From Parazoarcus communis SWub3 = DSM 12120 (GTDB lineage: Bacteria > Pseudomonadota > Gammaproteobacteria > Burkholderiales > Rhodocyclaceae): a stretch of DNA of 64,000 bases. The notes below the pieces were generated by a model. That model was not told where the DNA came from. It ran no database searches and saw only the letters and a list, made by a program, of their open reading frames with translations. Made by a program: the position numbers and the translations under genes. The number at the start of each line of letters is the position of its first letter. Within the stretch, counting starts at the first letter, position 1. The stretch is from NCBI RefSeq assembly GCF_003226565.1, contig NZ_QKOE01000001.1, forward strand, positions 62,001 through 126,000, written 5' to 3'. This document shows positions 1-64,000 of the stretch, in pieces.

Positions 1-1752
1 GAAAGCACGGGGGTCGTAGCCTTGTCGCTGCAGGTCGACCTTGCGCAGCTTGAAGGTGGAGGTGAGGTCGGCGGCGCTTGATACGCGCACGAACTGAGGC
101 GCCGCATACCGCGGCAGGCGAGCCTCGGTGAGCGCGTAAAACGCCTTCGGATCGAAGGCGTGGCCAGGCTGCATCACAACAGCCGCCATGCCGGCCCGCC
201 CTTCGTGGCCCGGCACCCTCACCCCATAGATGTTGATCAGCTCCACCCCGACGAAGTCCGACAGGGCGTCGGCGACTTCGGCGGTGGAAACGTTCTCGCT
301 CTTCCAGCGGAAGGTGTCGCCGATGCGGTCGACAAAATAGAAGTAGCCGTCATCGTCGTAGCGCAGCAGGTCGCCCGAACTCCAGTAAGCATCGCCTTCG
401 GTGAAGACGTTACGCAGGATCTTCTTCTCGGTGGCCTCTTCCGAGGTGTAGCCCTCAAAGCGCCCGCCGCCGACCTCAGGATGATTGACGATGAAGGCGA
501 TGCCTTCACCGACCTCACCTGGCTGGCACAGGATGTATCGCCCCTGCTCGTCGCGCGGATGCGACTCGGTCTCGACGTCGTAGCGCACCAGGCGGAAGTT
601 GGTCTTGTTCCAGTCCGGGACGCGGCCACAGGACCCGACATAGTTGTCGACGTTGATCAGCGCAGTGTTGGCCTCGGTGGAACCCCAGCCCTCGAAGATC
701 TGGATCGGGCCAAAGCGCTCGAGCCAGCGCGCCCAGGTCTCCGCGGTGAGTCCGGCGCCAAGCATTGCGCGCAGACTGTGGTCGCGGTCGTTGGCCTGGG
801 CAGGCGCGTTGAGCAGGTAGCGGCAGATCTCGCCAATGTACTGGAAGATGGTGATACCGTTGGCACGCACGTCGGTCCAGAACTCGCGCGTGCTGAACTT
901 GCGTCGCACCACGATGCTGCTGCCCGCCTTGAGCGCGGTGGACGTCACCGAAGTCGCCGCCGCACCGTGGTACAGCGGCAGGCAGCAGTAGAAGACGTCA
1001 TCGGGCGTCACCTCGAGGGTCACATGCATGACGTCGCCCGACGACATCCAGCGCATATGGCTGTAGCGTGCCGCCTTGGGAAGACCGGTGGTGCCCGAAG
1101 TGAAGATCAGCAGCATCGGCTCCTCGGCACGCACCTCGGCACGGCCGTCGCGCGGGAAGGCACTGCGCGCTGCGGCCTCGACCTCGGCGGTGAAATCGGC
1201 GCTCGCCAGCGCGCGATGTTCGGCAGCGGCGGGCTTCTCGGCGTCGGCAACGAGGTAAAGGGGCTGCGCCGGACGCTCGGGGGTGAGCGCGAAGTTCTCG
1301 AGGCATTCCTCGCCGAGCACGACGGCACGGGCCCGCGTCGACTCCAGCGCGTGAGCGAGCGGACGGCCACTGACCTGGGTGTTGATGACCGCGACCACCA
1401 CGCCCAGCTTGGCGAGACCAAACCAGTAGAAGAAGAACTCGGGCCGGTTCTCCATCGCCAGCGCACACACATCGCCGCAGCGCAGGCCGCGCGCATGCAG
1501 GGCGTGGGCAACCTGGTTGGCGCGCGCATCCACCTCGGCGTAGCTGAAGCGACGCCCGCCGTAGATCAGGAAGTCGCGATCGCCAAATCGTGCGGCCTGC
1601 TCCTCGAGGCGATCGGCCAAGGTATGGCGGTCGGCCGGCTTGATCAGATTGGCCGCGCGCGAACGCGCGTCGAGCCTGGCCTGGGTTTCTTCGCGCGGAA
1701 CCACCTTGCTGCGGGCCGCGGGCGGATTCAGAACGACGGCAGAATCGGACAT
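1..1752 (-). CDS. FATP/VLACS-type acyl-CoA synthetase (3' end outside window)
   Basis: ATP-dependent CoA ligase of the fatty-acid-transport-protein/very-long-chain group, which also contains bile-acid and steroid side-chain CoA ligases. The 584 visible residues hold the AMP-binding motif IFTSGTTGLPK, a YIGEICRYLL segment and the FATP signature DRIGDTFRWKSENVST; the last residues read YDPRAF and the gene runs off the left edge. It starts at an ATG (MSDSAVVLNPP) and is the third gene of a - strand operon behind an SDR and an NTF2-like protein. By context it probably activates a steroid or terpenoid carboxylic acid with CoA before side-chain beta-oxidation. The substrate cannot be read from sequence; a plain long-chain fatty acid ligase remains possible. 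Confidence 0.85.
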   Translation of the reverse strand, partial: MSDSAVVLNPPAARSKVVPREETQARLDARSRAANLIKPADRHTLADRLEEQAARFGDRDFLIYGGRRFSYAEVDARANQVAHALHARGLRCGDVCALAMENRPEFFFYWFGLAKLGVVVAVINTQVSGRPLAHALESTRARAVVLGEECLENFALTPERPAQPLYLVADAEKPAAAEHRALASADFTAEVEAAARSAFPRDGRAEVRAEEPMLLIFTSGTTGLPKAARYSHMRWMSSGDVMHVTLEVTPDDVFYCCLPLYHGAAATSVTSTALKAGSSIVVRRKFSTREFWTDVRANGITIFQYIGEICRYLLNAPAQANDRDHSLRAMLGAGLTAETWARWLERFGPIQIFEGWGSTEANTALINVDNYVGSCGRVPDWNKTNFRLVRYDVETESHPRDEQGRYILCQPGEVGEGIAFIVNHPEVGGGRFEGYTSEEATEKKILRNVFTEGDAYWSSGDLLRYDDDGYFYFVDRIGDTFRWKSENVSTAEVADALSDFVGVELINIYGVRVPGHEGRAGMAAVVMQPGHAFDPKAFYALTEARLPRYAAPQFVRVSSAADLTSTFKLRKVDLQRQGYDPRAF

Positions 1753-1807
1753 GCGCCCTTCTCCATGTTGTGTTCGAGCGTTGCTGTTCGGAGATCGACC
1801 GCGCGCG

Positions 1808-2449
1808 TCAGCGCACGCGGATGCGGGGATCGGGAGCACCACGGCGCAGCGTGGCGAGGAAACGGTCCAGCACGGCGGGCTCCGCGACCTCGGGCAACTG
1901 ATCCTTGGCCGGACGTTCGGCCCAGAATGCACGCCAGGACGGGAACAGGTCGTGGAAGCTCCCCTCGTAGGGTTCGCGCCCCGGCCAGCGCATCTTGCGA
2001 TCTCCGATCGGTGGCTTGTTCAGGTCGGTCGCATACCAGTAGCACGGCAGGCGGCGGCGGAAATACCATTGCCCGTCCATTCTCTCGTAATCGTCCCAAT
2101 ACAACATTTGCATGATGACCCATTCCGGGCCGGTCTCGTGCTCGTTCTTCGAGTACACAACGCCGACGGCATGATCGGGGTCGGTGAACTCGATGATGTG
2201 CTGGCCCAGGTGGTGCGAAGTGCCGGAGAACTGATTGCGCAAGGTGTCGTCGACCCAGGCCTTGAGATGAGCGCGGCCCACCTTTTCGCGGCCGACGCGA
2301 ATGTCCGGCGCAAAAAGGTTCACATGGGCGTCGAGGTCGCGCATGTCGAGCGACAGCGCATACCGCGCCACCAACTGGCGGATGGCCTCGGTCGATTCAA
2401 GACGGTCGATGCGGGCAAGCAGGTCGGCCTGCGGTGCGGAGGTCGTCAT
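1808..2449 (-). CDS. SnoaL/NTF2-like fold protein
   Basis: 213-residue protein with a nuclear-transport-factor-2-like (SnoaL_4) fold in its first about 150 residues: an N-terminal helix with AIRQLVARYALSLDMRD, then a cone of strands (HLGQHIIEF, WVIMQMLYWDDYER, WYFRRRLPCYWY). This fold includes delta5-3-ketosteroid isomerase, scytalone dehydratase and ring-hydroxylating dioxygenase beta subunits. It lies 11 bases after an SDR stop and 55 bases before the acyl-CoA synthetase start, so it is part of the operon. A small isomerase, hydratase or lyase acting on a steroid intermediate is the likely role, but no known catalytic pattern lets me choose. The about 60-residue tail is rich in Trp and Pro. 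Confidence 0.75.
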   Translation of the reverse strand: MTTSAPQADLLARIDRLESTEAIRQLVARYALSLDMRDLDAHVNLFAPDIRVGREKVGRAHLKAWVDDTLRNQFSGTSHHLGQHIIEFTDPDHAVGVVYSKNEHETGPEWVIMQMLYWDDYERMDGQWYFRRRLPCYWYATDLNKPPIGDRKMRWPGREPYEGSFHDLFPSWRAFWAERPAKDQLPEVAEPAVLDRFLATLRRGAPDPRIRVR

Positions 2450-2460
2450 GCCGGCACCGC

Positions 2461-3195
2461 TCAGATGAAGGCCATGCCGCCGTTGACAGCGATGTTCTGT
2501 CCAGTGATGAAGCTGGCGTCATCGCTGGCAAGGAAGGCAGCGACCCGGGCGATTTCCTCCGGTTCGCACATGCGCCCAAGCGGAATGGCCTTGATCATCG
2601 ACTGCATCCATTCGTCCGGAATGCCCGCCATCATCGGCGTGTTGGTCGGCCCGGGCACAATCGTGTTGACGCGGATGCCGCTGGCGGCCAGTTCCCGAGC
2701 GATGCTGCGGGTCAGCCCCATCACGCCGGCCTTGGAAGCACAATAGTGGCTGGGCCCCTCACCCGACATCGCTGCGGTACTCGACACATTGACGATCACG
2801 CCCTTGATGCCGCGTTTCTGCATCAGGCGCGCGCCCTCGCGACAGCACAGGAAGGTGCCGGTGAGATTGACACCAATGACCCTCATCCAGTTGTCGTCAG
2901 GCGTCTCGAGAAAAGCATCCACCGATCCGATACCCGCACTGTTAACCACCACATCGACACCGCCAAAGCGCTCGCCGACTGCGGCAAAGGCGGCCGTAAC
3001 CGATGCAGGGTCAGCAACATTGCACGCCAGTGCCATGCCACGCACCCCCAGTTCCAGCACCGCATCGGCGGCGGCATCGGCATTGATGTCGGCCGCGGCT
3101 ACGCTCGCCCCCAAGCCGGCAAAATGCTTCACCATCGCACGCCCCATGCCCTGGGCGGCCCCCGTCACAAACACCACCTTGCCTTCGAAACTCAT
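2461..3195 (-). CDS. SDR-family NAD(P)-dependent oxidoreductase
   Basis: Classical short-chain dehydrogenase of 244 residues. It has the cofactor motif TGAAQGMG near residue 11, NSAGIGS, the catalytic Ser-Tyr-Lys set (VNVSSTAAMSG, then YCASK), and the C-terminal SFITGQNIAVNGG typical of FabG-like enzymes. A strong GGAGG precedes the ATG. It is the first gene of a - strand operon and is divergent from an MFS transporter; a regulon box lies 92 bases upstream of its start. It likely oxidises a hydroxyl group on a steroid ring or side-chain intermediate, for example a 3-hydroxyacyl-CoA step. Substrate not determinable. Confidence 0.88.
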   Translation of the reverse strand: MSFEGKVVFVTGAAQGMGRAMVKHFAGLGASVAAADINADAAADAVLELGVRGMALACNVADPASVTAAFAAVGERFGGVDVVVNSAGIGSVDAFLETPDDNWMRVIGVNLTGTFLCCREGARLMQKRGIKGVIVNVSSTAAMSGEGPSHYCASKAGVMGLTRSIARELAASGIRVNTIVPGPTNTPMMAGIPDEWMQSMIKAIPLGRMCEPEEIARVAAFLASDDASFITGQNIAVNGGMAFI

Positions 3196-3286
3196 CGCTC
3201 GCCTCCTGTCATGCGTTCTGCCCGCGCCGCCGCTTGGCGACAGGGGATGTCATGGAGCACAGTTTTCTCCGGCGTCGCCAGCCCGA

Positions 3287-3305
3287 CATCGTCCAATGAG
3301 ACTAA
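3287..3305 (-). promoter_or_regulatory. Regulon box A
   Basis: Read on the - strand it is TTAGTCTCATTGGACGATG, one of eight close copies of a 19-bp dyad (core GTCY-N4-RGAC). The centre is 32.5 bp from a candidate -10 AAAACT (3261-3266, - strand) in front of the SDR operon. Interpretation as an operator is inference from recurrence and constant placement. Confidence 0.7.
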
Positions 3306-3348
3306 TCCGGAGACCTGCGAAGGCCCCTGAGCCGGTACGGGCCGGTCA

Positions 3349-3367
3349 TTCGTCTGAATGGACGATG
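3349..3367 (+). promoter_or_regulatory. Regulon box B
   Basis: TTCGTCTGAATGGACGATG, + strand orientation, ending 87 bases before the MFS start. A candidate -10, GATACA (3391-3396), is centred 35.5 bp downstream of the box centre. With box A it gives each side of this divergent promoter region its own site. Confidence 0.7.
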
Positions 3368-3454
3368 CCATGCATCGGAGGCCACGGGACGATACATGCC
3401 CGGAGACGTCAAAAGCCGTAGAACCGGCGTATATAAGACCCAAGGAGACAGGTC

Positions 3455-4795
3455 GTGAACACAAGCCAAGGCACTCAGCACCGCATTACCTGGCATACGC
3501 ACTATGCCCTCGCGATGCTGGCGATCATTTACGTCTTCAATTACATCGATCGCCTGGTGATATCGATCCTGATCGAGCCGATCAAGCTCGAGTTCGGCAT
3601 CTCCGACACCCAGATCGGCCTGCTGTCCGGGGTCGCGTTCGCGATCTTCTACACGCTGTTCGGCCTGCCCTTCGGCCGCCTCGCCGACCGCATTGGCCGC
3701 AAGCCGGTGATCGCGCTCGCCTGCATCGCCTGGAGCGCGATGACCATGTTGTGCGGGGTGGCGACGAGCTTCGCCATGCTGCTGCTGTTCCGCATCGGGG
3801 TGGCGGTGGGCGAGGCCGGTGGCACCGCACCGTCGGTCGCGATGGTCTCCGACCTTTATCCGCCCGAGAAGCGCTCGCGTGCGCTGTCGGTCTTCCTGAT
3901 GGGTCCAAGCCTGGGTGCCGTCCTCGGCCTGGGCCTGGGCGGCTGGATCGCGCAGGAGTACGGCTGGCGCACCGCCTTCATCGTCATCGGCGCGCCCGGG
4001 GTGCTGCTCGGCATGCTGCTGTGGCTCACCGTGCGAAGCCCGGCCGTCCCTGTGCGCCCCCAGCCCGCGGCCGGCGCACCGAAGGAAGACTGGCAGACGA
4101 CGCTGCGCGAGATGCTCGCCACACCGGCCTTCGTCCTCGTCGTCACAGCCGGGACGCTGGCCGCCGTCATGGGCTATGCAATCGGCACCTGGAACCCGAG
4201 CTTCCTGATCCGCTCTCACGGGCTGACCGTGCAGCAGGCCGGCCTGCTGGTCGGACTTGGCGGGGGCATCTGTTCCACCATCGGCACACTCGTGTGTGGC
4301 AGCGTCACCGACCGCCTGGTCGCGCGCGATCCGGGCTGGCAACTGCTGATTCCGGTCGTGGGCTGCGTGGTCAGCGTCCCGCTCGGGCTTGCCTTCTATC
4401 TGTGGCCGGCCGACGTCGCCTTCCACATCGGCTCGCTGCCGGTTCCCGAAGCCTTCCTGTTCTACCTGGCGTTCAGCTTCACCGCGATCTGGTGGTCAGT
4501 CCCCTGCTTCGGCGCCATCAGCCACCTTTTTCCGCCAAACCGCCTGGCTCAGGCGACGGCGATCTTCGTGATGTCGATGACGCTTCTCGGCGTCGGCTTG
4601 GGGCCGATCATCGTCGGCACGCTGTCGGACGTCTTCAACCCGGAGCTGGGTCAGGAAGCCCTGCGCTACGCACTGGCGGCCTCGGTGCTGCTGTATCTGG
4701 TGTCCGCGGCCTGCCTGCTGGCGGCCGTCGGACGCTATCGCCGCAAGCTGCGCGCCAGTGCGATGCCGCCTGCCGCCGCAGCCGCAAGCGCCTGA
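3455..4795 (+). CDS. MFS transporter (Spinster-like)
   Basis: Inner-membrane carrier of 446 residues with about 12 hydrophobic segments. The first begins at YALAMLAIIYVFNYIDRLVI, the loop 2-3 motif reads GRLADRIGRKP, and a GWRTAFIVIGAPGVLLG motif follows helix 6. This arrangement is usual for Spinster-type major facilitators. It is the first gene of a + strand operon with a C-C hydrolase and a reductase and is controlled by box B. Its place at the head of a catabolic operon suggests uptake of the growth substrate or export of an intermediate; direction and substrate are inference. Confidence 0.88.
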   Translation: MNTSQGTQHRITWHTHYALAMLAIIYVFNYIDRLVISILIEPIKLEFGISDTQIGLLSGVAFAIFYTLFGLPFGRLADRIGRKPVIALACIAWSAMTMLCGVATSFAMLLLFRIGVAVGEAGGTAPSVAMVSDLYPPEKRSRALSVFLMGPSLGAVLGLGLGGWIAQEYGWRTAFIVIGAPGVLLGMLLWLTVRSPAVPVRPQPAAGAPKEDWQTTLREMLATPAFVLVVTAGTLAAVMGYAIGTWNPSFLIRSHGLTVQQAGLLVGLGGGICSTIGTLVCGSVTDRLVARDPGWQLLIPVVGCVVSVPLGLAFYLWPADVAFHIGSLPVPEAFLFYLAFSFTAIWWSVPCFGAISHLFPPNRLAQATAIFVMSMTLLGVGLGPIIVGTLSDVFNPELGQEALRYALAASVLLYLVSAACLLAAVGRYRRKLRASAMPPAAAAASA

Positions 4796-4831
4796 ACAAC
4801 CGACTCGAAACCTATCCCTGGAGATGACCCG

Positions 4832-5662
4832 ATGAACTCACCCGATCTGCCGATTCCCCTCGACCGCTTCATCGAACTGGACAATGGTCTTCGACTGCAT
4901 TACCTCGACGTCGGCAAGGGACCTGTTGTCGTGTGGCTTCACGGCAGCGGGCCGGGCGCGAGCGGTTACAGCAACTTCAAGGGCAACTACCCGGCCTTCG
5001 CCGCGGCGGGCTTTCGCAACATCGTGCTCGACCTGCCCGGCTTCGGGCGCTCGGACAAGCCCGCCGACGTGCAGTACAACCTCGACTTCTTCGTCGCCAA
5101 TCTGAACGCTTTCCTGGGCAAGATCGGCGTGGCGAAATGTACCCTGCTCGGCAACTCGCTGGGTGGCGCGATCGCCCTGGGCCAGGCGCTGGCCCACCCG
5201 GACACGGCCGAGCGGCTGATCCTGATGGCGCCAGGTGGCGTCGAGGAACGCGAGACCTACTTCAAGATGGAAGGCATCGTGCGCATGGTCGAGACCTTCG
5301 CCAAGGGCCCGATGGGACCGCTCGAGATGCGCCACGTCATGAGTCTGCAGGTATTCGATCCCTCGATGCTCGACGACAGCATCATCAACGAACGCGCGGC
5401 CATCGCCCCCTCGCAGCCGGCCAACCTGTTCTCGACCATGATGGTCCCGAACATGACCACGCGCCTGCACGAGATCAAGGCGCCGATCTTCGGCTTCTGG
5501 GGCACCGACGACAAGTTCAACCCGCACACCGGCGCGCTGAAGGTGATCGAGAACGCCCCCAACGCGCGCATGATCCTGCTCAACCGCTGCGGCCATTGGG
5601 TACAGGTGGAGCACAGCGACCTCTTCAACCGCAGCTGCATCGACTTTCTGACCAAAGGGTAA
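4832..5662 (+). CDS. Alpha/beta hydrolase, meta-cleavage-product (BphD/TesD/HsaD) type
   Basis: 276-residue alpha/beta hydrolase resembling C-C bond hydrolases of aromatic and steroid ring cleavage. It carries the HGSGPGASGYSNF oxyanion-loop motif (residues 37-49) typical of BphD, MhpC, TesD and HsaD, the nucleophile elbow GNSLGG (Ser109), an acid in WGTDDKF (Asp226) and the catalytic His255 in NRCGHW. It starts 36 bases after the transporter and is followed after 8 bases by a flavoprotein gene. In testosterone degraders TesD cleaves the 4,5-9,10-diseco product, but no extradiol dioxygenase is in this window, so the substrate may be a different beta-diketone or vinylogous ketone. Confidence 0.85.
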   Translation: MNSPDLPIPLDRFIELDNGLRLHYLDVGKGPVVVWLHGSGPGASGYSNFKGNYPAFAAAGFRNIVLDLPGFGRSDKPADVQYNLDFFVANLNAFLGKIGVAKCTLLGNSLGGAIALGQALAHPDTAERLILMAPGGVEERETYFKMEGIVRMVETFAKGPMGPLEMRHVMSLQVFDPSMLDDSIINERAAIAPSQPANLFSTMMVPNMTTRLHEIKAPIFGFWGTDDKFNPHTGALKVIENAPNARMILLNRCGHWVQVEHSDLFNRSCIDFLTKG

Positions 5663-5670
5663 GCCACACC

Positions 5671-7803
5671 ATGGGATCCTTCGACAACCTGCTGCAGCCC
5701 GGCCGCATCGGCAAGATGGAAGTGCGCAACCGCATCGTGATGGCGCCGATGGGGTCGAACTTCGCCGAAGCCGACGGCACCTGCGGTGAACGCATCCAGG
5801 CCTATTACGAGGCGCGCGCCGCAGGCGGCGCCGGCCTGCTGACCATGGGCGTGGTCTCCATCGCCTATCCGCACGGCACCGCCGAGCCCTTCCAGGTGGG
5901 CATCTCGGACGACAGCTTCATTCCCGGGCTCAAGGGCATCGTCGACCGCGTGCACAAGCACGGCGCGAAGATCGCCGCGCAGTTGCAGCACGCCGGCAAG
6001 ACCGCGGTGCGCGACCTCGCCGAGGGTCGCGAGCTGTGGGTGCCATCCATGCCCCCAGCAGTGAAGACCGACATGTTCGCCGCGCTGACGCAGGAAGAAC
6101 TCGGCGCCTTCATCAGTTCGTCGAAGGGCCGCGAAAAGGCGGGCGTCAAGATCCGTGTCATGGACAAGGCCGACATCGCGCAGATGATCGAGTGGTTCGC
6201 CGCCGCAGCCGACCGTGCCAAACGCGCCGGCTTCGACGGCGTCGAGATCCACGCCGCGCACACTTACATCATCGCAGGCTTCCTGTCGGGCTACTTCAAC
6301 AAGCGCGACGATGAATACGGTGGTTCGATCGAGAACCGCGGCCGTTTCCTGCGCGAGGTGATCGCCGCAGTGCGCCAGCGCATCGGCGCCGACTACCCGG
6401 TGTGGCTGCGTCTCGACGCCTACGAACTGCGCATGGAGGGCGGCATCACGCTGGACGAGGCCAAGGTCTTCGCGCGCATGGCCGAGGCCGCCGGTTGCGA
6501 CGCCGTCAGCGTCTCGGCCTATGCCAACACCAGCACCGGCGTCGCCTTCACCGAAGCGCCGCTGGTGCAGCAGAAGGCAGGTTTCCTGCTGTGGGCAGCC
6601 GAGATCAAGGAGGCGGTGAAGATTCCGGTCATCGCCGTCGGCCGCCTCGAGCCCGAGGTCGCCGACAACGCCATCGCCGCAGGCCAGTGCGACTTCGTCG
6701 CCATGGCGCGCAAGATGCTCGCCGACCCCGAATTGCCCAACAAGCTGATCGAGAACCGCCCCGAGGACATCCGGCCCTGTATCTACTGCTACGCCTGCGT
6801 CAGCCAGATCTTTGTCAACCAGCGCGTCAAATGCGCGGTCAACCCGATGACCGGCCATGAGGCCGAGATCCGCCTGGTGCCAGCCGTCAAACCGGGCCAC
6901 GTGCTCGTCGTCGGCGGCGGCCCGGCGGGCATGGAGGCCGCGCGCACCGCCGCGCTGCGCGGTCACAAAGTCACCCTGGTGGAGCGCAGCGGCCGGCTGG
7001 GCGGCACGCTGTTCTTCGCCGCACTGGCCTACGCCGAGAACGGCGCCCTGCTCGACTACCTGAGCACGCAGATGAAGAAACTCGACATCGACGTGCATCT
7101 CAACACCGTCGCCACCCCCGACCTCGTCCGCCAGCTTGGCGCCACCGCAGTCATCGTCGCCACCGGCGCCGAACGCAATGCGCCACCGATCCCCGGCGCC
7201 GACATGGACCATGTGTGGTCGGGCGATGAGTTGCGCCGGCTGATGACCGATGACCGCGCGGACGAGATCGCCAAACGCAAGTTGTCCTTCACCCAGCGCA
7301 CGCTGATGAAGGCCGGCAGCCTGGTCGGCGTCACCGACAGCACCGACGCCATCCAGAACCTGTCACGGGTATGGATGCCACTTGGCAAGAAGGTCGCCAT
7401 CATCGGCGGCGGCCTGGTGGGCATCGAACTGGCCGAGTTCCTCGTCGACCGCGGCCGCGAGGTCGTGGTGCTGGAAGAAGGCCCCAGCCTGGGCCGCGAG
7501 CTGTCGATCGTGCGCCGCTGGCGGGTGCTGGACACCCTGCGCCAGCACGGCGTGGCGCTGCACACCAAGGTGAAGGTCGACTCGATCGACAAGAAGGCGG
7601 TGCGCTACACCGACGCCGAAGGACAGCAACACAGCCTGGCGGCCGATTCGGTCGTACTCGCCGTCGGTGCCCGCCCGGACGACAGTCTGGCGCGTGCGCT
7701 CGAAGCCGCCGGCGTGCCGGTCAGCGCGGTCGGCGACGGCGCGCAGATCGGCTACATCGAGGGCGCCATCAAGTCCGGCATGCTCGCCGGACTGTCGGCC
7801 TGA
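5671..7803 (+). CDS. OYE/2,4-dienoyl-CoA reductase-like FMN, 4Fe-4S, FAD oxidoreductase (BaiCD-like)
   Basis: 710-residue multidomain reductase. Residues 1 to about 350 form an FMN-binding TIM barrel (NRIVMAPMGSN, HAAH pair, YGGSIENRGRF). Cys370, Cys373, Cys376 and Cys388 form a C-x2-C-x2-C-x11-C iron-sulfur site. An FAD/NAD(P) module follows (VVGGGPAGMEAARTAALRG, later IIGGGLVGIELAEFL). This layout matches 2,4-dienoyl-CoA reductase, trimethylamine dehydrogenase and the bile-acid enzymes BaiCD/BaiH that act on 3-oxo-delta4 steroids. The open frame continues upstream into the hydrolase gene; the ATG at 5671 was chosen because the family begins just there. It probably reduces an enone or dienoyl-CoA in the pathway. 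Confidence 0.87.
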   Translation: MGSFDNLLQPGRIGKMEVRNRIVMAPMGSNFAEADGTCGERIQAYYEARAAGGAGLLTMGVVSIAYPHGTAEPFQVGISDDSFIPGLKGIVDRVHKHGAKIAAQLQHAGKTAVRDLAEGRELWVPSMPPAVKTDMFAALTQEELGAFISSSKGREKAGVKIRVMDKADIAQMIEWFAAAADRAKRAGFDGVEIHAAHTYIIAGFLSGYFNKRDDEYGGSIENRGRFLREVIAAVRQRIGADYPVWLRLDAYELRMEGGITLDEAKVFARMAEAAGCDAVSVSAYANTSTGVAFTEAPLVQQKAGFLLWAAEIKEAVKIPVIAVGRLEPEVADNAIAAGQCDFVAMARKMLADPELPNKLIENRPEDIRPCIYCYACVSQIFVNQRVKCAVNPMTGHEAEIRLVPAVKPGHVLVVGGGPAGMEAARTAALRGHKVTLVERSGRLGGTLFFAALAYAENGALLDYLSTQMKKLDIDVHLNTVATPDLVRQLGATAVIVATGAERNAPPIPGADMDHVWSGDELRRLMTDDRADEIAKRKLSFTQRTLMKAGSLVGVTDSTDAIQNLSRVWMPLGKKVAIIGGGLVGIELAEFLVDRGREVVVLEEGPSLGRELSIVRRWRVLDTLRQHGVALHTKVKVDSIDKKAVRYTDAEGQQHSLAADSVVLAVGARPDDSLARALEAAGVPVSAVGDGAQIGYIEGAIKSGMLAGLSA

Positions 7804-7822
7804 GTCTTCCCATCGTCCCCGG

Positions 7823-7861
7823 GCCGGGCGCGCGGCACCCATGCCGCCGCCCGGCTTTTTT
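7823..7861 (+). terminator. Rho-independent terminator
   Basis: A long GC-rich stem (GCCGGGCG...CGCCCGGC with one bulge, loop around ACCCAT) followed by six T. It lies between the flavoprotein stop and the next NTF2-like gene, so it may limit transcription of the latter. Confidence 0.8.
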
Positions 7862-7909
7862 CATCTCCGCCCACCCCACACAGGGGCGACGCCCCCGCGG
7901 GAGCACACG

Positions 7910-8365
7910 ATGAGTACCGCCGCCACCGCAATCTGCAACCTCCTCTACCGCTACGCGGAAGCCATCGACGAAGGCCGCCTCGAGGACGCTGCCGCCCTTT
8001 TCCGCCACGCCCGCATCGAAACCGGCGCCGCTGGCCCACTCGACGCCGACGGCCTGCTCGCCCTGTGGCGCAAGATCCTCGTCATCCACCCCTGCGGCAC
8101 CCCCCGCACCCGCCACCTCGTCACCAACCCCATCCTCGAAATCAATGAGGCGGCCGGCACCGCGCAGGTCCGTTCATGCTTCACCGTGATGCAGGCCACC
8201 GACGACCTCCCGCTGCAGATCATCGCCAGCGGCCGCTACCGCGACCGCTTCGCTCGTATCGACGGCGAGTGGTGTTTCGTCGAGCGCGACTACCGCCAGC
8301 TCGACTTCGCCGGCGACCTCAGACAGCATCTGCGGATCGCAATCAAGCCAGGACCGCGCCTCTGA
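7910..8365 (+). CDS. SnoaL/NTF2-like protein
   Basis: 151-residue NTF2-fold protein: helix AICNLLYRYAEAIDEGR, LFRHARIE, TRHLVTNPILEI, then strands SCFTVMQAT and IASGRYRDRFARIDGEWCFVERDY. The pattern is that of SnoaL-like proteins of the scytalone-dehydratase/steroid-isomerase superfamily. GGGAG stands 6 bases before the ATG. It follows a terminator, so it is the last and possibly attenuated gene of the + strand operon. It is the second NTF2-like protein in the first 8.4 kb, and the two are not obvious duplicates. Role unknown; isomerisation or dehydration of a pathway intermediate is plausible. Confidence 0.75.
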   Translation: MSTAATAICNLLYRYAEAIDEGRLEDAAALFRHARIETGAAGPLDADGLLALWRKILVIHPCGTPRTRHLVTNPILEINEAAGTAQVRSCFTVMQATDDLPLQIIASGRYRDRFARIDGEWCFVERDYRQLDFAGDLRQHLRIAIKPGPRL

Positions 8366-8737
8366 AGGCTGCAGCGACGACGGACTTGCAATAGGCCCAG
8401 CGGGCTAACGAATGCTGGGGGGGTGGCGGGTTGTCGGCCTGACCTGCAGTTGGGGTTTTGCACCAGGAACGACTGCAATGAGACGGTCAGCGGTCGTAGC
8501 CCAGAAATTCTGGTCGAGTGACCGCTTGTCATTTCAGGCTACTTCCGGAGCCGACCCAATTCGGCCATTTGTATCCGACCTGGTTCACCGACAGGCATCT
8601 TCTCTAACCGGCCATCCCGCTTAGCCAAAATCTGAATAGTTTGGCCATTGAGATCAATCACAACTGATCGGTAACGTCAGGTATATGGACCACTGCAGCC
8701 CTGGCGCGAACAGCTGCCGCATTTGGCGAAAAGGAAG
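8366..8737. other. Intergenic stretch at the edge of a lower-GC insert
   Basis: No complete gene. GC content falls here and stays lower up to about 11.5 kb. On the - strand a coherent frame without ATG runs from a GTG at 8661 to a TAG at 8539 (40 residues, starting VIDLNGQTIQILAKRDGRLE). It is closed by a TGA a few codons upstream and may be the decayed end of a lost gene. No integrase, inverted repeat or target duplication was found. Confidence 0.4.
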
Positions 8738-9754
8738 TTATAGCTTCATGCCAGTCTTTTCGGCGATCTTCGCTGCAAGGCTCTTGAAGTCCCTTTTCGC
8801 ATCCGAGACTGCATTGGCGTGACTACCAATGGCCCCGTCCGCTGAGGTGAGATTAAAAATGGGTTTGCGATATTCCTGAGCCATGGGTATCAGGCTACGG
8901 TAGTGCTTGATAGTTGCAAGGCAGTACGGATCGTCCTCCTGCCTCATATTCTCCACCGGCTCTTCATTCAGAATATCCCTTCGATAGACTGCCGGAATCC
9001 TCTGCACCCACTTGTCGTAGGCCCTAACCGGACGGTCAAGCCGAACGCCATGCTGTTGACACAAGTAACCTATGGGCATCATCCGACCAACAGGGAGCCG
9101 GAAGTCGGGGTACATGGACCTATCGGTGCTGTCGCGCCAGTTTTCCAGTCGCTTCTGCCAAAGACTCTTCCAACTTTTCAGCGTTGGTCCCAAGTTGCTC
9201 AAGCCTTGCAGCGAAAAGAGGTCGGCCCCGAGAGGGATGGCGACATAATCGGTTGCCAACAGTACTGAACGATTAATAGCGCCTAAATTAGGACCAATAT
9301 CGACAAGAATTATGTCAGCCTGAACCTTTTCTACCGCCATTTGCATGACTTGCCAGAAAGACGTCAGGATCCGCATGGGGCGGTATAAATTATTGTCTCC
9401 CATGCTAGCTGGCCATTCCGCCGAGAGCGCATCCTCAAAGCTCGATAACGCGACGTCACCCGGTAGCAGATAGAGATCCGTAGCGATGTTTTGCAAGACC
9501 GGAGGGACAATATCTCCTACGCCTGTTAGCGGCTTGACGCACTGGTAAATCGTTGAACCCGGATGGCGCTCAGTCCATAGCTGTTCAATCCGATCTTCAT
9601 CCAGAAACGCGGCTGTAAGGTTTGCCTGCGGGTCCAAGTCCACGATTACCACTCGCTTACGAAGACTCGCAAACATCCACGCTAGATGATATATGAGAGA
9701 GGTCTTTCCTACCCCTCCCTTGTTGTTAAAGAAAGTTAATACTGGTGCGTTCAC
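8738..9754 (-). CDS. ParA/MinD-type ATPase
   Basis: 338-residue P-loop ATPase of the ParA superfamily. It has the deviant Walker A NNKGGVGKTS (residues about 10-19), the A' motif DLDPQANLT and the Walker B-like ILVDIGPNLGAINR. About 100 residues after the core are unlike plasmid ParA. No ParB or parS-like neighbour is present. Its start overlaps the stop of the AlbA_2 protein by four bases (9751-9754), so the two are translated together. Lower GC than the flanks suggests transfer. The pair resembles an accessory, possibly defence-related, module rather than a partition system; that is inference. Confidence 0.85.
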   Translation of the reverse strand: MNAPVLTFFNNKGGVGKTSLIYHLAWMFASLRKRVVIVDLDPQANLTAAFLDEDRIEQLWTERHPGSTIYQCVKPLTGVGDIVPPVLQNIATDLYLLPGDVALSSFEDALSAEWPASMGDNNLYRPMRILTSFWQVMQMAVEKVQADIILVDIGPNLGAINRSVLLATDYVAIPLGADLFSLQGLSNLGPTLKSWKSLWQKRLENWRDSTDRSMYPDFRLPVGRMMPIGYLCQQHGVRLDRPVRAYDKWVQRIPAVYRRDILNEEPVENMRQEDDPYCLATIKHYRSLIPMAQEYRKPIFNLTSADGAIGSHANAVSDAKRDFKSLAAKIAEKTGMKL

Positions 9755-10959
9755 GATTTTCTTCTCAGCAGGCAGACTACTGCACTCTGGTTAGTCAAGA
9801 ATTCAGGGGGTGGATTTCCATTTACTTCCATCACTCGTCGTGCCGTGGCAATGCCTCGGCCAAAGGACTGAATAAATCCAAAAGTTTTCAAGACATCCGC
9901 AATATTAGGGTTCCGATAGTCGGTGATGCCTGGGGCGCCAAAGTTCTCACTGGTAACGTTGCCGTAAGGACCGCCAGGACTATTTATCTCGATCCGATCA
10001 TTGAACCAGTACACCCGAATTGGCGTGTTAGTCCCTTCGTAAACGCGATGGAGCACCGCGTTATATAGGATTTGCTGAAGCGCTGCCTGAGGGTATGGCG
10101 TGTCAATTTGATGGGTGGCTGCTGCAGTTATGTCGACAGCGGTCCGATTGTGGGCCTTGAGCTTTTCCTCTGCGCGCCGAAGCATCTCTACAATCCCGCC
10201 ACCGATTTCTTCTTCGTCAATGACGGGGTCTGCAAGCTCGACTCCATCAATTCTGAGAAACTGAACATATGCTCCAGGCAGGAAGTCCTGAGGACTCTTT
10301 CCGATTGCCAACAATCCCATTAAGGTCGGAGTGGTTTCCGTCGGGGAGACAATCATGCGACATGAGGCTAGACGTTCTTCATAGCTGCGCCCATTGGCCT
10401 CAAGCACGTCTTCTGCAAAGGCTTGCGGCAAATACTCGTTCTCGAAGATACTTTTCGAAAGATCGGTAAGCTTTGCCGTCGGCACAGGGTAAATATCGAA
10501 GGGCAGGTTCTTGAAACGACGCCTTTCATTAAGGATCCGCTCCTCCTGCTCGTTTGCTAACGCTCGACGAGGACCCGTGCGAATCCAGATTCGACCATCG
10601 TACTTCACGGGAGGCATATCGGACGGCATGACGGTCACAACGGCGACCTCGGCACCTTTAAGCACACGCTTTTCCACAGAAAGTACTGGCAAAGGAAGAA
10701 TATTGCCGTCAGTCTTCATATCTGCGAGCGACATCAGCAATTGATCCGTCACGTCAAGGCCACTCGGCTCCCCGTTATCCTTGACTCCAATGAACAAGAC
10801 TCCTGGCCGACTGTGGCCGGGCAAATCGTTGGCAAATGCACAAACTGCTTGTCGCGCCTTTTTGGGGACGTCCCCCTTGAATGATTCCTTGCGCTCAGCA
10901 CGATCAGACTCAAGGTCCTCCAGGAGATTCACCAGTTCGTGATCGTTTAGTCGCTGCAT
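9751..10959 (-). CDS. Schlafen/AlbA_2 domain plus HATPase_c_4 protein (RecG-like putative regulator)
   Basis: 402-residue protein. Residues about 15-130 form an AlbA_2 domain (ESFKGDVPKKARQAVCAFANDLPG, GVLFIGVKDNGEPSGLDV, PPVKYDGRIWIRTGPR). Residues about 270-380 resemble the C-terminal HATPase_c_4 region (QILYNAVLHRVYEG, DRIEINSPGG, FGRGIATARRVM). Proteins of this build are called ATP-binding proteins or putative transcriptional regulators, and some Schlafen-like domains act as RNases. The gene is first of a two-gene unit with the ParA-like ATPase. A possible -10 AATAAT lies about 15-25 bases upstream. Function not known. Confidence 0.83.
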   Translation of the reverse strand: MQRLNDHELVNLLEDLESDRAERKESFKGDVPKKARQAVCAFANDLPGHSRPGVLFIGVKDNGEPSGLDVTDQLLMSLADMKTDGNILPLPVLSVEKRVLKGAEVAVVTVMPSDMPPVKYDGRIWIRTGPRRALANEQEERILNERRRFKNLPFDIYPVPTAKLTDLSKSIFENEYLPQAFAEDVLEANGRSYEERLASCRMIVSPTETTPTLMGLLAIGKSPQDFLPGAYVQFLRIDGVELADPVIDEEEIGGGIVEMLRRAEEKLKAHNRTAVDITAAATHQIDTPYPQAALQQILYNAVLHRVYEGTNTPIRVYWFNDRIEINSPGGPYGNVTSENFGAPGITDYRNPNIADVLKTFGFIQSFGRGIATARRVMEVNGNPPPEFLTNQSAVVCLLRRKS

Positions 10960-11553
10960 TTCATGTGCCTCAAAGCAATTATTCCCTTAGCGGGTTAAGA
11001 CTGATCGGGGTGCCTTACCTAAGAGCACGACAGCGCTGCTATGTTCAGCGGCTGCGTTGAATACCGCTTTGAACGCGAGGGTTTCTGCTCTCGGTCAAGT
11101 CTACCTGTTCAGGTTACGTTGAGGAACGTTACGGCACAAGAACTATGACCCGGCTAGAACTGCTGAGCCTAATCCGGATGGGCATGGGTAAGTCTTCATC
11201 CAATCTATACTGATCTGGACTGGGGCCGCACCACTACGAAGCCTGCGTTACGCGCCTAGATCGTTGCAGGTATCCGAGTAAGGCGGTCGTTCAACTGCAT
11301 AGCCTGTCCAATCGACGAAGGGCCGCTTCTGGCCGATACCGCCAGTTCGATGAACAAGTGACCTCCTGCCGTTCGACCCGCACTGAACGCCGTGCGGCAG
11401 CTGCCCGCTGTAAAGCCGCCACTCATTCGGCGCAAGCTGAACGGCTCCTCAGGCCGAGCTCCTGTCGCTGGATGATCAGGCCTCCCCCGCAAAAGCCCGA
11501 CGCCGTTCACGCAGATGCAAACCATCCAGCGTTGCCTTGACGCGAAAGATCAA
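10960..11553. other. Gene-poor stretch with a possible AlbA_2 gene remnant
   Basis: 594 bases without a convincing gene. On the + strand a 22-codon frame at 11145-11213 begins MTRLELLSLIRMG, which looks like the start of AlbA_2 proteins (commonly MTRxELLELI...G) but stops at once; it may be the scar of a second such gene. The part from about 11250 to 11540 has GC-rich open frames on both strands with no recognisable protein features. Confidence 0.4.
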
Positions 11554-12162
11554 TCACCACGGCAAGAACTGCGCGACCCGCGAAATCATCTCGGTTGCAA
11601 GCCGGGCGCCGCCCCACCATAGCAGCGCGACCGAAGCGAGTGCGGCCAACGTGACCAGATGGCCCGTCAGCAGCATCAGGCCATCGCGAAGACGCAGCCC
11701 CCACGAGATCAGCACGATGGCAAGTGCCGGCAACACGTTGTCAAAGCTGATGATGGGCACAGGCACCATCATCGACAAACCGGCAAGCGAAAGCATCACC
11801 CCATTTGCCACCCGCGCGGGTCTGTTGCTGAGCGCGAGCATGCGTGGCCGCCCCAGCCGCGCCACTACACCGACGACCCGGTCGACCGCCCGCTTGAGCA
11901 CGGTGACGGCACGGCCGTTGAGCTCGCGCTGAGCCAGCCAGCGCGGTAGCGGCACTGGCTGACCGAGACACAGCCCGAGTGCGATGAACAGGCAGAACGC
12001 CCCCACCGCGGAAGCCATGCCCGGCAAGGCCACCGGAAAGAGCAGCGGCATCGCCAGCATGCTCAACCATACCAGCCGCTGCCGATGGCTCTGGCCGACG
12101 GTGTCGGCCATCGAGCCTCCCAGCGCGGCAAGCTGGGCGTCGGCGATGCGCTCCACGAACAC
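11554..12162 (-). CDS. ExoD family membrane protein
   Basis: Small membrane protein of the ExoD family (exopolysaccharide synthesis protein of Rhizobium), about 200 residues as usual. It has three to four hydrophobic segments (WLSMLAMPLLFPVALPGMAS, VGAFCLFIALGLCLG, VMLSLAGLSMMVPVPIISF, LPALAIVLISWGLRLRDG, LVTLAALASVALLWWGG) separated by a basic amphipathic loop. The frame is open further upstream, but that part overlaps the divergent kinase promoter and does not look like ExoD. I chose GTG at 12162, preceded by AGGGAG; GTG 12222 and ATG 12111 are alternatives. Molecular role unclear. Confidence 0.75.
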   Translation of the reverse strand: MFVERIADAQLAALGGSMADTVGQSHRQRLVWLSMLAMPLLFPVALPGMASAVGAFCLFIALGLCLGQPVPLPRWLAQRELNGRAVTVLKRAVDRVVGVVARLGRPRMLALSNRPARVANGVMLSLAGLSMMVPVPIISFDNVLPALAIVLISWGLRLRDGLMLLTGHLVTLAALASVALLWWGGARLATEMISRVAQFLPW

Positions 12163-12434
12163 CCTCCGTCGCTCCCTGGAACAAGCGGACCGGCTTTGCG
12201 AGGCAAGAAACTTGTCTGTCACGATGCTACAGATTCCCCCAATCAACCAGACCGGAGCCGACATGCGCTGATCGAGCTGCCGGCACATTTGGATGGTCAG
12301 ACGCGAATCAGCACTTGCCGGTTCCCCGTCCGGCCGCTCGCCCGGTGCATCGTGCCACAGGACAGGCACATCAAACCATGGCAGCATGCAGACACGCTCG
12401 ATGATGCTGTCACCCGGAGGCCACCGATAAGGAC

Positions 12435-13469
12435 ATGACCGATTGTTTACCCACCGAGCGGGATGGCGCGAACGGCGCATGGCGCGGCTGCCCGCCGGCT
12501 CCCGCCATTGACCCGGCATCGCCCTTGCTGTTCGTGATCAACGCCTCGGCGGGTGCCCTGGACCTCGATGCCAAACGCGCGGTCATCCAGGCTGCCCTGG
12601 CCAGCCACGGACGCAAGGGCGAGTTGCTGAGCTGCAACCCAGGCAATCTGGCACAGGTAGCCACCGCGGCAGCGGTGCGGGCGCTGGAGCGCAATACTGC
12701 GGTGATTGCAGTTGGCGGCGACGGCAGCCTCAACACGGTGGCCCAGGCGGCACATGCGGCCGGCTGTGCGATGGGAGTCATTCCGTATGGCACCTTCAAT
12801 TATTTCGCCCGGGCCCACGGCATTCCCACCGAACCATTGGCAGCGGCCCGGCTGTTGCTGGATGCCCGGCCACAGCCGGTGCAGGTCGGTGGCATCAACG
12901 ACCGGGTGTTCCTCGTCAATGCCAGCCTGGGCATCTACCCTGAGCTGCTGCAAGACCGCGAGGCCTTCAAGGCCCGCTTCGGACGCAGCCGGTGGGTTGC
13001 CTTCATCGCCGCATGCAACACCCTGCTGCGCGCCCAACGCCGGCTGCGCCTGCACATCGACACCGGCATCGACGTCCGTGATCTGCAGACCCTGACACTG
13101 TTCATCGGCAACAATCCACTGCAGTTGCAGCAGTTTGGCGCCGAACCGGCTGACACCCTTGCCGGCACGCCGGGCGACGGCAGCCTGGCGGCACTGGTGC
13201 TACGCCCCATCGGCACGGTGGCGATGATCCGCTTGATGTTGCACGGCGCCATGGGCCGGCTGGGTGAAGCGGCCGGGATCGAGAGCTTCGAGTTCCTGAG
13301 CATGGTGGTGAAACCCCGGCTGTCACGCGGTCACAGGACCGTCAAGATCGCTTTTGATGGCGAGGTTGCACGCATGCGCACCCCCATCGACATCCGTGTG
13401 CTGGATCAACCCTTGTACCTGCTCAAGGCACCTGCAAGCACAAGCGCCACGCGCCCACCCGGACCATGA
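12435..13469 (+). CDS. Diacylglycerol kinase-family lipid kinase
   Basis: 344-residue enzyme with the DAGK catalytic domain: LLFVINASAGALD near residue 31, the nucleotide motif AVGGDGSLNTVAQAAH (residues about 95-110), GVIPYGTFNYFARAHGIP, and a C-terminal half with NASLGIYPELLQ, as in YegS/BmrU/LCB5-like kinases. It phosphorylates diacylglycerol or a related membrane lipid. AAGGAC precedes the ATG. One base separates its stop from the metallophosphoesterase ATG, so the two are coupled. It is divergent from exoD. Substrate is inference. Confidence 0.88.
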   Translation: MTDCLPTERDGANGAWRGCPPAPAIDPASPLLFVINASAGALDLDAKRAVIQAALASHGRKGELLSCNPGNLAQVATAAAVRALERNTAVIAVGGDGSLNTVAQAAHAAGCAMGVIPYGTFNYFARAHGIPTEPLAAARLLLDARPQPVQVGGINDRVFLVNASLGIYPELLQDREAFKARFGRSRWVAFIAACNTLLRAQRRLRLHIDTGIDVRDLQTLTLFIGNNPLQLQQFGAEPADTLAGTPGDGSLAALVLRPIGTVAMIRLMLHGAMGRLGEAAGIESFEFLSMVVKPRLSRGHRTVKIAFDGEVARMRTPIDIRVLDQPLYLLKAPASTSATRPPGP

Positions 13470-13470
13470 C

Positions 13471-14292
13471 ATGAGCGTGATACTGCAGATCTCCGATACC
13501 CATTTCGGCACCGAACGGGCCGCGGTGGTCGAGGCCCTGGTGACGCTGGCCCTGCAGCAGCGCCCCACGCTGGTGGTGCTGTCGGGTGATATCACCCAAC
13601 GCGCGACGTCCGCACAGTTCCGTGCCGCCAAAGCCTTCGTCGATCGTCTGGGCGCACCTGTTCTGGCGGTGCCGGGAAACCATGACATCGACCTGTTCAA
13701 CCTGTGGACGCGAATGACCCGACCCTATGCCCGTTATGCCAGGGTGTTCGGCACAGACCTGGAGCCGGTGCACACCTCGCCAGACCTGCTTGTGATCGGC
13801 GTCAATACCACCCGCAGCTGGCGACACCGCAACGGCGAGCTCTCCGGCAAGCAGATCGGTCGCGTCAGCGGCCTGCTGGCCACGGCTCACCCCGGGCAAC
13901 TGCGCGTGGTGGTGGTGCATCAGCCAATCGCCGTTCCGAGGACCGTGAAGCGGACCCCACTGCTGCGCGGCCATCGTGCGGCGCTCAAGGCCTGGTCCGC
14001 AGCGGGCGCCGATCTGATCATGGGGGGTCACATCCACCTGCCCTACACCCTGGAGGTGCACGGACTGGCACGCCCGCTATGGGTGCTGCAGGCCGGCACC
14101 GCCATCTCGTCTCGCACCCGCCCCAACGCATCCAATTCGGTTAACATCCTGCGCTGGGGCGAGCATGAGGATCACCGCCACTGCCTGATCGAACGCTGGG
14201 ACTATGCCCTTACTGCACGCGCCTTCATTCACAGCACAACCGACACCATCTGGCCGGAGCGCGTCTGGCCACCCCGCACCCGGGACGGTTGA
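13471..14292 (+). CDS. Calcineurin-like metallophosphoesterase
   Basis: 273-residue enzyme with all class motifs of the binuclear metal fold: ISDTHFG (residues 6-12), LSGDIT, VPGNHDID, VVVVHQPI and GGHIHLP. Related proteins include CpdA (cAMP phosphodiesterase) and UDP-2,3-diacylglucosamine hydrolase-like enzymes. The frame extends upstream within the kinase gene, but the ATG at 13471 lies exactly before the conserved first strand. Tight pairing with a lipid kinase suggests it acts on a phospholipid head group or counteracts the kinase; this is inference. Confidence 0.87.
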   Translation: MSVILQISDTHFGTERAAVVEALVTLALQQRPTLVVLSGDITQRATSAQFRAAKAFVDRLGAPVLAVPGNHDIDLFNLWTRMTRPYARYARVFGTDLEPVHTSPDLLVIGVNTTRSWRHRNGELSGKQIGRVSGLLATAHPGQLRVVVVHQPIAVPRTVKRTPLLRGHRAALKAWSAAGADLIMGGHIHLPYTLEVHGLARPLWVLQAGTAISSRTRPNASNSVNILRWGEHEDHRHCLIERWDYALTARAFIHSTTDTIWPERVWPPRTRDG

Positions 14293-14333
14293 CTGCAAAC
14301 CGGCCACGCACGCATCAAGCCGTTCAATGGCGT

Positions 14334-15755
14334 TCAGTCGCTGCCGGCCCTCGCCTTCATCTGCCAGGCGGCGACCAACGCCAAGCCGAAGCACCCCGCC
14401 AACAGCATGAAAGCTTCCGCATAGGCGAGTGCAAGATCTGCCGCCTCACCATGCGTCATGGTGCGCCACTCGACGAACACCGCAACAATGGCCACCCCCA
14501 GCACACCACCAAACTGACGGGTGTAGTTGCTGACCATTGCGGCCTGCCCATAGTGCGAGGCTGTCACACGACTGAGCGAAGCGACGGTCAGCGCAGGAAT
14601 GGTCAGGCCAAGGCCAAGACGCCCCAGCAGACTGTAGGCCACGACCTCCTCATAGCTGATGGCACCGCCGCGCAGTGCATAGGGCACGAACGACACACCG
14701 AACAGCGCCAGGCCGATCATCGTGATCCAGCGCGGGTCATAGCGATCGGCAAGCAGCCCGCCAGCGGGAATCGCAAGTGCCAGCAGCAGGCCGGAAGGCA
14801 GCAGGGCGAGCCCGGCAAGGGTCGCATCGTAGCCAAGCGCATTGAGCAGGAACACCGGGATCAGGTAGGTGGAAGCGTACAGGCCAAAGCCATAACTCAC
14901 GCCCACCACCGCGCCCATGGTAAAGCAGCGCTCACGGAACAAGCCCAACCCGACAATGGGATGACTGACACGCCCGGCATGACGCACAAACCCGATGACG
15001 CACAGCACGCTCAAGGCCAGCACCGCCAACGTCCAGACCCCGGTTGGCCCGTACTGCCGGAGGCTGGCAATGAAATCGATTGCCAGCAAGGAGGCTGCGC
15101 ACAGCAGGCCGACACCCAGCCAGTCGAACGGATGGGGTGCAGCTGACGCAGCGCGGGGCAACAGGCGCAGGCCAAGCCCACCCGCCAGTACGCAGAATGG
15201 CAGGCTCATCAGGAAGATCGCCGGCCAGCCGAAATGATCGAGCAGCACGCCGGCCACGGAAGGGGCCACGGCCGGGGCCAGCACGATGCCAAAGCCCAGC
15301 AGGCCATGTGCCCTGCCCTGACTGCCGGCCGGAAACAGGCGCATCACCAGCAGCATCGGCAAGGGCTGCAGCAGGCCGGCGGCCACACCCTGCACAACAC
15401 GCATCGCGACCAGAAAACCAAACCCTTCGGCCAGCGCACCCGCAATGCTGCTCAGGGCGAGCAGCAGGTTGGCCCCCAGGAACAAGCGGCGAAAGCCGAC
15501 TCGGTCAAGCAGCCACGGCGTCGGCAACATGGCCACCGTGAGCGCGGCCAGAAAGCCGGTGACCGCCCACTGCACCCGATCCTGCCCCAGATCGAAATGC
15601 TGCCCGAGTGCCGGCACAGCAACGTTGAAGCTGCTGGTGGCAAGCACGGCGGCAATGGTCGCCAACGCAACCACAGCCAGCGCCAGCCACTTGTAGGCGG
15701 CACCGTACTGCGCATGCAGCGATTCGAGTGTGGGCGCTTCAGTCAGCCCGCGCAT
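14334..15755 (-). CDS. MFS transporter, DHA2 (14-TM drug/H+ antiporter) type
   Basis: 473-residue inner-membrane protein with about 14 hydrophobic segments. VALATIAAVLATSSFNVAVPAL is helix 1 and VQGVAAGLLQPLPMLLVMRLFP with a nearby GRAHGLLGFGIVLAPAVAPSVAG is the drug-antiporter motif C region, as in EmrB/QacA. It starts 33 bases after the stop of an acyl-CoA dehydrogenase on the same strand and may be the last gene of the side-chain operon. Export of toxic steroid intermediates or of the substrate itself is a reasonable guess. Confidence 0.86.
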   Translation of the reverse strand: MRGLTEAPTLESLHAQYGAAYKWLALAVVALATIAAVLATSSFNVAVPALGQHFDLGQDRVQWAVTGFLAALTVAMLPTPWLLDRVGFRRLFLGANLLLALSSIAGALAEGFGFLVAMRVVQGVAAGLLQPLPMLLVMRLFPAGSQGRAHGLLGFGIVLAPAVAPSVAGVLLDHFGWPAIFLMSLPFCVLAGGLGLRLLPRAASAAPHPFDWLGVGLLCAASLLAIDFIASLRQYGPTGVWTLAVLALSVLCVIGFVRHAGRVSHPIVGLGLFRERCFTMGAVVGVSYGFGLYASTYLIPVFLLNALGYDATLAGLALLPSGLLLALAIPAGGLLADRYDPRWITMIGLALFGVSFVPYALRGGAISYEEVVAYSLLGRLGLGLTIPALTVASLSRVTASHYGQAAMVSNYTRQFGGVLGVAIVAVFVEWRTMTHGEAADLALAYAEAFMLLAGCFGLALVAAWQMKARAGSD

Positions 15756-15788
15756 GCACTGCCCTATACCGGTCCGGCACGGATGCGC

Positions 15789-16937
15789 CTACTGCGGGCT
15801 CAGTTCGCCGAAACGCTGTACATGGAAGTCCCCATCGCCCAAGCTGGCCTGAGCAACGCGGATACGCTTCAGGTACAGGCCGACGTCCAGCTCGTCAGTG
15901 ACGCCCATGCCGCCATGCATCTGTACCGCCTCGCGACTGATGCGATGTGCAACCTCGCCCGCCTTCCATTTTGCCAGGCTGGCCATGCGTGCACGGGCCG
16001 CAGCATCGAGCGCGGGATCGTCCAGCGCAGCCAGCCCGGCCATCACCGTACTGCGTGCAAGCTGCAGCTGGGCAAAACACCATGCTGCACGGTGCTGCAA
16101 GGCCTGAAAGCTGCCAATCGGCACATCAAACTGCACCCGCGTCTTCAGGTACTCGACTGTCGCGTCAAACAGGCTTTGCGTGGCGCCCAGCAGTTCGGCA
16201 GCCAGACAGACGCGCCCCCGGTCCAGGGCCGCGTCGAGTGCCTGGAATCCCTCACCCTCGACCCCCAGCAGCGTCGCTGCAGCAAGGCGCACGTCCTGCA
16301 GCACGAGATTGGCGTGATTGCGCGCATCCAGGGTCTTCATGGCTGACACCTGCAAGCCCGGCGCACCGGCCGGCACGAGGAACAGGCTGATGCCTGCACG
16401 CTCGCCCGCCAGTCCGCCGGTGCGTGCGGCAACGACGAAGGCATCCGCCCCAATGCCGTCGGCGACGAACGCCTTGGCGCCATTGAGCACGTAGTCCTCT
16501 CCGTCACGCGTCGCGGTCAAGGCAACGGCGGCGGGGTCATGGCGCGGCTGCTCGTCAAGCGCCAGCGCAATCCGCTTTTCACCAGCAATCAGCGCCGCCA
16601 TCCATTCGGCCTGCTGCGCCGCGGAACCGGCCAGCTCGATCACACCACCGCCGAGCACGACGCTCGACAACAGCGGCGAGGCCGACAGGTTGCGGCCAAT
16701 CTGTTCGAATACCGCCCCCAGTCCCTTGCAACCAAAGGCCAGGCCGCCAACCGCCTCGGGGAAGGGGATGGCGCTCCAGCCCATATCGACCATCTCGCGC
16801 CACAGCGCGGCGTCAAAACCCTCGGCTACGCCCGCATCACGCAGCTTGCGCTGGGCGGCGACCGGGCTTTTCGCCATCAGGAACTCGGCGGCTGTGTCGG
16901 CCAGCAGTTGCTGCTCTTCGGAATAAACCAGACTCAT
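15789..16937 (-). CDS. Acyl-CoA dehydrogenase, probable non-catalytic subunit
   Basis: 382-residue acyl-CoA dehydrogenase-fold flavoprotein. The general architecture is intact (GKSP/FAD region, TRVQFDVPIGSFQALQH, HGGMGVTDELDVGLYLKRI). However, the helix-G position that carries the base in isovaleryl-type enzymes is Gly (LDRGRVCLAAELLG), and the MCAD-type YEG position near the end is GDGDFH. In mycobacterial steroid dehydrogenases (ChsE1-ChsE2, ChsE4-ChsE5), one subunit of the alpha2-beta2 tetramer lacks the base. I infer this is such a partner of the next upstream gene, 13 bases away. Substrate would be a steroid side-chain acyl-CoA. Confidence 0.85.
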   Translation of the reverse strand: MSLVYSEEQQLLADTAAEFLMAKSPVAAQRKLRDAGVAEGFDAALWREMVDMGWSAIPFPEAVGGLAFGCKGLGAVFEQIGRNLSASPLLSSVVLGGGVIELAGSAAQQAEWMAALIAGEKRIALALDEQPRHDPAAVALTATRDGEDYVLNGAKAFVADGIGADAFVVAARTGGLAGERAGISLFLVPAGAPGLQVSAMKTLDARNHANLVLQDVRLAAATLLGVEGEGFQALDAALDRGRVCLAAELLGATQSLFDATVEYLKTRVQFDVPIGSFQALQHRAAWCFAQLQLARSTVMAGLAALDDPALDAAARARMASLAKWKAGEVAHRISREAVQMHGGMGVTDELDVGLYLKRIRVAQASLGDGDFHVQRFGELSPQ

Positions 16938-16950
16938 GACGCGCTGCTCC

Positions 16951-18165
16951 TTACTTGCCCTGCTTGCTGGCGCCGCCTTCCGGCAGCACCAGCACCCGTT
17001 TGGCGATCACGTTCAACTGCACCTCGGACGAACCACCGGCGATGGTCTGCGCGAAGCTGCCCAGCCAGGCCTTCGTCAGCGCCAGTTCCTGCGCCTCGAA
17101 GGCCTCGCCCTCCCAGCCCAGCGCGCGGTGGCCAAGCACGTCGGCCAGCACTTCGAACTTGTCCTTCTCCTGCTCGGAATGCACCAGCTTCATGATCGAC
17201 ATCAGGCCGGACACATTCCTGCGCGCACGCGCCTCTTCCCCCATGCGCTGGGCCGTCAGGCTGTAGGCCATCTCGTCCATTGCCATCGCAAACACGCGCT
17301 GCCGCAGCGCGATATCGGCCGGTGACGAGGCGGACGGCGCAGGCAGGTACTTGCCGGCAATCGACAGCAGGTCGAAGTGCGTCGGCAAGGCAAACTCGCC
17401 GAACTTGGACATCGCCCGACGCTCGTGCTGCAGCAGCGCCTTGGCCAGCGTCCACCCGCCATTGAGCGGACCGATCAGCTGGTGCCGGGGCACCTGGACG
17501 TTGTCGAAGAACACTTGGCAAAAGGAAGACTTGCCACTGATCAGGTCGATCGGTTGCGCCTGAATGCCGGGCGAGCTCATATCCACGACCAGCAGGCTGA
17601 TGCCCTGCTGCTTGGGCGCAACCGGATCGGTTCGCACCAGCATGTACATCCAGTCCGACTTGTCGCCATAGGAAGTCCAGATCTTGGTGCCGTTGACCAC
17701 GAAGTGATCTCCGGCCTCGACCGCGCTGGTCTTCAGGCTGGCGAGGTCGGAGCCGGCATTGGGCTCGGAGAAACCCTGACACCAGCGGACTTCGCCCCGC
17801 GCCATCGGCGGCAGCAACGCACGCTTCTGCTCCTCGGTGCCAAACTCGAGCACCACCGGACCCAGCATCCAGATGCCAAGATTGATCTGCGGCGGACGAC
17901 AGTGCAGGCGGCGCATCTCGGCTTCGAGCACTGCGTTCTGCTCCTGCGTCAGCCCGCCTCCGCCATACTCGGCAGGCCAGTCAGGGCAGAACCAGCCCTT
18001 GTCGCGCATGCGCTCGAACCACAGGCGCTGATCCTCGTGCTTGAACTCGACCGTACGTCCGCCCCACACCAGCTCGCCATCGGGCATGGCAGTGCGCATC
18101 GAGGGCGGGCAGTTGGCCTCGAGCCAGGCCCGGGTCTCACGGCGAAAATCTTCGAGTGTGCTCAT
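16951..18165 (-). CDS. Acyl-CoA dehydrogenase, probable catalytic subunit (ChsE4/FadE26-like)
   Basis: 404-residue acyl-CoA dehydrogenase, first seen at MSTLEDFRRETRAWLEANCP; the ATG at 18165 fits the family start. It holds the FAD and substrate motifs CQGFSEPNAGSDLASL (residues about 129-144) and NGTKIWTSYG. The likely catalytic base is Glu248 in LLQHERR, the helix-G position. Next to a base-less paralogue, it is expected to form an alpha2-beta2 enzyme that introduces the alpha,beta double bond in a steroid side-chain CoA ester. Electrons would go to the ETF encoded near 48 kb. Confidence 0.87.
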   Translation of the reverse strand: MSTLEDFRRETRAWLEANCPPSMRTAMPDGELVWGGRTVEFKHEDQRLWFERMRDKGWFCPDWPAEYGGGGLTQEQNAVLEAEMRRLHCRPPQINLGIWMLGPVVLEFGTEEQKRALLPPMARGEVRWCQGFSEPNAGSDLASLKTSAVEAGDHFVVNGTKIWTSYGDKSDWMYMLVRTDPVAPKQQGISLLVVDMSSPGIQAQPIDLISGKSSFCQVFFDNVQVPRHQLIGPLNGGWTLAKALLQHERRAMSKFGEFALPTHFDLLSIAGKYLPAPSASSPADIALRQRVFAMAMDEMAYSLTAQRMGEEARARRNVSGLMSIMKLVHSEQEKDKFEVLADVLGHRALGWEGEAFEAQELALTKAWLGSFAQTIAGGSSEVQLNVIAKRVLVLPEGGASKQGK

Positions 18166-18196
18166 ATCGTGTTTCCCATACCTATCCGCGCGCGAC

Positions 18197-19363
18197 TCAA
18201 CGCGAGCGCGGCATGCCCAAACCGAACTGGGCCACCAGCTCACGCTGGATCTCGTTGGTGCCGCCGCCAAAGGTCAGCGTGACCGAGGCACGCACCTCAT
18301 ACTCCAGCTCGCCCAGCAGTGCCGCTGCGGCCGAACCTTCGCGCATCAGGCCACTGGCGCCGACGATCTCGGACAGCTTGCGCAGGATTTCGATTGCCGA
18401 TTCGGAACCATACACCTTGGTCGCGGAGGCCAGCGCCACATCCATCTGCCCGCGCTCCAGATCGGCTGCGATGCGGAAGTTGATCAAGCGCATCGCCTCG
18501 ACCCTTGCGTAGCATTCGGCGAGCAGGCTGCGCACCCAGGCCTGATCCACCGCGCGCCGGCCGGTCTCGTCCTTGGCCTTGGCCCACAACAGCACGCGGC
18601 GGAACAGGGCGACAACCTTGTCCGACCACGAGCCCAGGCCCAGACGCTCGTGGTTGAGCTGGGCGGTGATCAGCTTCCAACCGCCGTTCAGCTCGCCCAC
18701 CAGCATCTCCTTCGGTACCTTGACGCTGTCGTAGTAGGTGGCCGCGGTGGGGTTGCTGCAAGTGGGGATCACGGTGTGCGAGAAACCCTCGGCCCGGGTA
18801 TCCAGAATCAGGATGGACACGCCCTTATGGCGCGGCAGGTTGGGGTCGGTGCGCGCGGCGAGCCAGACGTAGTCGGCAGCCTCGGCGCCCGAGGTCCACA
18901 GCTTGTTGCCGTTGACCACGAAGTGGTCGCCTTCGAGCCGCGCACTGGTCTTGAGCGTGGCGAGGTCGGAGCCGGCTTCCGGCTCGGAATAGCCGATGGC
19001 GAACATGATTTCGCCCGCGGCGATGCCGGGCAGAAACGTCTTCTTCTGCAGCTCGGTGCCCGACTCCATCAGCGCCGGGCCCACCGTGCTGATGGTGACG
19101 AAGGGCAGCGGCGCACCGGCGATGTTGGCCTCCTCGAAGAAGATCAGCTGTTCGGTGGCCGCATAGCCCTGGCCACCGTGCTCCTTGGGCCAGCCCACCG
19201 CCAGCCAGCCGTCCGCCCCCATCTTGCGGATGGTGTTGCGGTACAGATCGCCGCCTTCCTTGCCGCGTAGCTCACGGCGCAGTTCCGGCGTCATCAGGGT
19301 CTGGAAATAGTCGCGCACCTTCAGGCGCAGCGCATGTTGTTCCGGGGTCAGATCGACGAACAT
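18197..19363 (-). CDS. Acyl-CoA dehydrogenase, probable catalytic subunit (ChsE2/FadE29-like)
   Basis: 388-residue acyl-CoA dehydrogenase with FAIGYSEPEAGSDLATL (residues about 121-137), NGNKLWTSGAEAADYVWLAART, a helix-G base Glu239 in QLNHERLGLG, and TFGGGTNEIQRELVA near the end. This pattern is that of FadE29/ChsE2, whose Glu241 is the base, and of Scd proteins in bile-acid-degrading Pseudomonas. It lies between another dehydrogenase and the Ltp2-like gene. I infer pairing with the base-less subunit encoded three genes upstream, for dehydrogenation of the last, propionyl-type side-chain CoA ester. Confidence 0.87.
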   Translation of the reverse strand: MFVDLTPEQHALRLKVRDYFQTLMTPELRRELRGKEGGDLYRNTIRKMGADGWLAVGWPKEHGGQGYAATEQLIFFEEANIAGAPLPFVTISTVGPALMESGTELQKKTFLPGIAAGEIMFAIGYSEPEAGSDLATLKTSARLEGDHFVVNGNKLWTSGAEAADYVWLAARTDPNLPRHKGVSILILDTRAEGFSHTVIPTCSNPTAATYYDSVKVPKEMLVGELNGGWKLITAQLNHERLGLGSWSDKVVALFRRVLLWAKAKDETGRRAVDQAWVRSLLAECYARVEAMRLINFRIAADLERGQMDVALASATKVYGSESAIEILRKLSEIVGASGLMREGSAAAALLGELEYEVRASVTLTFGGGTNEIQRELVAQFGLGMPRSR

Positions 19364-19380
19364 CGTTCGTTCTCCTTCGC

Positions 19381-20559
19381 TCAGGCGACGCCGAGGATGA
19401 GGCCGCTGGTGGGCACGCCGGTACCGGCGGTGACCAGCACGTTCTCGACATCGGCCACCTGGTTGGCTGCCGTGCCACGCACCTGGCGCACCGCCTCGGC
19501 CACACCATTCATGCCATGGATATAGGCTTCACCCAGCTGGCCGCCATGGGTGTTGATCGGCAGCTTGCCGCCACGGGCATGTTCGCCGGCGCGGATGAAG
19601 TCCCTGGCCTCGCCCCGCTTGCAGAAACCGAATTCTTCCAGCTGCGGCAGCACGAAGGGGGTGAAGTGGTCGTAGATCACCGCGGTCTGGAAGGCTTCGG
19701 GGCCGAGGCCGGACTGGGCGTAGAGTTCCTTGGCCACCACGCCCATCTCCGGCAGGCCGGAGATGTCATCGCGGTAGTAGGAGGTCATGCTTTGCTGGCC
19801 TTCGGTGATGCCCTGCGAGCCGGCCTTGATGATGACCGGCTTCTGCTTGAGGTCGCGGGCGCGCTCGACCGAGGTGATGACCATCGCCACCGCGCCGTCG
19901 GACTCCTGGCAGCAATCCAGGAGGCGCAGCGGCTCGGCGATCCACTTGGAGGCCTGATGCTCCTCAAGGGTGATCGGCTTGCCGTAGAAGAAGGCGGCCG
20001 GGTTGGTGGCGGCGAAATCACGGACGGCGACCGACACGCGGCCGAAGTCCTCGCTGGTGGCACCGTATTCGTGCATGTAACGCTGGGCGAACATGCCCAC
20101 CCAGGCGGCCGGGGTGTGGAAGCCATAAGGCATGTACCAGCCGTAATTCACATTCTCGAAGATCGGCGTCGACCCAAAACCATAGGTGCCGGTGCCAAAA
20201 CGGTACCACGAGCGTTCGTTCATCGCACGGAACACCACCACCACCTTGGCCAGCCCGGTGGCCACCGCCATCGCCGCATGCACCACCGGTGCGCAGGCCG
20301 CGCCACCGCCATGCGGGATCTGGGAGAAGAACTTGACGTTCTTGCAGCCGAGCAGGCGCGCGATCTCGTAGTCGGGCACCTTGTCCATGGTGTAGGACGA
20401 GAAGCCCTCGACCTCGGAGGGATCGATGCCGGCATCGGCCAGCGCGGCCAGCGTGGATTCCATCGCCAGACGCAGCTCGGTGCGGCCGGAGTTCTTGGAG
20501 AATTCGGTCGCACCCAGGCCAACGATGGCAGCGCGGCCGGAAAGGGACATATCCGTCAT
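19381..20559 (-). CDS. Thiolase-fold lipid-transfer protein, probable steroid side-chain aldolase (Ltp2/Sal1-like)
   Basis: 392-residue thiolase-superfamily protein of the SCP2/lipid-transfer branch (LSGRAAIVGLGATEFSKNSGRTELRL at the N-terminus, NTHGGQLGEAYIHGMNGVAEA near the C-terminus). The usual thiolase Cys motif (C-G/S-S-G) is absent. In Mycobacterium Ltp2, such proteins carry out retro-aldol cleavage of the 17-hydroxy C22-oyl-CoA with help of the DUF35 domain of ChsH2; both partners are encoded just upstream here. ATG 20559 is preceded by GGAGA; ATG 20577 has no ribosome site. The expected products are a C17-ketone and propanoyl-CoA. Confidence 0.87.
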   Translation of the reverse strand: MTDMSLSGRAAIVGLGATEFSKNSGRTELRLAMESTLAALADAGIDPSEVEGFSSYTMDKVPDYEIARLLGCKNVKFFSQIPHGGGAACAPVVHAAMAVATGLAKVVVVFRAMNERSWYRFGTGTYGFGSTPIFENVNYGWYMPYGFHTPAAWVGMFAQRYMHEYGATSEDFGRVSVAVRDFAATNPAAFFYGKPITLEEHQASKWIAEPLRLLDCCQESDGAVAMVITSVERARDLKQKPVIIKAGSQGITEGQQSMTSYYRDDISGLPEMGVVAKELYAQSGLGPEAFQTAVIYDHFTPFVLPQLEEFGFCKRGEARDFIRAGEHARGGKLPINTHGGQLGEAYIHGMNGVAEAVRQVRGTAANQVADVENVLVTAGTGVPTSGLILGVA

Positions 20560-20578
20560 GTGTTCGGTTCTCCGCATG

Positions 20579-20998
20579 TCAGGGCAGTACCAGCGTGGCC
20601 GTACCGGTCACGTGGCTACCCATCGAGTTCTTGCCCTTGAGCGCGATTTCCACCTCGCGGCTCGCCGCATCGGTACGCACCACCTCGCCGCTGAAGGTCA
20701 TGGTGTCACCAGGGTAGTTGGGTGCCCCCAGCTTGATCTTGAGGTCCTTGAAGCGTGCCGCCGGTCCGGCCCAGCCCTCGACGAAACGCTGGCTGAGACC
20801 GCTGGTCGTCAGGATGTTCATGAACACATGTGGCGAACCCAGCTGCTGGGCCGCCTCCATGTCGTGATGGCCGGGGAAGTAGTCGCGGGTGGCGATCGCC
20901 GCCGAGGCGATCAGCGTCGTCGTGATCGGGATTGCGAGCTCCGGCAGCGCCTCGCCGGGGCGCACATCATCAAAGCGCTTGCTGTTCTTCGAGGTCAT
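20579..20998 (-). CDS. MaoC-like hydratase, catalytic half (ChsH1-like)
   Basis: 139-residue single hotdog domain. The hydratase motif is RDYFPGHHD with the D-x4-H pair Asp39/His44, matching the Asp-His pair of ChsH1. In Mycobacterium ChsH1-ChsH2 hydrates the C17 enoyl-CoA made by ChsE1-ChsE2. Its start lies inside the preceding dehydrogenase gene (29-base overlap). With the DUF35-MaoC protein, whose matching position has Tyr, it makes a complete two-part hydratase. Confidence 0.85.
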   Translation of the reverse strand: MTSKNSKRFDDVRPGEALPELAIPITTTLIASAAIATRDYFPGHHDMEAAQQLGSPHVFMNILTTSGLSQRFVEGWAGPAARFKDLKIKLGAPNYPGDTMTFSGEVVRTDAASREVEIALKGKNSMGSHVTGTATLVLP

Positions 20999-22103
20999 AT
21001 TTCCATCCCAGCTTGTCGTTGTTGGCGAGCCAGTCGCCGAGTCGTTCGAGCGTGGCGGCGCTGCCGCCCAGCGTGATGCCGAGCGCGCGGCTCCAGTACA
21101 GATAGCGGTGGATCGGGTAGGTCAGATCGACACCGATGCCGCCATGCACGTGCTGCGCCTTGTGGCCGACGAGGTGGCCGCATTCGCTCGACAGATACTT
21201 GACCGCCAGCGCCTCGGAGGGCGACGGCAATCCGGCATCCAGGCGATACACCAGTTGCCACAGGGTGGAGCGCAGCGCCTCGATGGCGATATGGGCGTCG
21301 GCCATGCTCATCTGCACTGCCTGGAATGTCGCGATGGCGCGATCAAACTGGCGACGGTCATTGATGTACTCGACCGTGCGGCGCACCTGCTCGGCACTGA
21401 CGCCCAGCTGTAGCGAGGCGATCGCGGCGATCGCACGCTGCTCCAGCCATGGCAGCGCAGCCTCGGGCAGCACGGCGTCGGCGGTCAGGCGATGGGCGCT
21501 GAAACGCAGATCGGCCACCGCCTCGCGGTGGGTGAACACGCCGGGCACTTTCTCGATGCCCGACGTGCGCAGATCCACCGACACCAGCCGGACACCTTCA
21601 CCGGTATCAGCCAGCAGCAAGGCACGGCATACATGGGCTCCCAGCGCCACGGCGGCAACCTTGCCATCGAGCACCCAGCCGTCGCCGTCACGGCGAGCCT
21701 TCAGCGCGATGCCATGTGCCGTCGCGGCGGCATCGAGCGCCAGCGTGATCATCAGCGTGCTCTCGGCTGCGGCAGCGGCGATCCCGGCACCGGACTCGCC
21801 ACCGAAACGTGCCAGCGTGGCGGCGGCGAGCTGATGCCGCCACAGCGGCACATGGCCGAGGCCCCGGCCCTGTGCCTCGAGCACCAGCATCAGCTCGGTC
21901 ATGCCGAGCCCGGTGCCGCCCGCTTCCTCGGGAATCGCCAGCGCGTGCAATCCGGTTTCCACGCATTGCTTCCACAGGTCGGCCATGAAAGGCTCGTCCG
22001 CGGTGTCGAAGGCGCGCAGGCGGTCGTCGGTACACAAGTCCCCGAACAGGCTGCCCGCCATGTCGGCAATGGCGCGCTGATCGTCAGTCAGTTGGAAATC
22101 CAT
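20970..22103 (-). CDS. Acyl-CoA dehydrogenase, probable non-catalytic subunit (ChsE1/FadE28-like)
   Basis: 377-residue acyl-CoA dehydrogenase-fold protein. RRQFDRAIATFQAVQMSMADAHI and HVHGGIGVDLTYPIHRYLYWSRAL are conserved. The helix-G base position is Ala (EQRAIAAIASLQLG) and the MCAD base region reads LGGSAATLERLG, so neither known base is present. In the ChsE1-ChsE2 complex, FadE28 is likewise the base-less subunit. The gene stands between the ChsH2-like and ChsH1-like genes, 10 bases after the former and overlapping the latter. It probably pairs with the 18197-19363 protein. Confidence 0.86.
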   Translation of the reverse strand: MDFQLTDDQRAIADMAGSLFGDLCTDDRLRAFDTADEPFMADLWKQCVETGLHALAIPEEAGGTGLGMTELMLVLEAQGRGLGHVPLWRHQLAAATLARFGGESGAGIAAAAAESTLMITLALDAAATAHGIALKARRDGDGWVLDGKVAAVALGAHVCRALLLADTGEGVRLVSVDLRTSGIEKVPGVFTHREAVADLRFSAHRLTADAVLPEAALPWLEQRAIAAIASLQLGVSAEQVRRTVEYINDRRQFDRAIATFQAVQMSMADAHIAIEALRSTLWQLVYRLDAGLPSPSEALAVKYLSSECGHLVGHKAQHVHGGIGVDLTYPIHRYLYWSRALGITLGGSAATLERLGDWLANNDKLGWKYDLEEQQAL

Positions 22104-22113
22104 TCACGTCTCC

Positions 22114-23091
22114 TCAGGCAGCAACCGGGCGGAACATCGGCAAAGTCAGTTCGCCGTCGTCAAAGGACTGGAACTCGACCTGCACACGCTGGCCGATCCG
22201 GATCTCGCCACGTTTGACGCCTACCAGCCCGGCGATCAGCCGCACCCCCTCATCCAGTTCAATGAGGCCGATCGGATTGGGGTGCTCGAAGGGCGGCACC
22301 TCGGGGTAGTGCATGACGACAAAGGAGTAAAGCTGCCCCTTGCCGGAAGCCTCGACCGTGTCCCAGTCGAAGGAATGGCACTTGATGCACACCGGCGCGG
22401 GCGGATGGCGCAGCGTGCCGCAGCAGGTGCAGCGCTGGATCAGCAACTTTCCAGCATCGACGCCTTCCCAGAAGAAGCGGGTGTCATCACTGATGCCGGG
22501 CTTGGGGCGCTTGAACTTGGGCACTGCGGGCGCCGCACCCTTCTCCACCGGTTTGGGTACATTGGCAGGGCGGAACTTGAACACGCGGAACAGCAGTTGG
22601 CCAACCTTCTCGTCGCCCTCGGGCTTCTGTGAGAAGAAGCTCATGATCAAGGTGACGAAGTAGCCGGTACCCAGCGCAGTGGTCTTCTCCTCGCCGACTG
22701 CATCCAGGCGGGTGGTGTAATAAAGCTTCTCGCCCAGTTTCACGTAGCGCTCGAAGCTGAGATCCGAGTTCACCGCCACCACCGAGGGGTAGCCGTGCGC
22801 CTCGAGCGTCTTCAGCACCTCATAGGGGTTCTCGTCGGTCGAGCCCGGCGCATAGTTGTTCATGTGCAGGCCTTCCAGACACCAGGCCTGCAGCATGGCC
22901 GGCGGCGCCACGATGCCGCCAAACTCGGTCGTCGCAGCATGGTCGGCATCCAGGTAGAGCGGATTGTCCACGCCCATTACCTCGCACCACTGCCGGATCA
23001 TCGGCGCGTTCACCTCGTCCCAGGCGTAGACGCGACCGTACTCGCGACCCACCTTGGCACGCACTTCGGACATCCATTCCTGTTCAGCCAA
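22114..23091 (-). CDS. MaoC-DUF35 fusion protein (ChsH2/Shy-like)
   Basis: 325 residues. The N-terminal hotdog (about 1-180) has EVMGVDNPLYLD where active MaoC enzymes have a D-x4-H motif, so it is probably structural. The C-terminal DUF35 domain has a rubredoxin-like zinc ribbon (CTCCGTLRHPPAPVCIKC) followed by an OB fold (YSFVVMHYPEVPPF). In Mycobacterium, ChsH2 pairs with ChsH1 as hydratase while its DUF35 joins Ltp2 as aldolase. It is the first gene of the side-chain operon. The frame is open far upstream, but the start is probably TTG 23091, which has AGGAG seven bases before it; ATG 23073 is the alternative. Confidence 0.86.
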   Translation of the reverse strand: MAEQEWMSEVRAKVGREYGRVYAWDEVNAPMIRQWCEVMGVDNPLYLDADHAATTEFGGIVAPPAMLQAWCLEGLHMNNYAPGSTDENPYEVLKTLEAHGYPSVVAVNSDLSFERYVKLGEKLYYTTRLDAVGEEKTTALGTGYFVTLIMSFFSQKPEGDEKVGQLLFRVFKFRPANVPKPVEKGAAPAVPKFKRPKPGISDDTRFFWEGVDAGKLLIQRCTCCGTLRHPPAPVCIKCHSFDWDTVEASGKGQLYSFVVMHYPEVPPFEHPNPIGLIELDEGVRLIAGLVGVKRGEIRIGQRVQVEFQSFDDGELTLPMFRPVAA

Positions 23092-23235
23092 GTTCGTCTC
23101 CTGCAATTGTGTGAGGCGCCAGGCCGATATCGCCGCGCCTGCTGGACCGTGCCGCGAACGGAACCGTCGTCCCTGAGGACACACAGCCTTTCGCAGCGCT
23201 TGCAGCGAGTCTAAGAGCAGGACGGCCCGCGGCAC

Positions 23236-23254
23236 TTCGTCTGAACGGACGATG
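23236..23254 (+). promoter_or_regulatory. Regulon box C
   Basis: TTCGTCTGAACGGACGATG, a near-palindrome. On the - strand a -10-like TAGACT (23208-23213) is centred 34.5 bp away, in front of the side-chain operon. It is identical to box B at 18 of 19 positions. Confidence 0.7.
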
Positions 23255-23302
23255 GACAAGCCGGGCGAAACCCGACATTCGGCACGGATTTCCAGGCACT
23301 TC

Positions 23303-23321
23303 TTAGTCCCATCGGACGATG
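23303..23321 (+). promoter_or_regulatory. Regulon box D
   Basis: TTAGTCCCATCGGACGATG, 83 bases before the MFS start at 23405. The -10 candidate GACCAT (23343-23348) is weak but at the usual 33.5 bp distance. Apart from boxes C and D, the 313-base gap between the divergent genes shows nothing I recognise. Confidence 0.68.
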
Positions 23322-23404
23322 CGCCCCCCCCTCCACGGACACGACCATCCGCCCGACACGAAAAGGCGGCGTGCATCGGCATGCGCTGCATACGGAGACA
23401 GCAA

Positions 23405-24985
23405 ATGGATTCACGTACCGACACCCGCTCAGCCTGGGCGGTGTATGCCGCGCTGCTGTTCGGCACCTTCATCACCATCGAGGCTGCCGCCTTCCAGGCC
23501 CCTGCACTGCCGAGCGTGACGCGGCACTTCGGCATCCCGGTCAACATGGCGGCGTTGGTGCTGATCCTGTATTCGCTGGCGCTGACGGTGTTCGCCCCCA
23601 TCATGGGCCGGCTGGGAGACCAGCACGGGCGCAAGAGGGTGATCACCATCGGCATGGTGGTGTTCGCGGTCTCCGAGTTCGCCGCCGCCTGGGCGCCCAA
23701 CTTCGCCTTCTTCCTTGGTGCGCGCTTCGTGCAAGGCCTGGGTGCGGCATGCATCCTGCCCGGTGTCTTTGCCTATGCGGCACACTTGTTCCCGGATAAC
23801 AAACGCGGCATGGCGCTGGGCATCCTCGCCTTCACGATGACGTTCGGCGCGGCCTCGGGCGGTCTGCTCGGCGGTCTGCTGATCGACCGCCTGGGCTGGC
23901 CCAGCGTCTACTGGATCAGCGGCGCCCTGACCCTGATCGGACTGGTGCCGGTGCGTCTGCTCGTTCCCGAAATCGCCCCGGCCAAGCAGCAGAGCGCCTT
24001 CGACTACACCGGCGCAATGCTGTTGTTCGCGGTGATCGCCGCCTTGCTCTCATTGCCGACCTGGGCGACCAACTTCGGCAAGGAATCGCCGATCACCTGG
24101 GCGATCGTCCTCGTGGGCTCGAGTGCCCTTGCGCTGCTGTGGCGACACAGCAAGCGCACACCGAACCCGGTGATCGACCTCGGCATCCTGGCGCGCGGCG
24201 CCTTCGCCACGCCCTCGGCAATCTACTGGCTGCACATGATCTTCTCCAGCGGCGTGGTCTATTCGCTGGCCTTCTTCATCAACAACCGACCGGGCGGCAC
24301 CGCGGCGCAGTTCGGCTTCGTGACCCTGTTCCTGTACGGCAGCGGGCTCCTCAGCTCACCGATCGCCGGCAAGCTGGTCGACCGCATCGAGCCACGCGTG
24401 CTGGTCATCGTCGCCATGCTTGCCAGCCTGGGTGGCACCCTGCTCTTCCTCAACATCGACGTCACCACGCCGCTTTGGATCGTGATCGTGGTGGCCTGCA
24501 TCATGGGGCTCTCGATCGGCTGCAACACGCCGGCGATCATGAAGCTGGCGCTGGGCGCGGTGCCAGCCAAGGACATGGGCGCCGGCAGCGGCCTCTTCAG
24601 CATGTTCCGCGACCTCGGCAGCCCAACCGGCTCGTCGCTGTCGCTGGCCGTGTTCGGCGCCAGCCTGGCCTACGCCACCCAGGCCGCCATCAGCCGCCAG
24701 ACCACAGCGCTTGACCTGGATGCGGCCAGCCTGGAGGTCCTCGCCCGCGGCGCCGGCAGCCGGGTGCACGAAGTGCCCGCGGAACTGGCAAGCCGTCTCG
24801 GAGAAGCCGGGCTCTCGGCAGCAACGGTGATGCAGCAGGCAAACACCGAAGCACTGAATGCCGCCCTGAACAACGTGGGCTACATGCTGCTGGGGCTGAT
24901 CGCCCTGGCACTGATGCTGAGCCTGCGGCTCAAGCGCACCCGGGTAGCGGCGGTCTCGGGCGAGGCCCAGGCCCCTGCCGGCTGA
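23405..24985 (+). CDS. MFS transporter, EmrB/QacA-like
   Basis: 526-residue membrane protein with about 14 predicted helices. Helix 1 is AVYAALLFGTFITIEAAAFQAPALP, the loop 2-3 motif is GRLGDQHGRKRV, and VQGLGAACILPGVFAYAAHLFP with ALGILAFTMTFGAASGGLLGG marks drug:H+ antiporter features. A large loop near residues 425-490 precedes the last helix. ACGGAGACAGCAA precedes ATG 23405; the frame is open farther up, but those residues are non-hydrophobic and unlike the family. Under box D, divergent from the side-chain operon. Likely moves a steroid or its metabolite; direction unknown. Confidence 0.87.
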   Translation: MDSRTDTRSAWAVYAALLFGTFITIEAAAFQAPALPSVTRHFGIPVNMAALVLILYSLALTVFAPIMGRLGDQHGRKRVITIGMVVFAVSEFAAAWAPNFAFFLGARFVQGLGAACILPGVFAYAAHLFPDNKRGMALGILAFTMTFGAASGGLLGGLLIDRLGWPSVYWISGALTLIGLVPVRLLVPEIAPAKQQSAFDYTGAMLLFAVIAALLSLPTWATNFGKESPITWAIVLVGSSALALLWRHSKRTPNPVIDLGILARGAFATPSAIYWLHMIFSSGVVYSLAFFINNRPGGTAAQFGFVTLFLYGSGLLSSPIAGKLVDRIEPRVLVIVAMLASLGGTLLFLNIDVTTPLWIVIVVACIMGLSIGCNTPAIMKLALGAVPAKDMGAGSGLFSMFRDLGSPTGSSLSLAVFGASLAYATQAAISRQTTALDLDAASLEVLARGAGSRVHEVPAELASRLGEAGLSAATVMQQANTEALNAALNNVGYMLLGLIALALMLSLRLKRTRVAAVSGEAQAPAG

Positions 24986-25040
24986 GTGGCGTTCCAGACG
25001 GGAACATCACTCAGGCCGTGCAGTACATGCCAGACATCGT

Positions 25041-25829
25041 TCACGCCTCTCCACGCACCCCCACAAACTCCCCGGGCGTCGTACCAAAATGCTCGCGGAA
25101 GCTGGCGATGAAGGCGGATACCGAGTCGTAGCCGCAGGCAATGGCAACGTCGGTGACGCGCTCACCGGCTTCGAGCATGGGCAGGGCACTGATCAGGCGC
25201 AGGCGTTGCCGCCACAGGCGGAAGTTCAGGCCTGTATGGGTACGGAACAATCGCGCCAGCGTACGCTCCGAGCAGCCCAGGCGCTTGCCCCAGTCCGCCA
25301 GACCCGCGCGCGAGTCGGGTTCGGCCTCGAGTGCCTCGCACACCTGACGCAGGCGGGAGTCTTGCGGTAAGGGCAGCATCAGCCCCAGCGTGGGCGCGGC
25401 GGCAACCTGATCGAGCAGTACCGCCGCGAGACGGCCGCCGGGCCCGAGCTCGTCATACTCGACAGGCAGGGTACCAAAGCTGCGGATCAGCTCGCGCAGC
25501 AGGGGGCTGACCGCGAGCACGCGGCAGCCGCCCTGTGCCTCGGGCAGGGCCGATGGTTCGATATACAGACTGCGGATCTCGGTATTGGCCGAGCACCATA
25601 CCTGATGGGGAACGCCGGCCGGTATCCACACCGCACGTTGTGGCGGGGCAATGAAGCGAGCGTTGTCGGTACGCACGTCGAGCACCCCGGCTGCGGCATA
25701 GGCGAACTGCACCCAGGGATGGGAATGGCGATAGCCAAGCGCACGGTTGGTGACCGACTCGGCATGACCAAAAATCGCTCGGGGCAGCGCGGCAAGCCCG
25801 GCAAGCTCTTCAGGGGGTCGGGACATCAT
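25041..25829 (-). CDS. AraC-family transcriptional regulator
   Basis: 262-residue regulator with an N-terminal cupin-like sensor (HSHPWVQFAYAAAGVLDVRT, WIPAGVPHQVWC) and a C-terminal double helix-turn-helix (SRAGLADWGKRLGCSERTLARLFRTHTG, then ERVTDVAIACGYDSVSAFIASFREHFGTTPGEF). It is divergent from the symporter-family gene, 101 bases away, and probably controls that gene or itself. No regulon box is in this promoter gap, so it may answer to a different signal than the steroid operons. Confidence 0.9.
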   Translation of the reverse strand: MMSRPPEELAGLAALPRAIFGHAESVTNRALGYRHSHPWVQFAYAAAGVLDVRTDNARFIAPPQRAVWIPAGVPHQVWCSANTEIRSLYIEPSALPEAQGGCRVLAVSPLLRELIRSFGTLPVEYDELGPGGRLAAVLLDQVAAAPTLGLMLPLPQDSRLRQVCEALEAEPDSRAGLADWGKRLGCSERTLARLFRTHTGLNFRLWRQRLRLISALPMLEAGERVTDVAIACGYDSVSAFIASFREHFGTTPGEFVGVRGEA

Positions 25830-25930
25830 GTCTGGTCAGCGATATTGACAAGTCTGTTGGCGTTAGCTGGAAGTATCGCCCTTCGATAGGATGCCGTTCA
25901 AGGGCACACCGGCCCGCTGAACGACAACGG

Positions 25931-26926
25931 ATGGACATGAATCTTCTACAGCTGCTTTTCGATCGTTTCACCATCACGCTGACCTCGGTGGTGGTGTTGG
26001 CCACCGTGTTACCCGCACAGGGCGCCTTTGCGGTGTTCTTTGAAGGCTTGACCCACGCAGGGATTGCCCTGCTGTTCTTTTTGCACGGAGCCCGGCTGTC
26101 GCGCCGCGCGATCATCGACGGTGCAATGCACTGGCGCCTGCACCTGCTGGTATTTCTGTGCACCTTCGCGCTGTTCCCGCTACTGGGGCTGGCACTCGGC
26201 CCGATACTGCGCCCTCTTCTGGGCGATGCACTGTGGCTGGGCATGCTGTATCTGTGCCTGCTGCCAGGGACGGTACAGTCGGCAATTGCCTTTACCTCGA
26301 TCGCGCGCGGCAACATACCGGCGGCGGTCTGCGCGGCCTCGGCGTCCAGCCTGGTCGGTATCGTGCTGACGCCCTTGCTGGCTGGCGCGGTGCTGGGCAC
26401 GGCCAGTACCGGCGTGCCACTGGGTGAAGCCATCCTGAAGATTGGTGTGCAGTTGTTGCTGCCTTTTGCTGCCGGGCATGCGCTGCGCCCCTGGATCGGC
26501 GACTGGGTGGCACGGCGACAGCGCGGGCTGCGCCTGGTCGATCAGGGGTCGATCCTGCTGGTGGTCTATACCGCCTTCGGCGCGGCGGTGCTCGACGGCT
26601 TGTGGCGGGCGGTCCCCGCCTCGGCGCTGGCTCAACTGGTGCTGTGCTGTGTCGTGTTGCTTGCGCTGATACTGGTCGTCACGACCTGGCTTGCCCGTGT
26701 GCTGGGGTTCAATGTCGAGGACGAGATCACGATCGTGTTCTGCGGCTCGAAGAAGAGCATGGCCACCGGGGTTCCGATGGCGCAGATCATTTTCAGCGGC
26801 GGAGCCGTGGGGCTGGTCATCCTGCCACTGATGGTGTTCCACCAGATCCAGCTGATGGTGTGTGCGGTGATGGCGCGGCGGTATGCGGAACGTGGACAGC
26901 TGGCATCGTCCACACCGTCACACTGA
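25931..26926 (+). CDS. Bile acid:sodium symporter-family (SLC10A7-like) transporter
   Basis: 331-residue membrane protein of about 10 helices, related to the SBF/YfeH/SLC10A7 group: GLTHAGIALLFFLHGARLSRRAI, LLPGTVQSAIAFTSIARGN, ASASSLVGIVLTPLLAG, and the late FCGSKKSMATGVPMAQIIF motif. Family members carry organic anions with sodium; the name does not prove bile-acid transport, and the bacterial branch is mostly uncharacterised. Located beside a divergent AraC regulator and between steroid-type genes, so uptake of a bile acid or related acid is a fair hypothesis. Confidence 0.86.
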   Translation: MDMNLLQLLFDRFTITLTSVVVLATVLPAQGAFAVFFEGLTHAGIALLFFLHGARLSRRAIIDGAMHWRLHLLVFLCTFALFPLLGLALGPILRPLLGDALWLGMLYLCLLPGTVQSAIAFTSIARGNIPAAVCAASASSLVGIVLTPLLAGAVLGTASTGVPLGEAILKIGVQLLLPFAAGHALRPWIGDWVARRQRGLRLVDQGSILLVVYTAFGAAVLDGLWRAVPASALAQLVLCCVVLLALILVVTTWLARVLGFNVEDEITIVFCGSKKSMATGVPMAQIIFSGGAVGLVILPLMVFHQIQLMVCAVMARRYAERGQLASSTPSH

Positions 26927-26950
26927 GACTGGCGCCGCACCGTCGTCGGC

Positions 26951-27751
26951 TCACGATGCGGCTGCGTTGGCGGCAGCCAGAAAAGCCGGCCGCTCGCCCC
27001 CACCATGCAACAACAGATTGGTGCCGGCAAAATAGGCAGCCATCGGCGAGCCGGCATACAGGCAGGCATCGGCAATGTCCTGCGGGGTGGCCATGCGCCC
27101 GGCCGGAATGGTAGCGCCAACGGCCGCGATGCCGGCATCGTCGCCATAATGAAGGTGGGCCTGCTCAGTCTGCACCAGCCCCGGACTGATCGCCAGCACC
27201 CTTACCTTGGGGGCCCACTCCACGGCCAGCGAAGCGGCCAGCGACAGCACACCAGCCTTGGCCGCGCCATAGGCCGCGGTGCCCGGTGACGGGCGCGAGG
27301 CCGCGACACTGCCGATGAACAGGATGACACCGCCCTCGGCCTGTTGCTGCATCAGGGCGTTGGCCTGTTGGGCAACATTGAGCGGCGCAATCAGGTTGAG
27401 GCGGATGATGCCTTCATGAAAGCGGGGTGAGGCTGTGTCGGCAAGCGCAAAGGGCGCACCGCCAGCATTGTTCACCAGCACATCCAGCCGGCCGAAACGG
27501 GTGCGGATGTCGGCAAACAGACGCTGCAGCGATTCGATGTCGCGCACGTCCGCGGCACAGAAATCCGCCCGCTTGCCATCGACCTCCGGCAGGGCGTCGG
27601 GCGCATTGCGGCCGCACACGACCACGCTGGCTCCGGCCGCGAGAAACCCGCGGGCGATACCGGCGCCGATGCCCTTGGTGCCGCCGGTGACCAGCACGAC
27701 CTTGCCTTGGTAGTCGAGCGCCGCAGCGGCAGGGGAAGCCGGATTGTTCAT
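26951..27751 (-). CDS. SDR-family oxidoreductase
   Basis: 266-residue short-chain dehydrogenase: VTGGTKGIGAGIARGF cofactor motif, NNAGGAPFA, then ILFIGSVAASRPSPGTAAYGAAKAG with Ser, Tyr and Lys, and VLAISPGLVQTEQ. The C-terminal loop YFAGTNLLLHGGGERPAF is somewhat unusual. TGGAGAATGGC precedes ATG 27751, which is preferred over ATG 27763. It ends 25 bases from the convergent symporter gene. Its promoter shares box E with the divergent enoyl-CoA hydratase. Probable 3-hydroxyacyl-CoA or hydroxysteroid oxidation. Confidence 0.87.
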   Translation of the reverse strand: MNNPASPAAAALDYQGKVVLVTGGTKGIGAGIARGFLAAGASVVVCGRNAPDALPEVDGKRADFCAADVRDIESLQRLFADIRTRFGRLDVLVNNAGGAPFALADTASPRFHEGIIRLNLIAPLNVAQQANALMQQQAEGGVILFIGSVAASRPSPGTAAYGAAKAGVLSLAASLAVEWAPKVRVLAISPGLVQTEQAHLHYGDDAGIAAVGATIPAGRMATPQDIADACLYAGSPMAAYFAGTNLLLHGGGERPAFLAAANAAAS

Positions 27752-27808
27752 GCCATTCTCCATCAGGATTGCCTGCTGTCGAGTCTAGGCGCGCACATCG
27801 TCCCGATC

Positions 27809-27827
27809 GTCGTCTGAACGGACGATG
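27809..27827. promoter_or_regulatory. Regulon box E (bidirectional)
   Basis: GTCGTCTGAACGGACGATG. A -10-like TAGACT on the - strand (27782-27787) and AATAAT on the + strand (27849-27854) are both centred 33.5 bp from the box centre, so one site may serve both divergent genes. An extra CATCGTCC half site lies at 27796-27803. Confidence 0.72.
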
Positions 27828-27924
27828 AAGGACTTGCCCGACAGACGGAATAATCATCGCATCCCCTGCCGCGGGCGCCACAAGCCGCAACGTGCCCGCC
27901 CGACCGGCATTCCTGGAGCCCCCG

Positions 27925-28713
27925 ATGAGCACCGACACTGCCCTACCGCCCCTGCTGCTGGAACACCTGGAAGGAGGTGTTGCCTTGCTTCGCCTGAACC
28001 GGCCACATGCCACCAACGCCTTGTCGCTGGAGTTGCAGGCACTGCTGTCACAACGCTTCACCGAACTGGCGTCAGACGACACCGTGCGCTGCATCGTGCT
28101 GACCGGCGGTGACAAAGTGTTCGCCGCAGGTGGCGACATCACCAGCATGGCCGGTGCCGGGCCGATCGAGATCACCCAGCGCCACACCGAGCGGGTCTGG
28201 GCCCCGATCCAGCACTGCCCCAAGCCGGTCATCGCCGCGGTGTGCGGCTATGCCTACGGTGGCGGCTGCGAGCTGGCAATGCTGGCGGACATCATCGTCG
28301 CGGGCGAAGGCGCACGCTTCTGCCAGCCCGAAATCCGCATCGGCATCATGCCCGGCATTGGCGGCACACAACGCCTGGTACGGGCAGTGGGCAAGACCAA
28401 GGCCATGCGCATGGCGCTGACCGGCAAACCGATTACCGCACACGAGGCCTGGACCGCCGGTCTGGTCAGCGACCTGGTGGCGGACGAGCAGGTGATTCCG
28501 ACTGCGATCGAACTGGCCCGGACCATTGCCGCCATGCCGCCCCTGGCGGCCGAGCAGATCAAGGAGTGCATCCTGCTCGGCATGGATGCCCCCCTTGAGT
28601 CCGCGCTGGCCATGGAGCGTCGTGCCAACGCCCTGCTGTTTGCCTCACGCGACCAGAAGGAAGGCATGCAGGCCTTCATCGACAAGCGTCCGCCGCAATT
28701 CGAAGGCCGCTGA
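27925..28713 (+). CDS. Enoyl-CoA hydratase/isomerase (crotonase)
   Basis: 262-residue crotonase. The oxyanion-hole segment is FAAGGDITSM. Both catalytic acids are present: Glu in GGGCELAMLADI and Glu in QPEIRIGIMPGIGGTQRL, as in true 2-enoyl-CoA hydratases. The ATG at 27925 has GGAG eight bases before it; 33 bases of open frame upstream were left out. Followed by an SDR gene 54 bases downstream, so hydration and hydroxyacyl oxidation are encoded together. Under box E. Likely acts on a ring- or side-chain-derived enoyl-CoA. Confidence 0.9.
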   Translation: MSTDTALPPLLLEHLEGGVALLRLNRPHATNALSLELQALLSQRFTELASDDTVRCIVLTGGDKVFAAGGDITSMAGAGPIEITQRHTERVWAPIQHCPKPVIAAVCGYAYGGGCELAMLADIIVAGEGARFCQPEIRIGIMPGIGGTQRLVRAVGKTKAMRMALTGKPITAHEAWTAGLVSDLVADEQVIPTAIELARTIAAMPPLAAEQIKECILLGMDAPLESALAMERRANALLFASRDQKEGMQAFIDKRPPQFEGR

Positions 28714-28767
28714 GCAGCAGACGCGGCCACCTCACGCCACCCCATTTTTCTTGCACAGGAACACCGC

Positions 28768-29550
28768 ATGATGTCCGATTCATCCCAGGTTACCGCCTTC
28801 CCGCCCCTCTTCCGGCTCGACGGTTGTGTTGCCATCGTCACTGGCGCCGGCCGCGGCATGGGCCGTGGCGTTGCCGAGACCCTGGCCCGCCAAGGTGCCA
28901 CTGTGGCGATCAACGACTACTTTCCCGAACGTGCCGAAGCCGCCGCTGCCGAACTGCGCGCGGCCGGGCTGAAGGCACTGGCTGCGCCGGCCGATGTCAC
29001 CGACTACGATGCGGTGCAGGACATGGTGGCCGCAGTGCACAAACAGGTGGGCATCGTCGACATCTATGTTTCCAACGCAGGCGTACCGACCAGCGGGATG
29101 GGCTATGGCAAGTTTCTGGACTCCAGGCCGGACGACTGGGAGCGCTTCGTGCAGCTCAACATGTATGGACTGATGAATGGCTGCCATGCGGTGCTGCCGG
29201 GCATGATCGAGCGCAAGTGGGGCCGCATCGTGGCGATCACCTCCGAATCATGGCGCGCCGCAGTGCCGATGGGCATTGCTGCCTACGCGGCCTCCAAGGC
29301 TGGCGTGGTGGGCTTCGTGCGCCAGCTGGCCGCCGAGGTCGGGCGCAAAGGGGTCAATGTGAATGCGCTGTCACTGGGTACGATGAACAACTGGGAAGGC
29401 TCGGAAGAGCTCGCTCGCAAGAACTGCATCATTCCCCGCGCCGGCTCGCCGGCCGATGTCGGCGCCGGCGTGGCCTGGCTGGCTTCGCGCGAGGCAGAAT
29501 GGGTGACCGGGCAGATCGTCCCGCTCAATGGCGGCGGCATCACCGCCTGA
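28768..29550 (+). CDS. SDR-family oxidoreductase
   Basis: 260-residue short-chain dehydrogenase: IVTGAGRGMGRGVAE, VSNAGVPTSGMG, catalytic Ser/Tyr/Lys in ITSESWRAAVPMGIAAYAASKAG, and WVTGQIVPLNGGG. It could begin at the first or second of two consecutive ATGs. It forms a two-gene unit with the enoyl-CoA hydratase and would oxidise the resulting 3-hydroxyacyl-CoA or a ring alcohol. The N-terminal extension of about 20 residues before the Rossmann strand is slightly longer than usual. Confidence 0.88.
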   Translation: MMSDSSQVTAFPPLFRLDGCVAIVTGAGRGMGRGVAETLARQGATVAINDYFPERAEAAAAELRAAGLKALAAPADVTDYDAVQDMVAAVHKQVGIVDIYVSNAGVPTSGMGYGKFLDSRPDDWERFVQLNMYGLMNGCHAVLPGMIERKWGRIVAITSESWRAAVPMGIAAYAASKAGVVGFVRQLAAEVGRKGVNVNALSLGTMNNWEGSEELARKNCIIPRAGSPADVGAGVAWLASREAEWVTGQIVPLNGGGITA

Positions 29551-29576
29551 CCCTGCCAGAAACGGCCGCCCGCCGT

Positions 29577-30104
29577 TCATGCTTGATCGGGGCGGGCGTG
29601 CTGCAGGATGCCCTCGATGACCCGCGCCGTCTGCAGCAGACGGCGGACCGACTCACGGGTAAAGGCGTAGGCCTGATCGTCGACACCATCGCGCAACACG
29701 TCCCAGCGCCCGTTATCGGTGCGCCTGACCTTGCCCAGCTGGCGCAGCTTGTCCAGCTTGCGTCGTACCGTTTCCTTGGGCAGACCCGACACCTGAACCA
29801 GGTCGGTCAGCCGCACCGGGTGATGCTCCCCCAGCAGAAAACCATCGGACGACAGCAATTCGGACGGGGCCGCACCAGGTCTGATCGCATGCGCCACATT
29901 CAGATGGGCGAGCATGCCCCAGAGCATGGCCGACTCGAGGTCGAGTTCAAGCTCCTGGATCATCCGCCGCATGTGGTCGACCAGATGCCGGTTGGCTGCA
30001 AAGGCCACCATGGCAAAGGCCTTGTCGAAGCGCTGGTCGAAATCATCCACAGCCGGACTCCTTGCAGGCAGATGGCCCGGAATGGGCCGAACACGCACCA
30101 TCAT
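29577..30104 (-). CDS. Winged-helix transcriptional regulator
   Basis: 175-residue DNA-binding protein. After a helical N-terminal half (FAMVAFAANRHLVDHMRRMIQELELDLESAM), a winged helix is seen at RLTDLVQVSGLPKETVRRKLDKLRQLGKVRRTDNGRWDV. The type is MarR/IclR-like, not assigned to a named family. AAGGGA precedes ATG 30104; other ATGs lie further up. It is divergent from the RRM gene and close to the RND operon and may control that operon, which is inference. Confidence 0.72.
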   Translation of the reverse strand: MMVRVRPIPGHLPARSPAVDDFDQRFDKAFAMVAFAANRHLVDHMRRMIQELELDLESAMLWGMLAHLNVAHAIRPGAAPSELLSSDGFLLGEHHPVRLTDLVQVSGLPKETVRRKLDKLRQLGKVRRTDNGRWDVLRDGVDDQAYAFTRESVRRLLQTARVIEGILQHARPDQA

Positions 30105-30170
30105 GATTCCCTTGTCGTTATCCTGCAAGACGACCAAGATAATGTTTCAACAGCTGCGGAGGCGCCCGTC

Positions 30171-30410
30171 ATGAAGCTCATGCTGTCCGGCCTGAGTCCG
30201 GAAACCGATGTCGATAAACTGCGTGAACGCATGAGCCACTTTGGGCCGGTCATCAGTATCGACTCAATCCATGAAGGCAACCCCGATCAACCCTGGTTCA
30301 TCGTCGAACTTGACCTGTCGGCCGGCGCCGCCAATGAGGTCGCCCGCAGGATAGACGGCATCTACTTTCATGGCCGCTTTGTACACGCACGCGTCCTCCC
30401 CCATGCGTGA
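30171..30410 (+). CDS. Small RRM-type RNA-binding protein
   Basis: 79 residues with one RNA-recognition-motif-like fold: MKLMLSGLSPETDVDKLRERMSHFGPV (strand, helix), then PWFIVELDLS and the last strand HGRFVHARVLP. The RNP-1 aromatic pattern is weak. The frame is open far upstream, but GGAGG lies 8 bases before the ATG at 30171 and the fold begins there. The adaptor gene of the RND pump starts 37 bases later, so it may be co-transcribed. Role unknown. Confidence 0.7.
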   Translation: MKLMLSGLSPETDVDKLRERMSHFGPVISIDSIHEGNPDQPWFIVELDLSAGAANEVARRIDGIYFHGRFVHARVLPHA

Positions 30411-30447
30411 TACCCGCCAGACCCCGATCTCCCCATGGATGCACACC

Positions 30448-31515
30448 ATGCCCCGCACCTCCCGCGCCGCCGCTGTCGCCCTGTTGAGTCTGCTGCTCGC
30501 CGCTTGCGGTGACTCACCGCCACCGGCCGCGGCACCAGACCCGGTTCGCCCCGCACCAATCCTCACCATCGGCACCCAGGCCAGCGCCGACGCCCTCCGG
30601 CTGCCCGGAAGGGTGCGCGCCGCACGGCGTGCGGAGCTCTCCTTCGATGTGCCAGGCTTTGTCGATCAATTCAGCCTGGAAGAAGGCCGTCAGGTGAAGG
30701 CCGGTGAAGTGGTCGCCCGCCTTGACGACGGGGTATACAAGGCCAGGCTGGACGCCGCACGGGCCGAATTCGAACGCGCCAGAACCGATCTGGCGCGCTA
30801 TCAGCGCCTGTGGGAAACCGAGCTGGCGGTGGCACGCTCCGAGGTCGACGAGCGAAGTGCCCGGCTGGAAACCGCACGTACCAACCTGGCCGCAGCAGAG
30901 CAAAGTCTGGCCGACACCGTGATCAAGGCGCCGTTTGCTGGCGTGATCACCCGGCGCCGCATCGAACCCTTCACCAATGTGCAGGCCAAGCAGGCAATTG
31001 CCGAACTGCAGGACTTGCGTGCGCTCGAAGTCGTGGTCAACGTGCCCGAGCGCCTGGTGCGCCGCATGCAGACCCACCAGGACGCCGTTGCCTACCTCGA
31101 GGGCGAGGCGGACGAAGCCTTGCCGCTGGTGCTGAAATCCTACGCTGCCGAAGCAGACCCGCTGACCCAGACCTATGCCGTGGTGCTCAGCATCAGCGCG
31201 CTGCCAAAGCGTCTGACCCTGTTGCCCGGCATGGCGGTGACCGTCAAGCCCACCACGAACGCCGCCACGCCGGCCCCGACCGACGCGGTACATCTGATTC
31301 CGCTTGCTGCCGTTGCAGCCGATGCCCAGGGTCATCCAGGCGTCTGGGTGGTGGACAAGGATGGCAAAGTCGCGCGGCGACCGATCCGCACCGGCACCGT
31401 CCAGGGTGCGGACATCGTTGTGGAGTCCGGACTGACAAACGGAGAACGCATCGTGACCGCAGGGGTCGCTGCACTGCGCGAAGGCATGCAGGTACGCCCG
31501 CTGGAAGCACGCTGA
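30448..31515 (+). CDS. RND efflux periplasmic adaptor lipoprotein
   Basis: 355-residue membrane-fusion protein. A lipoprotein signal MPRTSRAAAVALLSLLLAAC gives Cys20 as the lipid-carrying residue. Then come the barrel-sandwich half motifs (RAELSFDVPGFVDQF, AGEVVARLDDGVYKARLDAA), a coiled-coil hairpin (residues about 85-150) and TVIKAPFAGVITRRRIEPF. It links the inner-membrane pump to the outer-membrane channel encoded downstream. Upstream in-frame ATGs exist (30439, 30403), but the signal sequence is best from 30448. Confidence 0.88.
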   Translation: MPRTSRAAAVALLSLLLAACGDSPPPAAAPDPVRPAPILTIGTQASADALRLPGRVRAARRAELSFDVPGFVDQFSLEEGRQVKAGEVVARLDDGVYKARLDAARAEFERARTDLARYQRLWETELAVARSEVDERSARLETARTNLAAAEQSLADTVIKAPFAGVITRRRIEPFTNVQAKQAIAELQDLRALEVVVNVPERLVRRMQTHQDAVAYLEGEADEALPLVLKSYAAEADPLTQTYAVVLSISALPKRLTLLPGMAVTVKPTTNAATPAPTDAVHLIPLAAVAADAQGHPGVWVVDKDGKVARRPIRTGTVQGADIVVESGLTNGERIVTAGVAALREGMQVRPLEAR

Positions 31516-31531
31516 GACTGGGCGGTCACCG

Positions 31532-34500
31532 ATGAATATTGCCGAATACACCCTCCGCAAATCCGTCGTCGCCTGGCTGGCCACCGTGTTGGTGCTGGCT
31601 GGTGGCTGGCTGGCCTACGAACGCCTGGGCCGCTTCGAAGACCCGGAGTTCGTCATCCGCCAGGCGGTGGTCGTCACCAGCTACCCAGGTGCCTCACCTG
31701 CTCAGGTGGCTGAAGAGATCACCGATCTGATCGAAGGTGCGGTACAGCAGATGCAGGAGGTGGAAGAAGTCACCTCGGTATCGCGTGCGGGTGAGTCGCT
31801 GGTCAAGGTTAAGGCCCGGCTCGCCTTCTCGCGCAACCAGGCGGAGCTGGATCAAGTCTGGAACAAGCTGCGAAGCAAGATTGCCGAAGCGGCGCGCGCC
31901 TTGCCTCCAGGGGCAGCCGAACCCGTGGTCAAAGGCGATTTCGGCGACGTGTTTGCGCTGTTCTACGCGGTGACCGGTGAGGGCTACAGCCCCCGCCAGC
32001 TCTACGACTATGTCGACTTTCTGCGCCGCGAGCTGGTCCTGGTGCCGGGCGTGGCCAAGGTTGCACTGCTGGGCGAGCACAAGGAGGCCATCTACGTCGA
32101 GATCTCGCATTCACGAGCGGCCCAACTTGGGGTACCGCTCGACAGCATCTACGCCTCGCTGCGGGCGCAGAACGTGGTGACCCCGGCCGGCGCGGTCAAC
32201 AGCGGCTCGCTGCGCCTGCAGATACAGGCTGCCGATTCGATCGTGTCGGTGGAAGACCTTGGCGAACTGGTGGTGGCCGGTGACGCCAGAAGCGGCTTGC
32301 TGCGGCTGCGCGACGTGGCCGACATCCACCGCGGATACATCGACCCACCAAGCGCCTTGATGCGTTACGACGGGCGCCCGGCAATTGGTCTGGGGGTATC
32401 GAATGTGCTGGGTGGCAACGTCGTGGAGATGGGCGATGCAGTCAAACGCCGGCTGGCCGAACTCGAAGGTCAGCGTCCGGTCGGCATGGAACTCAACGTC
32501 GTATCCTTCCAGTCGGACTCGGTGCGGTTGGCCGTCGCCAGCTTCGTCGACAATCTGGTGGCCGCAGTGGCGATCGTGGTGGTGGTGCTGTTGCTGTTCA
32601 TGGGCCTGCGCAGCGGGCTGATCATTGGCGCGGTGCTGGTGCTGACCGTCGCCGGCACACTGATTGCGATGCTGATGGACGGGATCGCCATGCAGCGTAT
32701 CTCGCTGGGTGCCCTGATCATTGCACTGGGCATGCTGGTGGACAATGCAATCGTCGTCACGGATGGCATCCTGGTGCGGCTGCAGAAAGGGGAACAGGTT
32801 GCCACCGCGGCCGGTGCCGTAGTACGCGCCACAATCTGGCCTTTGCTTGGCGGTACGGTCGTCGGCATCCTGGCATTCAGTGCGATCGGTCTGTCGCCTT
32901 CCGACATGGGCGAGTACGCCGGCTCGCTGTTCTGGGTCATCCTGTATTCGATGCTGCTGTCGTGGCTGTTTGCGATCACGCTGACGCCACTGCTGTGCGC
33001 TGCCTTCCTGAAGGCCCGGGTTAACGACGCCGCGCAGGAGGGCCACATGCTGCGCGCCTACCGCCGCCTGCTGCAAACCACACTTGAACGCCGCGTCCTC
33101 AGCGGCCTTGTGCTGGTGGCGCTGCTGATGGCCGGCATTGTCGCCTTCAGCCATGTTCCACCAGGTTTCATGCCCGATTCGGCACGACCGCAGTTCGTCG
33201 TCGACCTGTCACTGCCGCAGGGCACCGACATCCACAGCACCGCGGCCATGATCGCCCAGGCAGAGGAAAAGGTTCAGGCAGCGCCCGGCGTCCGTCACGT
33301 CACCAGCTTCATCGGCCAGGGCGGCTTGCGCTTCATGCTGACCTACAGCCCGGAAGACCCCAACCCGGCCTACGGCCAGTTGCTGGTGGATGTTGACGAC
33401 TTCGCCGCAATTGCAGGCCTGATCGATCGTCTGCAGCCCGAGCTCGAAGCAGCCTTTCCCGATGCGAGCGTAAAGGTATGGAAGTTCATGCTGGGTCGCG
33501 GCGGCGGCAAGAAAATCGAGGCCGCCTTTCGCGGACCCGATCCTGCCGTGCTGCGCCGTCTTGCCGATGAAGCCAAGACCCTCATGGCAGCCGACCCGGA
33601 GGCGCTGGCCATCCAGGACGACTGGCGCCAGGCCGTGCCCGTGGTGCGCCCGCGCATCTCGCTTGAGGCAGCGCAACGTGCCGGGGTGCTACCTTCTGAC
33701 ATTGCAGCGGCCCTGCAGCGCAACTATGTAGGCAGCCAGATCGGGGTGTATCGCGAGCACGAACGTTTGATCCCGATTCTGGCGCGGGCACCGGCAGACG
33801 AACGCAGCGGCGCAGAAGCGCTGGGCAATGTGCAGGTGTTCAGCCCGACGGCGGGCAAGTATGTGCCGGTCAGCCAGTTCGTCGAGCGCGTGGACACGGT
33901 GTGGGAGGATGCGTTGATCCGGCGCGAAAACCGCTTCCCGACCATCAAGGCGCAGTGCGATCCGCCTGCCGGGCAACTGTCTGCACCCTTGTTCGAACGC
34001 CTGCGTCCGCAGATCGAGGCCATTCCGCTGCCGCCGGGTTATGTCCTGGAATGGCACGGCGAGCACAAGGCATCGGCCGAAGCCAACGCAGGTCTGGCTG
34101 CGGCCGCACCATTCGGCTTCGCTGCGATGGTGGTTGCGGTGATCGTCATGTTCAACGGTCTGCGTCAGACCGCGGTGATCTGGCTGACCGTGCCACTGGC
34201 GGTGGTCGGTGTTGCCGCGGGCCTGCTGCTGTTCCAGGCGCCGTTCGAGTTCATGGCCATCCTGGGTTTCCTGAGCCTGACCGGCATGCTGATCAAGAAC
34301 GCGATCGTGCTGGTTGACCAGATCGACGTCGAGATACGCGAAGGCAAGCCGCGCATGCAGGCAGTGCTCGACGCATCGGCCAGCCGGGCCCGACCGGTAT
34401 TCCTGGGGGCGGCGACCACGGTGCTGGGCGTGGCACCGCTACTGGTCGACCCCTTCTTTCACAGCATGGCGGTGACCATCATGTTCGGCCTGACCTTCGC

Positions 34501-34609
34501 CACCGGCCTGACGCTGGTGGTGGTGCCGTGGCTATATGCGGGCTTCTTCCGCATCCGTAGCGATGAAGCGAGCACGCTCCCGCTCAACCCGCCGGAGACG
34601 ACCCGATGA
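31532..34609 (+). CDS. RND efflux permease
   Basis: 1025-residue resistance-nodulation-division transporter: N-terminal helix VVAWLATVLVLAGGWLAYERLG, two large periplasmic domains, helices 2-6 from about residue 340 (NLVAAVAIVVVVLLLFMGLRSG), the proton-path region GALIIALGMLVDNAIVVTDGILVR (Asp pair in helix 4), and a matching second half with GFLSLTGMLIKNAIVLVDQID. Length and motifs are full. The divergent Asp context and short loops fit the NolG/multidrug group rather than heavy-metal pumps. Starts 16 bases after the adaptor; its last four bases overlap the channel gene. Substrate unknown. Confidence 0.92.
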   Translation: MNIAEYTLRKSVVAWLATVLVLAGGWLAYERLGRFEDPEFVIRQAVVVTSYPGASPAQVAEEITDLIEGAVQQMQEVEEVTSVSRAGESLVKVKARLAFSRNQAELDQVWNKLRSKIAEAARALPPGAAEPVVKGDFGDVFALFYAVTGEGYSPRQLYDYVDFLRRELVLVPGVAKVALLGEHKEAIYVEISHSRAAQLGVPLDSIYASLRAQNVVTPAGAVNSGSLRLQIQAADSIVSVEDLGELVVAGDARSGLLRLRDVADIHRGYIDPPSALMRYDGRPAIGLGVSNVLGGNVVEMGDAVKRRLAELEGQRPVGMELNVVSFQSDSVRLAVASFVDNLVAAVAIVVVVLLLFMGLRSGLIIGAVLVLTVAGTLIAMLMDGIAMQRISLGALIIALGMLVDNAIVVTDGILVRLQKGEQVATAAGAVVRATIWPLLGGTVVGILAFSAIGLSPSDMGEYAGSLFWVILYSMLLSWLFAITLTPLLCAAFLKARVNDAAQEGHMLRAYRRLLQTTLERRVLSGLVLVALLMAGIVAFSHVPPGFMPDSARPQFVVDLSLPQGTDIHSTAAMIAQAEEKVQAAPGVRHVTSFIGQGGLRFMLTYSPEDPNPAYGQLLVDVDDFAAIAGLIDRLQPELEAAFPDASVKVWKFMLGRGGGKKIEAAFRGPDPAVLRRLADEAKTLMAADPEALAIQDDWRQAVPVVRPRISLEAAQRAGVLPSDIAAALQRNYVGSQIGVYREHERLIPILARAPADERSGAEALGNVQVFSPTAGKYVPVSQFVERVDTVWEDALIRRENRFPTIKAQCDPPAGQLSAPLFERLRPQIEAIPLPPGYVLEWHGEHKASAEANAGLAAAAPFGFAAMVVAVIVMFNGLRQTAVIWLTVPLAVVGVAAGLLLFQAPFEFMAILGFLSLTGMLIKNAIVLVDQIDVEIREGKPRMQAVLDASASRARPVFLGAATTVLGVAPLLVDPFFHSMAVTIMFGLTFATGLTLVVVPWLYAGFFRIRSDEASTLPLNPPETTR

Positions 34610-36030
34610 CCCCACCCACAAGGCGCCCCGCCGTGCCCCACGCCGCCCGCCTCGGACTGAGCCTGCTGGCCGCCGCGCTGCTCGCCGGCTGTCAATCCAC
34701 CAGCAATGCGCCTCCCGCACCGGAAGTGCCAGAAACCTGGCCACGCACTGCGGGCGCGTCGGCAGCCAGTCTGGCGGACTTGCCCTGGAATGCGCTGTTG
34801 CCGGTGCCTGAACTTCACGCCCTGATAACGGAAGCACTGGTCGCCAACGCCGACTTACGGATCGCAATCGAGCGCATCGAGCTTGCCCGCGCACAGTATG
34901 GCGTGGAACGTGCAGCACGCCTGCCCGGCATCAACGCCACCGCGGCTGCCACCCGCGAGCAGATGCCCGGCTTTGACCCCAATGAAAACCGGATCAGCGA
35001 GAATGCGTCGGTGGGTCTGTCACTGCCAGCCTGGGAAATCGACTTGTGGGGACGGCTTGCTGCACGCGCCGAAGCTGCACGCCGCGAGGTGCTGGCAAAC
35101 GCGGCGCTGGCCGACGGTGTGCGCACCAGCCTGATCGCCCAGGTCTCATCACTGTACCTGGAGTTGCTCGACCTCGACACCCAGCATGCCATCACATTGC
35201 GCACCCTGGACGGCCGGCGAAAGGCGCTGCGCCTGACCCGTGCGCGCTTTGATGAAGGCGTATCGTCGATCCTGGACGTCCGCCAGGCAGAGTCCCTGCT
35301 GGCCGGGTCGGAGCAGGCGCTGGCCGACCAGGCTCGCCGCATCGCACAGGCCGAAAATGCGCTTGCCGTGCTGCTCGGCCGCAACCCGGGCACCATAGAA
35401 CGCCACACCCGGCTGGACGACCTGGGACCACCGGCACAGGTGACCGCAGGCCTGCCTGCAGACCTGCTGCAGCGGCGCCCCGACCTGCGCGCGGCCGAAG
35501 CGTCGCTGCTTGCCGCGGGTGCCAATCTGGAAGCGGCGCGCAAAGCCTTTCTGCCACGGATCACGCTGACTTCGCTGCTCGGCTTTGCCACCACCGACCT
35601 GAACCAGTTGTTCGACAGCGGCCGCCATGCCTGGTCGCTGCAGCCCGCAATCGGATTGCCCCTGTTCGATGGTGGTCGGCTGCAGGCCGGCGTCGATGCT
35701 GCACAAGCCCAACAGCGCATCCTTGTCGAGCAGTACAAGGCCACGATCCGCCAGGCATTTCGTGAGGTCAGCGACGCGCTGGCGGCGTTCGAGCACCTGA
35801 GCCGTCAGCGCGATGCCAACCGCGCGGTGGTCCATGCCAACCGCGAGCGCCTGCGAGTCAGCAACGCCCGCTATCTTGCGGGCATATCGAGCTACTTCGA
35901 GGTGATCGACGCCGAACGCCAACTGTTCGACAGCGAGATCGGGCTGTCACAAACCACCCGCGCCCTGCATCAGTCGGTGGTGCAACTTTACCGGGCGCTG
36001 GGGGGCGGCCAGCCCGGCATGCAGGGCTGA
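34606..36030 (+). CDS. Outer-membrane efflux channel lipoprotein (NodT/OprM type)
   Basis: 474-residue TolC-like factor with a lipoprotein signal (LSLLAAALLAGCQS) and two repeats of long helical hairpins (LITEALVANADLRIAIERIELARAQYG; SLLAAGANLEAARKAFLPRITL). The ATGA overlap with the permease couples translation. It completes the tripartite pump. It ends 21 bases from the convergent chemoreceptor gene. Confidence 0.9.
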   Translation: MTPPTRRPAVPHAARLGLSLLAAALLAGCQSTSNAPPAPEVPETWPRTAGASAASLADLPWNALLPVPELHALITEALVANADLRIAIERIELARAQYGVERAARLPGINATAAATREQMPGFDPNENRISENASVGLSLPAWEIDLWGRLAARAEAARREVLANAALADGVRTSLIAQVSSLYLELLDLDTQHAITLRTLDGRRKALRLTRARFDEGVSSILDVRQAESLLAGSEQALADQARRIAQAENALAVLLGRNPGTIERHTRLDDLGPPAQVTAGLPADLLQRRPDLRAAEASLLAAGANLEAARKAFLPRITLTSLLGFATTDLNQLFDSGRHAWSLQPAIGLPLFDGGRLQAGVDAAQAQQRILVEQYKATIRQAFREVSDALAAFEHLSRQRDANRAVVHANRERLRVSNARYLAGISSYFEVIDAERQLFDSEIGLSQTTRALHQSVVQLYRALGGGQPGMQG

Positions 36031-36051
36031 CAGGCGACCCCGGACGCCCAC

Positions 36052-37701
36052 TCAAGCGAGGCGGAAGCGGCCCGACAGCTCATCCAGCGTGCGGGCCAGG
36101 GCGTCCAGCCCGGCTGCCGACTGCGCGCTGCGGCTGGCACTTGCCGACAGATCGCCGGTTCCACTGGATACGGTGTCGATGCGGCGGACGATCTCACGGG
36201 TGGATTCGGCCTGGGCCTTGATCAGCTCGCCAATGCTGCCCACCGCCTCGAACACCGCATGTGTGCCTTCGCGGATGCTCTCGACCGACACCTCCGCCTC
36301 GCGCGACAGGCTCTCTCCACTGGCCACCCGCTCGACCACTTGCTTCATGCCGGATGCGACATTGCGGGTGCGGTCCTGAATCAAGCCAACGGTCATGATG
36401 ATCTCCTGCGTCGAGCTGGCGGTGCGCTCGGCGAGCTTGCGCACTTCGTCAGCCACCACCGCAAAGCCACGGCCCTGCTCACCTGCACGCGCAGCCTCGA
36501 TCGCGGCATTGAGCGCAAGCAGGTTGGTCTGCTCGGCCACCTCCCGGATCACCTGCACCACACCGCTGATCTGCTGGGACAGGACCTCCAGTTCCTCGAC
36601 CTGGGACGCGGTGGCGTCGACCACTTCGGAGACGCGGTGCATCTCGCTTGCCATGCTGCGGATGAACTGACGGCTGTCCTCGGCACGTGCAGAGGAGCGC
36701 TCAGTGGTCTTCAGCGACAGACTGGCGTGAGCCTCGACCTGATCGATCGAATGGACCAATGCACTGGCGGCCTCCGACATTCGGGCCAGTGCATCCTCTT
36801 GCGACAGCGCATGATCTGATGCGGTACTGGCGATGCCCGACATCTGCCGCGCCTCGACACCGAGCTGCTTGACCTCACGGCGCAGGTCATCCACCAAACC
36901 GTGCAGGTTATCCCGCATCTGACCGATCTCGCCCAGCAACACGCCAAACTCGTCTGCCCCTGAGCGTGGTACGGCGACGGTCAGGTCGCCACCGGCAATC
37001 GCCCGTGCCACCCGCGAGGCATCATCGAAGGCCGTACGCAGACGGCGCAGCGTGCTCAGCGCAATCATCACGCCACACACGGTGCCGAACACCGATAACG
37101 CAAAGTACGCACTGATCGTTGCCTGATAGCGCACCTGAGCCTGCTGGTAGAGCTCGGCCGTCAGCGCATTCTGATGGGCATGCAGTGCCGCAAGCGCCTC
37201 ACCGGCCAGATCACCCGCTGGCTCGCCCCCCTGTACAAAGGCACTCATGTAGGTCAGCCGGAAGCTGCCGGTCCGCAGCGAGGCGAGTACATCGTCAACT
37301 TGCGTCAGCCACGCGTGGTAATTTGCCTCGAAGGTCTCGAACAGCTCGATCTCACGTGCGTCACGCAACTGTTCGCGCTGCGCCTGCAACAGTGCACCGA
37401 TTTCAGCGGTGTTGCGGTCGATCTGCTCCAGATAATGGGACAACGGACGCTCATGAGCAGACGCCAGGCCGCCCTCGGGATCGAGCTGGAAGGCAAGCGG
37501 CACGAGCCGCCGGTTGGACAGCAGGCGCAACTGGATCGCCTCGAGACGCCCAAGCGCCGCAAGATTGACCTCATGAACCGCACGCAGCGCTTCCTTGGCT
37601 TGATGAAGCCCGTACCAACCGAACCCGACTGCAGCAAAGAACAGCACGCCGGCAACGGCGGCCCAGATCCACAGACGCTGTGCAATGGTGAGTTTGCGCA
37701 C
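36052..37701 (-). CDS. Methyl-accepting chemotaxis protein
   Basis: 549-residue chemoreceptor. TM1 is [22 protein letters not shown], the periplasmic part is a short four-helix-bundle type (about 150 residues), TM2 is [20 protein letters not shown], then a HAMP segment and the signalling hairpin with [41 protein letters not shown] 37701 has GGAGGGG six bases before it and starts right at TM1; ATG 37740 is an alternative. Between an RND pump and a steroid operon; a role in taxis toward the substrate is possible but unsupported. Confidence 0.92.
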
Positions 37702-37758
37702 GCTTGCCCCTCCGATGGTGATGTGCCGGCGACGGACCACCGCGCCGGGCAGGGTGAA

Positions 37759-38985
37759 TCAGTCCGCCGCGCGCACGCGGTTCAGCGCCGCGTCGTTGGG
37801 CAGGTTGAGCACGCAAAGGGTGCCGCCGGGGTGGTAGATGTAGGGCACGCAGCGATTGCAGTTGATGCAACCGGATGCCTTCACCTCCCCGCGCCGGAAC
37901 TTGTTGACCAGCTGCGGATCGTGGATCAGGGGCCGCGCCATCACCACCGCGTCGAACCCTTCGGCAAGGGCGGTTTCGGCATTGGCCAGCGAGCGCGCGC
38001 CGCCCAGATAGCCCAGAGGCATGTCGACGGCAGCACGGATGCGGCGGGAATGCTCGAGAAAGTACATCTCGCGGAAGTTCACTCGAGGCGTGCCAAGCTG
38101 GGACAGCTTCATCATCAGGCCGGTCAGCCAGCTGCCCTTGAGGACCTTCTGCATCTCGGCCATGTCGAAGTTGCTGCCGAACATGAACCAGCCCGACTCG
38201 ATATTGCGCCCACCAGATAGCACCAGCAGATCAGCGCCGGCATCCCGCAACAGCCGGGCGGTAACGATGGCATCGTCTGCGGTCGCGCCCCCGGGCACAC
38301 CGTCAGCAACATTGATCTTGGCCAGCACCGCCATCTGGTGCCCCACCTTGTCCTTCACCCGTCGCAGCACCTCCACCGGAAAACGGGCACGATTCTCGGC
38401 ACTGCCACCGTATTCATCCTTGCGCTTGTTCGACAGCGGCGAGATGAACTGATTGAGCAGGTAGCCATGCCCCATATGGATCTCGACCGCGTCGAACCCT
38501 GCCTGTCGGCACAGTTCGGCGGCCTGGACAAACTGCTCGATGACCTGCTCCATGTCGTCCCGGCGCATGCTGCGCTGGCGAAAGTTGCCACGCATGAAAC
38601 CGGCCTTGTTGAAACCGCCGGATGCGCTCATCGTTGGCCCATCCACCTTCAGCGAGGTCACGAAGGATCCACCATGGGTCAACTGGTAGGAGATCGCACC
38701 GCCCTCGGCATGGACCGCATCGGCAAGGGCCTTGAGGTCCGGAAGGATCTCCGCCCGCATCCACACCTGGTTGGGCAGTGTGCGCCCCACTTTGGCAACG
38801 GCGCCGTAGGCCACCGTGGTCAGGCCGACCCCGCCTGCCGCGAGGTCGCGGTGGTGCTTGACCAAGGCCTTGCTGGGGGCCCCGTGGATCACCATCCCCT
38901 CGTTGGCACCCGCGCGGATGAAACGGTTACGCAGGGTGATCGGCCCCAGCCTGAAGGGGGCGAACAGCCGGTTGTCGTCGTTCAT
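37759..38985 (-). CDS. OYE-family reductase with 4Fe-4S motif but no FAD/NAD module
   Basis: 408-residue FMN TIM-barrel oxidoreductase: LRNRFIRAGANEGM, catalytic-type pair in HMGHGYLLNQF, then KDEYGGSAENRARF and GFDAVVMARPLIHDP. It keeps a C-x2-C-x2-C-x11-C motif (CINCNRC...C) near the C-terminus and then ends, while homologues with this motif normally continue into an FAD/NAD(P) domain. AGAGGA precedes ATG 38985. It is the last gene of the KstD-like operon. Probably reduces an enone or enoyl-CoA, with electrons from a separate donor. Confidence 0.86.
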   Translation of the reverse strand: MNDDNRLFAPFRLGPITLRNRFIRAGANEGMVIHGAPSKALVKHHRDLAAGGVGLTTVAYGAVAKVGRTLPNQVWMRAEILPDLKALADAVHAEGGAISYQLTHGGSFVTSLKVDGPTMSASGGFNKAGFMRGNFRQRSMRRDDMEQVIEQFVQAAELCRQAGFDAVEIHMGHGYLLNQFISPLSNKRKDEYGGSAENRARFPVEVLRRVKDKVGHQMAVLAKINVADGVPGGATADDAIVTARLLRDAGADLLVLSGGRNIESGWFMFGSNFDMAEMQKVLKGSWLTGLMMKLSQLGTPRVNFREMYFLEHSRRIRAAVDMPLGYLGGARSLANAETALAEGFDAVVMARPLIHDPQLVNKFRRGEVKASGCINCNRCVPYIYHPGGTLCVLNLPNDAALNRVRAAD

Positions 38986-39031
38986 GGAATCCTCTTGAAA
39001 TCGATGCAAGCACAGCGGAGGTGCAGCAGGT

Positions 39032-40621
39032 TCACGCAGGAACACGCAGCTGTGCCCGCAGCTCGTTCTTGGCGATCTTGTTCGATGCGTTCACCGGCAA
39101 CACGTCGAAGAAGCGCACGAAGCGCGGCACCTTGTAGTTGGCCATGCGCTCGCGCGACCAGGCGATCAAGCCGGCTTCATCCACCACCTGCCCGGGACGC
39201 AGCACCACGCAGGCGCAGCCCACTTCACCCATGCGTTCGTCAGGCACGCCAATCACGGCAACCTGAGCGATCGCGGGATGAGCCGTGAGCGCAGCCTCGA
39301 TTTCCGCCGGGTAGCAGTTGAAGCCACCGACGATGAACATGTCCTTGAGCCGGTCGGTGATGCGCAGATAGCCACGCGCATCCAGGGTGCCGACATCGCC
39401 GGTATGCAGCCAGCCATCTGCATCGATGGTTTCGGCGGTGGCTTTGGGATCCTCGAAGTATCCCTGCATGACGTGGAAGCCTCGCAGGCAGATTTCCCCC
39501 GCCTCGCCCGCTGCCAGCGGTTGATTGCCGGCATCGACAATGCGCACCTCGGTACCGGGAATGGCATAGCCGCTGGTCAAGGCCACAGTCTGGGCGTCGT
39601 CATCGGCCGCACAGATGGTGGCCAGGCCGCCGCACTCGGTCAGCCCGTAGGCAGTGAGTACGACTTCGAAGCCCAGCTCGCGCCGCATACGCTCGATCAG
39701 CACCGGCGGAATGGTGGACGCGCCGGTAACGGCCACCCGCAGGCTGGACAGATCGGTCTGCGCCAGCTTGGGGTGGGCCAGCATCGACAGATACAGCGTC
39801 GGCGGTCCCGGCAATACACTGATGCGATCGGCTTCGATACGACGGAACACCGCCTCGGCGTCGAACACCGGATGTGGCAGCACGGTTGCCCCGGCAATCA
39901 GGCAGGTGACCCAGCCGGCCTTGTAGCCGAAGGTATGAAAGAAGGGATTGACGATCAGATAGCGATCGCCGGTCCGGATGCCCGCAATGTTCACATACTC
40001 GATGAAGGCCTGGATGATCTGGCGGTGAGCGCTGACCACCCCCTTGGGACGGCCGGTGGTGCCAGAGGTGAACATCAGATCCGACATGTCATCAGGGCGA
40101 ACGGCCGCGGCACGCATGCGTGCCTGCGCCTCGCTGACCGCCTGACCGCTCTCCAGAAAGCCCGCCCATTCACAGTCGGCATGAGCACCGGCCTGCCCGA
40201 TTGCCACCACCTTCTCCAGCGTTGCCGGACGGCAGGCTGCGAGCATCGCGGGGTAATCCACATCGAGGAAGCGGTCCACCACGAAGAGGATGCGGCTGCG
40301 GCTGCGTTCGATGATGTCGGCCGCCTCGGCGCCCTTCATCCGGGTGTTGATCGGCACCATCGCAGCCCCGGCGCAGTGGATGCCAAGCGCCGCGATGATC
40401 CACTCGGCACGGTTGGGCGCCCAGATCGCGACCCGGTCACCAGGCTGGATGCCGTGGGCAATCAAGGCCCGGCTGACGGCAAATACCTGGGCCGGCAAGC
40501 CGGCATAGTCGATACGCGTCGAGCCGTCCTCGATGAAGATGCGCTTGCCGTGGCGCTGCGCCGCCTCCATGACGAGCGCCGGTAAGGTGCGGGCAAGGGG
40601 TGGGACAAATTGTGCAGTCAT
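39032..40621 (-). CDS. Acyl-CoA ligase, FadD3-like
   Basis: 529-residue AMP-forming ligase: [15 protein letters not shown] (residues about 175-189), [35 protein letters not shown], and [12 protein letters not shown] with the C-terminal catalytic Lys. [23 protein letters not shown] and the following FLDVDY resemble the FadD3 group, which activates the HIP indane propionate left after steroid A/B-ring removal. That subfamily call is from memory of motif patterns, so moderate. Its neighbours (KstD-like enzyme, SDR) support a steroid-acid substrate. Confidence 0.85.
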
Positions 40622-40726
40622 GGTGATTCCAGAAATGTTGCGTCGGCTCCCGAGGCAACGCCGGGCCGCCCCAGGTTTCCTTGCCCCTTCGGGGGCGGGC
40701 TGGGCACAGCCCGGCCCAGGGGGCGT

Positions 40727-41485
40727 TCAGATGCTCATGACGAACTGGCCGCTGTCGACACGCAGTTCGATGCCATTGACGGCTCTGGAGCCGTCCTCCG
40801 CAAGGAACAGGATGGCGGCCGCCACGTCCTCGGGCAGACAGGCACGGTTCATCGGATCGGCATCGATGGTGAAGCGTGCCGGATCGATGCCCTTCGGGTA
40901 GGAGGCCGCGGTCATCGGCGTCATGATGCCGTCGGGGTGGATCGAGTTGCAGCGGATGCGGTACTTGCCCTTGCGGCACTGTGCGGCAACCGCCCGGGTC
41001 AGGCCGGCAATGGCTGCCTTGGAGGCGCCGTAGGCCGCGTAGTCTTCCTTGGCGGCGATGCCGGCAATCGACGACATGTTGATGATCGATCCACCGTGGT
41101 CCTTCATCAGCGCCACGCCTGCCTTGCAACCCAGGAACACGCTGTCGGCATTGACCCGCATCAGCCGCTGCCAGTCATCGAGCGTGGCCTCCTCGATCGA
41201 CCCCTTGAGCAGGATGCCGGCATTGTTGACCAGGATATCCAGCCGGCCGAAGCGCTCCAGTACCGCTGAACTCACCCGATCCCAGTCGGCGGCCGAGGCC
41301 GCGTCCTGGCGAATGAAGCAGGTCCGCGCCCCCAGCGCAGCTGCCAGTGACTCGCCCGCATCGACGTTGAGATCGGTGAACACCACCCGCGCGCCCTCTG
41401 CGACAAACAGCTCCACCGTCGCACGCCCGACACCGCTTGCACCACCGGTCACCAGCGCGACCTTGCCTTCGATTCTTCCTGCCAT
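40727..41485 (-). CDS. SDR-family oxidoreductase
   Basis: 252-residue short-chain dehydrogenase with VTGGASGVGRATVELF, NNAGILLKG, IINMSSIAGIAAKEDYAAYGASKAA (Ser, Tyr, Lys), and a C-terminus ending VNGIELRVDSGQFVMSI. CAGGAG stands before ATG 41485; an ATG at 41512 would overlap the upstream gene. The 105 bases between this gene and the ligase downstream are GC-rich with no clear terminator. Resembles 3-alpha/20-beta-hydroxysteroid dehydrogenase-like SDRs; substrate not proven. Confidence 0.87.
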   Translation of the reverse strand: MAGRIEGKVALVTGGASGVGRATVELFVAEGARVVFTDLNVDAGESLAAALGARTCFIRQDAASAADWDRVSSAVLERFGRLDILVNNAGILLKGSIEEATLDDWQRLMRVNADSVFLGCKAGVALMKDHGGSIINMSSIAGIAAKEDYAAYGASKAAIAGLTRAVAAQCRKGKYRIRCNSIHPDGIMTPMTAASYPKGIDPARFTIDADPMNRACLPEDVAAAILFLAEDGSRAVNGIELRVDSGQFVMSI

Positions 41486-41508
41486 GGATCCAGTCTCCTG
41501 TTGCGCGG

Positions 41509-43212
41509 TCATGCAGCAGCCGCAATGTGGTGGGCGGCGATGTAGCCGAAGGTCATCGCCGGGCCGATGGTGGCACCCGCGCCGGGATAGGCCGTCCCCA
41601 TCACCGAGGCAGAAGTGTTGCCGATGGCGTAAAGGCCTTCGATCGGCGAGCCGTCGGCACGCACGACGCGGGCATGGGCATCGGTGAGCAACCCGCCCTT
41701 GGTGCCGATGTCGCCCGCATCCATCCGCATGGCGTAGAACGGCCCCTTACGGATCGGCGCGAGGCAGGGATTGGGCTTGACATTGACATCGCCGTAGTAG
41801 CGGTCGAATACGTTGTCGCCACGGCCGAAATCGGTATCCTTGCCGGTCAGGGCGTAGTCGTTCATCTTCGCCACGGTGTCCTGCAGACCGGCCGGATCGA
41901 CGCCAATCTGGCGCGCCAACTCGTCCAGCGTGTCAGCCTTCCAATACACGCTACCGAGCCATTCCTTGCGCAGCCGGCTGTCGGGCATGATCTGCGCCGG
42001 CATCAGCGGACCCATCGCATAGTTGAAGCGGAAGTGGGCATCAAAGATGCACCACGCCGGCACATTCCTGCCGCCGGTAGCATCGCGGTCCTTGTACATG
42101 GCGTCGCCAAACTCGAGATAGCCTTGAGCCTCGTTGCAGAAACGCTTGCCGAGCGCATTGACCACGATCGCGCCCGGAAAGGCGCGCTCGGCGAATACGC
42201 CGCGCGGCTTGTCCTCGCCCACCACGGCGATGGTCGGCGCCCACCACGCCCATTCGAGCAGGTCGGTAGCGGCGCCGGCAGCCATGCCGGCCTCGAGTGC
42301 GGCCCCGGTGTTGTTGCCCGGTGGGGTGGCGCTCCACGCGGTCTTCGTCGGCTGCGGCAGGTATTTCTCGCGCAGGGTCTGGTTCTGCTCGAAGCCACCA
42401 GCGCCCAGGATCACGCCGCGGCGGGCCATCAGCGTCAGCGCGCGGCCTTCGCGCTCCACGCGGACGCCGATCACACGGTCGCCGTCGAGCACCAGGTCGC
42501 GAAAGTCCGTCTTCAACCACAGCGGTACCTTGCGGTCCAGCAGCGAGGCGCGCAGCGCGCACACCAGCGAACTGCCGAGGCCGGCACGGCGATCGTACTT
42601 GCTCTTCTTGCGCCACTTGAGGTCGAACTTGTAGCGCAGCATCAAGCCAAGGATCTTGAAGCGCCAGCCGCGCTCCCGGGCCATCGCGACATGGGCGTCG
42701 CGCGCGGTCCACGCAATGCGGCCCATCAGCAGCGTCGACGCCGAGGGCCGGCGCAGGTTCTGAAGCTCATCTCCGAGCGTGCTGGTGTCGAACAGTTCGG
42801 GATCGAGCGAGCGGCCGCCGGGCAGGGCACCTGGCAGGTGCTGGTAGTAATCGGGGTACTTCTCGGCCACCGCGTAGCGCACCCGGGACACGTCCTCGAG
42901 GTACTTGATCATCTTCGGCGCATGGTCGAGGTAGGCACGCACCTTGGTCTCGTCCGCCTTGCCACCACCCGCCGCCAGAATGTACTGCAACGCCTTTTCG
43001 TAGCTGTCCTTGCCGCCCTTGGCCGCAAAGTAGTGGTTGTTTGGAATCCAGATACCGCCACCGGAGATCGCCGAGGTGCCGCCGAACTTGTCGCTCTTCT
43101 CGATCACCAATACCGACAGCCCGCGGTCGGCGGCGACCACCGCCGAGGTCATCGCGCCCGCACCGGAGCCGACAACGATGACGTCCCAGCTCATCTGTGA
43201 CTGATCTTGCAC
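41509..43212 (-). CDS. 3-ketosteroid delta1-dehydrogenase-like flavoprotein (KstD family)
   Basis: About 567 residues. N-terminal FAD-binding VVGSGAGAMTSAVVAADRG with EKSDKFGGTSAISGGGIWIPNN, and the C-terminal GNTSASVMGTAYPGAGATIGPAMTFGYIAA. The last matches KstD enzymes, in which Tyr487 and Gly491 of the Rhodococcus protein bind the 3-keto group; here the Y-x3-G pair is Tyr542/Gly546. KstD introduces the 1,2 double bond into ring A, a key step of steroid ring opening. GGAG seven bases before GTG 43212 supports that start; ATG 43194 and an upstream ATG at 43263 are alternatives. First gene of a four-gene operon under box F. Confidence 0.85.
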   Translation of the reverse strand: MQDQSQMSWDVIVVGSGAGAMTSAVVAADRGLSVLVIEKSDKFGGTSAISGGGIWIPNNHYFAAKGGKDSYEKALQYILAAGGGKADETKVRAYLDHAPKMIKYLEDVSRVRYAVAEKYPDYYQHLPGALPGGRSLDPELFDTSTLGDELQNLRRPSASTLLMGRIAWTARDAHVAMARERGWRFKILGLMLRYKFDLKWRKKSKYDRRAGLGSSLVCALRASLLDRKVPLWLKTDFRDLVLDGDRVIGVRVEREGRALTLMARRGVILGAGGFEQNQTLREKYLPQPTKTAWSATPPGNNTGAALEAGMAAGAATDLLEWAWWAPTIAVVGEDKPRGVFAERAFPGAIVVNALGKRFCNEAQGYLEFGDAMYKDRDATGGRNVPAWCIFDAHFRFNYAMGPLMPAQIMPDSRLRKEWLGSVYWKADTLDELARQIGVDPAGLQDTVAKMNDYALTGKDTDFGRGDNVFDRYYGDVNVKPNPCLAPIRKGPFYAMRMDAGDIGTKGGLLTDAHARVVRADGSPIEGLYAIGNTSASVMGTAYPGAGATIGPAMTFGYIAAHHIAAAA

Positions 43213-43276
43213 GCTCACGCTCCACCCCTGATCTTGTTGGAATGTGAGCGATGGTGGCGGCACGCCCGGCGCGCTT

Positions 43277-43295
43277 CATCGTCAATGCGGACTAG
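43277..43295 (-). promoter_or_regulatory. Regulon box F
   Basis: Read on the - strand: CTAGTCCGCATTGACGATG. One mismatch to the otherwise constant GGACGATG half. It ends 65 bases before the GTG of the KstD-like gene. No convincing -10 at the usual distance. Confidence 0.62.
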
Positions 43296-43324
43296 ACGCA
43301 AGTCGTGGCGAGGTGCGCGCGCGG

Positions 43325-43343
43325 CATCATCCAATCGAGGGAT
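43325..43343 (+). promoter_or_regulatory. Degenerate regulon box G
   Basis: On the - strand it reads ATCCCTCGATTGGATGATG: one half matches the consensus except one base, the other is poor. A + strand GATCAT (43365-43370) is centred 33.5 bp away, in front of the flavoprotein gene at 43417. Low confidence, kept for its spacing. Confidence 0.4.
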
Positions 43344-43416
43344 GCGGCGCGGGCCGCGGGCTCCGATCATCGTGCGAGGAGACACCCATGCAGCCCCACA
43401 CGATAAGGAAACCCCG

Positions 43417-44916
43417 ATGAGCACGACCCTCTCCCCCGCCACCGACACCCCGCCACGCCACAGCCCTGCCCGTCCCTGCCGGGTCGAAGACGTACCGCAG
43501 TGGGATATCGAGACAGATGTCGCCGTGATCGGCTTTGGCGCCGCCGGCAGTTGCGCGGCAATCGAGGCACGTACGGCTGGCGCCGATGTCCATGTGTTTG
43601 AGGTGGCGGCCGCGCCCGGCGGCAGTGCCTCGTGGTCAGGCGGCGAGGTGTATGTCGGTGGCAGTGGCGGCACGCGGGTACAGCGCGAGCACGGCTTCGA
43701 GGACAGCACCGAGGATCTCTACACCTATCTGATGATGGCTGGCGGCCCCGGCGCCGATGCGGAACGCGTGCGCGTCTACGCGGAAAATGCGGCAACCCAT
43801 TTCGACTGGCTGGAGGCCCAGGGCGTACCGTTCAAGGGTACCTACCTGCCGGGAAAGTGGATCGAACCAACCACAGACGACACCTTGCTGTGGTCGGGCA
43901 GCGAGGCAGCATGGCCCTTCAGCACCAGAGCGAAGCCGGCGCCGCGCGGTCACACCGCCCAGTTCAAGGGCTGGGGCGGCGGCAAGGTGCTGATGGAGAA
44001 ACTGTGCGCGCGTGCCGAAGCCCTGGGCGCAGTCGTACATTGCAACGCCCGTGCGCTGAGCCTGATCGTAGACAAGACGAACCGCGTGGTCGGCGTGATC
44101 GTGCGTATCGACGGCGCCGAACGATTCGTACGCGCCCGCAAGGGCGTATTGCTGTGTGCTGGCGGCTTCATCGTCAACCGGGACATGGTAGCGCGCTTCG
44201 CCCCGGGGGCGCTCGCCTGCTCGGAGGTCGTGTCCGGCGGCAACGATGACGGCTCCGGCATCCGCATGGGGATGAGCGTGGGCGGCGCCACGATCCACAT
44301 GGATCAGTTCTTTGCCACCATCCCCTTCTTTCCGCCTGAATCGCTGGTGAAGGGCATCTTCGTCAATGCACGCGGCGAACGCTTCATCAACGAGGACGCA
44401 TATCACGGCCGAGTGGGTCACTACGTGCTGCGCCAGCCCGAAGGCAAGGCCTGGCTACTGGTCGATAACGAGATTTTCGGTCGCCCGGTGATCCAGCCCG
44501 ACATCGAGGTGGCCGCAGTGGGCGAAAGCTGGTCGGAAATCGAGCGCGAACTCGGCCTGCCCGCCGACAGCCTTGTGCATACCGTCACCACCTTCAACCG
44601 GCACGCCACCGAGGGCCGGGACCCCTTGTTTCACAAGGCGACAAACTGGCTGCGCCCACTGACCGAAGCCCCCTTTGCCGCACTCAGTTACTGCATTGGC
44701 GACCTGAAGGCTCACGCTTTCACCATGGGCGGGCTGCACACCCTGCCCAGCGGCGAGGTGCTGGACGCCGACGGCCAGCCCATTGCCGGCCTCTACGCTG
44801 CCGGACGCAGCGCCTGTGGCCTTCCGCGCTGGGGCGAAGGCTACAGTTCGGGCATGTCGCTGGGCGACTCGACCTTCTTCGGCCGCCAGGCCGGATTGGC
44901 TGCCGCGCGCCGCTAG
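43417..44916 (+). CDS. FAD-binding dehydrogenase of the fumarate reductase/KstD superfamily
   Basis: 499-residue flavoprotein: VIGFGAAGSCAAIEARTAG with FEVAAAPGGSASWSGGEVYVGG at the N-terminus, VLLCAGGFIVNRDM in the middle, and PIAGLYAAGRSACGLPRWGEGYSSGMSLGDSTFFGRQAG at the end. It lacks the KstD Tyr-x3-Gly motif, so it is a different member: candidates are a delta4-(5-alpha)-ketosteroid dehydrogenase or an enoate reductase. AAGGAA precedes ATG 43417. Divergent from the KstD-like operon. Its stop codon TAG lies inside regulon box H. Confidence 0.84.
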   Translation: MSTTLSPATDTPPRHSPARPCRVEDVPQWDIETDVAVIGFGAAGSCAAIEARTAGADVHVFEVAAAPGGSASWSGGEVYVGGSGGTRVQREHGFEDSTEDLYTYLMMAGGPGADAERVRVYAENAATHFDWLEAQGVPFKGTYLPGKWIEPTTDDTLLWSGSEAAWPFSTRAKPAPRGHTAQFKGWGGGKVLMEKLCARAEALGAVVHCNARALSLIVDKTNRVVGVIVRIDGAERFVRARKGVLLCAGGFIVNRDMVARFAPGALACSEVVSGGNDDGSGIRMGMSVGGATIHMDQFFATIPFFPPESLVKGIFVNARGERFINEDAYHGRVGHYVLRQPEGKAWLLVDNEIFGRPVIQPDIEVAAVGESWSEIERELGLPADSLVHTVTTFNRHATEGRDPLFHKATNWLRPLTEAPFAALSYCIGDLKAHAFTMGGLHTLPSGEVLDADGQPIAGLYAAGRSACGLPRWGEGYSSGMSLGDSTFFGRQAGLAAARR

Positions 44917-44931
44917 TCCCATTGGACGATG
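44913..44931 (+). promoter_or_regulatory. Regulon box H
   Basis: CTAGTCCCATTGGACGATG with a perfect GTCC-N4-GGAC core. A -10 candidate TACCCT (44952-44957) is centred 32.5 bp downstream, and the SDR-OYE-MaoC-Etf operon follows. The box's TAG at 44914-44916 is also the stop codon of the previous gene. Confidence 0.72.
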
Positions 44932-45072
44932 GCGGCACCCACGGCCTTTCCTACCCTTGGAACAGATTCCGGCGGTATCCGCAGTCATGACGGGAACCGC
45001 ACCATCCTAAGCCAACACAGCATCAGCGCGGGATGCCGGCACAACGCGGGCCCCGCCACGAGGAGACAGAAG

Positions 45073-45840
45073 ATGACAGGTCGTTTGCAAGGCAAGGTGG
45101 CATTCATCACTGGCGGGGGTAGCGGCATTGGGGCCGCAACAGCACGACGCTTTGCGCAGGAAGGCGCGACCGTAGTGGTATGCGGTCGCCGTCGCGACCC
45201 GCTCGATGCCGTCGTCGACCACATTGCCGCCACCGGCGGCAAGGCCGAGGCGGTGATTGCCGATGTGAGCGATGAAGCCGGTTTCACTGCGGCGCTCGAA
45301 GCGGCAGCCCAGCGCCATGGCCGTCTCGACGTGCTGGTGAATAATGCGATGGCCTACACCTGGGGCAGCATTGAGGACATGAGTACGACCGACTGGCATG
45401 CCAACTTCGCCACCTCGGTCGATGGCACCTTCTGGGGCACGCGGACCGCAATGCGGCTGATGAAGGGCAAGGGCGGAGCCATCGTCAATGTGTCATCGAT
45501 CTGTGGTTCGCTGGGCACGCCCTGGATGGCCGGCTACTCCGCGGCGAAGGCAGCGATCGACAACTTCTCGCGTGCGGCCGCGGCCGAAGGCGCCGCCCAG
45601 GGCGTACGGGTGAATGTCGTGATTCCAGCTGTGGTCGAGACTCCGGCCACCGCAGGTATGCTGGCCGACGAGAACTCGCGGCGGACCACCGAGAAGCTGA
45701 TCCCGATGGGCCGTGTCGGCCAACCCGAGGAGCTTGCCAACGCAATCCTGTTTCTCGCCAGCGACGAAGCCTCGTACATCACCGGGGCAAGCCTGCCGGT
45801 CGACGGCGGCCGTTCGTCCGTGCTGGTCACCGCGCTGTGA
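45073..45840 (+). CDS. SDR-family oxidoreductase
   Basis: 255-residue short-chain dehydrogenase: ITGGGSGIGAATARRF, NNAMAYTWGS, IVNVSSICGSLGTPWMAGYSAAKAA with Ser/Tyr/Lys, and YITGASLPVDGGRSSVL. AGGAG lies 7-8 bases before ATG 45073; the frame upstream was excluded because it overlaps the promoter with box H. First gene of a six-gene unit that also encodes an OYE reductase, MaoC hydratase and ETF. Probably a hydroxysteroid or hydroxyacyl dehydrogenase. Confidence 0.87.
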   Translation: MTGRLQGKVAFITGGGSGIGAATARRFAQEGATVVVCGRRRDPLDAVVDHIAATGGKAEAVIADVSDEAGFTAALEAAAQRHGRLDVLVNNAMAYTWGSIEDMSTTDWHANFATSVDGTFWGTRTAMRLMKGKGGAIVNVSSICGSLGTPWMAGYSAAKAAIDNFSRAAAAEGAAQGVRVNVVIPAVVETPATAGMLADENSRRTTEKLIPMGRVGQPEELANAILFLASDEASYITGASLPVDGGRSSVLVTAL

Positions 45841-45848
45841 GTCGCGTC

Positions 45849-46931
45849 ATGAACGCCCTGCCCCACCTGTTCAGCCCACTGCAGCTCGGAGAGCTTGAGC
45901 TTTCCAACCGCATTGTCATGGCCCCGATGACGCGTAACCGGGCTGACGCGGACGGCGTGCCAGGCGCCTTGATGGTGGAGTACTACGCCCGTCGGGCCGA
46001 TTGCGGCCTGATCGTCGCCGAAGGCGCATGGCCCAGCCGTAACGGTCAGGCCTATTGCCGCCAGCCAGGCATCGCCACCGAAGCGCAGATCGCCGGCTGG
46101 CGCCAGGTGACCGGGGCCGTTCATGCACGGGGGGGCCGTATCGTGCTGCAGATCATGCATGCGGGACGTATCGGCAGCCGCCTGATCAAGGGTAACGATG
46201 CGGAAACCGTCTCCGCTTCGGCGCTTCGTGCCAGCGGTGAAGTATTTACCGACAATCATGGCATGCAGTCCTTCGACACGCCGCGCGCACTGTCGACGGA
46301 GGAAGTCGGACAGGTTGTACAGGAACACAGACAAGCCGCGCTCAATGCCAGGGCTGCCGGATTCGATGGCGTCGAACTGCATTGCACCAGTGGCTATCTG
46401 CCGATGCAGTTTATGTGCTCCGGTACCAATCTGCGCACAGACTGCTACGGCGGCAGCGTCGCCAACCGCGTACGCTTCGCCGTCGAATGCCTGCAGGCCA
46501 TGAGCGATGCCATCGGCCCTGGCCGGGTCGGCGTACGCTTCAATCCGGGTAACACCTATAACGATACGCGCGACGCAGACTCCGCCGCGACCCATGCCGA
46601 GCTGGCACGACAGGCTGCGGGGCTGGACCTGGCTTACGCACATGTGATGCGTTCACCGGTCGCGGAGATTGACGCCTTTGATCTGGCGCGCGCAAGTTTT
46701 GGCGAGCGTCTGATCCTGAATGACGGTTTCGACGCCAGCACGGCCGAGGCTGCGCTGGCAGACGGACAGGGTGTGGCCGTCTCGTTTGCTCGTCACTTCA
46801 TCGGCAACCCCGACCTTGTGCACCGGCTGCGCGCCGGACTGCCGCTGGCCCGCTTCGATCGCAGGACACTGTATACGCCAGGCGCCGCGGGCTACACCGA
46901 TTATCCCGAAGCAGAAGGAGTCAGCGCATGA
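45849..46931 (+). CDS. Old yellow enzyme-family oxidoreductase with altered active-site pair
   Basis: 360-residue NemA/OYE-like FMN protein: LSNRIVMAPMTRNRA, LQIMHAGRI, YGGSVANRVRFAVE, GRVGVRFNPGNTYND and the C-terminal RHFIGNPDLVHRL. In the substrate anion-binding motif, normally H-x-A-[NH]-G-Y-L, it has HCTSGYL: the first His is kept but the second donor residue is Ser. Start is ATG 45849, or GTG 45837 overlapping the SDR stop. Four bases (ATGA) overlap the MaoC gene. Likely reduces an activated C=C bond; the changed pair may point to a different substrate class. Confidence 0.86.
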   Translation: MNALPHLFSPLQLGELELSNRIVMAPMTRNRADADGVPGALMVEYYARRADCGLIVAEGAWPSRNGQAYCRQPGIATEAQIAGWRQVTGAVHARGGRIVLQIMHAGRIGSRLIKGNDAETVSASALRASGEVFTDNHGMQSFDTPRALSTEEVGQVVQEHRQAALNARAAGFDGVELHCTSGYLPMQFMCSGTNLRTDCYGGSVANRVRFAVECLQAMSDAIGPGRVGVRFNPGNTYNDTRDADSAATHAELARQAAGLDLAYAHVMRSPVAEIDAFDLARASFGERLILNDGFDASTAEAALADGQGVAVSFARHFIGNPDLVHRLRAGLPLARFDRRTLYTPGAAGYTDYPEAEGVSA

Positions 46932-47377
46932 TCTATTGGGAAGATGTGGTTCTCCACACACCGCGCGAGTCGACCGCAAGCTACTGCCTGACCGCCGACA
47001 ACATCAAGGCCTTTGCCACCGAATGGGATCCGTTTCCACCTCATGTCGACGAGTCCGCCGCGGCGCGGTCGCCGATTGGCGAACTGTTTGCGGCCGGCGT
47101 CCATCTGCTGTCGATCACCATCCGGCTGTCGCACAGCATCGCCCATGAGGACACCGCGTCCATTGCCGGACGCGGCTGGGAACACCTGCGCTTTCATCGC
47201 CCCGGGGTGGTCGGCGACGAGCTGCGGGTGCGCGTGACCCACATCGACCGTCGCCCCGCCAGCCGCCGCGAACGCGGGGTGCTGGTATCGCGTTTCGAAC
47301 TTTTCAATCAACGGGGCGAAGTGGTGGTGAGCTTCGACAACAACGTGGTGATGCTGCGCCGCGAAGCTGCTGCCTGA
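46928..47377 (+). CDS. MaoC-like hotdog hydratase/dehydratase
   Basis: 149-residue hotdog protein of the MaoC/(R)-hydratase group. The motif region reads [33 protein letters not shown], where active enzymes have D-x-N-P-x-H-x-D followed by G-x-x-A-x-G; Asp and His are retained with F-P in place of N-P. The last strands ([20 protein letters not shown]) match the thioester-binding fold. Overlaps the OYE gene by four bases and is followed after 29 bases by etfB. Likely hydrates an enoyl-CoA in the pathway. Confidence 0.82.
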
Positions 47378-47406
47378 ACCCCGAACTTGTCCGCATGGAG
47401 AATGCC

Positions 47407-48156
47407 TTGAAGATTCTTGTCCCGGTTAAGCGGGTGGTCGATTACAACGTGAAGGTCCGGGTCCGCTCGGATCAGGGCGGGGTCGAACTGGCCGGCGTGA
47501 AGATGTCGATCAACCCCTTCGACGAGATCGCCGTCGAGGAAGCAGTCCGCCTGCGTGAAGCCGGTACCGCCAGCGAGGTGATTGCAGTCAGCTGCGGTGG
47601 CGCGGCCTGCCAGGAGACGCTGCGCAGTGCCCTTGCCATGGGTGCTGACCGTGCCATCCTGGTCGAAAGCGACATCGAGCTGCAACCACTAGCAGTGGCC
47701 CGGCTGTTGCAGGCTGTGGCCCTCCGGGAGCAGCCGCAACTAGTGATCTGCGGCAAACAGGCGATCGATGACGATGCCAACCAGACGGGTCAGATGCTGG
47801 CAGCACTGCTGGGCTGGCCACAGGCGACCTTTGCCTCCAAGGTGCTGCCGGGCGACGGAACGCTCACGGTGACCCGCGAGATCGACGGCGGCCTTGAGAC
47901 GCTGGCATTGAAACTGCCTGCCGTGGTGACGGCCGACCTGCGCCTGAACGAGCCACGCTACGCCACGCTGCCCAATATCATGAAGGCCAAGAAAAAGCCG
48001 CTGGAGGTGATGCCGGCTGCCGGTTTCGGGGTCGATATCGCACCACGCCTGCGTCACACCCGCCATGCCGAACCCGCCGCGCGCAAAGGCGGCATCAAGG
48101 TGGCCGATGTGGCCGAGCTGGTGAACAAGCTGCGTAACGAAGCAAAGGTAATTTGA
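47407..48156 (+). CDS. etfB: Electron transfer flavoprotein beta subunit
   Basis: 249-residue Etf[19 protein letters not shown] at the start, [43 protein letters not shown], and the adenine-nucleotide region. TTG 47407, with GGAG seven to ten bases upstream, gives exactly the standard protein beginning [10 protein letters not shown]; an ATG at 47395 would add four residues. It accepts electrons from acyl-CoA dehydrogenases. Located in the box H operon immediately before etfA, so it is a pathway-specific ETF rather than only the household copy. Confidence 0.93.
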
Positions 48157-48164
48157 GGCAAACG

Positions 48165-49103
48165 ATGAAGACACTGGTCATTGCTGAACATGACAACACC
48201 CGGCTGGCAACGGCAACGCTGAACGCCATTACCGCAGCAACCCGCTTCGGCGGCGAGGTCGACATCCTGGTTGCTGGCCACCGTTGCGATGCGGCCGCCG
48301 CTCAGGCCGCAAGCCTGGCAGGCACACGCCGGGTGCTGAAGGCCGACGCCGCACATTACGCCGATGCGCTGGCGGAGAACCTGGCTGTGCTGATCCGGGG
48401 CATGGCCGGTAGCGGCGGCTATCGGGCCATACTTGCCGGTGCCAGTAGTTTCGGTAAAAATCTGCTCCCCCGCGTGGCCGCCCTGCTCGACGTGGCCGCC
48501 ATTTCCGACGTTGTGGCCATCGACGCGCCGGGCCGGTACCAGCGGCCGATTTACGCCGGGAACGTCCTGGTTGCAGTAGAGTCTGATCAGCCACTGGATG
48601 TATTGACGGTACGCACCACTGCGTTTGATCCGGCAGCAACAGGGGGAAGCGCACCGGTCGAACCCGTCGCTTCGGGACCGGATCTGGGTCTGTCACGTGT
48701 CACCGGGCGTGAGTTGAGCAAGTCCGAGCGACCTGAACTGGGTGCGGCAGCCATTGTGGTATCGGGCGGTCGTGGCCTGGGCAGCGGCGAGAACTACCAA
48801 CGCCTGCTCGAACCCCTGGCCGACCGTCTGGGTGCTGCGCTGGGCGCCTCGCGCGCTGCCGTGGATGCGGGGTTCGTTCCCAATGATTATCAGGTCGGGC
48901 AAACCGGCAAGATCGTTGCGCCGGGACTCTATATCGCGGTCGGCATCTCGGGAGCGATCCAGCATCTCGCGGGCATGAAGGATGCCAAGGTGATCGTTGC
49001 GATCAACAAGGATCCGGACGCTCCGATCTTCCAGATTGCGGACTACGGTCTGGTGGCAGACCTGTTCGAGGCAGTGCCGGCGCTGACTGCTGGACTGGCT
49101 TAG
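48165..49103 (+). CDS. etfA: Electron transfer flavoprotein alpha subunit
   Basis: 312-residue Etf[23 protein letters not shown], and the C-terminal FAD domain with [74 protein letters not shown]. Nine bases separate it from etfB. With EtfB it carries electrons from the acyl-CoA dehydrogenases encoded 30 kb away to ETF:quinone oxidoreductase encoded at 52-54 kb. Confidence 0.95.
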
Positions 49104-49111
49104 GGCTGAGT

Positions 49112-49129
49112 GCCGCCTCTTGCGGCGGC
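49112..49129 (+). promoter_or_regulatory. Hairpin between etfA and the LuxR gene
   Basis: Perfect 6-bp stem GCCGCC/GGCGGC with loop TCTTGC, directly before the GAGGA ribosome site (49135-49139). No T run, so it is not a typical terminator. It could reduce read-through or shield translation of the regulator. Confidence 0.45.
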
Positions 49130-49147
49130 TTGAATGAGGATTGGGCT

Positions 49148-50281
49148 TTGGCCAACATCGAACTGGATCTCGCGGAATACAACCGCATCGTCTCGGCACT
49201 GTACGACGCCTCGCTTGAGAGTCGCGGCTGGCCGAACGCGCTGGAGATGCTGCGCGCGTTGTTCCAGGCGAATTACGTCACCCTGATCCTGCGCAGCCCG
49301 GAAGAAGGCAATCTGGGGCTGATGATCGCGGTCGGCGTGGAAGGTGGTGACCGGGTCACCTACCTCCCGTATGGCCACGACAGCACCCCTTTCGTCAATC
49401 AGCCCACGGACAAGGTATTCACGGTCGAAGACCTGATGACCGAGGCGGAATGGCGCCGGATGCCATACTTCCTGCATTGGTGCGCACCCAAGGACGTATT
49501 TCATGTGATGGGTGCGGACATCTCGACTCCGGATGGCGGAAAGTTGCGGTTTCGCATCACCCGGGGCGAAGCCGGGTCAAAGTTCGACACGGTCGACCGG
49601 GCGCGCTGCGAGATGCTGCTACCGCACCTTCGTCGTGCACTGCACGTACACAATTTGCTGGACCGCAGCGAGTCGATGGGGGCGCTCTATTCGCAGGCAA
49701 TCGGCAAGCTTTCGGTCGGTACCGTCGTGCTCGACGAAAGTGGCAAGGTGCTGGAACAGAACCTGATCGCACGCGAGTTGCTGTCAAGCAATGACGGGCT
49801 CAAGCTGGTCGGTGGCCGGCTCGAAGCCTCCTACCCCAGCGACAACCGCGAATTGCAGCAACTCATCCGCAACGCCTTCGTGCGCAACGCTGGTACGCCG
49901 CCGACGATCGCGCAGGCGATGTCGGTGTCGCGCCCGTCCGGCCAGGTCAGTCTGGGCGTGGTTGTCGAGCCGGTGCCTTCGCAGGAATGGGCGGAGGGCA
50001 AGGGCCAGCCTGCAGCCGTAGTCTATATCCGGGACGCAGCCGGCAAATCGCTGGCCAGCATGGCGGCCGCAAAGCAGCTGTTCAACCTCACCCCGGCAGA
50101 AACCGCACTGGCGATGGAGCTGGCCAATGGCCTGTCGCTCGAGGAAGCTGCCGAGGCACTCAATATCCGACGCAATACCGCACGCGCGCACCTGCGCTCG
50201 ATCTTTTCCAAGACAGGCGTGCGCCGCCAGACCGAACTGGTGCGGATCATGCTGAACAGCGTCGCTGCGCTGAGCAGCTGA
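49148..50281 (+). CDS. LuxR-type transcriptional regulator (TeiR/TesR-like)
   Basis: 377-residue regulator. An about 300-residue N-terminal sensor region (PAS-like segment KLSVGTVVLDESGKVLEQN) is followed by a GerE helix-turn-helix: LFNLTPAETALAMELANGLSLEEAAEALNIRRNTARAHLRSIFSKTGVRRQTELVRIM. Size and build resemble TeiR/TesR, which activates testosterone degradation in Comamonas. GAGGA eight bases before TTG 49148 supports that start; TTG 49130 is an alternative. It stands between etfA and an HsdA-like gene, so it is the prime candidate for binding the 19-bp regulon boxes. That link is inference. Confidence 0.85.
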   Translation: MANIELDLAEYNRIVSALYDASLESRGWPNALEMLRALFQANYVTLILRSPEEGNLGLMIAVGVEGGDRVTYLPYGHDSTPFVNQPTDKVFTVEDLMTEAEWRRMPYFLHWCAPKDVFHVMGADISTPDGGKLRFRITRGEAGSKFDTVDRARCEMLLPHLRRALHVHNLLDRSESMGALYSQAIGKLSVGTVVLDESGKVLEQNLIARELLSSNDGLKLVGGRLEASYPSDNRELQQLIRNAFVRNAGTPPTIAQAMSVSRPSGQVSLGVVVEPVPSQEWAEGKGQPAAVVYIRDAAGKSLASMAAAKQLFNLTPAETALAMELANGLSLEEAAEALNIRRNTARAHLRSIFSKTGVRRQTELVRIMLNSVAALSS

Positions 50282-50408
50282 AAGACCGCCTGCCCCACGG
50301 ATCCCCGTCCGGGTGATCCGCAATCAGCCTGCGCAAGCTCTTCGGACGGAGCGCTGCATCTCCAGCGCACCGGCCACCGACGGCGCGGCGCGCATAAGGT
50401 CACCGAGG

Positions 50409-50427
50409 CTAGTCCGCGCGGACGATG
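50409..50427 (+). promoter_or_regulatory. Regulon box I
   Basis: CTAGTCCGCGCGGACGATG with a perfect GTCCGCGCGGAC palindrome. The -10-like GATACT (50449-50454) is centred 33.5 bp downstream. It controls the HsdA-like/SDR/ETF-QO genes, 73 bases before the first start codon. Confidence 0.74.
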
Positions 50428-50499
50428 CCTGCCTTGCCGGCGCTTGAGGATACTGCGGTATCGCAAACTTGCCCGCTTCGGGCCTCAAGGGAGTTCGAC

Positions 50500-51267
50500 A
50501 TGACCGTCACCGTCGTCACCGGTTCTGCCTCCGGCATTGGCGCCGCCATCCGCGACCAGCTCGTCCAGGCCGGCCATCGCGTCATTGGCATCGATCGCCA
50601 GAACGCCGAAATCACCGCCGATCTCTCCACCGCCGACGGTCGCCAGGCTGCGGTGGAGGCCGCACTGCGCGCCTGCGAAGGGCGACTGGATGGATTGGTG
50701 TGCTGTGCCGGACTCGGCCCCACCGCCAGCTCCAGCAGCCTGATCGTCAGCGTCAACTACTTTGGCATGACCGAGCTGGTCAACGGGCTGACCCCGGCAC
50801 TGGCGCGCGGCACAGCCCCGGCCATATTGCTGATCGGCTCGGTGGCGTCGGTGCATCCAGGCATGGACAAGCTGCCGATGGTGACCGCCATGCTGAACGA
50901 CGACGAAGCCGGAGCGCGTAGCCAGGCCGATGCGATGGGGGCCACGCAGGCCGCTTACGCTGGCTCGAAATATGCCGTCACCGTGTTTGCCCGCCGCCAG
51001 GCAGTGGTCCTGGGCCCACGCGGCATCCGCATCAATGTGCTCGCACCTGGGGCGGTCGATACCCCCTTGCTGCAGGCGTCTCTGGCCGATGCGCGCTATG
51101 GCGAGGCAGTACGCAACTTTGTCGCACCCGTGGGGCGCAACGCCGCGCCTGCCGAGATCGCCGGCATGGCTTGCTTTCTGCAGTCGGCGCAAGCCAGCTT
51201 CGTTCATGGGACCGTCGTCTTCGTCGATGGCGGGATGGACGCGATGACGCGTTCCGACCGGTTCTGA
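50500..51267 (+). CDS. hsdA: 3-alpha-hydroxysteroid dehydrogenase/carbonyl reductase-like SDR (HsdA-like)
   Basis: 255-residue SDR very like Comamonas testosteroni HsdA: TVVTGSASGIGAA, IDRQNAEITADLSTADGR, DGLVCCAGLGP, VSVNYFGMTEL, catalytic Tyr153 and Lys157 in AYAGSK, APGAVDTPLLQASLADARYGEAV, and VHGTVVFVDGGMDA with a final R...F. These blocks match HsdA in order and spacing. HsdA interconverts 3-alpha-hydroxy and 3-keto steroids with NAD(H). AGGGAG lies 7 bases before the ATG. It follows the LuxR regulator gene, as expected if that is TeiR-like. Comparison is from memory, not a search. Confidence 0.85.
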   Translation: MTVTVVTGSASGIGAAIRDQLVQAGHRVIGIDRQNAEITADLSTADGRQAAVEAALRACEGRLDGLVCCAGLGPTASSSSLIVSVNYFGMTELVNGLTPALARGTAPAILLIGSVASVHPGMDKLPMVTAMLNDDEAGARSQADAMGATQAAYAGSKYAVTVFARRQAVVLGPRGIRINVLAPGAVDTPLLQASLADARYGEAVRNFVAPVGRNAAPAEIAGMACFLQSAQASFVHGTVVFVDGGMDAMTRSDRF

Positions 51268-51280
51268 CGCGCGGAGATCG

Positions 51281-52126
51281 ATGATGCGCAAGGTGGCATT
51301 CATCACGGGGGCGAGCCGGGGTATCGGACGAGCAAGCGCACTGGCCTTCGCCCGCGCCGGCTTCGACATCGCGATCAGTGCCCGCACGCTTGAGGAAGGC
51401 GAAGCGCATGCACATGCGCTGACGGACGCGGAGGGCCGCCCGCTGAACGGTAGCCTCACGGCAACGGCGGCTCAGGTACGCGCACTCGGCCGGCAAGCCC
51501 TGGCCGTACGCATGGATCTGCTGGACGAATCCTCGGTGCGCGGCGCCGCTGAGGCCGTGCTGGCTCACTACGGCCGGATCGATGTGTTGGTCAACAACGC
51601 GATCTATCAAGGCAAGGACCTGAACCTGTCTTTCATGGACCTGAAGCCAGATACCCTGCAGCGCGTCTTTCAAGGCTATGTGATGGCACCGGTGCTGCTC
51701 ACCCAGGCGCTGTTACCGACCATGCTGGCGCAAGGCGGCGGCACGGTCATCAATGTCAGTTCGGGTGCGGGCGAAAGCGACCCGCCTGTAGCCGCGAGCC
51801 AAGGCGGCTGGGGTTATGCCTACGGTGCCGGCAAGGCTGCAGTATCCCGCCTTGCCGGCGTGCTGGCCGTCGAGCATGGCAAGCAGGGCATCTGCGCGTT
51901 TACCGTCAACCCGGGCGTGGTCTCGACTGAAGCGCTACGCGCCACCATTGGCGAGCAGGGCGTACTCGCGCTGCGCGGCGGGGTTGCGCCGCCCGAGGTC
52001 CCGGCCGCAGTCCTCTGCTGGCTCGCAACCTCACCCGAGGCGGCTGCTTTCCAGCGCCGCACTATCCAGGCCCAGCCTTTCGCACTGGAGCATGGCATCG
52101 TCGCCGACTGGCGCAACCGCGCCTGA
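51281..52126 (+). CDS. SDR-family oxidoreductase
   Basis: 281-residue short-chain dehydrogenase: VAFITGASRGIGRASALAF, NNAIYQGKDLNLSFMDL, VINVSSGAGESDPPVAASQGGWGYAYGAGKAA with Ser/Tyr/Lys, and a C-terminal part (TSPEAAAFQRRTIQAQPF) that lacks the usual D-G-G end. The insert between Ser and Tyr is longer than in FabG-type enzymes. GCGGAGATCG precedes tandem ATGs. Thirteen bases after the HsdA-like gene and eighteen before the ETF-QO gene. Substrate unknown. Confidence 0.86.
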   Translation: MMRKVAFITGASRGIGRASALAFARAGFDIAISARTLEEGEAHAHALTDAEGRPLNGSLTATAAQVRALGRQALAVRMDLLDESSVRGAAEAVLAHYGRIDVLVNNAIYQGKDLNLSFMDLKPDTLQRVFQGYVMAPVLLTQALLPTMLAQGGGTVINVSSGAGESDPPVAASQGGWGYAYGAGKAAVSRLAGVLAVEHGKQGICAFTVNPGVVSTEALRATIGEQGVLALRGGVAPPEVPAAVLCWLATSPEAAAFQRRTIQAQPFALEHGIVADWRNRA

Positions 52127-52144
52127 GCACAGGACATTTCCCGT

Positions 52145-53788
52145 ATGAGTTTTGAACGCGAGTCGATGGAGTTCGACGTGCTGATCGTGGGCGGAGGCCC
52201 GGCCGGACTGGCCGCCGCAATCAGAATCAAGCAACTGGCCGCAGCCGACGGTCATGACCTTTCCGTGTGCCTGATCGAGAAAGCGGCGGAGATCGGCGCG
52301 CATACCTTGTCCGGCGCAGTGATGGACCCGCGGGCACTGACCGAGCTGATTCCCGACTGGAAAGCGCGTGGCGCACCGCTGATCACCGAGGTGAGCGAGG
52401 ACAGGGTGCTGCTCCTGAGCGAGACGGGTGCGCGGCGGATTCCAAACGGCCTTCTGCCGGACTGCCTGCTGAACGAGGGCAACTACATTGTCCGTCTTGG
52501 CCATGTGGTGAAGTGGCTGGGCGAGCAGGCAGAAGCGCTGGGCGTGGAGGTGTATCCCGGCTTTGCCGGCGCCGAAATACTGTTTGATCCGTCAGGCGCA
52601 GTGAAAGGCGTCGCCACCGGCGACATGGGGTTGATGCGCGATGGCATGCCAGGCCCCAATCATCAGCCTGGCATGGCGCTGCACGCCCGTTACACGCTGT
52701 TTGCCGAAGGTTGCCGAGGTCACCTGGGCAAGCAACTGGAGGCACGATACCGCTTGCGTGAAGGCATCGACCCGCAGACCTACGGTATCGGCATCAAGGA
52801 ACTGTGGGAGGTCCCCACCAGCCAGCATCAGCCCGGCCTGGTGGTGCACAGCACCGGCTGGCCGATGGATAAGGCCACCTATGGTGGTGGTTTCGTCTAT
52901 CACCTGGAGGAACGGCTTGTAGCAGTGGGCCATGTGGTCGGACTCAACTATCGCAATCCCCACCTATCCCCTTTCGAGGAGATGCAACGCTACAAGACCC
53001 ATCCCGAGGTCCGTCGCTACCTCGAAGGCGGCAAACGTCTGGCCTATGGTGCGCGTGCGATCGCGGCGGGAGGCTTGCAGAGCCTGCCACAACTGGCCTT
53101 CCCGGGTGGCGCACTGATCGGGGACAACGCCGGCTTTCTCAATGCGGCCCGAATCAAGGGCAGCCATGCCGCGATCAAGTCCGGCATGCTCGCCGCCGAG
53201 GCGGCATTCCGCGCACTGGTCGATGCCCGTCAGCACGATACGCTGACGGCCTACCCCGCCGCATTCCGCAACTCCTGGCTGCATACCGAACTGCACAAGA
53301 CGCGCAACTTCAAACCTTACATGAAGCGGGGCTTGTACCTGGGCGCCCTGATGTTCGGGATCGATCAATTGGTGTTCCGTGGCAAGGCGCCCTGGACACT
53401 GCACAACAGTGCTGACCACGACACCTTGAAACCCGCAGCCGAGTGCGACGGGATCAACTATCCGAAACCCGATGGCGTACTGACCTTCGATCGCCTGTCA
53501 TCAGTCTTCCTGTCTAACACCCACCACGAGGAAGATCAGCCCTGCCACCTGCGGCTGAAGAATGACATGGTGCCGATCACGGTCAACCTTGCCCGTTATG
53601 AAGCCCCCGAGCAGCGCTATTGCCCGGCAGGGGTCTATGAAATCGTGCAGGTTGAGGGCACCCCCAGGCTACAGATCAATGCGCAGAATTGCGTTCACTG
53701 CAAGACCTGCGACATCAAGGATCCCACACAGAATATCGACTGGGTGGTACCGCAAGGCGGTGAAGGACCGATCTACCAGGGCATGTAA
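52145..53788 (+). CDS. Electron transfer flavoprotein-ubiquinone oxidoreductase
   Basis: 547-residue full-length ETF-QO: FDVLIVGGGPAGLAAAIRIKQLA (FAD), EKAAEIGAHTLSGAVMDPRAL, PGLVVHSTGWPMDKATYGGGFVYH, and the C-terminal 4Fe-4S site NAQNCVHCKTCDIKDPTQNIDWVVPQGGEGP. It passes electrons from ETF to the membrane quinone pool. Its presence in the box I operon with an HsdA-like dehydrogenase completes an electron path for the island's acyl-CoA dehydrogenases. Confidence 0.95.
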   Translation: MSFERESMEFDVLIVGGGPAGLAAAIRIKQLAAADGHDLSVCLIEKAAEIGAHTLSGAVMDPRALTELIPDWKARGAPLITEVSEDRVLLLSETGARRIPNGLLPDCLLNEGNYIVRLGHVVKWLGEQAEALGVEVYPGFAGAEILFDPSGAVKGVATGDMGLMRDGMPGPNHQPGMALHARYTLFAEGCRGHLGKQLEARYRLREGIDPQTYGIGIKELWEVPTSQHQPGLVVHSTGWPMDKATYGGGFVYHLEERLVAVGHVVGLNYRNPHLSPFEEMQRYKTHPEVRRYLEGGKRLAYGARAIAAGGLQSLPQLAFPGGALIGDNAGFLNAARIKGSHAAIKSGMLAAEAAFRALVDARQHDTLTAYPAAFRNSWLHTELHKTRNFKPYMKRGLYLGALMFGIDQLVFRGKAPWTLHNSADHDTLKPAAECDGINYPKPDGVLTFDRLSSVFLSNTHHEEDQPCHLRLKNDMVPITVNLARYEAPEQRYCPAGVYEIVQVEGTPRLQINAQNCVHCKTCDIKDPTQNIDWVVPQGGEGPIYQGM

Positions 53789-54222
53789 CGCGGCCCCTGT
53801 TGAACACAAGGAATCAACGCTCCCGAGCACGAGCAGACGTGGTGTCGTTCAGGCCGGAAATCATCCCGAGCGCAGGGCGGATTGCCACACGCGAGCGCGT
53901 TTCAGCGGCGTTCCGGCTGGCTACGCATGTTAGGCATTACGTGTAAAAAGTCGCGTGGAGCAAGGGGCGTGAAGACTGCTAAAGATTGGTGACGGGATTC
54001 GCTGAAAGCGTCGGGTTATTCGAGGTGCCACGGTGTGTATGGAAGTGCTGTGCGGAGCCGCCTGAGCGTTGCACTCAGGTGCAGCCCGGGCTCGCTCACG
54101 AAATGTTCGGTTGCCCACATCAGACGCTCGTCCCGTGCGATAGCCAAACTCATCGGCAGCAGGCAGATAGGCAACGAAAGATCTAGAATTCAAGACTGAA
54201 TTCTGTACATTGAGATATTGCC
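53789..54222. other. Gene-free stretch before the toxin-antitoxin pair
   Basis: 434 bases with no believable gene on either strand. A lone GTTAGGC at 53929-53935 lacks a partner. The last 40 bases are AT-rich and hold the inverted repeat described next. Confidence 0.5.
54185..54204. promoter_or_regulatory. Inverted repeat, putative toxin-antitoxin operator
   Basis: AGAATTC-AAGACT-GAATTCT, a perfect 7-bp inverted repeat 18 bases before the antitoxin ATG, in an AT-rich promoter-like stretch. Autoregulation by the antitoxin is typical of such pairs; the assignment is inference. Confidence 0.6.
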
Positions 54223-54516
54223 ATGACGATTACGGCACAGGACATCGTCTCGTTGTCCACAGCCAGAGCACAGTTGTCCGAACTGGCCGAGCAGGTGAAG
54301 GCCGGCGCGGAGAAGATCATCACCAAGAACGGTGAGGGCTACGTGGCCCTGGTCGACGCACACCGGCTGGACTACTACCACCGGCTGGAGCAAGCCCATC
54401 TCCACCTATTGATGCTCAACGAAGTACGGCAGGGACTGGAGGATGTTGCCGCAGGTAGCACGCGTGACGCGCGGGAAGCACTGATGGAGCGCAGACAGGC
54501 GCGCACACGGGCGTGA
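54223..54516 (+). CDS. Phd/YefM-like antitoxin
   Basis: 97-residue protein beginning with the DNA-binding pattern of type II antitoxins: ITAQDIVSLSTARAQLSELAEQVKAGAEKIITKNGEGYVALVDAHRLD, as in Phd/YefM/RelB-like proteins. The C-terminal half (LLMLNEVRQGLEDVAAGSTRDAREALMERR) is helical and charged, suited to wrapping the toxin. Its last four bases overlap the toxin gene. It would neutralise the ParE-like toxin and repress its own promoter through the inverted repeat. Confidence 0.85.
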   Translation: MTITAQDIVSLSTARAQLSELAEQVKAGAEKIITKNGEGYVALVDAHRLDYYHRLEQAHLHLLMLNEVRQGLEDVAAGSTRDAREALMERRQARTRA

Positions 54517-54902
54517 GTACGCGGGTTGCAGTGCGGATTACCCGCAACTTCGAGCGCAACCTGGACGAGATCGAAACCTTCCTGACCCACGCGGATGTGC
54601 CCGACGCGTTCGATCGGCTGCTGGACGAACTGTCAGAACAGGTCATCCCGACGCTTGAGCGCCATCCCGACATCGGCCGGGACTACCTTATGCGTCCCAC
54701 AGACTCAATTGAAGCGCAGCTGAAGCGCGAAGCAGTGATCGGCCTCCTGAATGCCCGGGACGACTCGGGCAACATCCGTGAGTACGTGCTGAAGCACTAT
54801 CTGATCCTGTACCTGTGGCTGCCCGAGAGCCTCCACCTGCTCGCGATCCGCCATCAGCGCCAGCTCGCTTTCGACCTCGGGAGAGCGGATCCGGCGTCCT
54901 GA
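54513..54902 (+). CDS. RelE/ParE-family toxin
   Basis: 129-residue toxin: VAVRITRNFERNLDEIETFL at the N-terminus, ERHPDIGRDYL, and the ending REYVLKHYLILYLWLPESLHLLAIRHQRQLAFDL, the usual ParE/RelE strand pattern. GTG start within the antitoxin's end. Slightly longer than the common 95-110 residues. The target, ribosome or gyrase, is not readable. Downstream DNA holds only gene fragments. Confidence 0.85.
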   Translation: MSTRVAVRITRNFERNLDEIETFLTHADVPDAFDRLLDELSEQVIPTLERHPDIGRDYLMRPTDSIEAQLKREAVIGLLNARDDSGNIREYVLKHYLILYLWLPESLHLLAIRHQRQLAFDLGRADPAS

Positions 54903-55033
54903 GTCGGCTTTCCCGCAGTGAGCCAGGCCGGCAACGCGAAACGACCGTCGCCCCACAGTACCAGCGTCTCCCGGCTGCCCAGGTTGTGCCGCACGCCCTG
55001 CAGGGCCAGGGCGCTCTTGCCGCCGATCTGGGC
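54903..55033 (-). pseudogene. Remnant resembling an AbiEi-type antitoxin
   Basis: A frame directly after an in-frame TGA reads AQIGGKSALALQGVRHNL, then a short strand and RFALPAWL. This resembles the middle of AbiEi-family antitoxins (GG-x-T/S-ALxLxGxxHxL ... LPxWL). No start and no remainder are present, so it is a fragment at best. Match is from pattern memory only. Confidence 0.4.
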
Positions 55034-55059
55034 TCACGACCCGCCGTACATTGAAACAA

Positions 55060-55329
55060 TCAATGTGCTTCCACGTCGGCGGCCCGCAGCAACAGCATCT
55101 TCTTGTGCCGCTGATAGTCCGGTATCACCCGCTCCATGCGCCGCCAGAAAGCGGGGGTATGGTGCGGCTCGTGCAGGTGCACGAGTTCATGCACGACCAC
55201 GTACTCGGCAATCGGTCGCGGCAACACTTCGTCCAGGCAGCGAGTGAATTCCTTGAGCTTGACCACGAACTCCGCCCTCACCCGCTCCTCGGCCAGCACG
55301 CGCCCCCAGCGGCCGCGACGCAGCGCCAT
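55060..55329 (-). pseudogene. C-terminal fragment of a YgjP/SprT-like zinc metallopeptidase
   Basis: 89-residue open frame with the zinc site YVVVHELVHLHEPHHTPAFWRRMERVIPDY, the core of YgjP/WLM-type M48-related proteases. Whole family proteins are about 230 residues; here the N-terminal two thirds are missing. The usual RWGSC motif is altered to GRWGRV. The frame begins near a hairpin at 55351-55370. A truncated relic is more likely than a functional small enzyme. Confidence 0.65.
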
Positions 55330-55350
55330 TTTTCGTGTCGCGCTTGTGTC

Positions 55351-55370
55351 GCGCTAAAGCGATTTAGCGC
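55351..55370. repeat. Perfect hairpin
   Basis: GCGCTAAA-GCGA-TTTAGCGC, 8-bp stem, just before the metallopeptidase fragment and preceded by a doubled TGTCGCGCT. It may mark an insertion or deletion end; purpose unknown. Confidence 0.5.
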
Positions 55371-55426
55371 GGCACCGGGACGCAGTGCCAAGGGAAGCAC
55401 CCTGCCAAAACCCTTGACTCCAAAAC

Positions 55427-55455
55427 AAAAAAGCCACTCAGTGAGTGGCTTTTTT
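55427..55455 (-). terminator. Bidirectional rho-independent terminator after tRNA-Pro
   Basis: AAAAAAGCCACTCA/GTGAGTGGCTTTTTT: a 9-bp stem with A and T runs on both sides, ten bases past the tRNA 3' end. Confidence 0.88.
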
Positions 55456-55465
55456 GCGGGATTTC

Positions 55466-55542
55466 TGGTCGGGGAAAGAGGATTCGAACCTCCGGCCCCT
55501 GCGTCCCGAACGCAGTGCTCTACCAGGCTGAGCTATTCCCCG
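55466..55542 (-). tRNA. tRNA-Pro (CGG)
   Basis: 77-nt tRNA with encoded CCA. The acceptor stem is CGGGGAA/TTCCCCG, the D arm GCTC...GAGC, the anticodon stem CTGCG/CGCAG around loop TTCGGGA (anticodon CGG), and the T arm has GGTTCGAATCC. It reads proline CCG codons, common in this high-GC genome. A terminator follows. Confidence 0.97.
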
Positions 55543-55588
55543 ACACTTTTACCTGCTTGCAGCTTTCGCTGCGAAGCCAGAAAGTATA

Positions 55589-56605
55589 TCAATGTTTTCT
55601 GGCAACTGCAAAGTCCGATAATTGTAGCAATGACTCTTTAAAAAGGGAAGGGGGAAGATCAGAAATCGCTGCGATTGCGCGCTGGGACTCTTCCGCCGCG
55701 TGAGCACGGGCGACATCCAATGCGCCAGTTGCCTGGATGGCAGCCAGCACCGCAGCGAAATCGTCACGCCCCCCCTGCTCGATGGCGTTGCGGACCAGGG
55801 CTGACTGTTCCGGCGTGCCGTGCTGCATCACATGGATCAGCGGCAGGGTTGGCTTGCCCTCGGCGAGGTCGTCACCCAGATGCTTGCCGGTTTCCGACTC
55901 GTCAGCCGAGTAATCGAGCACATCGTCGATGATCTGGAAGGCCGTACCCAGATGCATGCCGAATGCGGCAAGACGGGCTTCCGTCTCGTCATCGGCGCCC
56001 GCCAGAATGCCGCCCAGGCGCGCGGCGGCCTCGAACAGCTTCGCGGTCTTGTAGCGGATCACGCGCAGATAGTCATCAATCGCAACATCGGCGTTGTGAC
56101 AGTTGAGCAACTGCAGGACTTCACCTTCGGCGATCACATTGGTCGCGTCGGACAGCACCTGCATGACCCGCATGTTGTCTACGCCGACCATCATCTGGAA
56201 GGCACGCGAGTAAAGGAAATCTCCCACCAGCACCGACGCGGCATTGCCAAAGAGGGCATTGGCCGTCTTGTTGCCACGACGAAGTTCGGACTCGTCCACC
56301 ACGTCGTCATGCAGCAGGGTGGCGGTGTGGATGAACTCGACCACGGCGGCAAGTTCGTGATGCTGGGTGCCGTGATAGCCCATTGCTCCAGCGGTATATA
56401 GCACCAGCGCCGGACGCAGGCGCTTGCCCCCGCTATGGATGATGTACTCTGCAACCTGACGGATCAGCACTACATCCGAATGAAGTCGCTGCCGGATCAC
56501 GGCATCCACCGCCTGCATGTCGGCGGCGATCGGTGCAAATAGCTGCTGGACGGACAAGACGGGTTGCTCGCGGGGAAAAAACGGGATGGTAGGTGGCGCC
56601 GACAA
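55589..56605 (-). CDS. ispB: Octaprenyl/all-trans-polyprenyl diphosphate synthase
   Basis: 338-residue trans-prenyltransferase: SGGKRLRPALVLY, first Asp-rich motif LLHDDVVDESELRRG (D-D-x-x-D), GEVLQLLNCHNAD, and second motif FQIIDDVLDYSADES. It makes the polyprenyl tail of ubiquinone. Residues about 1-16 (MSAPPTIPFFPREQPV) may be an extension; a later start near residue 30 would still leave the fold intact. The ispB neighbours rplU-rpmA are not in the window; a GDPD gene is next door. Confidence 0.93.
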   Translation of the reverse strand: MSAPPTIPFFPREQPVLSVQQLFAPIAADMQAVDAVIRQRLHSDVVLIRQVAEYIIHSGGKRLRPALVLYTAGAMGYHGTQHHELAAVVEFIHTATLLHDDVVDESELRRGNKTANALFGNAASVLVGDFLYSRAFQMMVGVDNMRVMQVLSDATNVIAEGEVLQLLNCHNADVAIDDYLRVIRYKTAKLFEAAARLGGILAGADDETEARLAAFGMHLGTAFQIIDDVLDYSADESETGKHLGDDLAEGKPTLPLIHVMQHGTPEQSALVRNAIEQGGRDDFAAVLAAIQATGALDVARAHAAEESQRAIAAISDLPPSLFKESLLQLSDFAVARKH

Positions 56606-56655
56606 GCGGCGTCAATAGCGATCGCGGGCATTCACCGCCCTTGCGTCGCACAGTA

Positions 56656-57411
56656 TCAAGCAGTCATGATGACACTATCAAGCACGACATCGGGCCGGTC
56701 GGTGATCACGCTATCCACGCCCCAGCGACGCAGACGCGTCGCAAGCACTGGGTCGTTCTCGGTGTAAGCCGCCACCCGATAGCCGGCATCACGCAACTGG
56801 GCCACCGTCGCGGCGCTGAGGTAGCGGGTATCCGCGTGGATGGCATCGACCTGCAGCGCGCCCGCCCTGGTGCCCCAGTCCTCGGGCAGCTCGCCGAACA
56901 GCAAGCCGTACTGGAAGTCCGGGCAGACTGCCCGGGCCGCAGCCAGGGAGGACTCGGAGAACGAGGACAGCACGAGGCCCGTCAGTGCGTCAGCAAAGCC
57001 TTGCAGCAGCGTTTCAACCACCACACGTCCGGTGTCGACATCGTGACCGGTCGCCGGTTTGATCTCGAGATTGACGGCAAGCCCAAGGCTGGCGCAACGC
57101 TCGAGCGTCTCGACCAGGGTCGGCAGGCGCTCGCCTGCGAAGGCTGGACCGCGCCAGGCGCCTGCATCCAGCCTTCGCAGCTCGGCCAGGCTCAACGCCG
57201 ACACGCAGCCACGACCATCGGTCGTGCGGTCGACGGTTTCGTCATGAATCACGACCGGTACGCCATCGGCGCTGAGCATGACATCGAACTCGACACCACG
57301 ACACCCCAGCGCTGCGGCGACACTCAAGCCAGCGAGCGTGTTCTCAGGCGCCAGCGCGCCACCACAGCGATGCGCAAGCACAGCAGGCAGTGGCCAGGCG
57401 ACAGCGGACAT
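56656..57411 (-). CDS. Glycerophosphodiester phosphodiesterase
   Basis: 251-residue GDPD with the TIM-barrel signature: AHRCGGALAPENTLAG (catalytic His), VEFDVMLSADGVPVVIHDETVDRTTDG, and LAVNLEIKPATG with later Glu. It hydrolyses glycerophosphodiesters to glycerol-3-phosphate and an alcohol. No signal peptide; cytoplasmic, UgpQ-like. ATG 57411 was chosen over an upstream open frame because the fold begins there. Thirteen bases after the solute-binding protein gene, as in ugp operons. Confidence 0.9.
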   Translation of the reverse strand: MSAVAWPLPAVLAHRCGGALAPENTLAGLSVAAALGCRGVEFDVMLSADGVPVVIHDETVDRTTDGRGCVSALSLAELRRLDAGAWRGPAFAGERLPTLVETLERCASLGLAVNLEIKPATGHDVDTGRVVVETLLQGFADALTGLVLSSFSESSLAAARAVCPDFQYGLLFGELPEDWGTRAGALQVDAIHADTRYLSAATVAQLRDAGYRVAAYTENDPVLATRLRRWGVDSVITDRPDVVLDSVIMTA

Positions 57412-57424
57412 CACGACGCCCGGA

Positions 57425-58705
57425 TCAACCGCCCGACGCGCGGGTGACGGCGTTGTCGAGCGCCTCCTTGGCGGCCTTGCGATCAGCCCAGACCGCTGCC
57501 AGTTCTTCGTCGAGGATGCGCCGCACGCTCGCACGCTCAACCACCGGCTGGGACGACGAATCACCGGTCACCGGCTTGTTGGTAAGCTGCCCCACGGCGA
57601 CCCGGATGTTTTCCAGGTCTTCACCCAGCAGATCGCTTTGCGAGGCCAGCAGTCCGGCACGGTTCAACGGCAGGTAGCCAGTCGCACGCTGCCAGGCCAC
57701 CTGGTTTTCCGGCTGCAGCCAGAAGCTGATGAAACGCGCCACGCCGGTGTACTCGCCGGCCTTCTTGCCTGCGGAGACCCACAGCGCAGGGCCATCGGCC
57801 AGCGTGTTCTGTGGCGCCCCCGGGAAGTCTTCGTGGTAAGGCAGGCGGGTTACACCGACATCGACCGTTCCCTTGCGGCGGAAGTCGGTCCAGCTCGCGG
57901 AGGGTGCAGCGATCACCGCGCAATCCCCGTTGGCAAAACGCTGTTCGGCCTCGTCACCCTTGTCGAACACCTGCAGGTAACGCGCACGGTGCCAGCTGGC
58001 CATCATCGCCACATGCTTGACCTGGAACATGCCGTTGAATGACGGCGCCTGGACCTTGCCCCGCAGCGCGGAAACAGGCTCGTTATGCCACGCGCTGAGG
58101 TTCTCCACCATGATGCGGCCCGGCTCGGACACGGTGTAGGGGCAGGTATGCCCCGTATCCGCAAGACGACCCAGCACGTTCTGAAGATCGAACCAGGTTG
58201 CCACCGAGGTTGCATCCGGGTTCATGCCGGCGCGGCGCAGGGCATCGCGATTGACGAACAACACCGGGGTCGACAGGCCGACTGGCAGGGCCAGCAACTG
58301 CCCTTTCGCGTCAACCGGCGTACGCGTCATCATCGCCGGCGCCCGCAAGGTCTGCAGCGGCACCTTCGCTTCCTTCATCAAGGCATGCAGCGGCTTGTAG
58401 CGCGGCTTGCCAGCGAGGAAGCTTTCTTCGTCATCACCCTCGAGAATCATCAGGTGCGGTGCATTGGCGGCACGCCAGTCGTGCTCGGCCAAGGTGACGC
58501 GGTATTCCTTGCTCTGTGCGTTGAAACGGTTCACCAACTCGCCCAGGGCTTCGGCACGCTCTGCCGGCAGGCGATGGAAAAGTTCGATCTGCTGCACCAC
58601 GACCGGCTTTGCGGTCGAGGCAAGAACCGACGCGGAAGAGATCAGGCAAAGGCCGCCAAGGGTCAGCGCCCGGCGTACGGATGCGGAAAAAATGGAAGAC
58701 AGCAT
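57425..58705 (-). CDS. Extracellular solute-binding protein, family 1 (UgpB-like)
   Basis: 426-residue periplasmic binding protein with a signal peptide (ASVRRALTLGGLCLISSASVLA). Features of UgpB/maltose-type proteins: VVQQIELFHRLPAERAEALGELVNRFNAQ, LPVGLSTPVLFVNRDALRRAG, and YTGVARFISFWLQPENQVAWQRATGYLPLNRAG. With the GDPD behind it, a glycerophosphodiester or glycerol-3-phosphate ligand is likely. No UgpA/E/C permease or ATPase genes are seen here; they may lie elsewhere. Confidence 0.87.
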   Translation of the reverse strand: MLSSIFSASVRRALTLGGLCLISSASVLASTAKPVVVQQIELFHRLPAERAEALGELVNRFNAQSKEYRVTLAEHDWRAANAPHLMILEGDDEESFLAGKPRYKPLHALMKEAKVPLQTLRAPAMMTRTPVDAKGQLLALPVGLSTPVLFVNRDALRRAGMNPDATSVATWFDLQNVLGRLADTGHTCPYTVSEPGRIMVENLSAWHNEPVSALRGKVQAPSFNGMFQVKHVAMMASWHRARYLQVFDKGDEAEQRFANGDCAVIAAPSASWTDFRRKGTVDVGVTRLPYHEDFPGAPQNTLADGPALWVSAGKKAGEYTGVARFISFWLQPENQVAWQRATGYLPLNRAGLLASQSDLLGEDLENIRVAVGQLTNKPVTGDSSSQPVVERASVRRILDEELAAVWADRKAAKEALDNAVTRASGG

Positions 58706-58945
58706 GGGTGGCACGACTCTCGAATGAAGGGGCAATATTGGCCGGCAGCGGCGAGATTCCACACCTGCCGGATCACTGCGAAGTATAGAGCGCCACAGGC
58801 GCCATGTGCTTGAACACAAGGTGTATCTTTGTATGCCCGCGCCAGGTCCGGCAGCTCCCGCACCCAGGATCTGCAACGCAGACCATCAAGATTTCCGTTG
58901 CTTTGACGTTAAGCTGATTACGCCCTACACATCTGGCCCTGCATC

Positions 58946-59329
58946 ATGCGCCCACGCCTACGAACCCTGCTGCTGTGCCTCCTGCTGCCCGTGCTCAGCG
59001 GATGCGACGCCCTGCTCGAAGCCCTGGAGATTCCCAACCCGGCCAAGGATGCCGCCAAGGTCGAAGCCGAAGGTCAGGCCATCGGTAGTGCCTGCCGTCA
59101 TGCCGGACGCTCGCTGGAGGACTGCTACATCCTCAACCCGGAGGCCCAGAAGGCGGCGGTGTTTGCCGGCTGGCGCGCCATGAATGACTACATGATGGAA
59201 CACAAGCTCGATGTCGTTCCATCCCAGCTTCCAGCGCACCCAAGCAAGCCGGCACCGGCGCCGGCCGAGCCAGAACACAAGTCCGAGCCCGCCGCCGAGC
59301 CCGCACGCACCCGCCCGGCAGGGCGCTGA
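58946..59329 (+). CDS. Small lipoprotein of unknown function
   Basis: 127-residue lipoprotein: signal LRTLLLCLLLPVLSGCDALL with a lipobox LSGC. The middle part (SACRHAGRSLEDCYILNPEAQKAAVFAGWRAMNDYMMEHKLDVV) has two Cys that could pair. The C-terminal quarter is Pro/Ala/Glu-rich and low complexity. The pattern recurs in betaproteobacterial hypothetical lipoproteins. No partner is evident; it is divergent from the solute-binding protein gene, 240 bases away. Confidence 0.75.
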   Translation: MRPRLRTLLLCLLLPVLSGCDALLEALEIPNPAKDAAKVEAEGQAIGSACRHAGRSLEDCYILNPEAQKAAVFAGWRAMNDYMMEHKLDVVPSQLPAHPSKPAPAPAEPEHKSEPAAEPARTRPAGR

Positions 59330-59385
59330 CGGGCGATCCGGCAACGGCAGCAAGCTCGACAGTCATGTGGCCACCGCCGCCCAGC

Positions 59386-59406
59386 CCGGCAGGATCAACC
59401 TGCCGG
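59386..59406. repeat. Hairpin between convergent genes
   Basis: CCGGCAGG-ATCAA-CCTGCCGG, perfect 8-bp stem without a T run, between the lipoprotein and tas stop codons. Possible weak bidirectional terminator. Confidence 0.45.
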
Positions 59407-59452
59407 CCGGACCTGACATGATCACACAAGCACCGTCACCCCGCCCCGCCGC

Positions 59453-60505
59453 TCAGGGCGCAGGGTTGCTGTAGCGCAGATGAATCCGGTCGATCGCCTC
59501 CAGCGCATCGGCCGACAGCGTGACCACCCAGGCATCCAGATTCTGGGCAAGTTGCGCACGCGTACTGGCGCCGATGATGGTGCTGGCAACACACCCCCGC
59601 CGATAGACGAAGGCCAGCGCCAGCTGCACCGGCGTCAGCCCGAGAGACTGCGCCAGCGCCACATATGCAGCGACGGCCGGCTGCACATTCTCCTTACTGT
59701 AGCGCTGGCCAAATCCTTCGAACTCGGTCAGACGGCCGGCCGCCACCGGGTTGGCCAGATACTTGCCGGAAAGATGCCCGAAGGCCAGCGGAGAGTACGC
59801 CAGCAAGCTGACCTGCTCGCGGTGACAGACCTCGGCCAGCCCGTACTCGAACACCCGGTTCAGCAGGTTGTAGGCGTTCTGGATCGACACGACCCTGGGC
59901 AGGTCAAATTCGCGGGCACAACGGACAAACTCCATGACCCCCCAGGGGTGTTCGTTCGACAGGCCGACGTGGCGCACCTTGCCTTCTGCAACCAGTTCTG
60001 CCAGCGCCTCGAGCTGCGCACGGATCGGGGTACACACCCGCTCCTTGTCCGGATCGTATTGCCATTGGCCGAACATCGGCTGGTTGCGCTCCGGCCAGTG
60101 CAACTGGTACAGGTCGATGTAATCGGTCTGCAAGCGGCGCAGACTGCCTTCGACGGCAGCGCGGATATTGGCGCGGTCCAGGGCCAGCGGCCCGTTGCGG
60201 ATCCAGCCCAGGCTTCGTGCCGGTCCGGCGACCTTGCTCGCCAGCACGATGCGCTCGCGCGCCTGCCGACGCAGCCAGGTGCCGACGATGGTCTCGGTTG
60301 CACCATAGGTCTCGGCGCGCGGCGGCACCGCGTACATCTCTGCGGTGTCGATGAAGTTGATCCCGCGCTCGAACGCCATGTCGAGCTGCGAGTGCGCATC
60401 GGCCTGATCGGTCTGCTGACCGAATGTCATCGTCCCCAGGCACACGGCCGACACCTCCGGCCCCTGCTGGCCCAGGCTGCGGTAGATCATGCTGCTGTCG
60501 CTCAT
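59453..60505 (-). CDS. tas: Aldo/keto reductase, Tas-like
   Basis: 350-residue NADP-dependent aldo/keto reductase of the Tas/YghZ group: CLGTMTFGQQTDQADAHSQLDMAFERGINFIDTAEMY with catalytic Asp and Tyr, then RIVLASKVAG, and the His-like ring at LYQLHWPERNQPMFGQW, and SPLAFGHLSGKY. The MYAVPPRAETYG and WPERNQP strings are characteristic of Tas. Substrate not known in vivo. Its start is 92 bases from that of the divergent rlmM. Confidence 0.9.
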   Translation of the reverse strand: MSDSSMIYRSLGQQGPEVSAVCLGTMTFGQQTDQADAHSQLDMAFERGINFIDTAEMYAVPPRAETYGATETIVGTWLRRQARERIVLASKVAGPARSLGWIRNGPLALDRANIRAAVEGSLRRLQTDYIDLYQLHWPERNQPMFGQWQYDPDKERVCTPIRAQLEALAELVAEGKVRHVGLSNEHPWGVMEFVRCAREFDLPRVVSIQNAYNLLNRVFEYGLAEVCHREQVSLLAYSPLAFGHLSGKYLANPVAAGRLTEFEGFGQRYSKENVQPAVAAYVALAQSLGLTPVQLALAFVYRRGCVASTIIGASTRAQLAQNLDAWVVTLSADALEAIDRIHLRYSNPAP

Positions 60506-60596
60506 CAGCGATTCTCCTGTTGATTCATGCCTATACGACTTATCATGCGTCGCTTCGCCTCAAAATGATACTTCAGCGCGCAAGCGTACCCTGCCC

Positions 60597-61691
60597 ATGT
60601 CAGACGCCAATCCCAATTCCAGCCTTGCCGTTTCCGGCCTGCTTGCCTACTGCCGTGCCGGCTTCGAGAAGGAGCTGGCGGCCGAACTCGACGACATTGC
60701 CGCCGACGCCGGCCTGATCGGCTTCGTCCGCACCGAACCCAACACGGGCTTTGCGGTGTTCGAATCCTTCGAACCCGTTCCGGTGTCCTCGCTGGGCGAG
60801 CACACCGACTGGCGCAAGCCGGTGTTCGCCCGCCAGTTGCTGCCGTGGTTTGCCCGCGTTGACGACCTGCCCGAGCGCGACCGCGCCACCCCCATCGTCG
60901 AAGCCGTCAAGGCCACCGGGCAACGCTTCTCCGGTGTCGTACTGGAAACGCCCGACACTGACGTGGCCAAGCAGCAGTCGGGCTTTTGCAAGCGCTTCAC
61001 CGAGCCGCTGTCCAAGGCGCTGGAAAAAGCGGGGCGTCTGCGCTCCAGCCGCACCGGCCTGCCGCAGTTGCACGTATTGTTCACCAGCCCGACCACGGTG
61101 TGGCTGGCCTCCGGCCTGGCCGGCCAGTGCGCGCCCTGGCCGATGGGCATCCCGCGCCTGCGCATGCCGTCCAACGCCCCCAGCCGCTCGACCCTCAAGC
61201 TGGCCGAGGCATTGATGACCCTGCTCTCGGACCAGGAGCGCGAGGAGCTGATGCGTGCCGGCCAGCGTGCGGTCGACCTCGGCGCGGCCCCTGGGGGCTG
61301 GACCTGGCAGCTGGCCAACCGAGGCCTGCGCGTCACCGCAGTGGATAACGGCCCGCTGCGCGACAGCGTGATGGCCACTGAAATGGTCGAGCATGTCCGT
61401 GCCGACGGCTTCACCTGGCGGCCACAACGTGCGGTGGACTGGATGGTGTGCGACATGGTGGAACAGCCCAGCCGCATCGCCTCGCTGATGGCCGAGTGGG
61501 TTGCGACCGGCAAGTGCCGCCACACCATCTTCAACCTGAAGCTGCCGATGAAGCGCCGCCTGGACGCCGTCGAGCAGTGCCGCATCCTGATCCAGAAGCG
61601 GCTGGCCAGCATCGGCCCTTACGACCTTCGCATCAAGCAGCTCTACCACGACCGCGAGGAAGTCACCGCCTATCTGGCGCTGAAGCGCTGA
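60597..61691 (+). CDS. rlmM: 23S rRNA (cytidine-2498)-2'-O-methyltransferase
   Basis: 364-residue RlmM: N-terminal THUMP-like region (LLAYCRAGFEKELAAEL, GFCKRFTEPLSKAL), then the methyltransferase with SAM site DLGAAPGGWTWQLANRG and catalytic KDKE-type residues (VDWMVCDMVEQP, KLPMKRR). The frame is open upstream to 60489, but ATG 60597 starts just at the conserved region. Length and order fit the family well. Confidence 0.95.
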   Translation: MSDANPNSSLAVSGLLAYCRAGFEKELAAELDDIAADAGLIGFVRTEPNTGFAVFESFEPVPVSSLGEHTDWRKPVFARQLLPWFARVDDLPERDRATPIVEAVKATGQRFSGVVLETPDTDVAKQQSGFCKRFTEPLSKALEKAGRLRSSRTGLPQLHVLFTSPTTVWLASGLAGQCAPWPMGIPRLRMPSNAPSRSTLKLAEALMTLLSDQEREELMRAGQRAVDLGAAPGGWTWQLANRGLRVTAVDNGPLRDSVMATEMVEHVRADGFTWRPQRAVDWMVCDMVEQPSRIASLMAEWVATGKCRHTIFNLKLPMKRRLDAVEQCRILIQKRLASIGPYDLRIKQLYHDREEVTAYLALKR

Positions 61692-61699
61692 GTGAGATC

Positions 61700-61742
61700 G
61701 CGCGCAATCGCGCCAGGGGGCGCGCCCCGCATGATTGCGCGC
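61700..61742 (+). terminator. Long hairpin after rlmM
   Basis: Perfect 10-bp stem GCGCGCAATC/GATTGCGCGC enclosing a 12-bp palindrome GGGGCGCGCCCC. No T run; likely ends or slows rlmM transcription. Confidence 0.55.
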
Positions 61743-61783
61743 ACACGGAAGCACTTGTCACGAAAAGCCTTTCGACCTGAGTG

Positions 61784-61789
61784 TATAAT
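61784..61789 (+). promoter_or_regulatory. Putative rhlE -10 element
   Basis: A consensus TATAAT 137 bases before the rhlE ATG. No good -35 at 16-18 bp; TTGTCA at 61755-61760 is 23 bp away. The resulting leader would be about 130 nt. Confidence 0.55.
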
Positions 61790-61925
61790 GTCGGCTTTTA
61801 TCAGTATCCGGCCTGCCCGCCGGCACGAGACCCGCCCGGGACTCATCCCCGGTGCATGATCCATCGATCGCCGTGAGCGATCTCAACGCGACGTGACGGC
61901 AGGCGACCCAACCAGAAAGGCGCCC

Positions 61926-63407
61926 ATGAGTTTTGCCGACCTCGGCCTCATCCCGGAACTCCAGAAAGCCGTAGCGGAAGCCGGCTATACCGAACCCACC
62001 CCGATCCAGCGCCAGGCGATTCCAATCGTGATCGCAGGCAATGACGTGCTTGGCGGCGCCCAGACCGGCACCGGCAAGACTGCAGGCTTTACCCTGCCGC
62101 TGCTGCACCGCCTCGCCCGCCACGCCAGCACCAGCACCTCGCCTGCCCGTCACCAGACCCGGGCGCTGATCCTGGCACCCACGCGCGAACTGGCGATGCA
62201 GGTGTTCGAGTCGGTCAAGACCTACAGCAAGTACGTGCCACTGCGCGCCACCTGCATCTACGGCGGCGTGGACATGAACGCCCAGATCCAGGAACTGCGT
62301 CGGGGCATCGAGATCGTCATCGCCACACCAGGCCGCCTGCTCGACCATGTGCAGCAGAAGACCATCAATCTGTCCCAGGTCGAGATGCTGGTACTGGACG
62401 AAGCCGACCGCATGCTGGACATGGGCTTCATTCCCGACATCAAGCGCATTCTCGGCCTGCTGCCGGCCAGCCGGCAGAGCCTGCTGTTCTCGGCGACCTT
62501 CTCCGACGAGATCAAGAAACTCGCCGACCAGATGCTGAAGAATCCGCAACTGATCGAGGTCGCGCGCCGCAACATGGTCTCCGAGACCATCACCCATGTG
62601 GTGCACCCGGTCTCGTCGGGCATGAAGCGCAACCTGCTCGCTCACCTGCTTCGCCATCAGCCGGACACTCAGGCGCTGGTCTTTGTCGACACCAAGATCG
62701 TCTGTGGCCGCCTTGCGCACTTTCTCGAGCGTAGCGGCATCTCGGCGGATGCCATCCATGGCGACAAGGGTCAGCAGCAGCGTACCGAAACCCTGGAAGC
62801 CTTCAAGGCCGGCAAGTTGCGCGTGCTGGTGGCGACCGATGTGGCCGCACGCGGCATCGACATCGACGAGTTGCCGTATGTGATCAACTTCGAATTGCCG
62901 CACACCGCCGAAGACTACGTCCATCGCATCGGTCGTACCGGTCGGGCGGGCCACAAGGGCAACGCGGTATCGCTGGTCTGTGCCGAAGAAAAACACTGGC
63001 TGGCCGACATCCAGAAGCTGATCAAGCTCGACATCCCGCAGGAGATCGTGCCCGGCTTTGATCCGGAGCCCGAGTTCTTCGAAGCGGGCAGCCGCCACCG
63101 CGGCAAGCGCGGCACCGGACAATCGCCCCTGGGCGACAACAGTGAACGCAGTGAGACACCCCGGCGCAACAGCAATGCCAAGCCCCACGATGCGGACCCG
63201 CGCGGCAATCGTAGCGGCGGTTCAAGTCAGAACCGCGCACGGAACCCGCGGTCGATGATCGCAGCGGATGGGTTCGACTTCAGCAAGCCTTACCAGCCCA
63301 AGTCACCCGCCCCCGCCAGCGACACGGTGGAGAACACCGACAAGACGCCCCCCCGCCGTCCGCAACGTCCGATTGCCGTGCTGCTGGGCGGGCTGGGACG
63401 GAAATAA
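61926..63407 (+). CDS. rhlE: DEAD-box RNA helicase
   Basis: 493-residue RhlE-type helicase with all motifs: Q motif PTPIQRQAIP, GGAQTGTGKT, PTRELA, ATPGRLLD, VLDEADRML, LLFSATF, VFVDTKIVCGRLAHFL, ATDVAARGIDI and HRIGRTGRAG. The C-terminal about 110 residues are Ser/Arg/Gly/Asn-rich and disordered, as in RhlE. Unwinds RNA in ribosome maturation and decay, often in cold. ATG 61926 follows AGAAAGG; 33 bases of open frame upstream were excluded. Confidence 0.93.
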   Translation: MSFADLGLIPELQKAVAEAGYTEPTPIQRQAIPIVIAGNDVLGGAQTGTGKTAGFTLPLLHRLARHASTSTSPARHQTRALILAPTRELAMQVFESVKTYSKYVPLRATCIYGGVDMNAQIQELRRGIEIVIATPGRLLDHVQQKTINLSQVEMLVLDEADRMLDMGFIPDIKRILGLLPASRQSLLFSATFSDEIKKLADQMLKNPQLIEVARRNMVSETITHVVHPVSSGMKRNLLAHLLRHQPDTQALVFVDTKIVCGRLAHFLERSGISADAIHGDKGQQQRTETLEAFKAGKLRVLVATDVAARGIDIDELPYVINFELPHTAEDYVHRIGRTGRAGHKGNAVSLVCAEEKHWLADIQKLIKLDIPQEIVPGFDPEPEFFEAGSRHRGKRGTGQSPLGDNSERSETPRRNSNAKPHDADPRGNRSGGSSQNRARNPRSMIAADGFDFSKPYQPKSPAPASDTVENTDKTPPRRPQRPIAVLLGGLGRK

Positions 63408-63494
63408 GGCCTTCGGGCCGTGCTATTCCGCGAATCCGTTCGCAGCACTTAAAGTAAGCTGGATGCCTGCCGATACTAGGCTGGACAACTGGAC

Positions 63495-64000
63495 ATGCTG
63501 CCTTCGATGATTCCCTTCGACCCCTTGCGGGGCAAACCACCGGAAGAACCCTTCGTCCCCGACCTGTCGGAAGGGGCGGAGACCGGTGTGTATCTGGCCT
63601 TGCTCGAACTGATCGACGAAGGCCTGATCATCACCGGCGACGAAACCATCATCGACGTCAACAGTGCGGCCTGCAGGCTGCTGGAGCGCGAATACCGCGA
63701 ACTGGCCAACCGCCCGCTTGCCGACATCTTTCCCGACGAGCGCGCCTTTCTCGAAGCGCGCGCCCGCCTGCTGATCCAGGGTGAAATGCGTGGCAGCCTG
63801 CGGGTTGCGCTGCCAGGCGGACGACACCGCGATTTCCGCTTTGTTGCCGCAGCCCGCCTGCGCCCCGGCATCCACGCCCTGATCCTCAGCCCCGACCTGC
63901 TTGCGGAGACCCGCCCGGAGGACGACGGCGACCGCGTCTGGCCCCGCCTGGCCGCTGCATTGGCCCAACCGGTGATCGTCGTCGACGATCAGCGCCGGGT
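63495..64000 (+). CDS. PAS-domain signalling protein (3' end outside window)
   Basis: The first 168 residues of a protein that runs off the right edge. After MLPSMIPFDPLRGKPPEE, a PAS domain is seen: ALLELIDEGLIITGDETIIDVNSAACRLLEREYRELANRPLADIFPDE, RGSLRVALPGGRHRDFRFVAAARLRPG, and a second sensor segment begins at LAQPVIVVDDQRR. Such starts are common in betaproteobacterial GGDEF/EAL proteins, but the output domain is not in view. No regulatory site seen in the 87 bases after rhlE. Confidence 0.75.
   Translation, partial: MLPSMIPFDPLRGKPPEEPFVPDLSEGAETGVYLALLELIDEGLIITGDETIIDVNSAACRLLEREYRELANRPLADIFPDERAFLEARARLLIQGEMRGSLRVALPGGRHRDFRFVAAARLRPGIHALILSPDLLAETRPEDDGDRVWPRLAAALAQPVIVVDDQRR

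What the first reader, a model, noticed from the sequence alone, without database searches (positions are those of the whole stretch)
8738..10959. Orphan ParA-like ATPase translationally coupled to a Schlafen/AlbA_2-HATPase protein
A lower-GC two-gene unit with four-base overlap, no ParB, no parS, no mobility gene, inserted between catabolic and cell-envelope genes. Schlafen-type and ParA/ATPase pairs are of the kind found in defence islands. I do not recognise this combination as a named system.
Basis: partly seen in the sequence, partly recalled or inferred. Interest (0 to 1): 0.7.

Follow-up and report, generated by a model that had tools for sequence, protein, structure and literature searches.

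The report
ParA ATPase paired with swappable toxins
Two overlapping genes, an ATP-driven switch protein of the kind that normally moves DNA in dividing cells and a predicted RNA-cutting enzyme, travel together between very different bacteria, and relatives of the switch are wired to other kinds of cell-disabling enzymes, which suggests a largely overlooked anti-virus defence module.

Summary
In detail: two minus-strand genes overlap by 4 bp in a low-GC patch, a 338-aa ParA-type ATPase (8738-9754) and, upstream, a 402-aa SLFN_AlbA_2 + HATPase_c_4 protein (9751-10959). The pairing is not chance: of 63 loci found with the ParA in many phyla, the 62 that pass my profile filter carry this partner upstream, and DNA similarity to the window stops at the pair's borders. 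The Schlafen domain keeps the RNase residues E17, E22, D61; the ParA keeps its ATPase motifs. More distant members of the ParA family sit beside other effectors: of 131 distinct loci, Schlafen 99, SIR2 12, HEPN 7, RelA/SpoT 5, an unknown family 3, none recognised 5. Flanks of relatives include BREX, DISARM, Shango and R-M genes; viral contigs carry members. Best explanation: a defence / toxin-gatekeeper module with the ParA-like ATPase as constant sensor or gate and a swappable toxic effector. Defence, toxicity and the ParA's sign of action are inferred. A HEPN-ParA dyad was predicted in 2013; my ten searches of open papers listed none that I recognised as describing the Schlafen, SIR2 or RelA forms.

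The parts
8738..9754 (-). ParA/Soj-type ATPase (338 aa), second gene of the pair; proposed sensor/gate
   Evidence: AAA_31 3.4e-27; fold model pLDDT 89, pTM 0.89; nearest PDB 3pg5, E 7.3e-18 by fold and 1.8e-41 by profile
9701..9721 (-). deviant Walker A, residues K12-GGVGK-T18
   Evidence: K12 in 81 of 84 and K17 in 83 of 84 clade rows; both in 18 of 18 distant rows
9287..9301 (-). Walker B region, D152-x-G-P-N156
   Evidence: D152 in 83 of 84 clade rows and 18 of 18 distant rows
9751..10959 (-). SLFN_AlbA_2 + HATPase_c_4 protein (402 aa), first gene of the pair; proposed RNase effector
   Evidence: fold model pLDDT 86, pTM 0.60; nearest PDB 3lmm, E 3.6e-19, then weak matches (E about 0.005-0.01) to rSAMD9 tRNase and SLFN11/SLFN14
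10567..10911 (-). SLFN_AlbA_2 domain, residues 17-131
   Evidence: Pfam match
10894..10911 (-). E17-x4-E22, predicted RNase carboxylates (third: D61, codon 10777-10779)
   Evidence: E17 and E22 in 72 of 73, D61 in 69 of 73 clade rows; spacing 5 and 39 against 5 and 38 for E205/E210/D248 of rSLFN13
9778..10026 (-). HATPase_c_4 (GHKL-type nucleotide-binding) domain, residues 312-394
   Evidence: Pfam match
10060..10074 (-). N-box Q296-x3-N300; the usual Glu is Gln in most of the clade
   Evidence: N300 in 73 of 73; position 296 is Q in 62 and E in 11 of 73, E in 4 of 4 rows outside the clade
9751..9754 (-). 4-bp overlap of the two genes (translational coupling, inferred)
   Evidence: the same overlap in 58 of 99 loci, and 29 more give a 25-bp overlap in my longest-ORF calls, where the start codon is uncertain
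8738..11008 (-). extent of the transferred unit as seen by DNA homology
   Evidence: Match to the nearest relative L003 runs 8751-11008; in all 63 loci only one 143-bp match lies outside the pair

Best explanation
A self-contained, horizontally transferred two-gene defence (abortive-infection / toxin-gatekeeper) module. The AlbA_2-Schlafen protein is an RNase effector, probably against tRNA or another structured RNA, with a GHKL domain that in most members looks able to bind but perhaps not hydrolyse a nucleotide. The ParA-type ATPase, made in step with it by overlapping genes, is the constant regulatory part: an ATP-switched dimer that holds the effector in check and releases or activates it when a cue of infection (for instance a change on DNA that ParA-like proteins can sit on) upsets its ATP cycle. 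Other branches of the same ATPase family control SIR2 (NAD depletion), HEPN (RNase) or RelA/SpoT (alarmone) effectors. Shown: pairing, order, conservation, intact motifs, effector swap, mobility. Inferred: RNase activity and target, toxicity, direct complex, gating by ParA, the trigger, and protection from phage.
For: Pairing. Co-inheritance: distances of the two proteins correlate (r 0.92 over 81 pairs, 0.71 in 43 main-clade pairs, 0 of 1000 permutations as high). Mobility: homology confined to the pair, no other flank family in more than 4 of 63 loci apart from fragments of the partner, pair GC below flanks in 51 of 55 loci, phyla mixed in the tree. Effector swap: 99 Schlafen, always upstream; 12 SIR2, 7 HEPN, 5 RelA/SpoT, 3 unknown, always downstream; 5 none; of 131; Pfam support. 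Swapped effectors keep catalytic-looking signatures: HEPN R-N-x-I-x-H, SIR2 N-x-D and H-G, RelA/SpoT G-x-R and Y-T-S-x-H (the meaning of these motifs is recalled). Effector genes are damaged with the ParA intact in 12 of 99 loci, the reverse in none (corrected). Defence genes in flanks. Viral-contig carriage: 17 ParA-SIR2 and 2 ParA-Schlafen among 26 loci.
Against: No activity was measured. The window locus lies between metabolic genes with no defence family in nine neighbours. The PADLOC tallies count models, not proteins, so the share of flank proteins that match is unknown, and the random-region control also gave hits (21 models in 121 proteins); of eight large flank proteins looked at one by one, five matched nothing. 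Five of 131 ParA members have no recognised partner, and two viral-contig members (L206, L207) stand alone with both flanks present, so the ATPase may have another role. Many loci come from draft metagenome bins: frame breaks can be sequencing errors (though these should hit both genes alike) and some phylum labels can be binning errors.
Confidence: 0.6

Rival explanations
1. A plain toxin-antitoxin (addiction) module: the ParA-like ATPase is the antitoxin of the Schlafen RNase and the pair persists mainly by selfish stabilisation, not by phage defence.
For: Two-gene, overlapping, mobile architecture; the effector is damaged with the ParA intact in 12 of 99 loci and the reverse in none, as expected if the ParA is the harmless partner; ParA/Soj + HEPN dyads were predicted to be TA systems in 2013 (PMC3710099, passages).
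Against: BREX, DISARM, Shango and R-M genes near some members; both proteins are large, with nucleotide-binding domains, more like sensing systems than classical small antitoxins (recalled). The two readings overlap and computation cannot separate them.
Confidence: 0.25
2. A partition or positioning unit: the ParA moves a plasmid, element or protein cargo and the AlbA_2 protein is its DNA-binding adaptor in place of ParB.
For: Soj/ParA-like fold with intact deviant Walker A; AlbA_2 is by its name a nucleic-acid-binding domain; one close member lies on a named plasmid (L008) and distant ones on others.
Against: No shared upstream DNA element in 94 loci; no third gene family, replicon genes included, recurs in the flanks of more than 4 loci, and none lies beside the window pair; the same ATPase family pairs with SIR2, HEPN and RelA/SpoT enzymes, which are not DNA adaptors; the AlbA_2 domain keeps RNase carboxylates.
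Confidence: 0.07
3. A stress or nucleotide-signalling regulator: the GHKL domain senses a nucleotide and the RNase trims host RNA to slow growth, without a role against mobile elements.
For: GHKL domain with conserved N300 but Gln at the usual catalytic Glu; the RelA/SpoT branch suggests alarmones.
Against: Patchy occurrence (23 of 297 sampled genomes of the family have a ParA match at E 1e-20, the window's own and distant matches included; none in four congeners), spread across phyla and viral-contig carriage fit defence or selfish modules better than core physiology.
Confidence: 0.08

Closest known systems
HEPN (MAE_18760 family) + ParA/Soj-like ATPase dyad, predicted TA system (Anantharaman et al. 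2013, PMC3710099; passages read)
   Same: A ParA/Soj-like ATPase gene next to an RNase-toxin gene; the authors propose the ATPase as antitoxin
   Different: The toxin here is a Schlafen/AlbA_2-HATPase protein, upstream of the ATPase; the HEPN partners that I found match HEPN_RiboL-PSP, and I could not test whether their ParA is the one meant in that paper
Schlafen RNase fused to a minimal histidine kinase and wHTH, accessory to BREX and BREX-related loci (PMC12839542; passages read)
   Same: Schlafen domain plus GHKL/histidine-kinase-type domain, defence context
   Different: No wHTH was matched in the 402-aa protein, and a ParA partner gene is present; the passage mentions none
C. diphtheriae DIP2308 (PDB 3pg5) and DIP2311 (PDB 3lmm), structural-genomics proteins named 'uncharacterized'
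   Same: Nearest solved structures of the ParA and of the Schlafen protein respectively; their locus numbers are three apart in one species, so they may be a relative of this pair
   Different: 3lmm is longer (583 residues) and its sequence match is confined to the C-terminal part (query 260-389); that the two genes are partners is inferred from the numbers only; no paper on such a pair was listed
Vertebrate Schlafen RNases and SAMD9 tRNase domain
   Same: E-x4-E and a later D with near-identical spacing to SLFN13; weak fold matches to SLFN11, SLFN14, rSAMD9
   Different: Single AlbA_2 unit with a C-terminal GHKL domain; no helicase or SAM domain matched
Bacterial Schlafen defence systems (Taboada et al. 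2025 preprint, 10.1101/2025.07.24.666596)
   Same: By its title, Schlafens mediating anti-phage defence
   Different: Not held here; seen only as an entry in a reference list. It may or may not include this pair

Membership tests
ParABS partition system | ParA-type ATPase with deviant Walker A | tested here: met
   K12 in 81 of 84, K17 in 83 of 84 clade rows; fold
ParABS partition system | adjacent centromere-binding protein (ParB) | tested here: not met
   Pfam shows no ParB domain in Slf or in nine further window neighbours; the only widely recurring neighbour of relatives is Slf
ParABS partition system | parS-like cis site near the operon | tested here: inconclusive
   No shared 8-12-mer clearly beyond the shuffled level in 200 bp upstream of 94 loci; no parS pattern was scanned
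Schlafen-type RNases | SLFN_AlbA_2 domain and fold | tested here: met
   Pfam 1.4e-14; weak fold matches to SLFN11/14 and rSAMD9
Schlafen-type RNases | three catalytic carboxylates | tested here: met
   E17, E22 in 72 of 73, D61 in 69 of 73; spacing as in SLFN13
Schlafen-type RNases | cleavage of tRNA or rRNA | not testable with these tools
   needs purified protein
HEPN-ParA/Soj TA dyad (2013 prediction) | ParA/Soj-like ATPase gene paired with an RNase-toxin-type gene | tested here: met
   (RNase activity predicted, not shown)
HEPN-ParA/Soj TA dyad (2013 prediction) | toxin is a HEPN protein | tested here: not met
   Window partner matches SLFN_AlbA_2 and HATPase_c_4 only; HEPN occurs in another branch of the ParA family
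HEPN-ParA/Soj TA dyad (2013 prediction) | ATPase neutralises the toxin | not testable with these tools
   a proposal in the passages read; needs expression tests
Any system in PADLOC-DB 2.0.0 | full-length match of its model | tested here: not met
   ParA: only about its first 40 residues match PDC-M28B; Schlafen protein: partial matches to pAgo-associated models
Schlafen + histidine kinase + wHTH of BREX loci | C-terminal wHTH | tested here: not met
   No wHTH matched; HATPase_c_4 ends at residue 394 of 402
Bacterial Schlafen defence systems (2025 preprint) | the authors' own definition | not testable with these tools
   paper not held

The most novel reading that the evidence does not exclude
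ParA/MinD-type ATPases, known for surfing on the nucleoid or membrane to place cargo, form an immune-sensor family: one ATPase lineage is hard-wired, by gene overlap, to at least four interchangeable effectors (Schlafen RNase, SIR2 NADase, HEPN RNase, RelA/SpoT alarmone enzyme) plus an unknown fifth, and uses its ATP-timed binding to DNA to detect invasion. This would be a defence class in its own right, built on a cell-organising motor rather than on a STAND, AAA+ or cyclase sensor.
Probability: 0.4. Interest if true: 0.88.

Novelty: new variant of a known kind. Interest (0 to 1): 0.72.

Why it matters
If right, an ATPase family found in about a tenth of the sampled genomes of the phylum (35 of 349), and labelled 'ParA family protein' or 'AAA family ATPase' in the annotated plasmids I looked at, is the conserved controller of a set of toxic effectors. 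That gives a rule for spotting new defence genes (the gene overlapped to this ParA), re-labels 'orphan ParA' genes, gives a simple two-gene bacterial setting in which to study how Schlafen RNases are held in check, and may explain two unassigned structures (3pg5, 3lmm) released in 2010.

Tried and rejected
Rejected: chance neighbours (pair recurs); ParABS unit (no ParB, no shared upstream element); a third conserved gene (the next recurring family, fragments of the partner apart, is in 4 of 63 loci); insertion by a recognisable element (only short repeats of the chance kind; the one tRNA gene of the window is 44 kb away; no promoter-like match and a chance level of terminators).

Led nowhere: a clean empty site. 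The right-flank kinase gene has a match in two of four congeners, neither with the pair (G067 at 72-75%, G180 at 64-67%), but the catabolic genes on the left have only short matches (at most 188 bp) in the four, so the junction cannot be read. The region 10960-11560 has no clear origin. A near DNA search of one ParA-SIR2 pair in E. coli genomes gave no match. PF18737, tried as the HEPN family of the 2013 dyad, is HEPN_MAE_28990, a different family; its 7 loci hold no ParA of this family. A Pfam tally of the first 115 flank proteins showed no dominant family.

Limits: partner labels come from profile models built on some of the same loci. The set least bound to them is the phylum set: 39 matching places, 30 given as loci, one of them the window's own, three duplicates of loci already held (L177, L180, L187), so 26 counted. 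In one search two ParAs with a broken frame (L134, L203) have the labelled effector 331-407 bp away. PADLOC tallies list models, not proteins; A1's list was cut at 25 of 42 and A2's at 25 of 91; the control scan used 121 of 192 control proteins (13 of 20 stretches, the last one in part), and its genomes carry family members or partner fragments too. The eight large flank proteins looked at singly gave BREX (L059), Ppl (L036), a TPR match (L005) and nothing in five. In one search two loci were wrongly flagged by my script (L049: extra partial hit; L057: the gene's own end stop), found on re-check; the count then became 12 against 0 instead of 13 against 1. AlphaFold was run on single chains; the complex was not modelled.
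Full report
WHAT IS THERE. The window holds two minus-strand genes with a 4-bp overlap: slf (9751-10959, 402 aa, transcribed first) and parA (8738-9754, 338 aa). Pfam gives SLFN_AlbA_2 (residues 17-131) and HATPase_c_4 (312-394) for the first, AAA_31/CbiA for the second. NCBIfam has no match for Slf and only ParA-superfamily matches far below cut-off for the ParA; PADLOC has only partial matches. GC over the pair is about 0.51-0.52 against 0.61-0.69 in most surrounding windows. Nine neighbouring ORFs match metabolic, transport and envelope families.

THE PAIR IS A UNIT. A scan of one genome per species with the ParA gave 63 loci, 62 of them at 48-88% identity, labelled Pseudomonadota, Thermodesulfobacteriota, Planctomycetota, Spirochaetota, Synergistota, Chlorobiota, Bacteroidota, Rhodothermota, Kiritimatiellota, Cloacimonadota, Poribacteria, Verrucomicrobiota and others; many are metagenome bins, whose labels can err. 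All 62 have slf upstream, in a few as broken pieces; the 63rd (L064), a 39% partial match without partner, failed the profile filter. That scan started from the ParA; a sample of 369 genomes of the class, searched with each protein separately, is the fairer test. Besides the window's own genome, ten genomes have a ParA at 50% identity or more and nine of these have slf (the exception is G473, beside an R-M type gene); nine genomes have a full-length slf at 40% or more and all nine have the ParA; two further genomes hold slf fragments without a ParA match. Pairwise distances of the two proteins go together (r 0.92 over 81 loci; 0.71 within 43 main-clade loci; 0 of 1000 permutations reach either). 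Against the 63 loci, window DNA matches inside the pair in 61, and outside it there is a single 143-bp match. All-against-all comparison of flank genes finds no third component: apart from fragments of the partner, the next family occurs in 4 loci. Pair GC is below that of its flanks in 51 of 55 loci. In the host family 23 of 297 genomes (the window's own and distant matches included) have a ParA match at E 1e-20, and four sampled congeners have none. So this is a two-gene module that moves by itself.

WHAT THE PROTEINS LOOK LIKE. The ParA keeps a deviant Walker A, D39/D41 and D152 almost without exception. Its model (pLDDT 89) is nearest to PDB 3pg5, then Soj/ParA. Slf keeps E17 and E22 (72 of 73) and D61 (69 of 73); the spacing of 5 and 39 mirrors E205, E210 and D248 of rSLFN13, where changing either glutamate abolished RNA cleavage (PMC5862951, passages). 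Its model (pLDDT 86, pTM 0.60, so the domain arrangement is unsure) is nearest to 3lmm and weakly like rSAMD9 tRNase and SLFN11/14. The GHKL N-box keeps N300 in 73 of 73, but the position of the usual catalytic Glu is Gln in 62 of 73, which suggests binding rather than hydrolysis; the role of that Glu is recalled from GHKL enzymes. The two nearest solved structures, 3pg5 (DIP2308) and 3lmm (DIP2311), come from one species with locus numbers three apart. I take this as a hint of the same kind of pair; I did not inspect that genome.

THE SURPRISE: EFFECTOR SWAP. Relatives of the ParA at 24-34% identity on plasmids and in other genomes are often followed by toxin-type genes: three are annotated SIR2 (two other plasmid members, have no such neighbour), and Pfam finds SIR2_2 (5), RelA_SpoT (2) or HEPN_RiboL-PSP (2) in the next gene of nine of ten further loci, with more. 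A 19-row profile of the family hits 35 of 349 genomes of the phylum at E 1e-35. Over 131 distinct loci: slf upstream 99; downstream SIR2 12, HEPN 7, RelA/SpoT 5, an unknown family 3; none recognised 5. The total leans to slf because the largest scan started from the window ParA. In the phylum set alone, 26 loci: 15 slf, 4 SIR2, 3 RelA/SpoT, 2 HEPN, 1 unknown, 1 none. In a quick tree of 126 ParAs the SIR2 rows form one group (support 99), HEPN one (90), the unknown one (99), and the 96 slf rows with two 'none' one side of a branch (100); RelA/SpoT needs two changes, one row being very long; all labels need 8 changes against 29.5 in shuffles. Deep branches are weak, so the order of swaps is not resolved. 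The swapped effectors keep catalytic-looking signatures. Among 26 viral-contig loci with a ParA match, 17 have SIR2 and 2 slf as neighbour; 7 have none recognised, some cut by contig ends.

CONTEXT. Flank proteins of the 63 loci (332 of 150 aa or more) match models of BREX (BrxC in at least 5 proteins, BrxF, PglX), DISARM (DrmA, DrmMI), Shango (SngB, SngC), Ppl (3), Iet, AriA and R-M enzymes, 42, 91 and 19 models in the three batches (seen by protein for L059 BrxC and L036 Ppl). A control of 121 proteins from random stretches of related genomes gave 21 models, 13 of them DpdF models with one member each, the rest helicase, cysteine-desulfurase, PolA-like and a few others including mad3 in 4 proteins (mad3 is also in 5 case proteins). 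Both tallies count models, so this is a qualitative contrast, not a measured enrichment. What the model names stand for is partly recalled. The window locus itself has metabolic neighbours.

MECHANISM. The ATPase is the constant part and the neighbour the variable, enzymatically intact-looking part. Of 99 slf loci, slf is broken or short with the ParA intact in 12 and the reverse in none; in five more slf is broken and the ParA broken, short or cut (with two false flags removed; two-sided binomial 0.0005). Draft-genome errors may add to this but should strike both genes. Both facts fit an effector that can harm its host and a ParA that restrains or times it. I therefore favour a gated effector released on infection. 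Whether the ParA is antitoxin, sensor or both, what it senses, and whether phage is the target are inferred.

WHAT IS KNOWN. Anantharaman et al. 2013 (PMC3710099, passages) described a HEPN-ParA/Soj dyad and proposed the ATPase as antitoxin; this is the nearest published idea, and the HEPN branch here is probably related to it (not tested). A 2026 BREX survey (PMC12839542, passages) notes Schlafen-histidine kinase-wHTH proteins in BREX loci and cites a 2025 preprint on bacterial Schlafen defence that is not held here. A 2020 survey of NTP-dependent conflict systems (PMC7159879, passages) mentions MinD/ParA-like domains, predicted inactive, among effectors of other systems. DefensePredictor (PMC13092281) has no whole-word hit for ParA, AlbA, Schlafen, MinD or SIR2 in its main text. 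My ten searches listed no other paper that I recognised as describing these pairs; they cover open PMC papers only, and most listed papers were not opened.

VERDICT. Observation confirmed, interpretation supported and extended. New variant of a known kind; interest 0.72.

Noticed in passing
L104:2448-3191, L121:2427-3125, L197:2548-3282: Three ParA-family loci share a downstream gene of 232-247 aa with no Pfam match; probably a fifth, undescribed effector.
   Followed up: partly
L004:5607-9424, L024:8476-12398, L036:8184-12859: In three loci a gene for a large protein (Ppl by PADLOC in L036; the three are one family) lies next to a distant (26-27%) AlbA_2 paralogue near the ParA-Slf pair; plasmid hits show a TrlF-type ATPase beside an 'RNA-binding domain' protein.
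   Followed up: partly
L206:4989-5981, L207:5007-5999: Viral contigs with a solitary ParA of this family (36-39% identity) and no recognised effector although both flanks are present; could be a decoy or counter-defence, or a plain partition protein.
   Followed up: no
PDB 3pg5 and 3lmm: Two structural-genomics entries named 'uncharacterized', from locus numbers three apart in one species, are the nearest solved relatives of the two window proteins.
   Followed up: partly
window 9751-10959: The Slf protein matches PADLOC models of pAgo-associated PNTD/SIR2 proteins and a pAgo over partial lengths (1.6e-14 to 3.4e-9).
   Followed up: no
G000:C166:226717-227748 (L002): The same genome encodes a distant relative of Slf (23% identity over residues 53-401, E 5.6e-5).
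   Followed up: no
window 5750-8365: The catabolic genes left of the pair have only short DNA matches in four congeners, so this flank is also variable.
   Followed up: partly
window 10960-11560: About 600 bp between slf and the next gene without clear coding content; an 81-bp stretch is 79% identical to a plasmid of Azoarcus sp. KH32C.
   Followed up: partly
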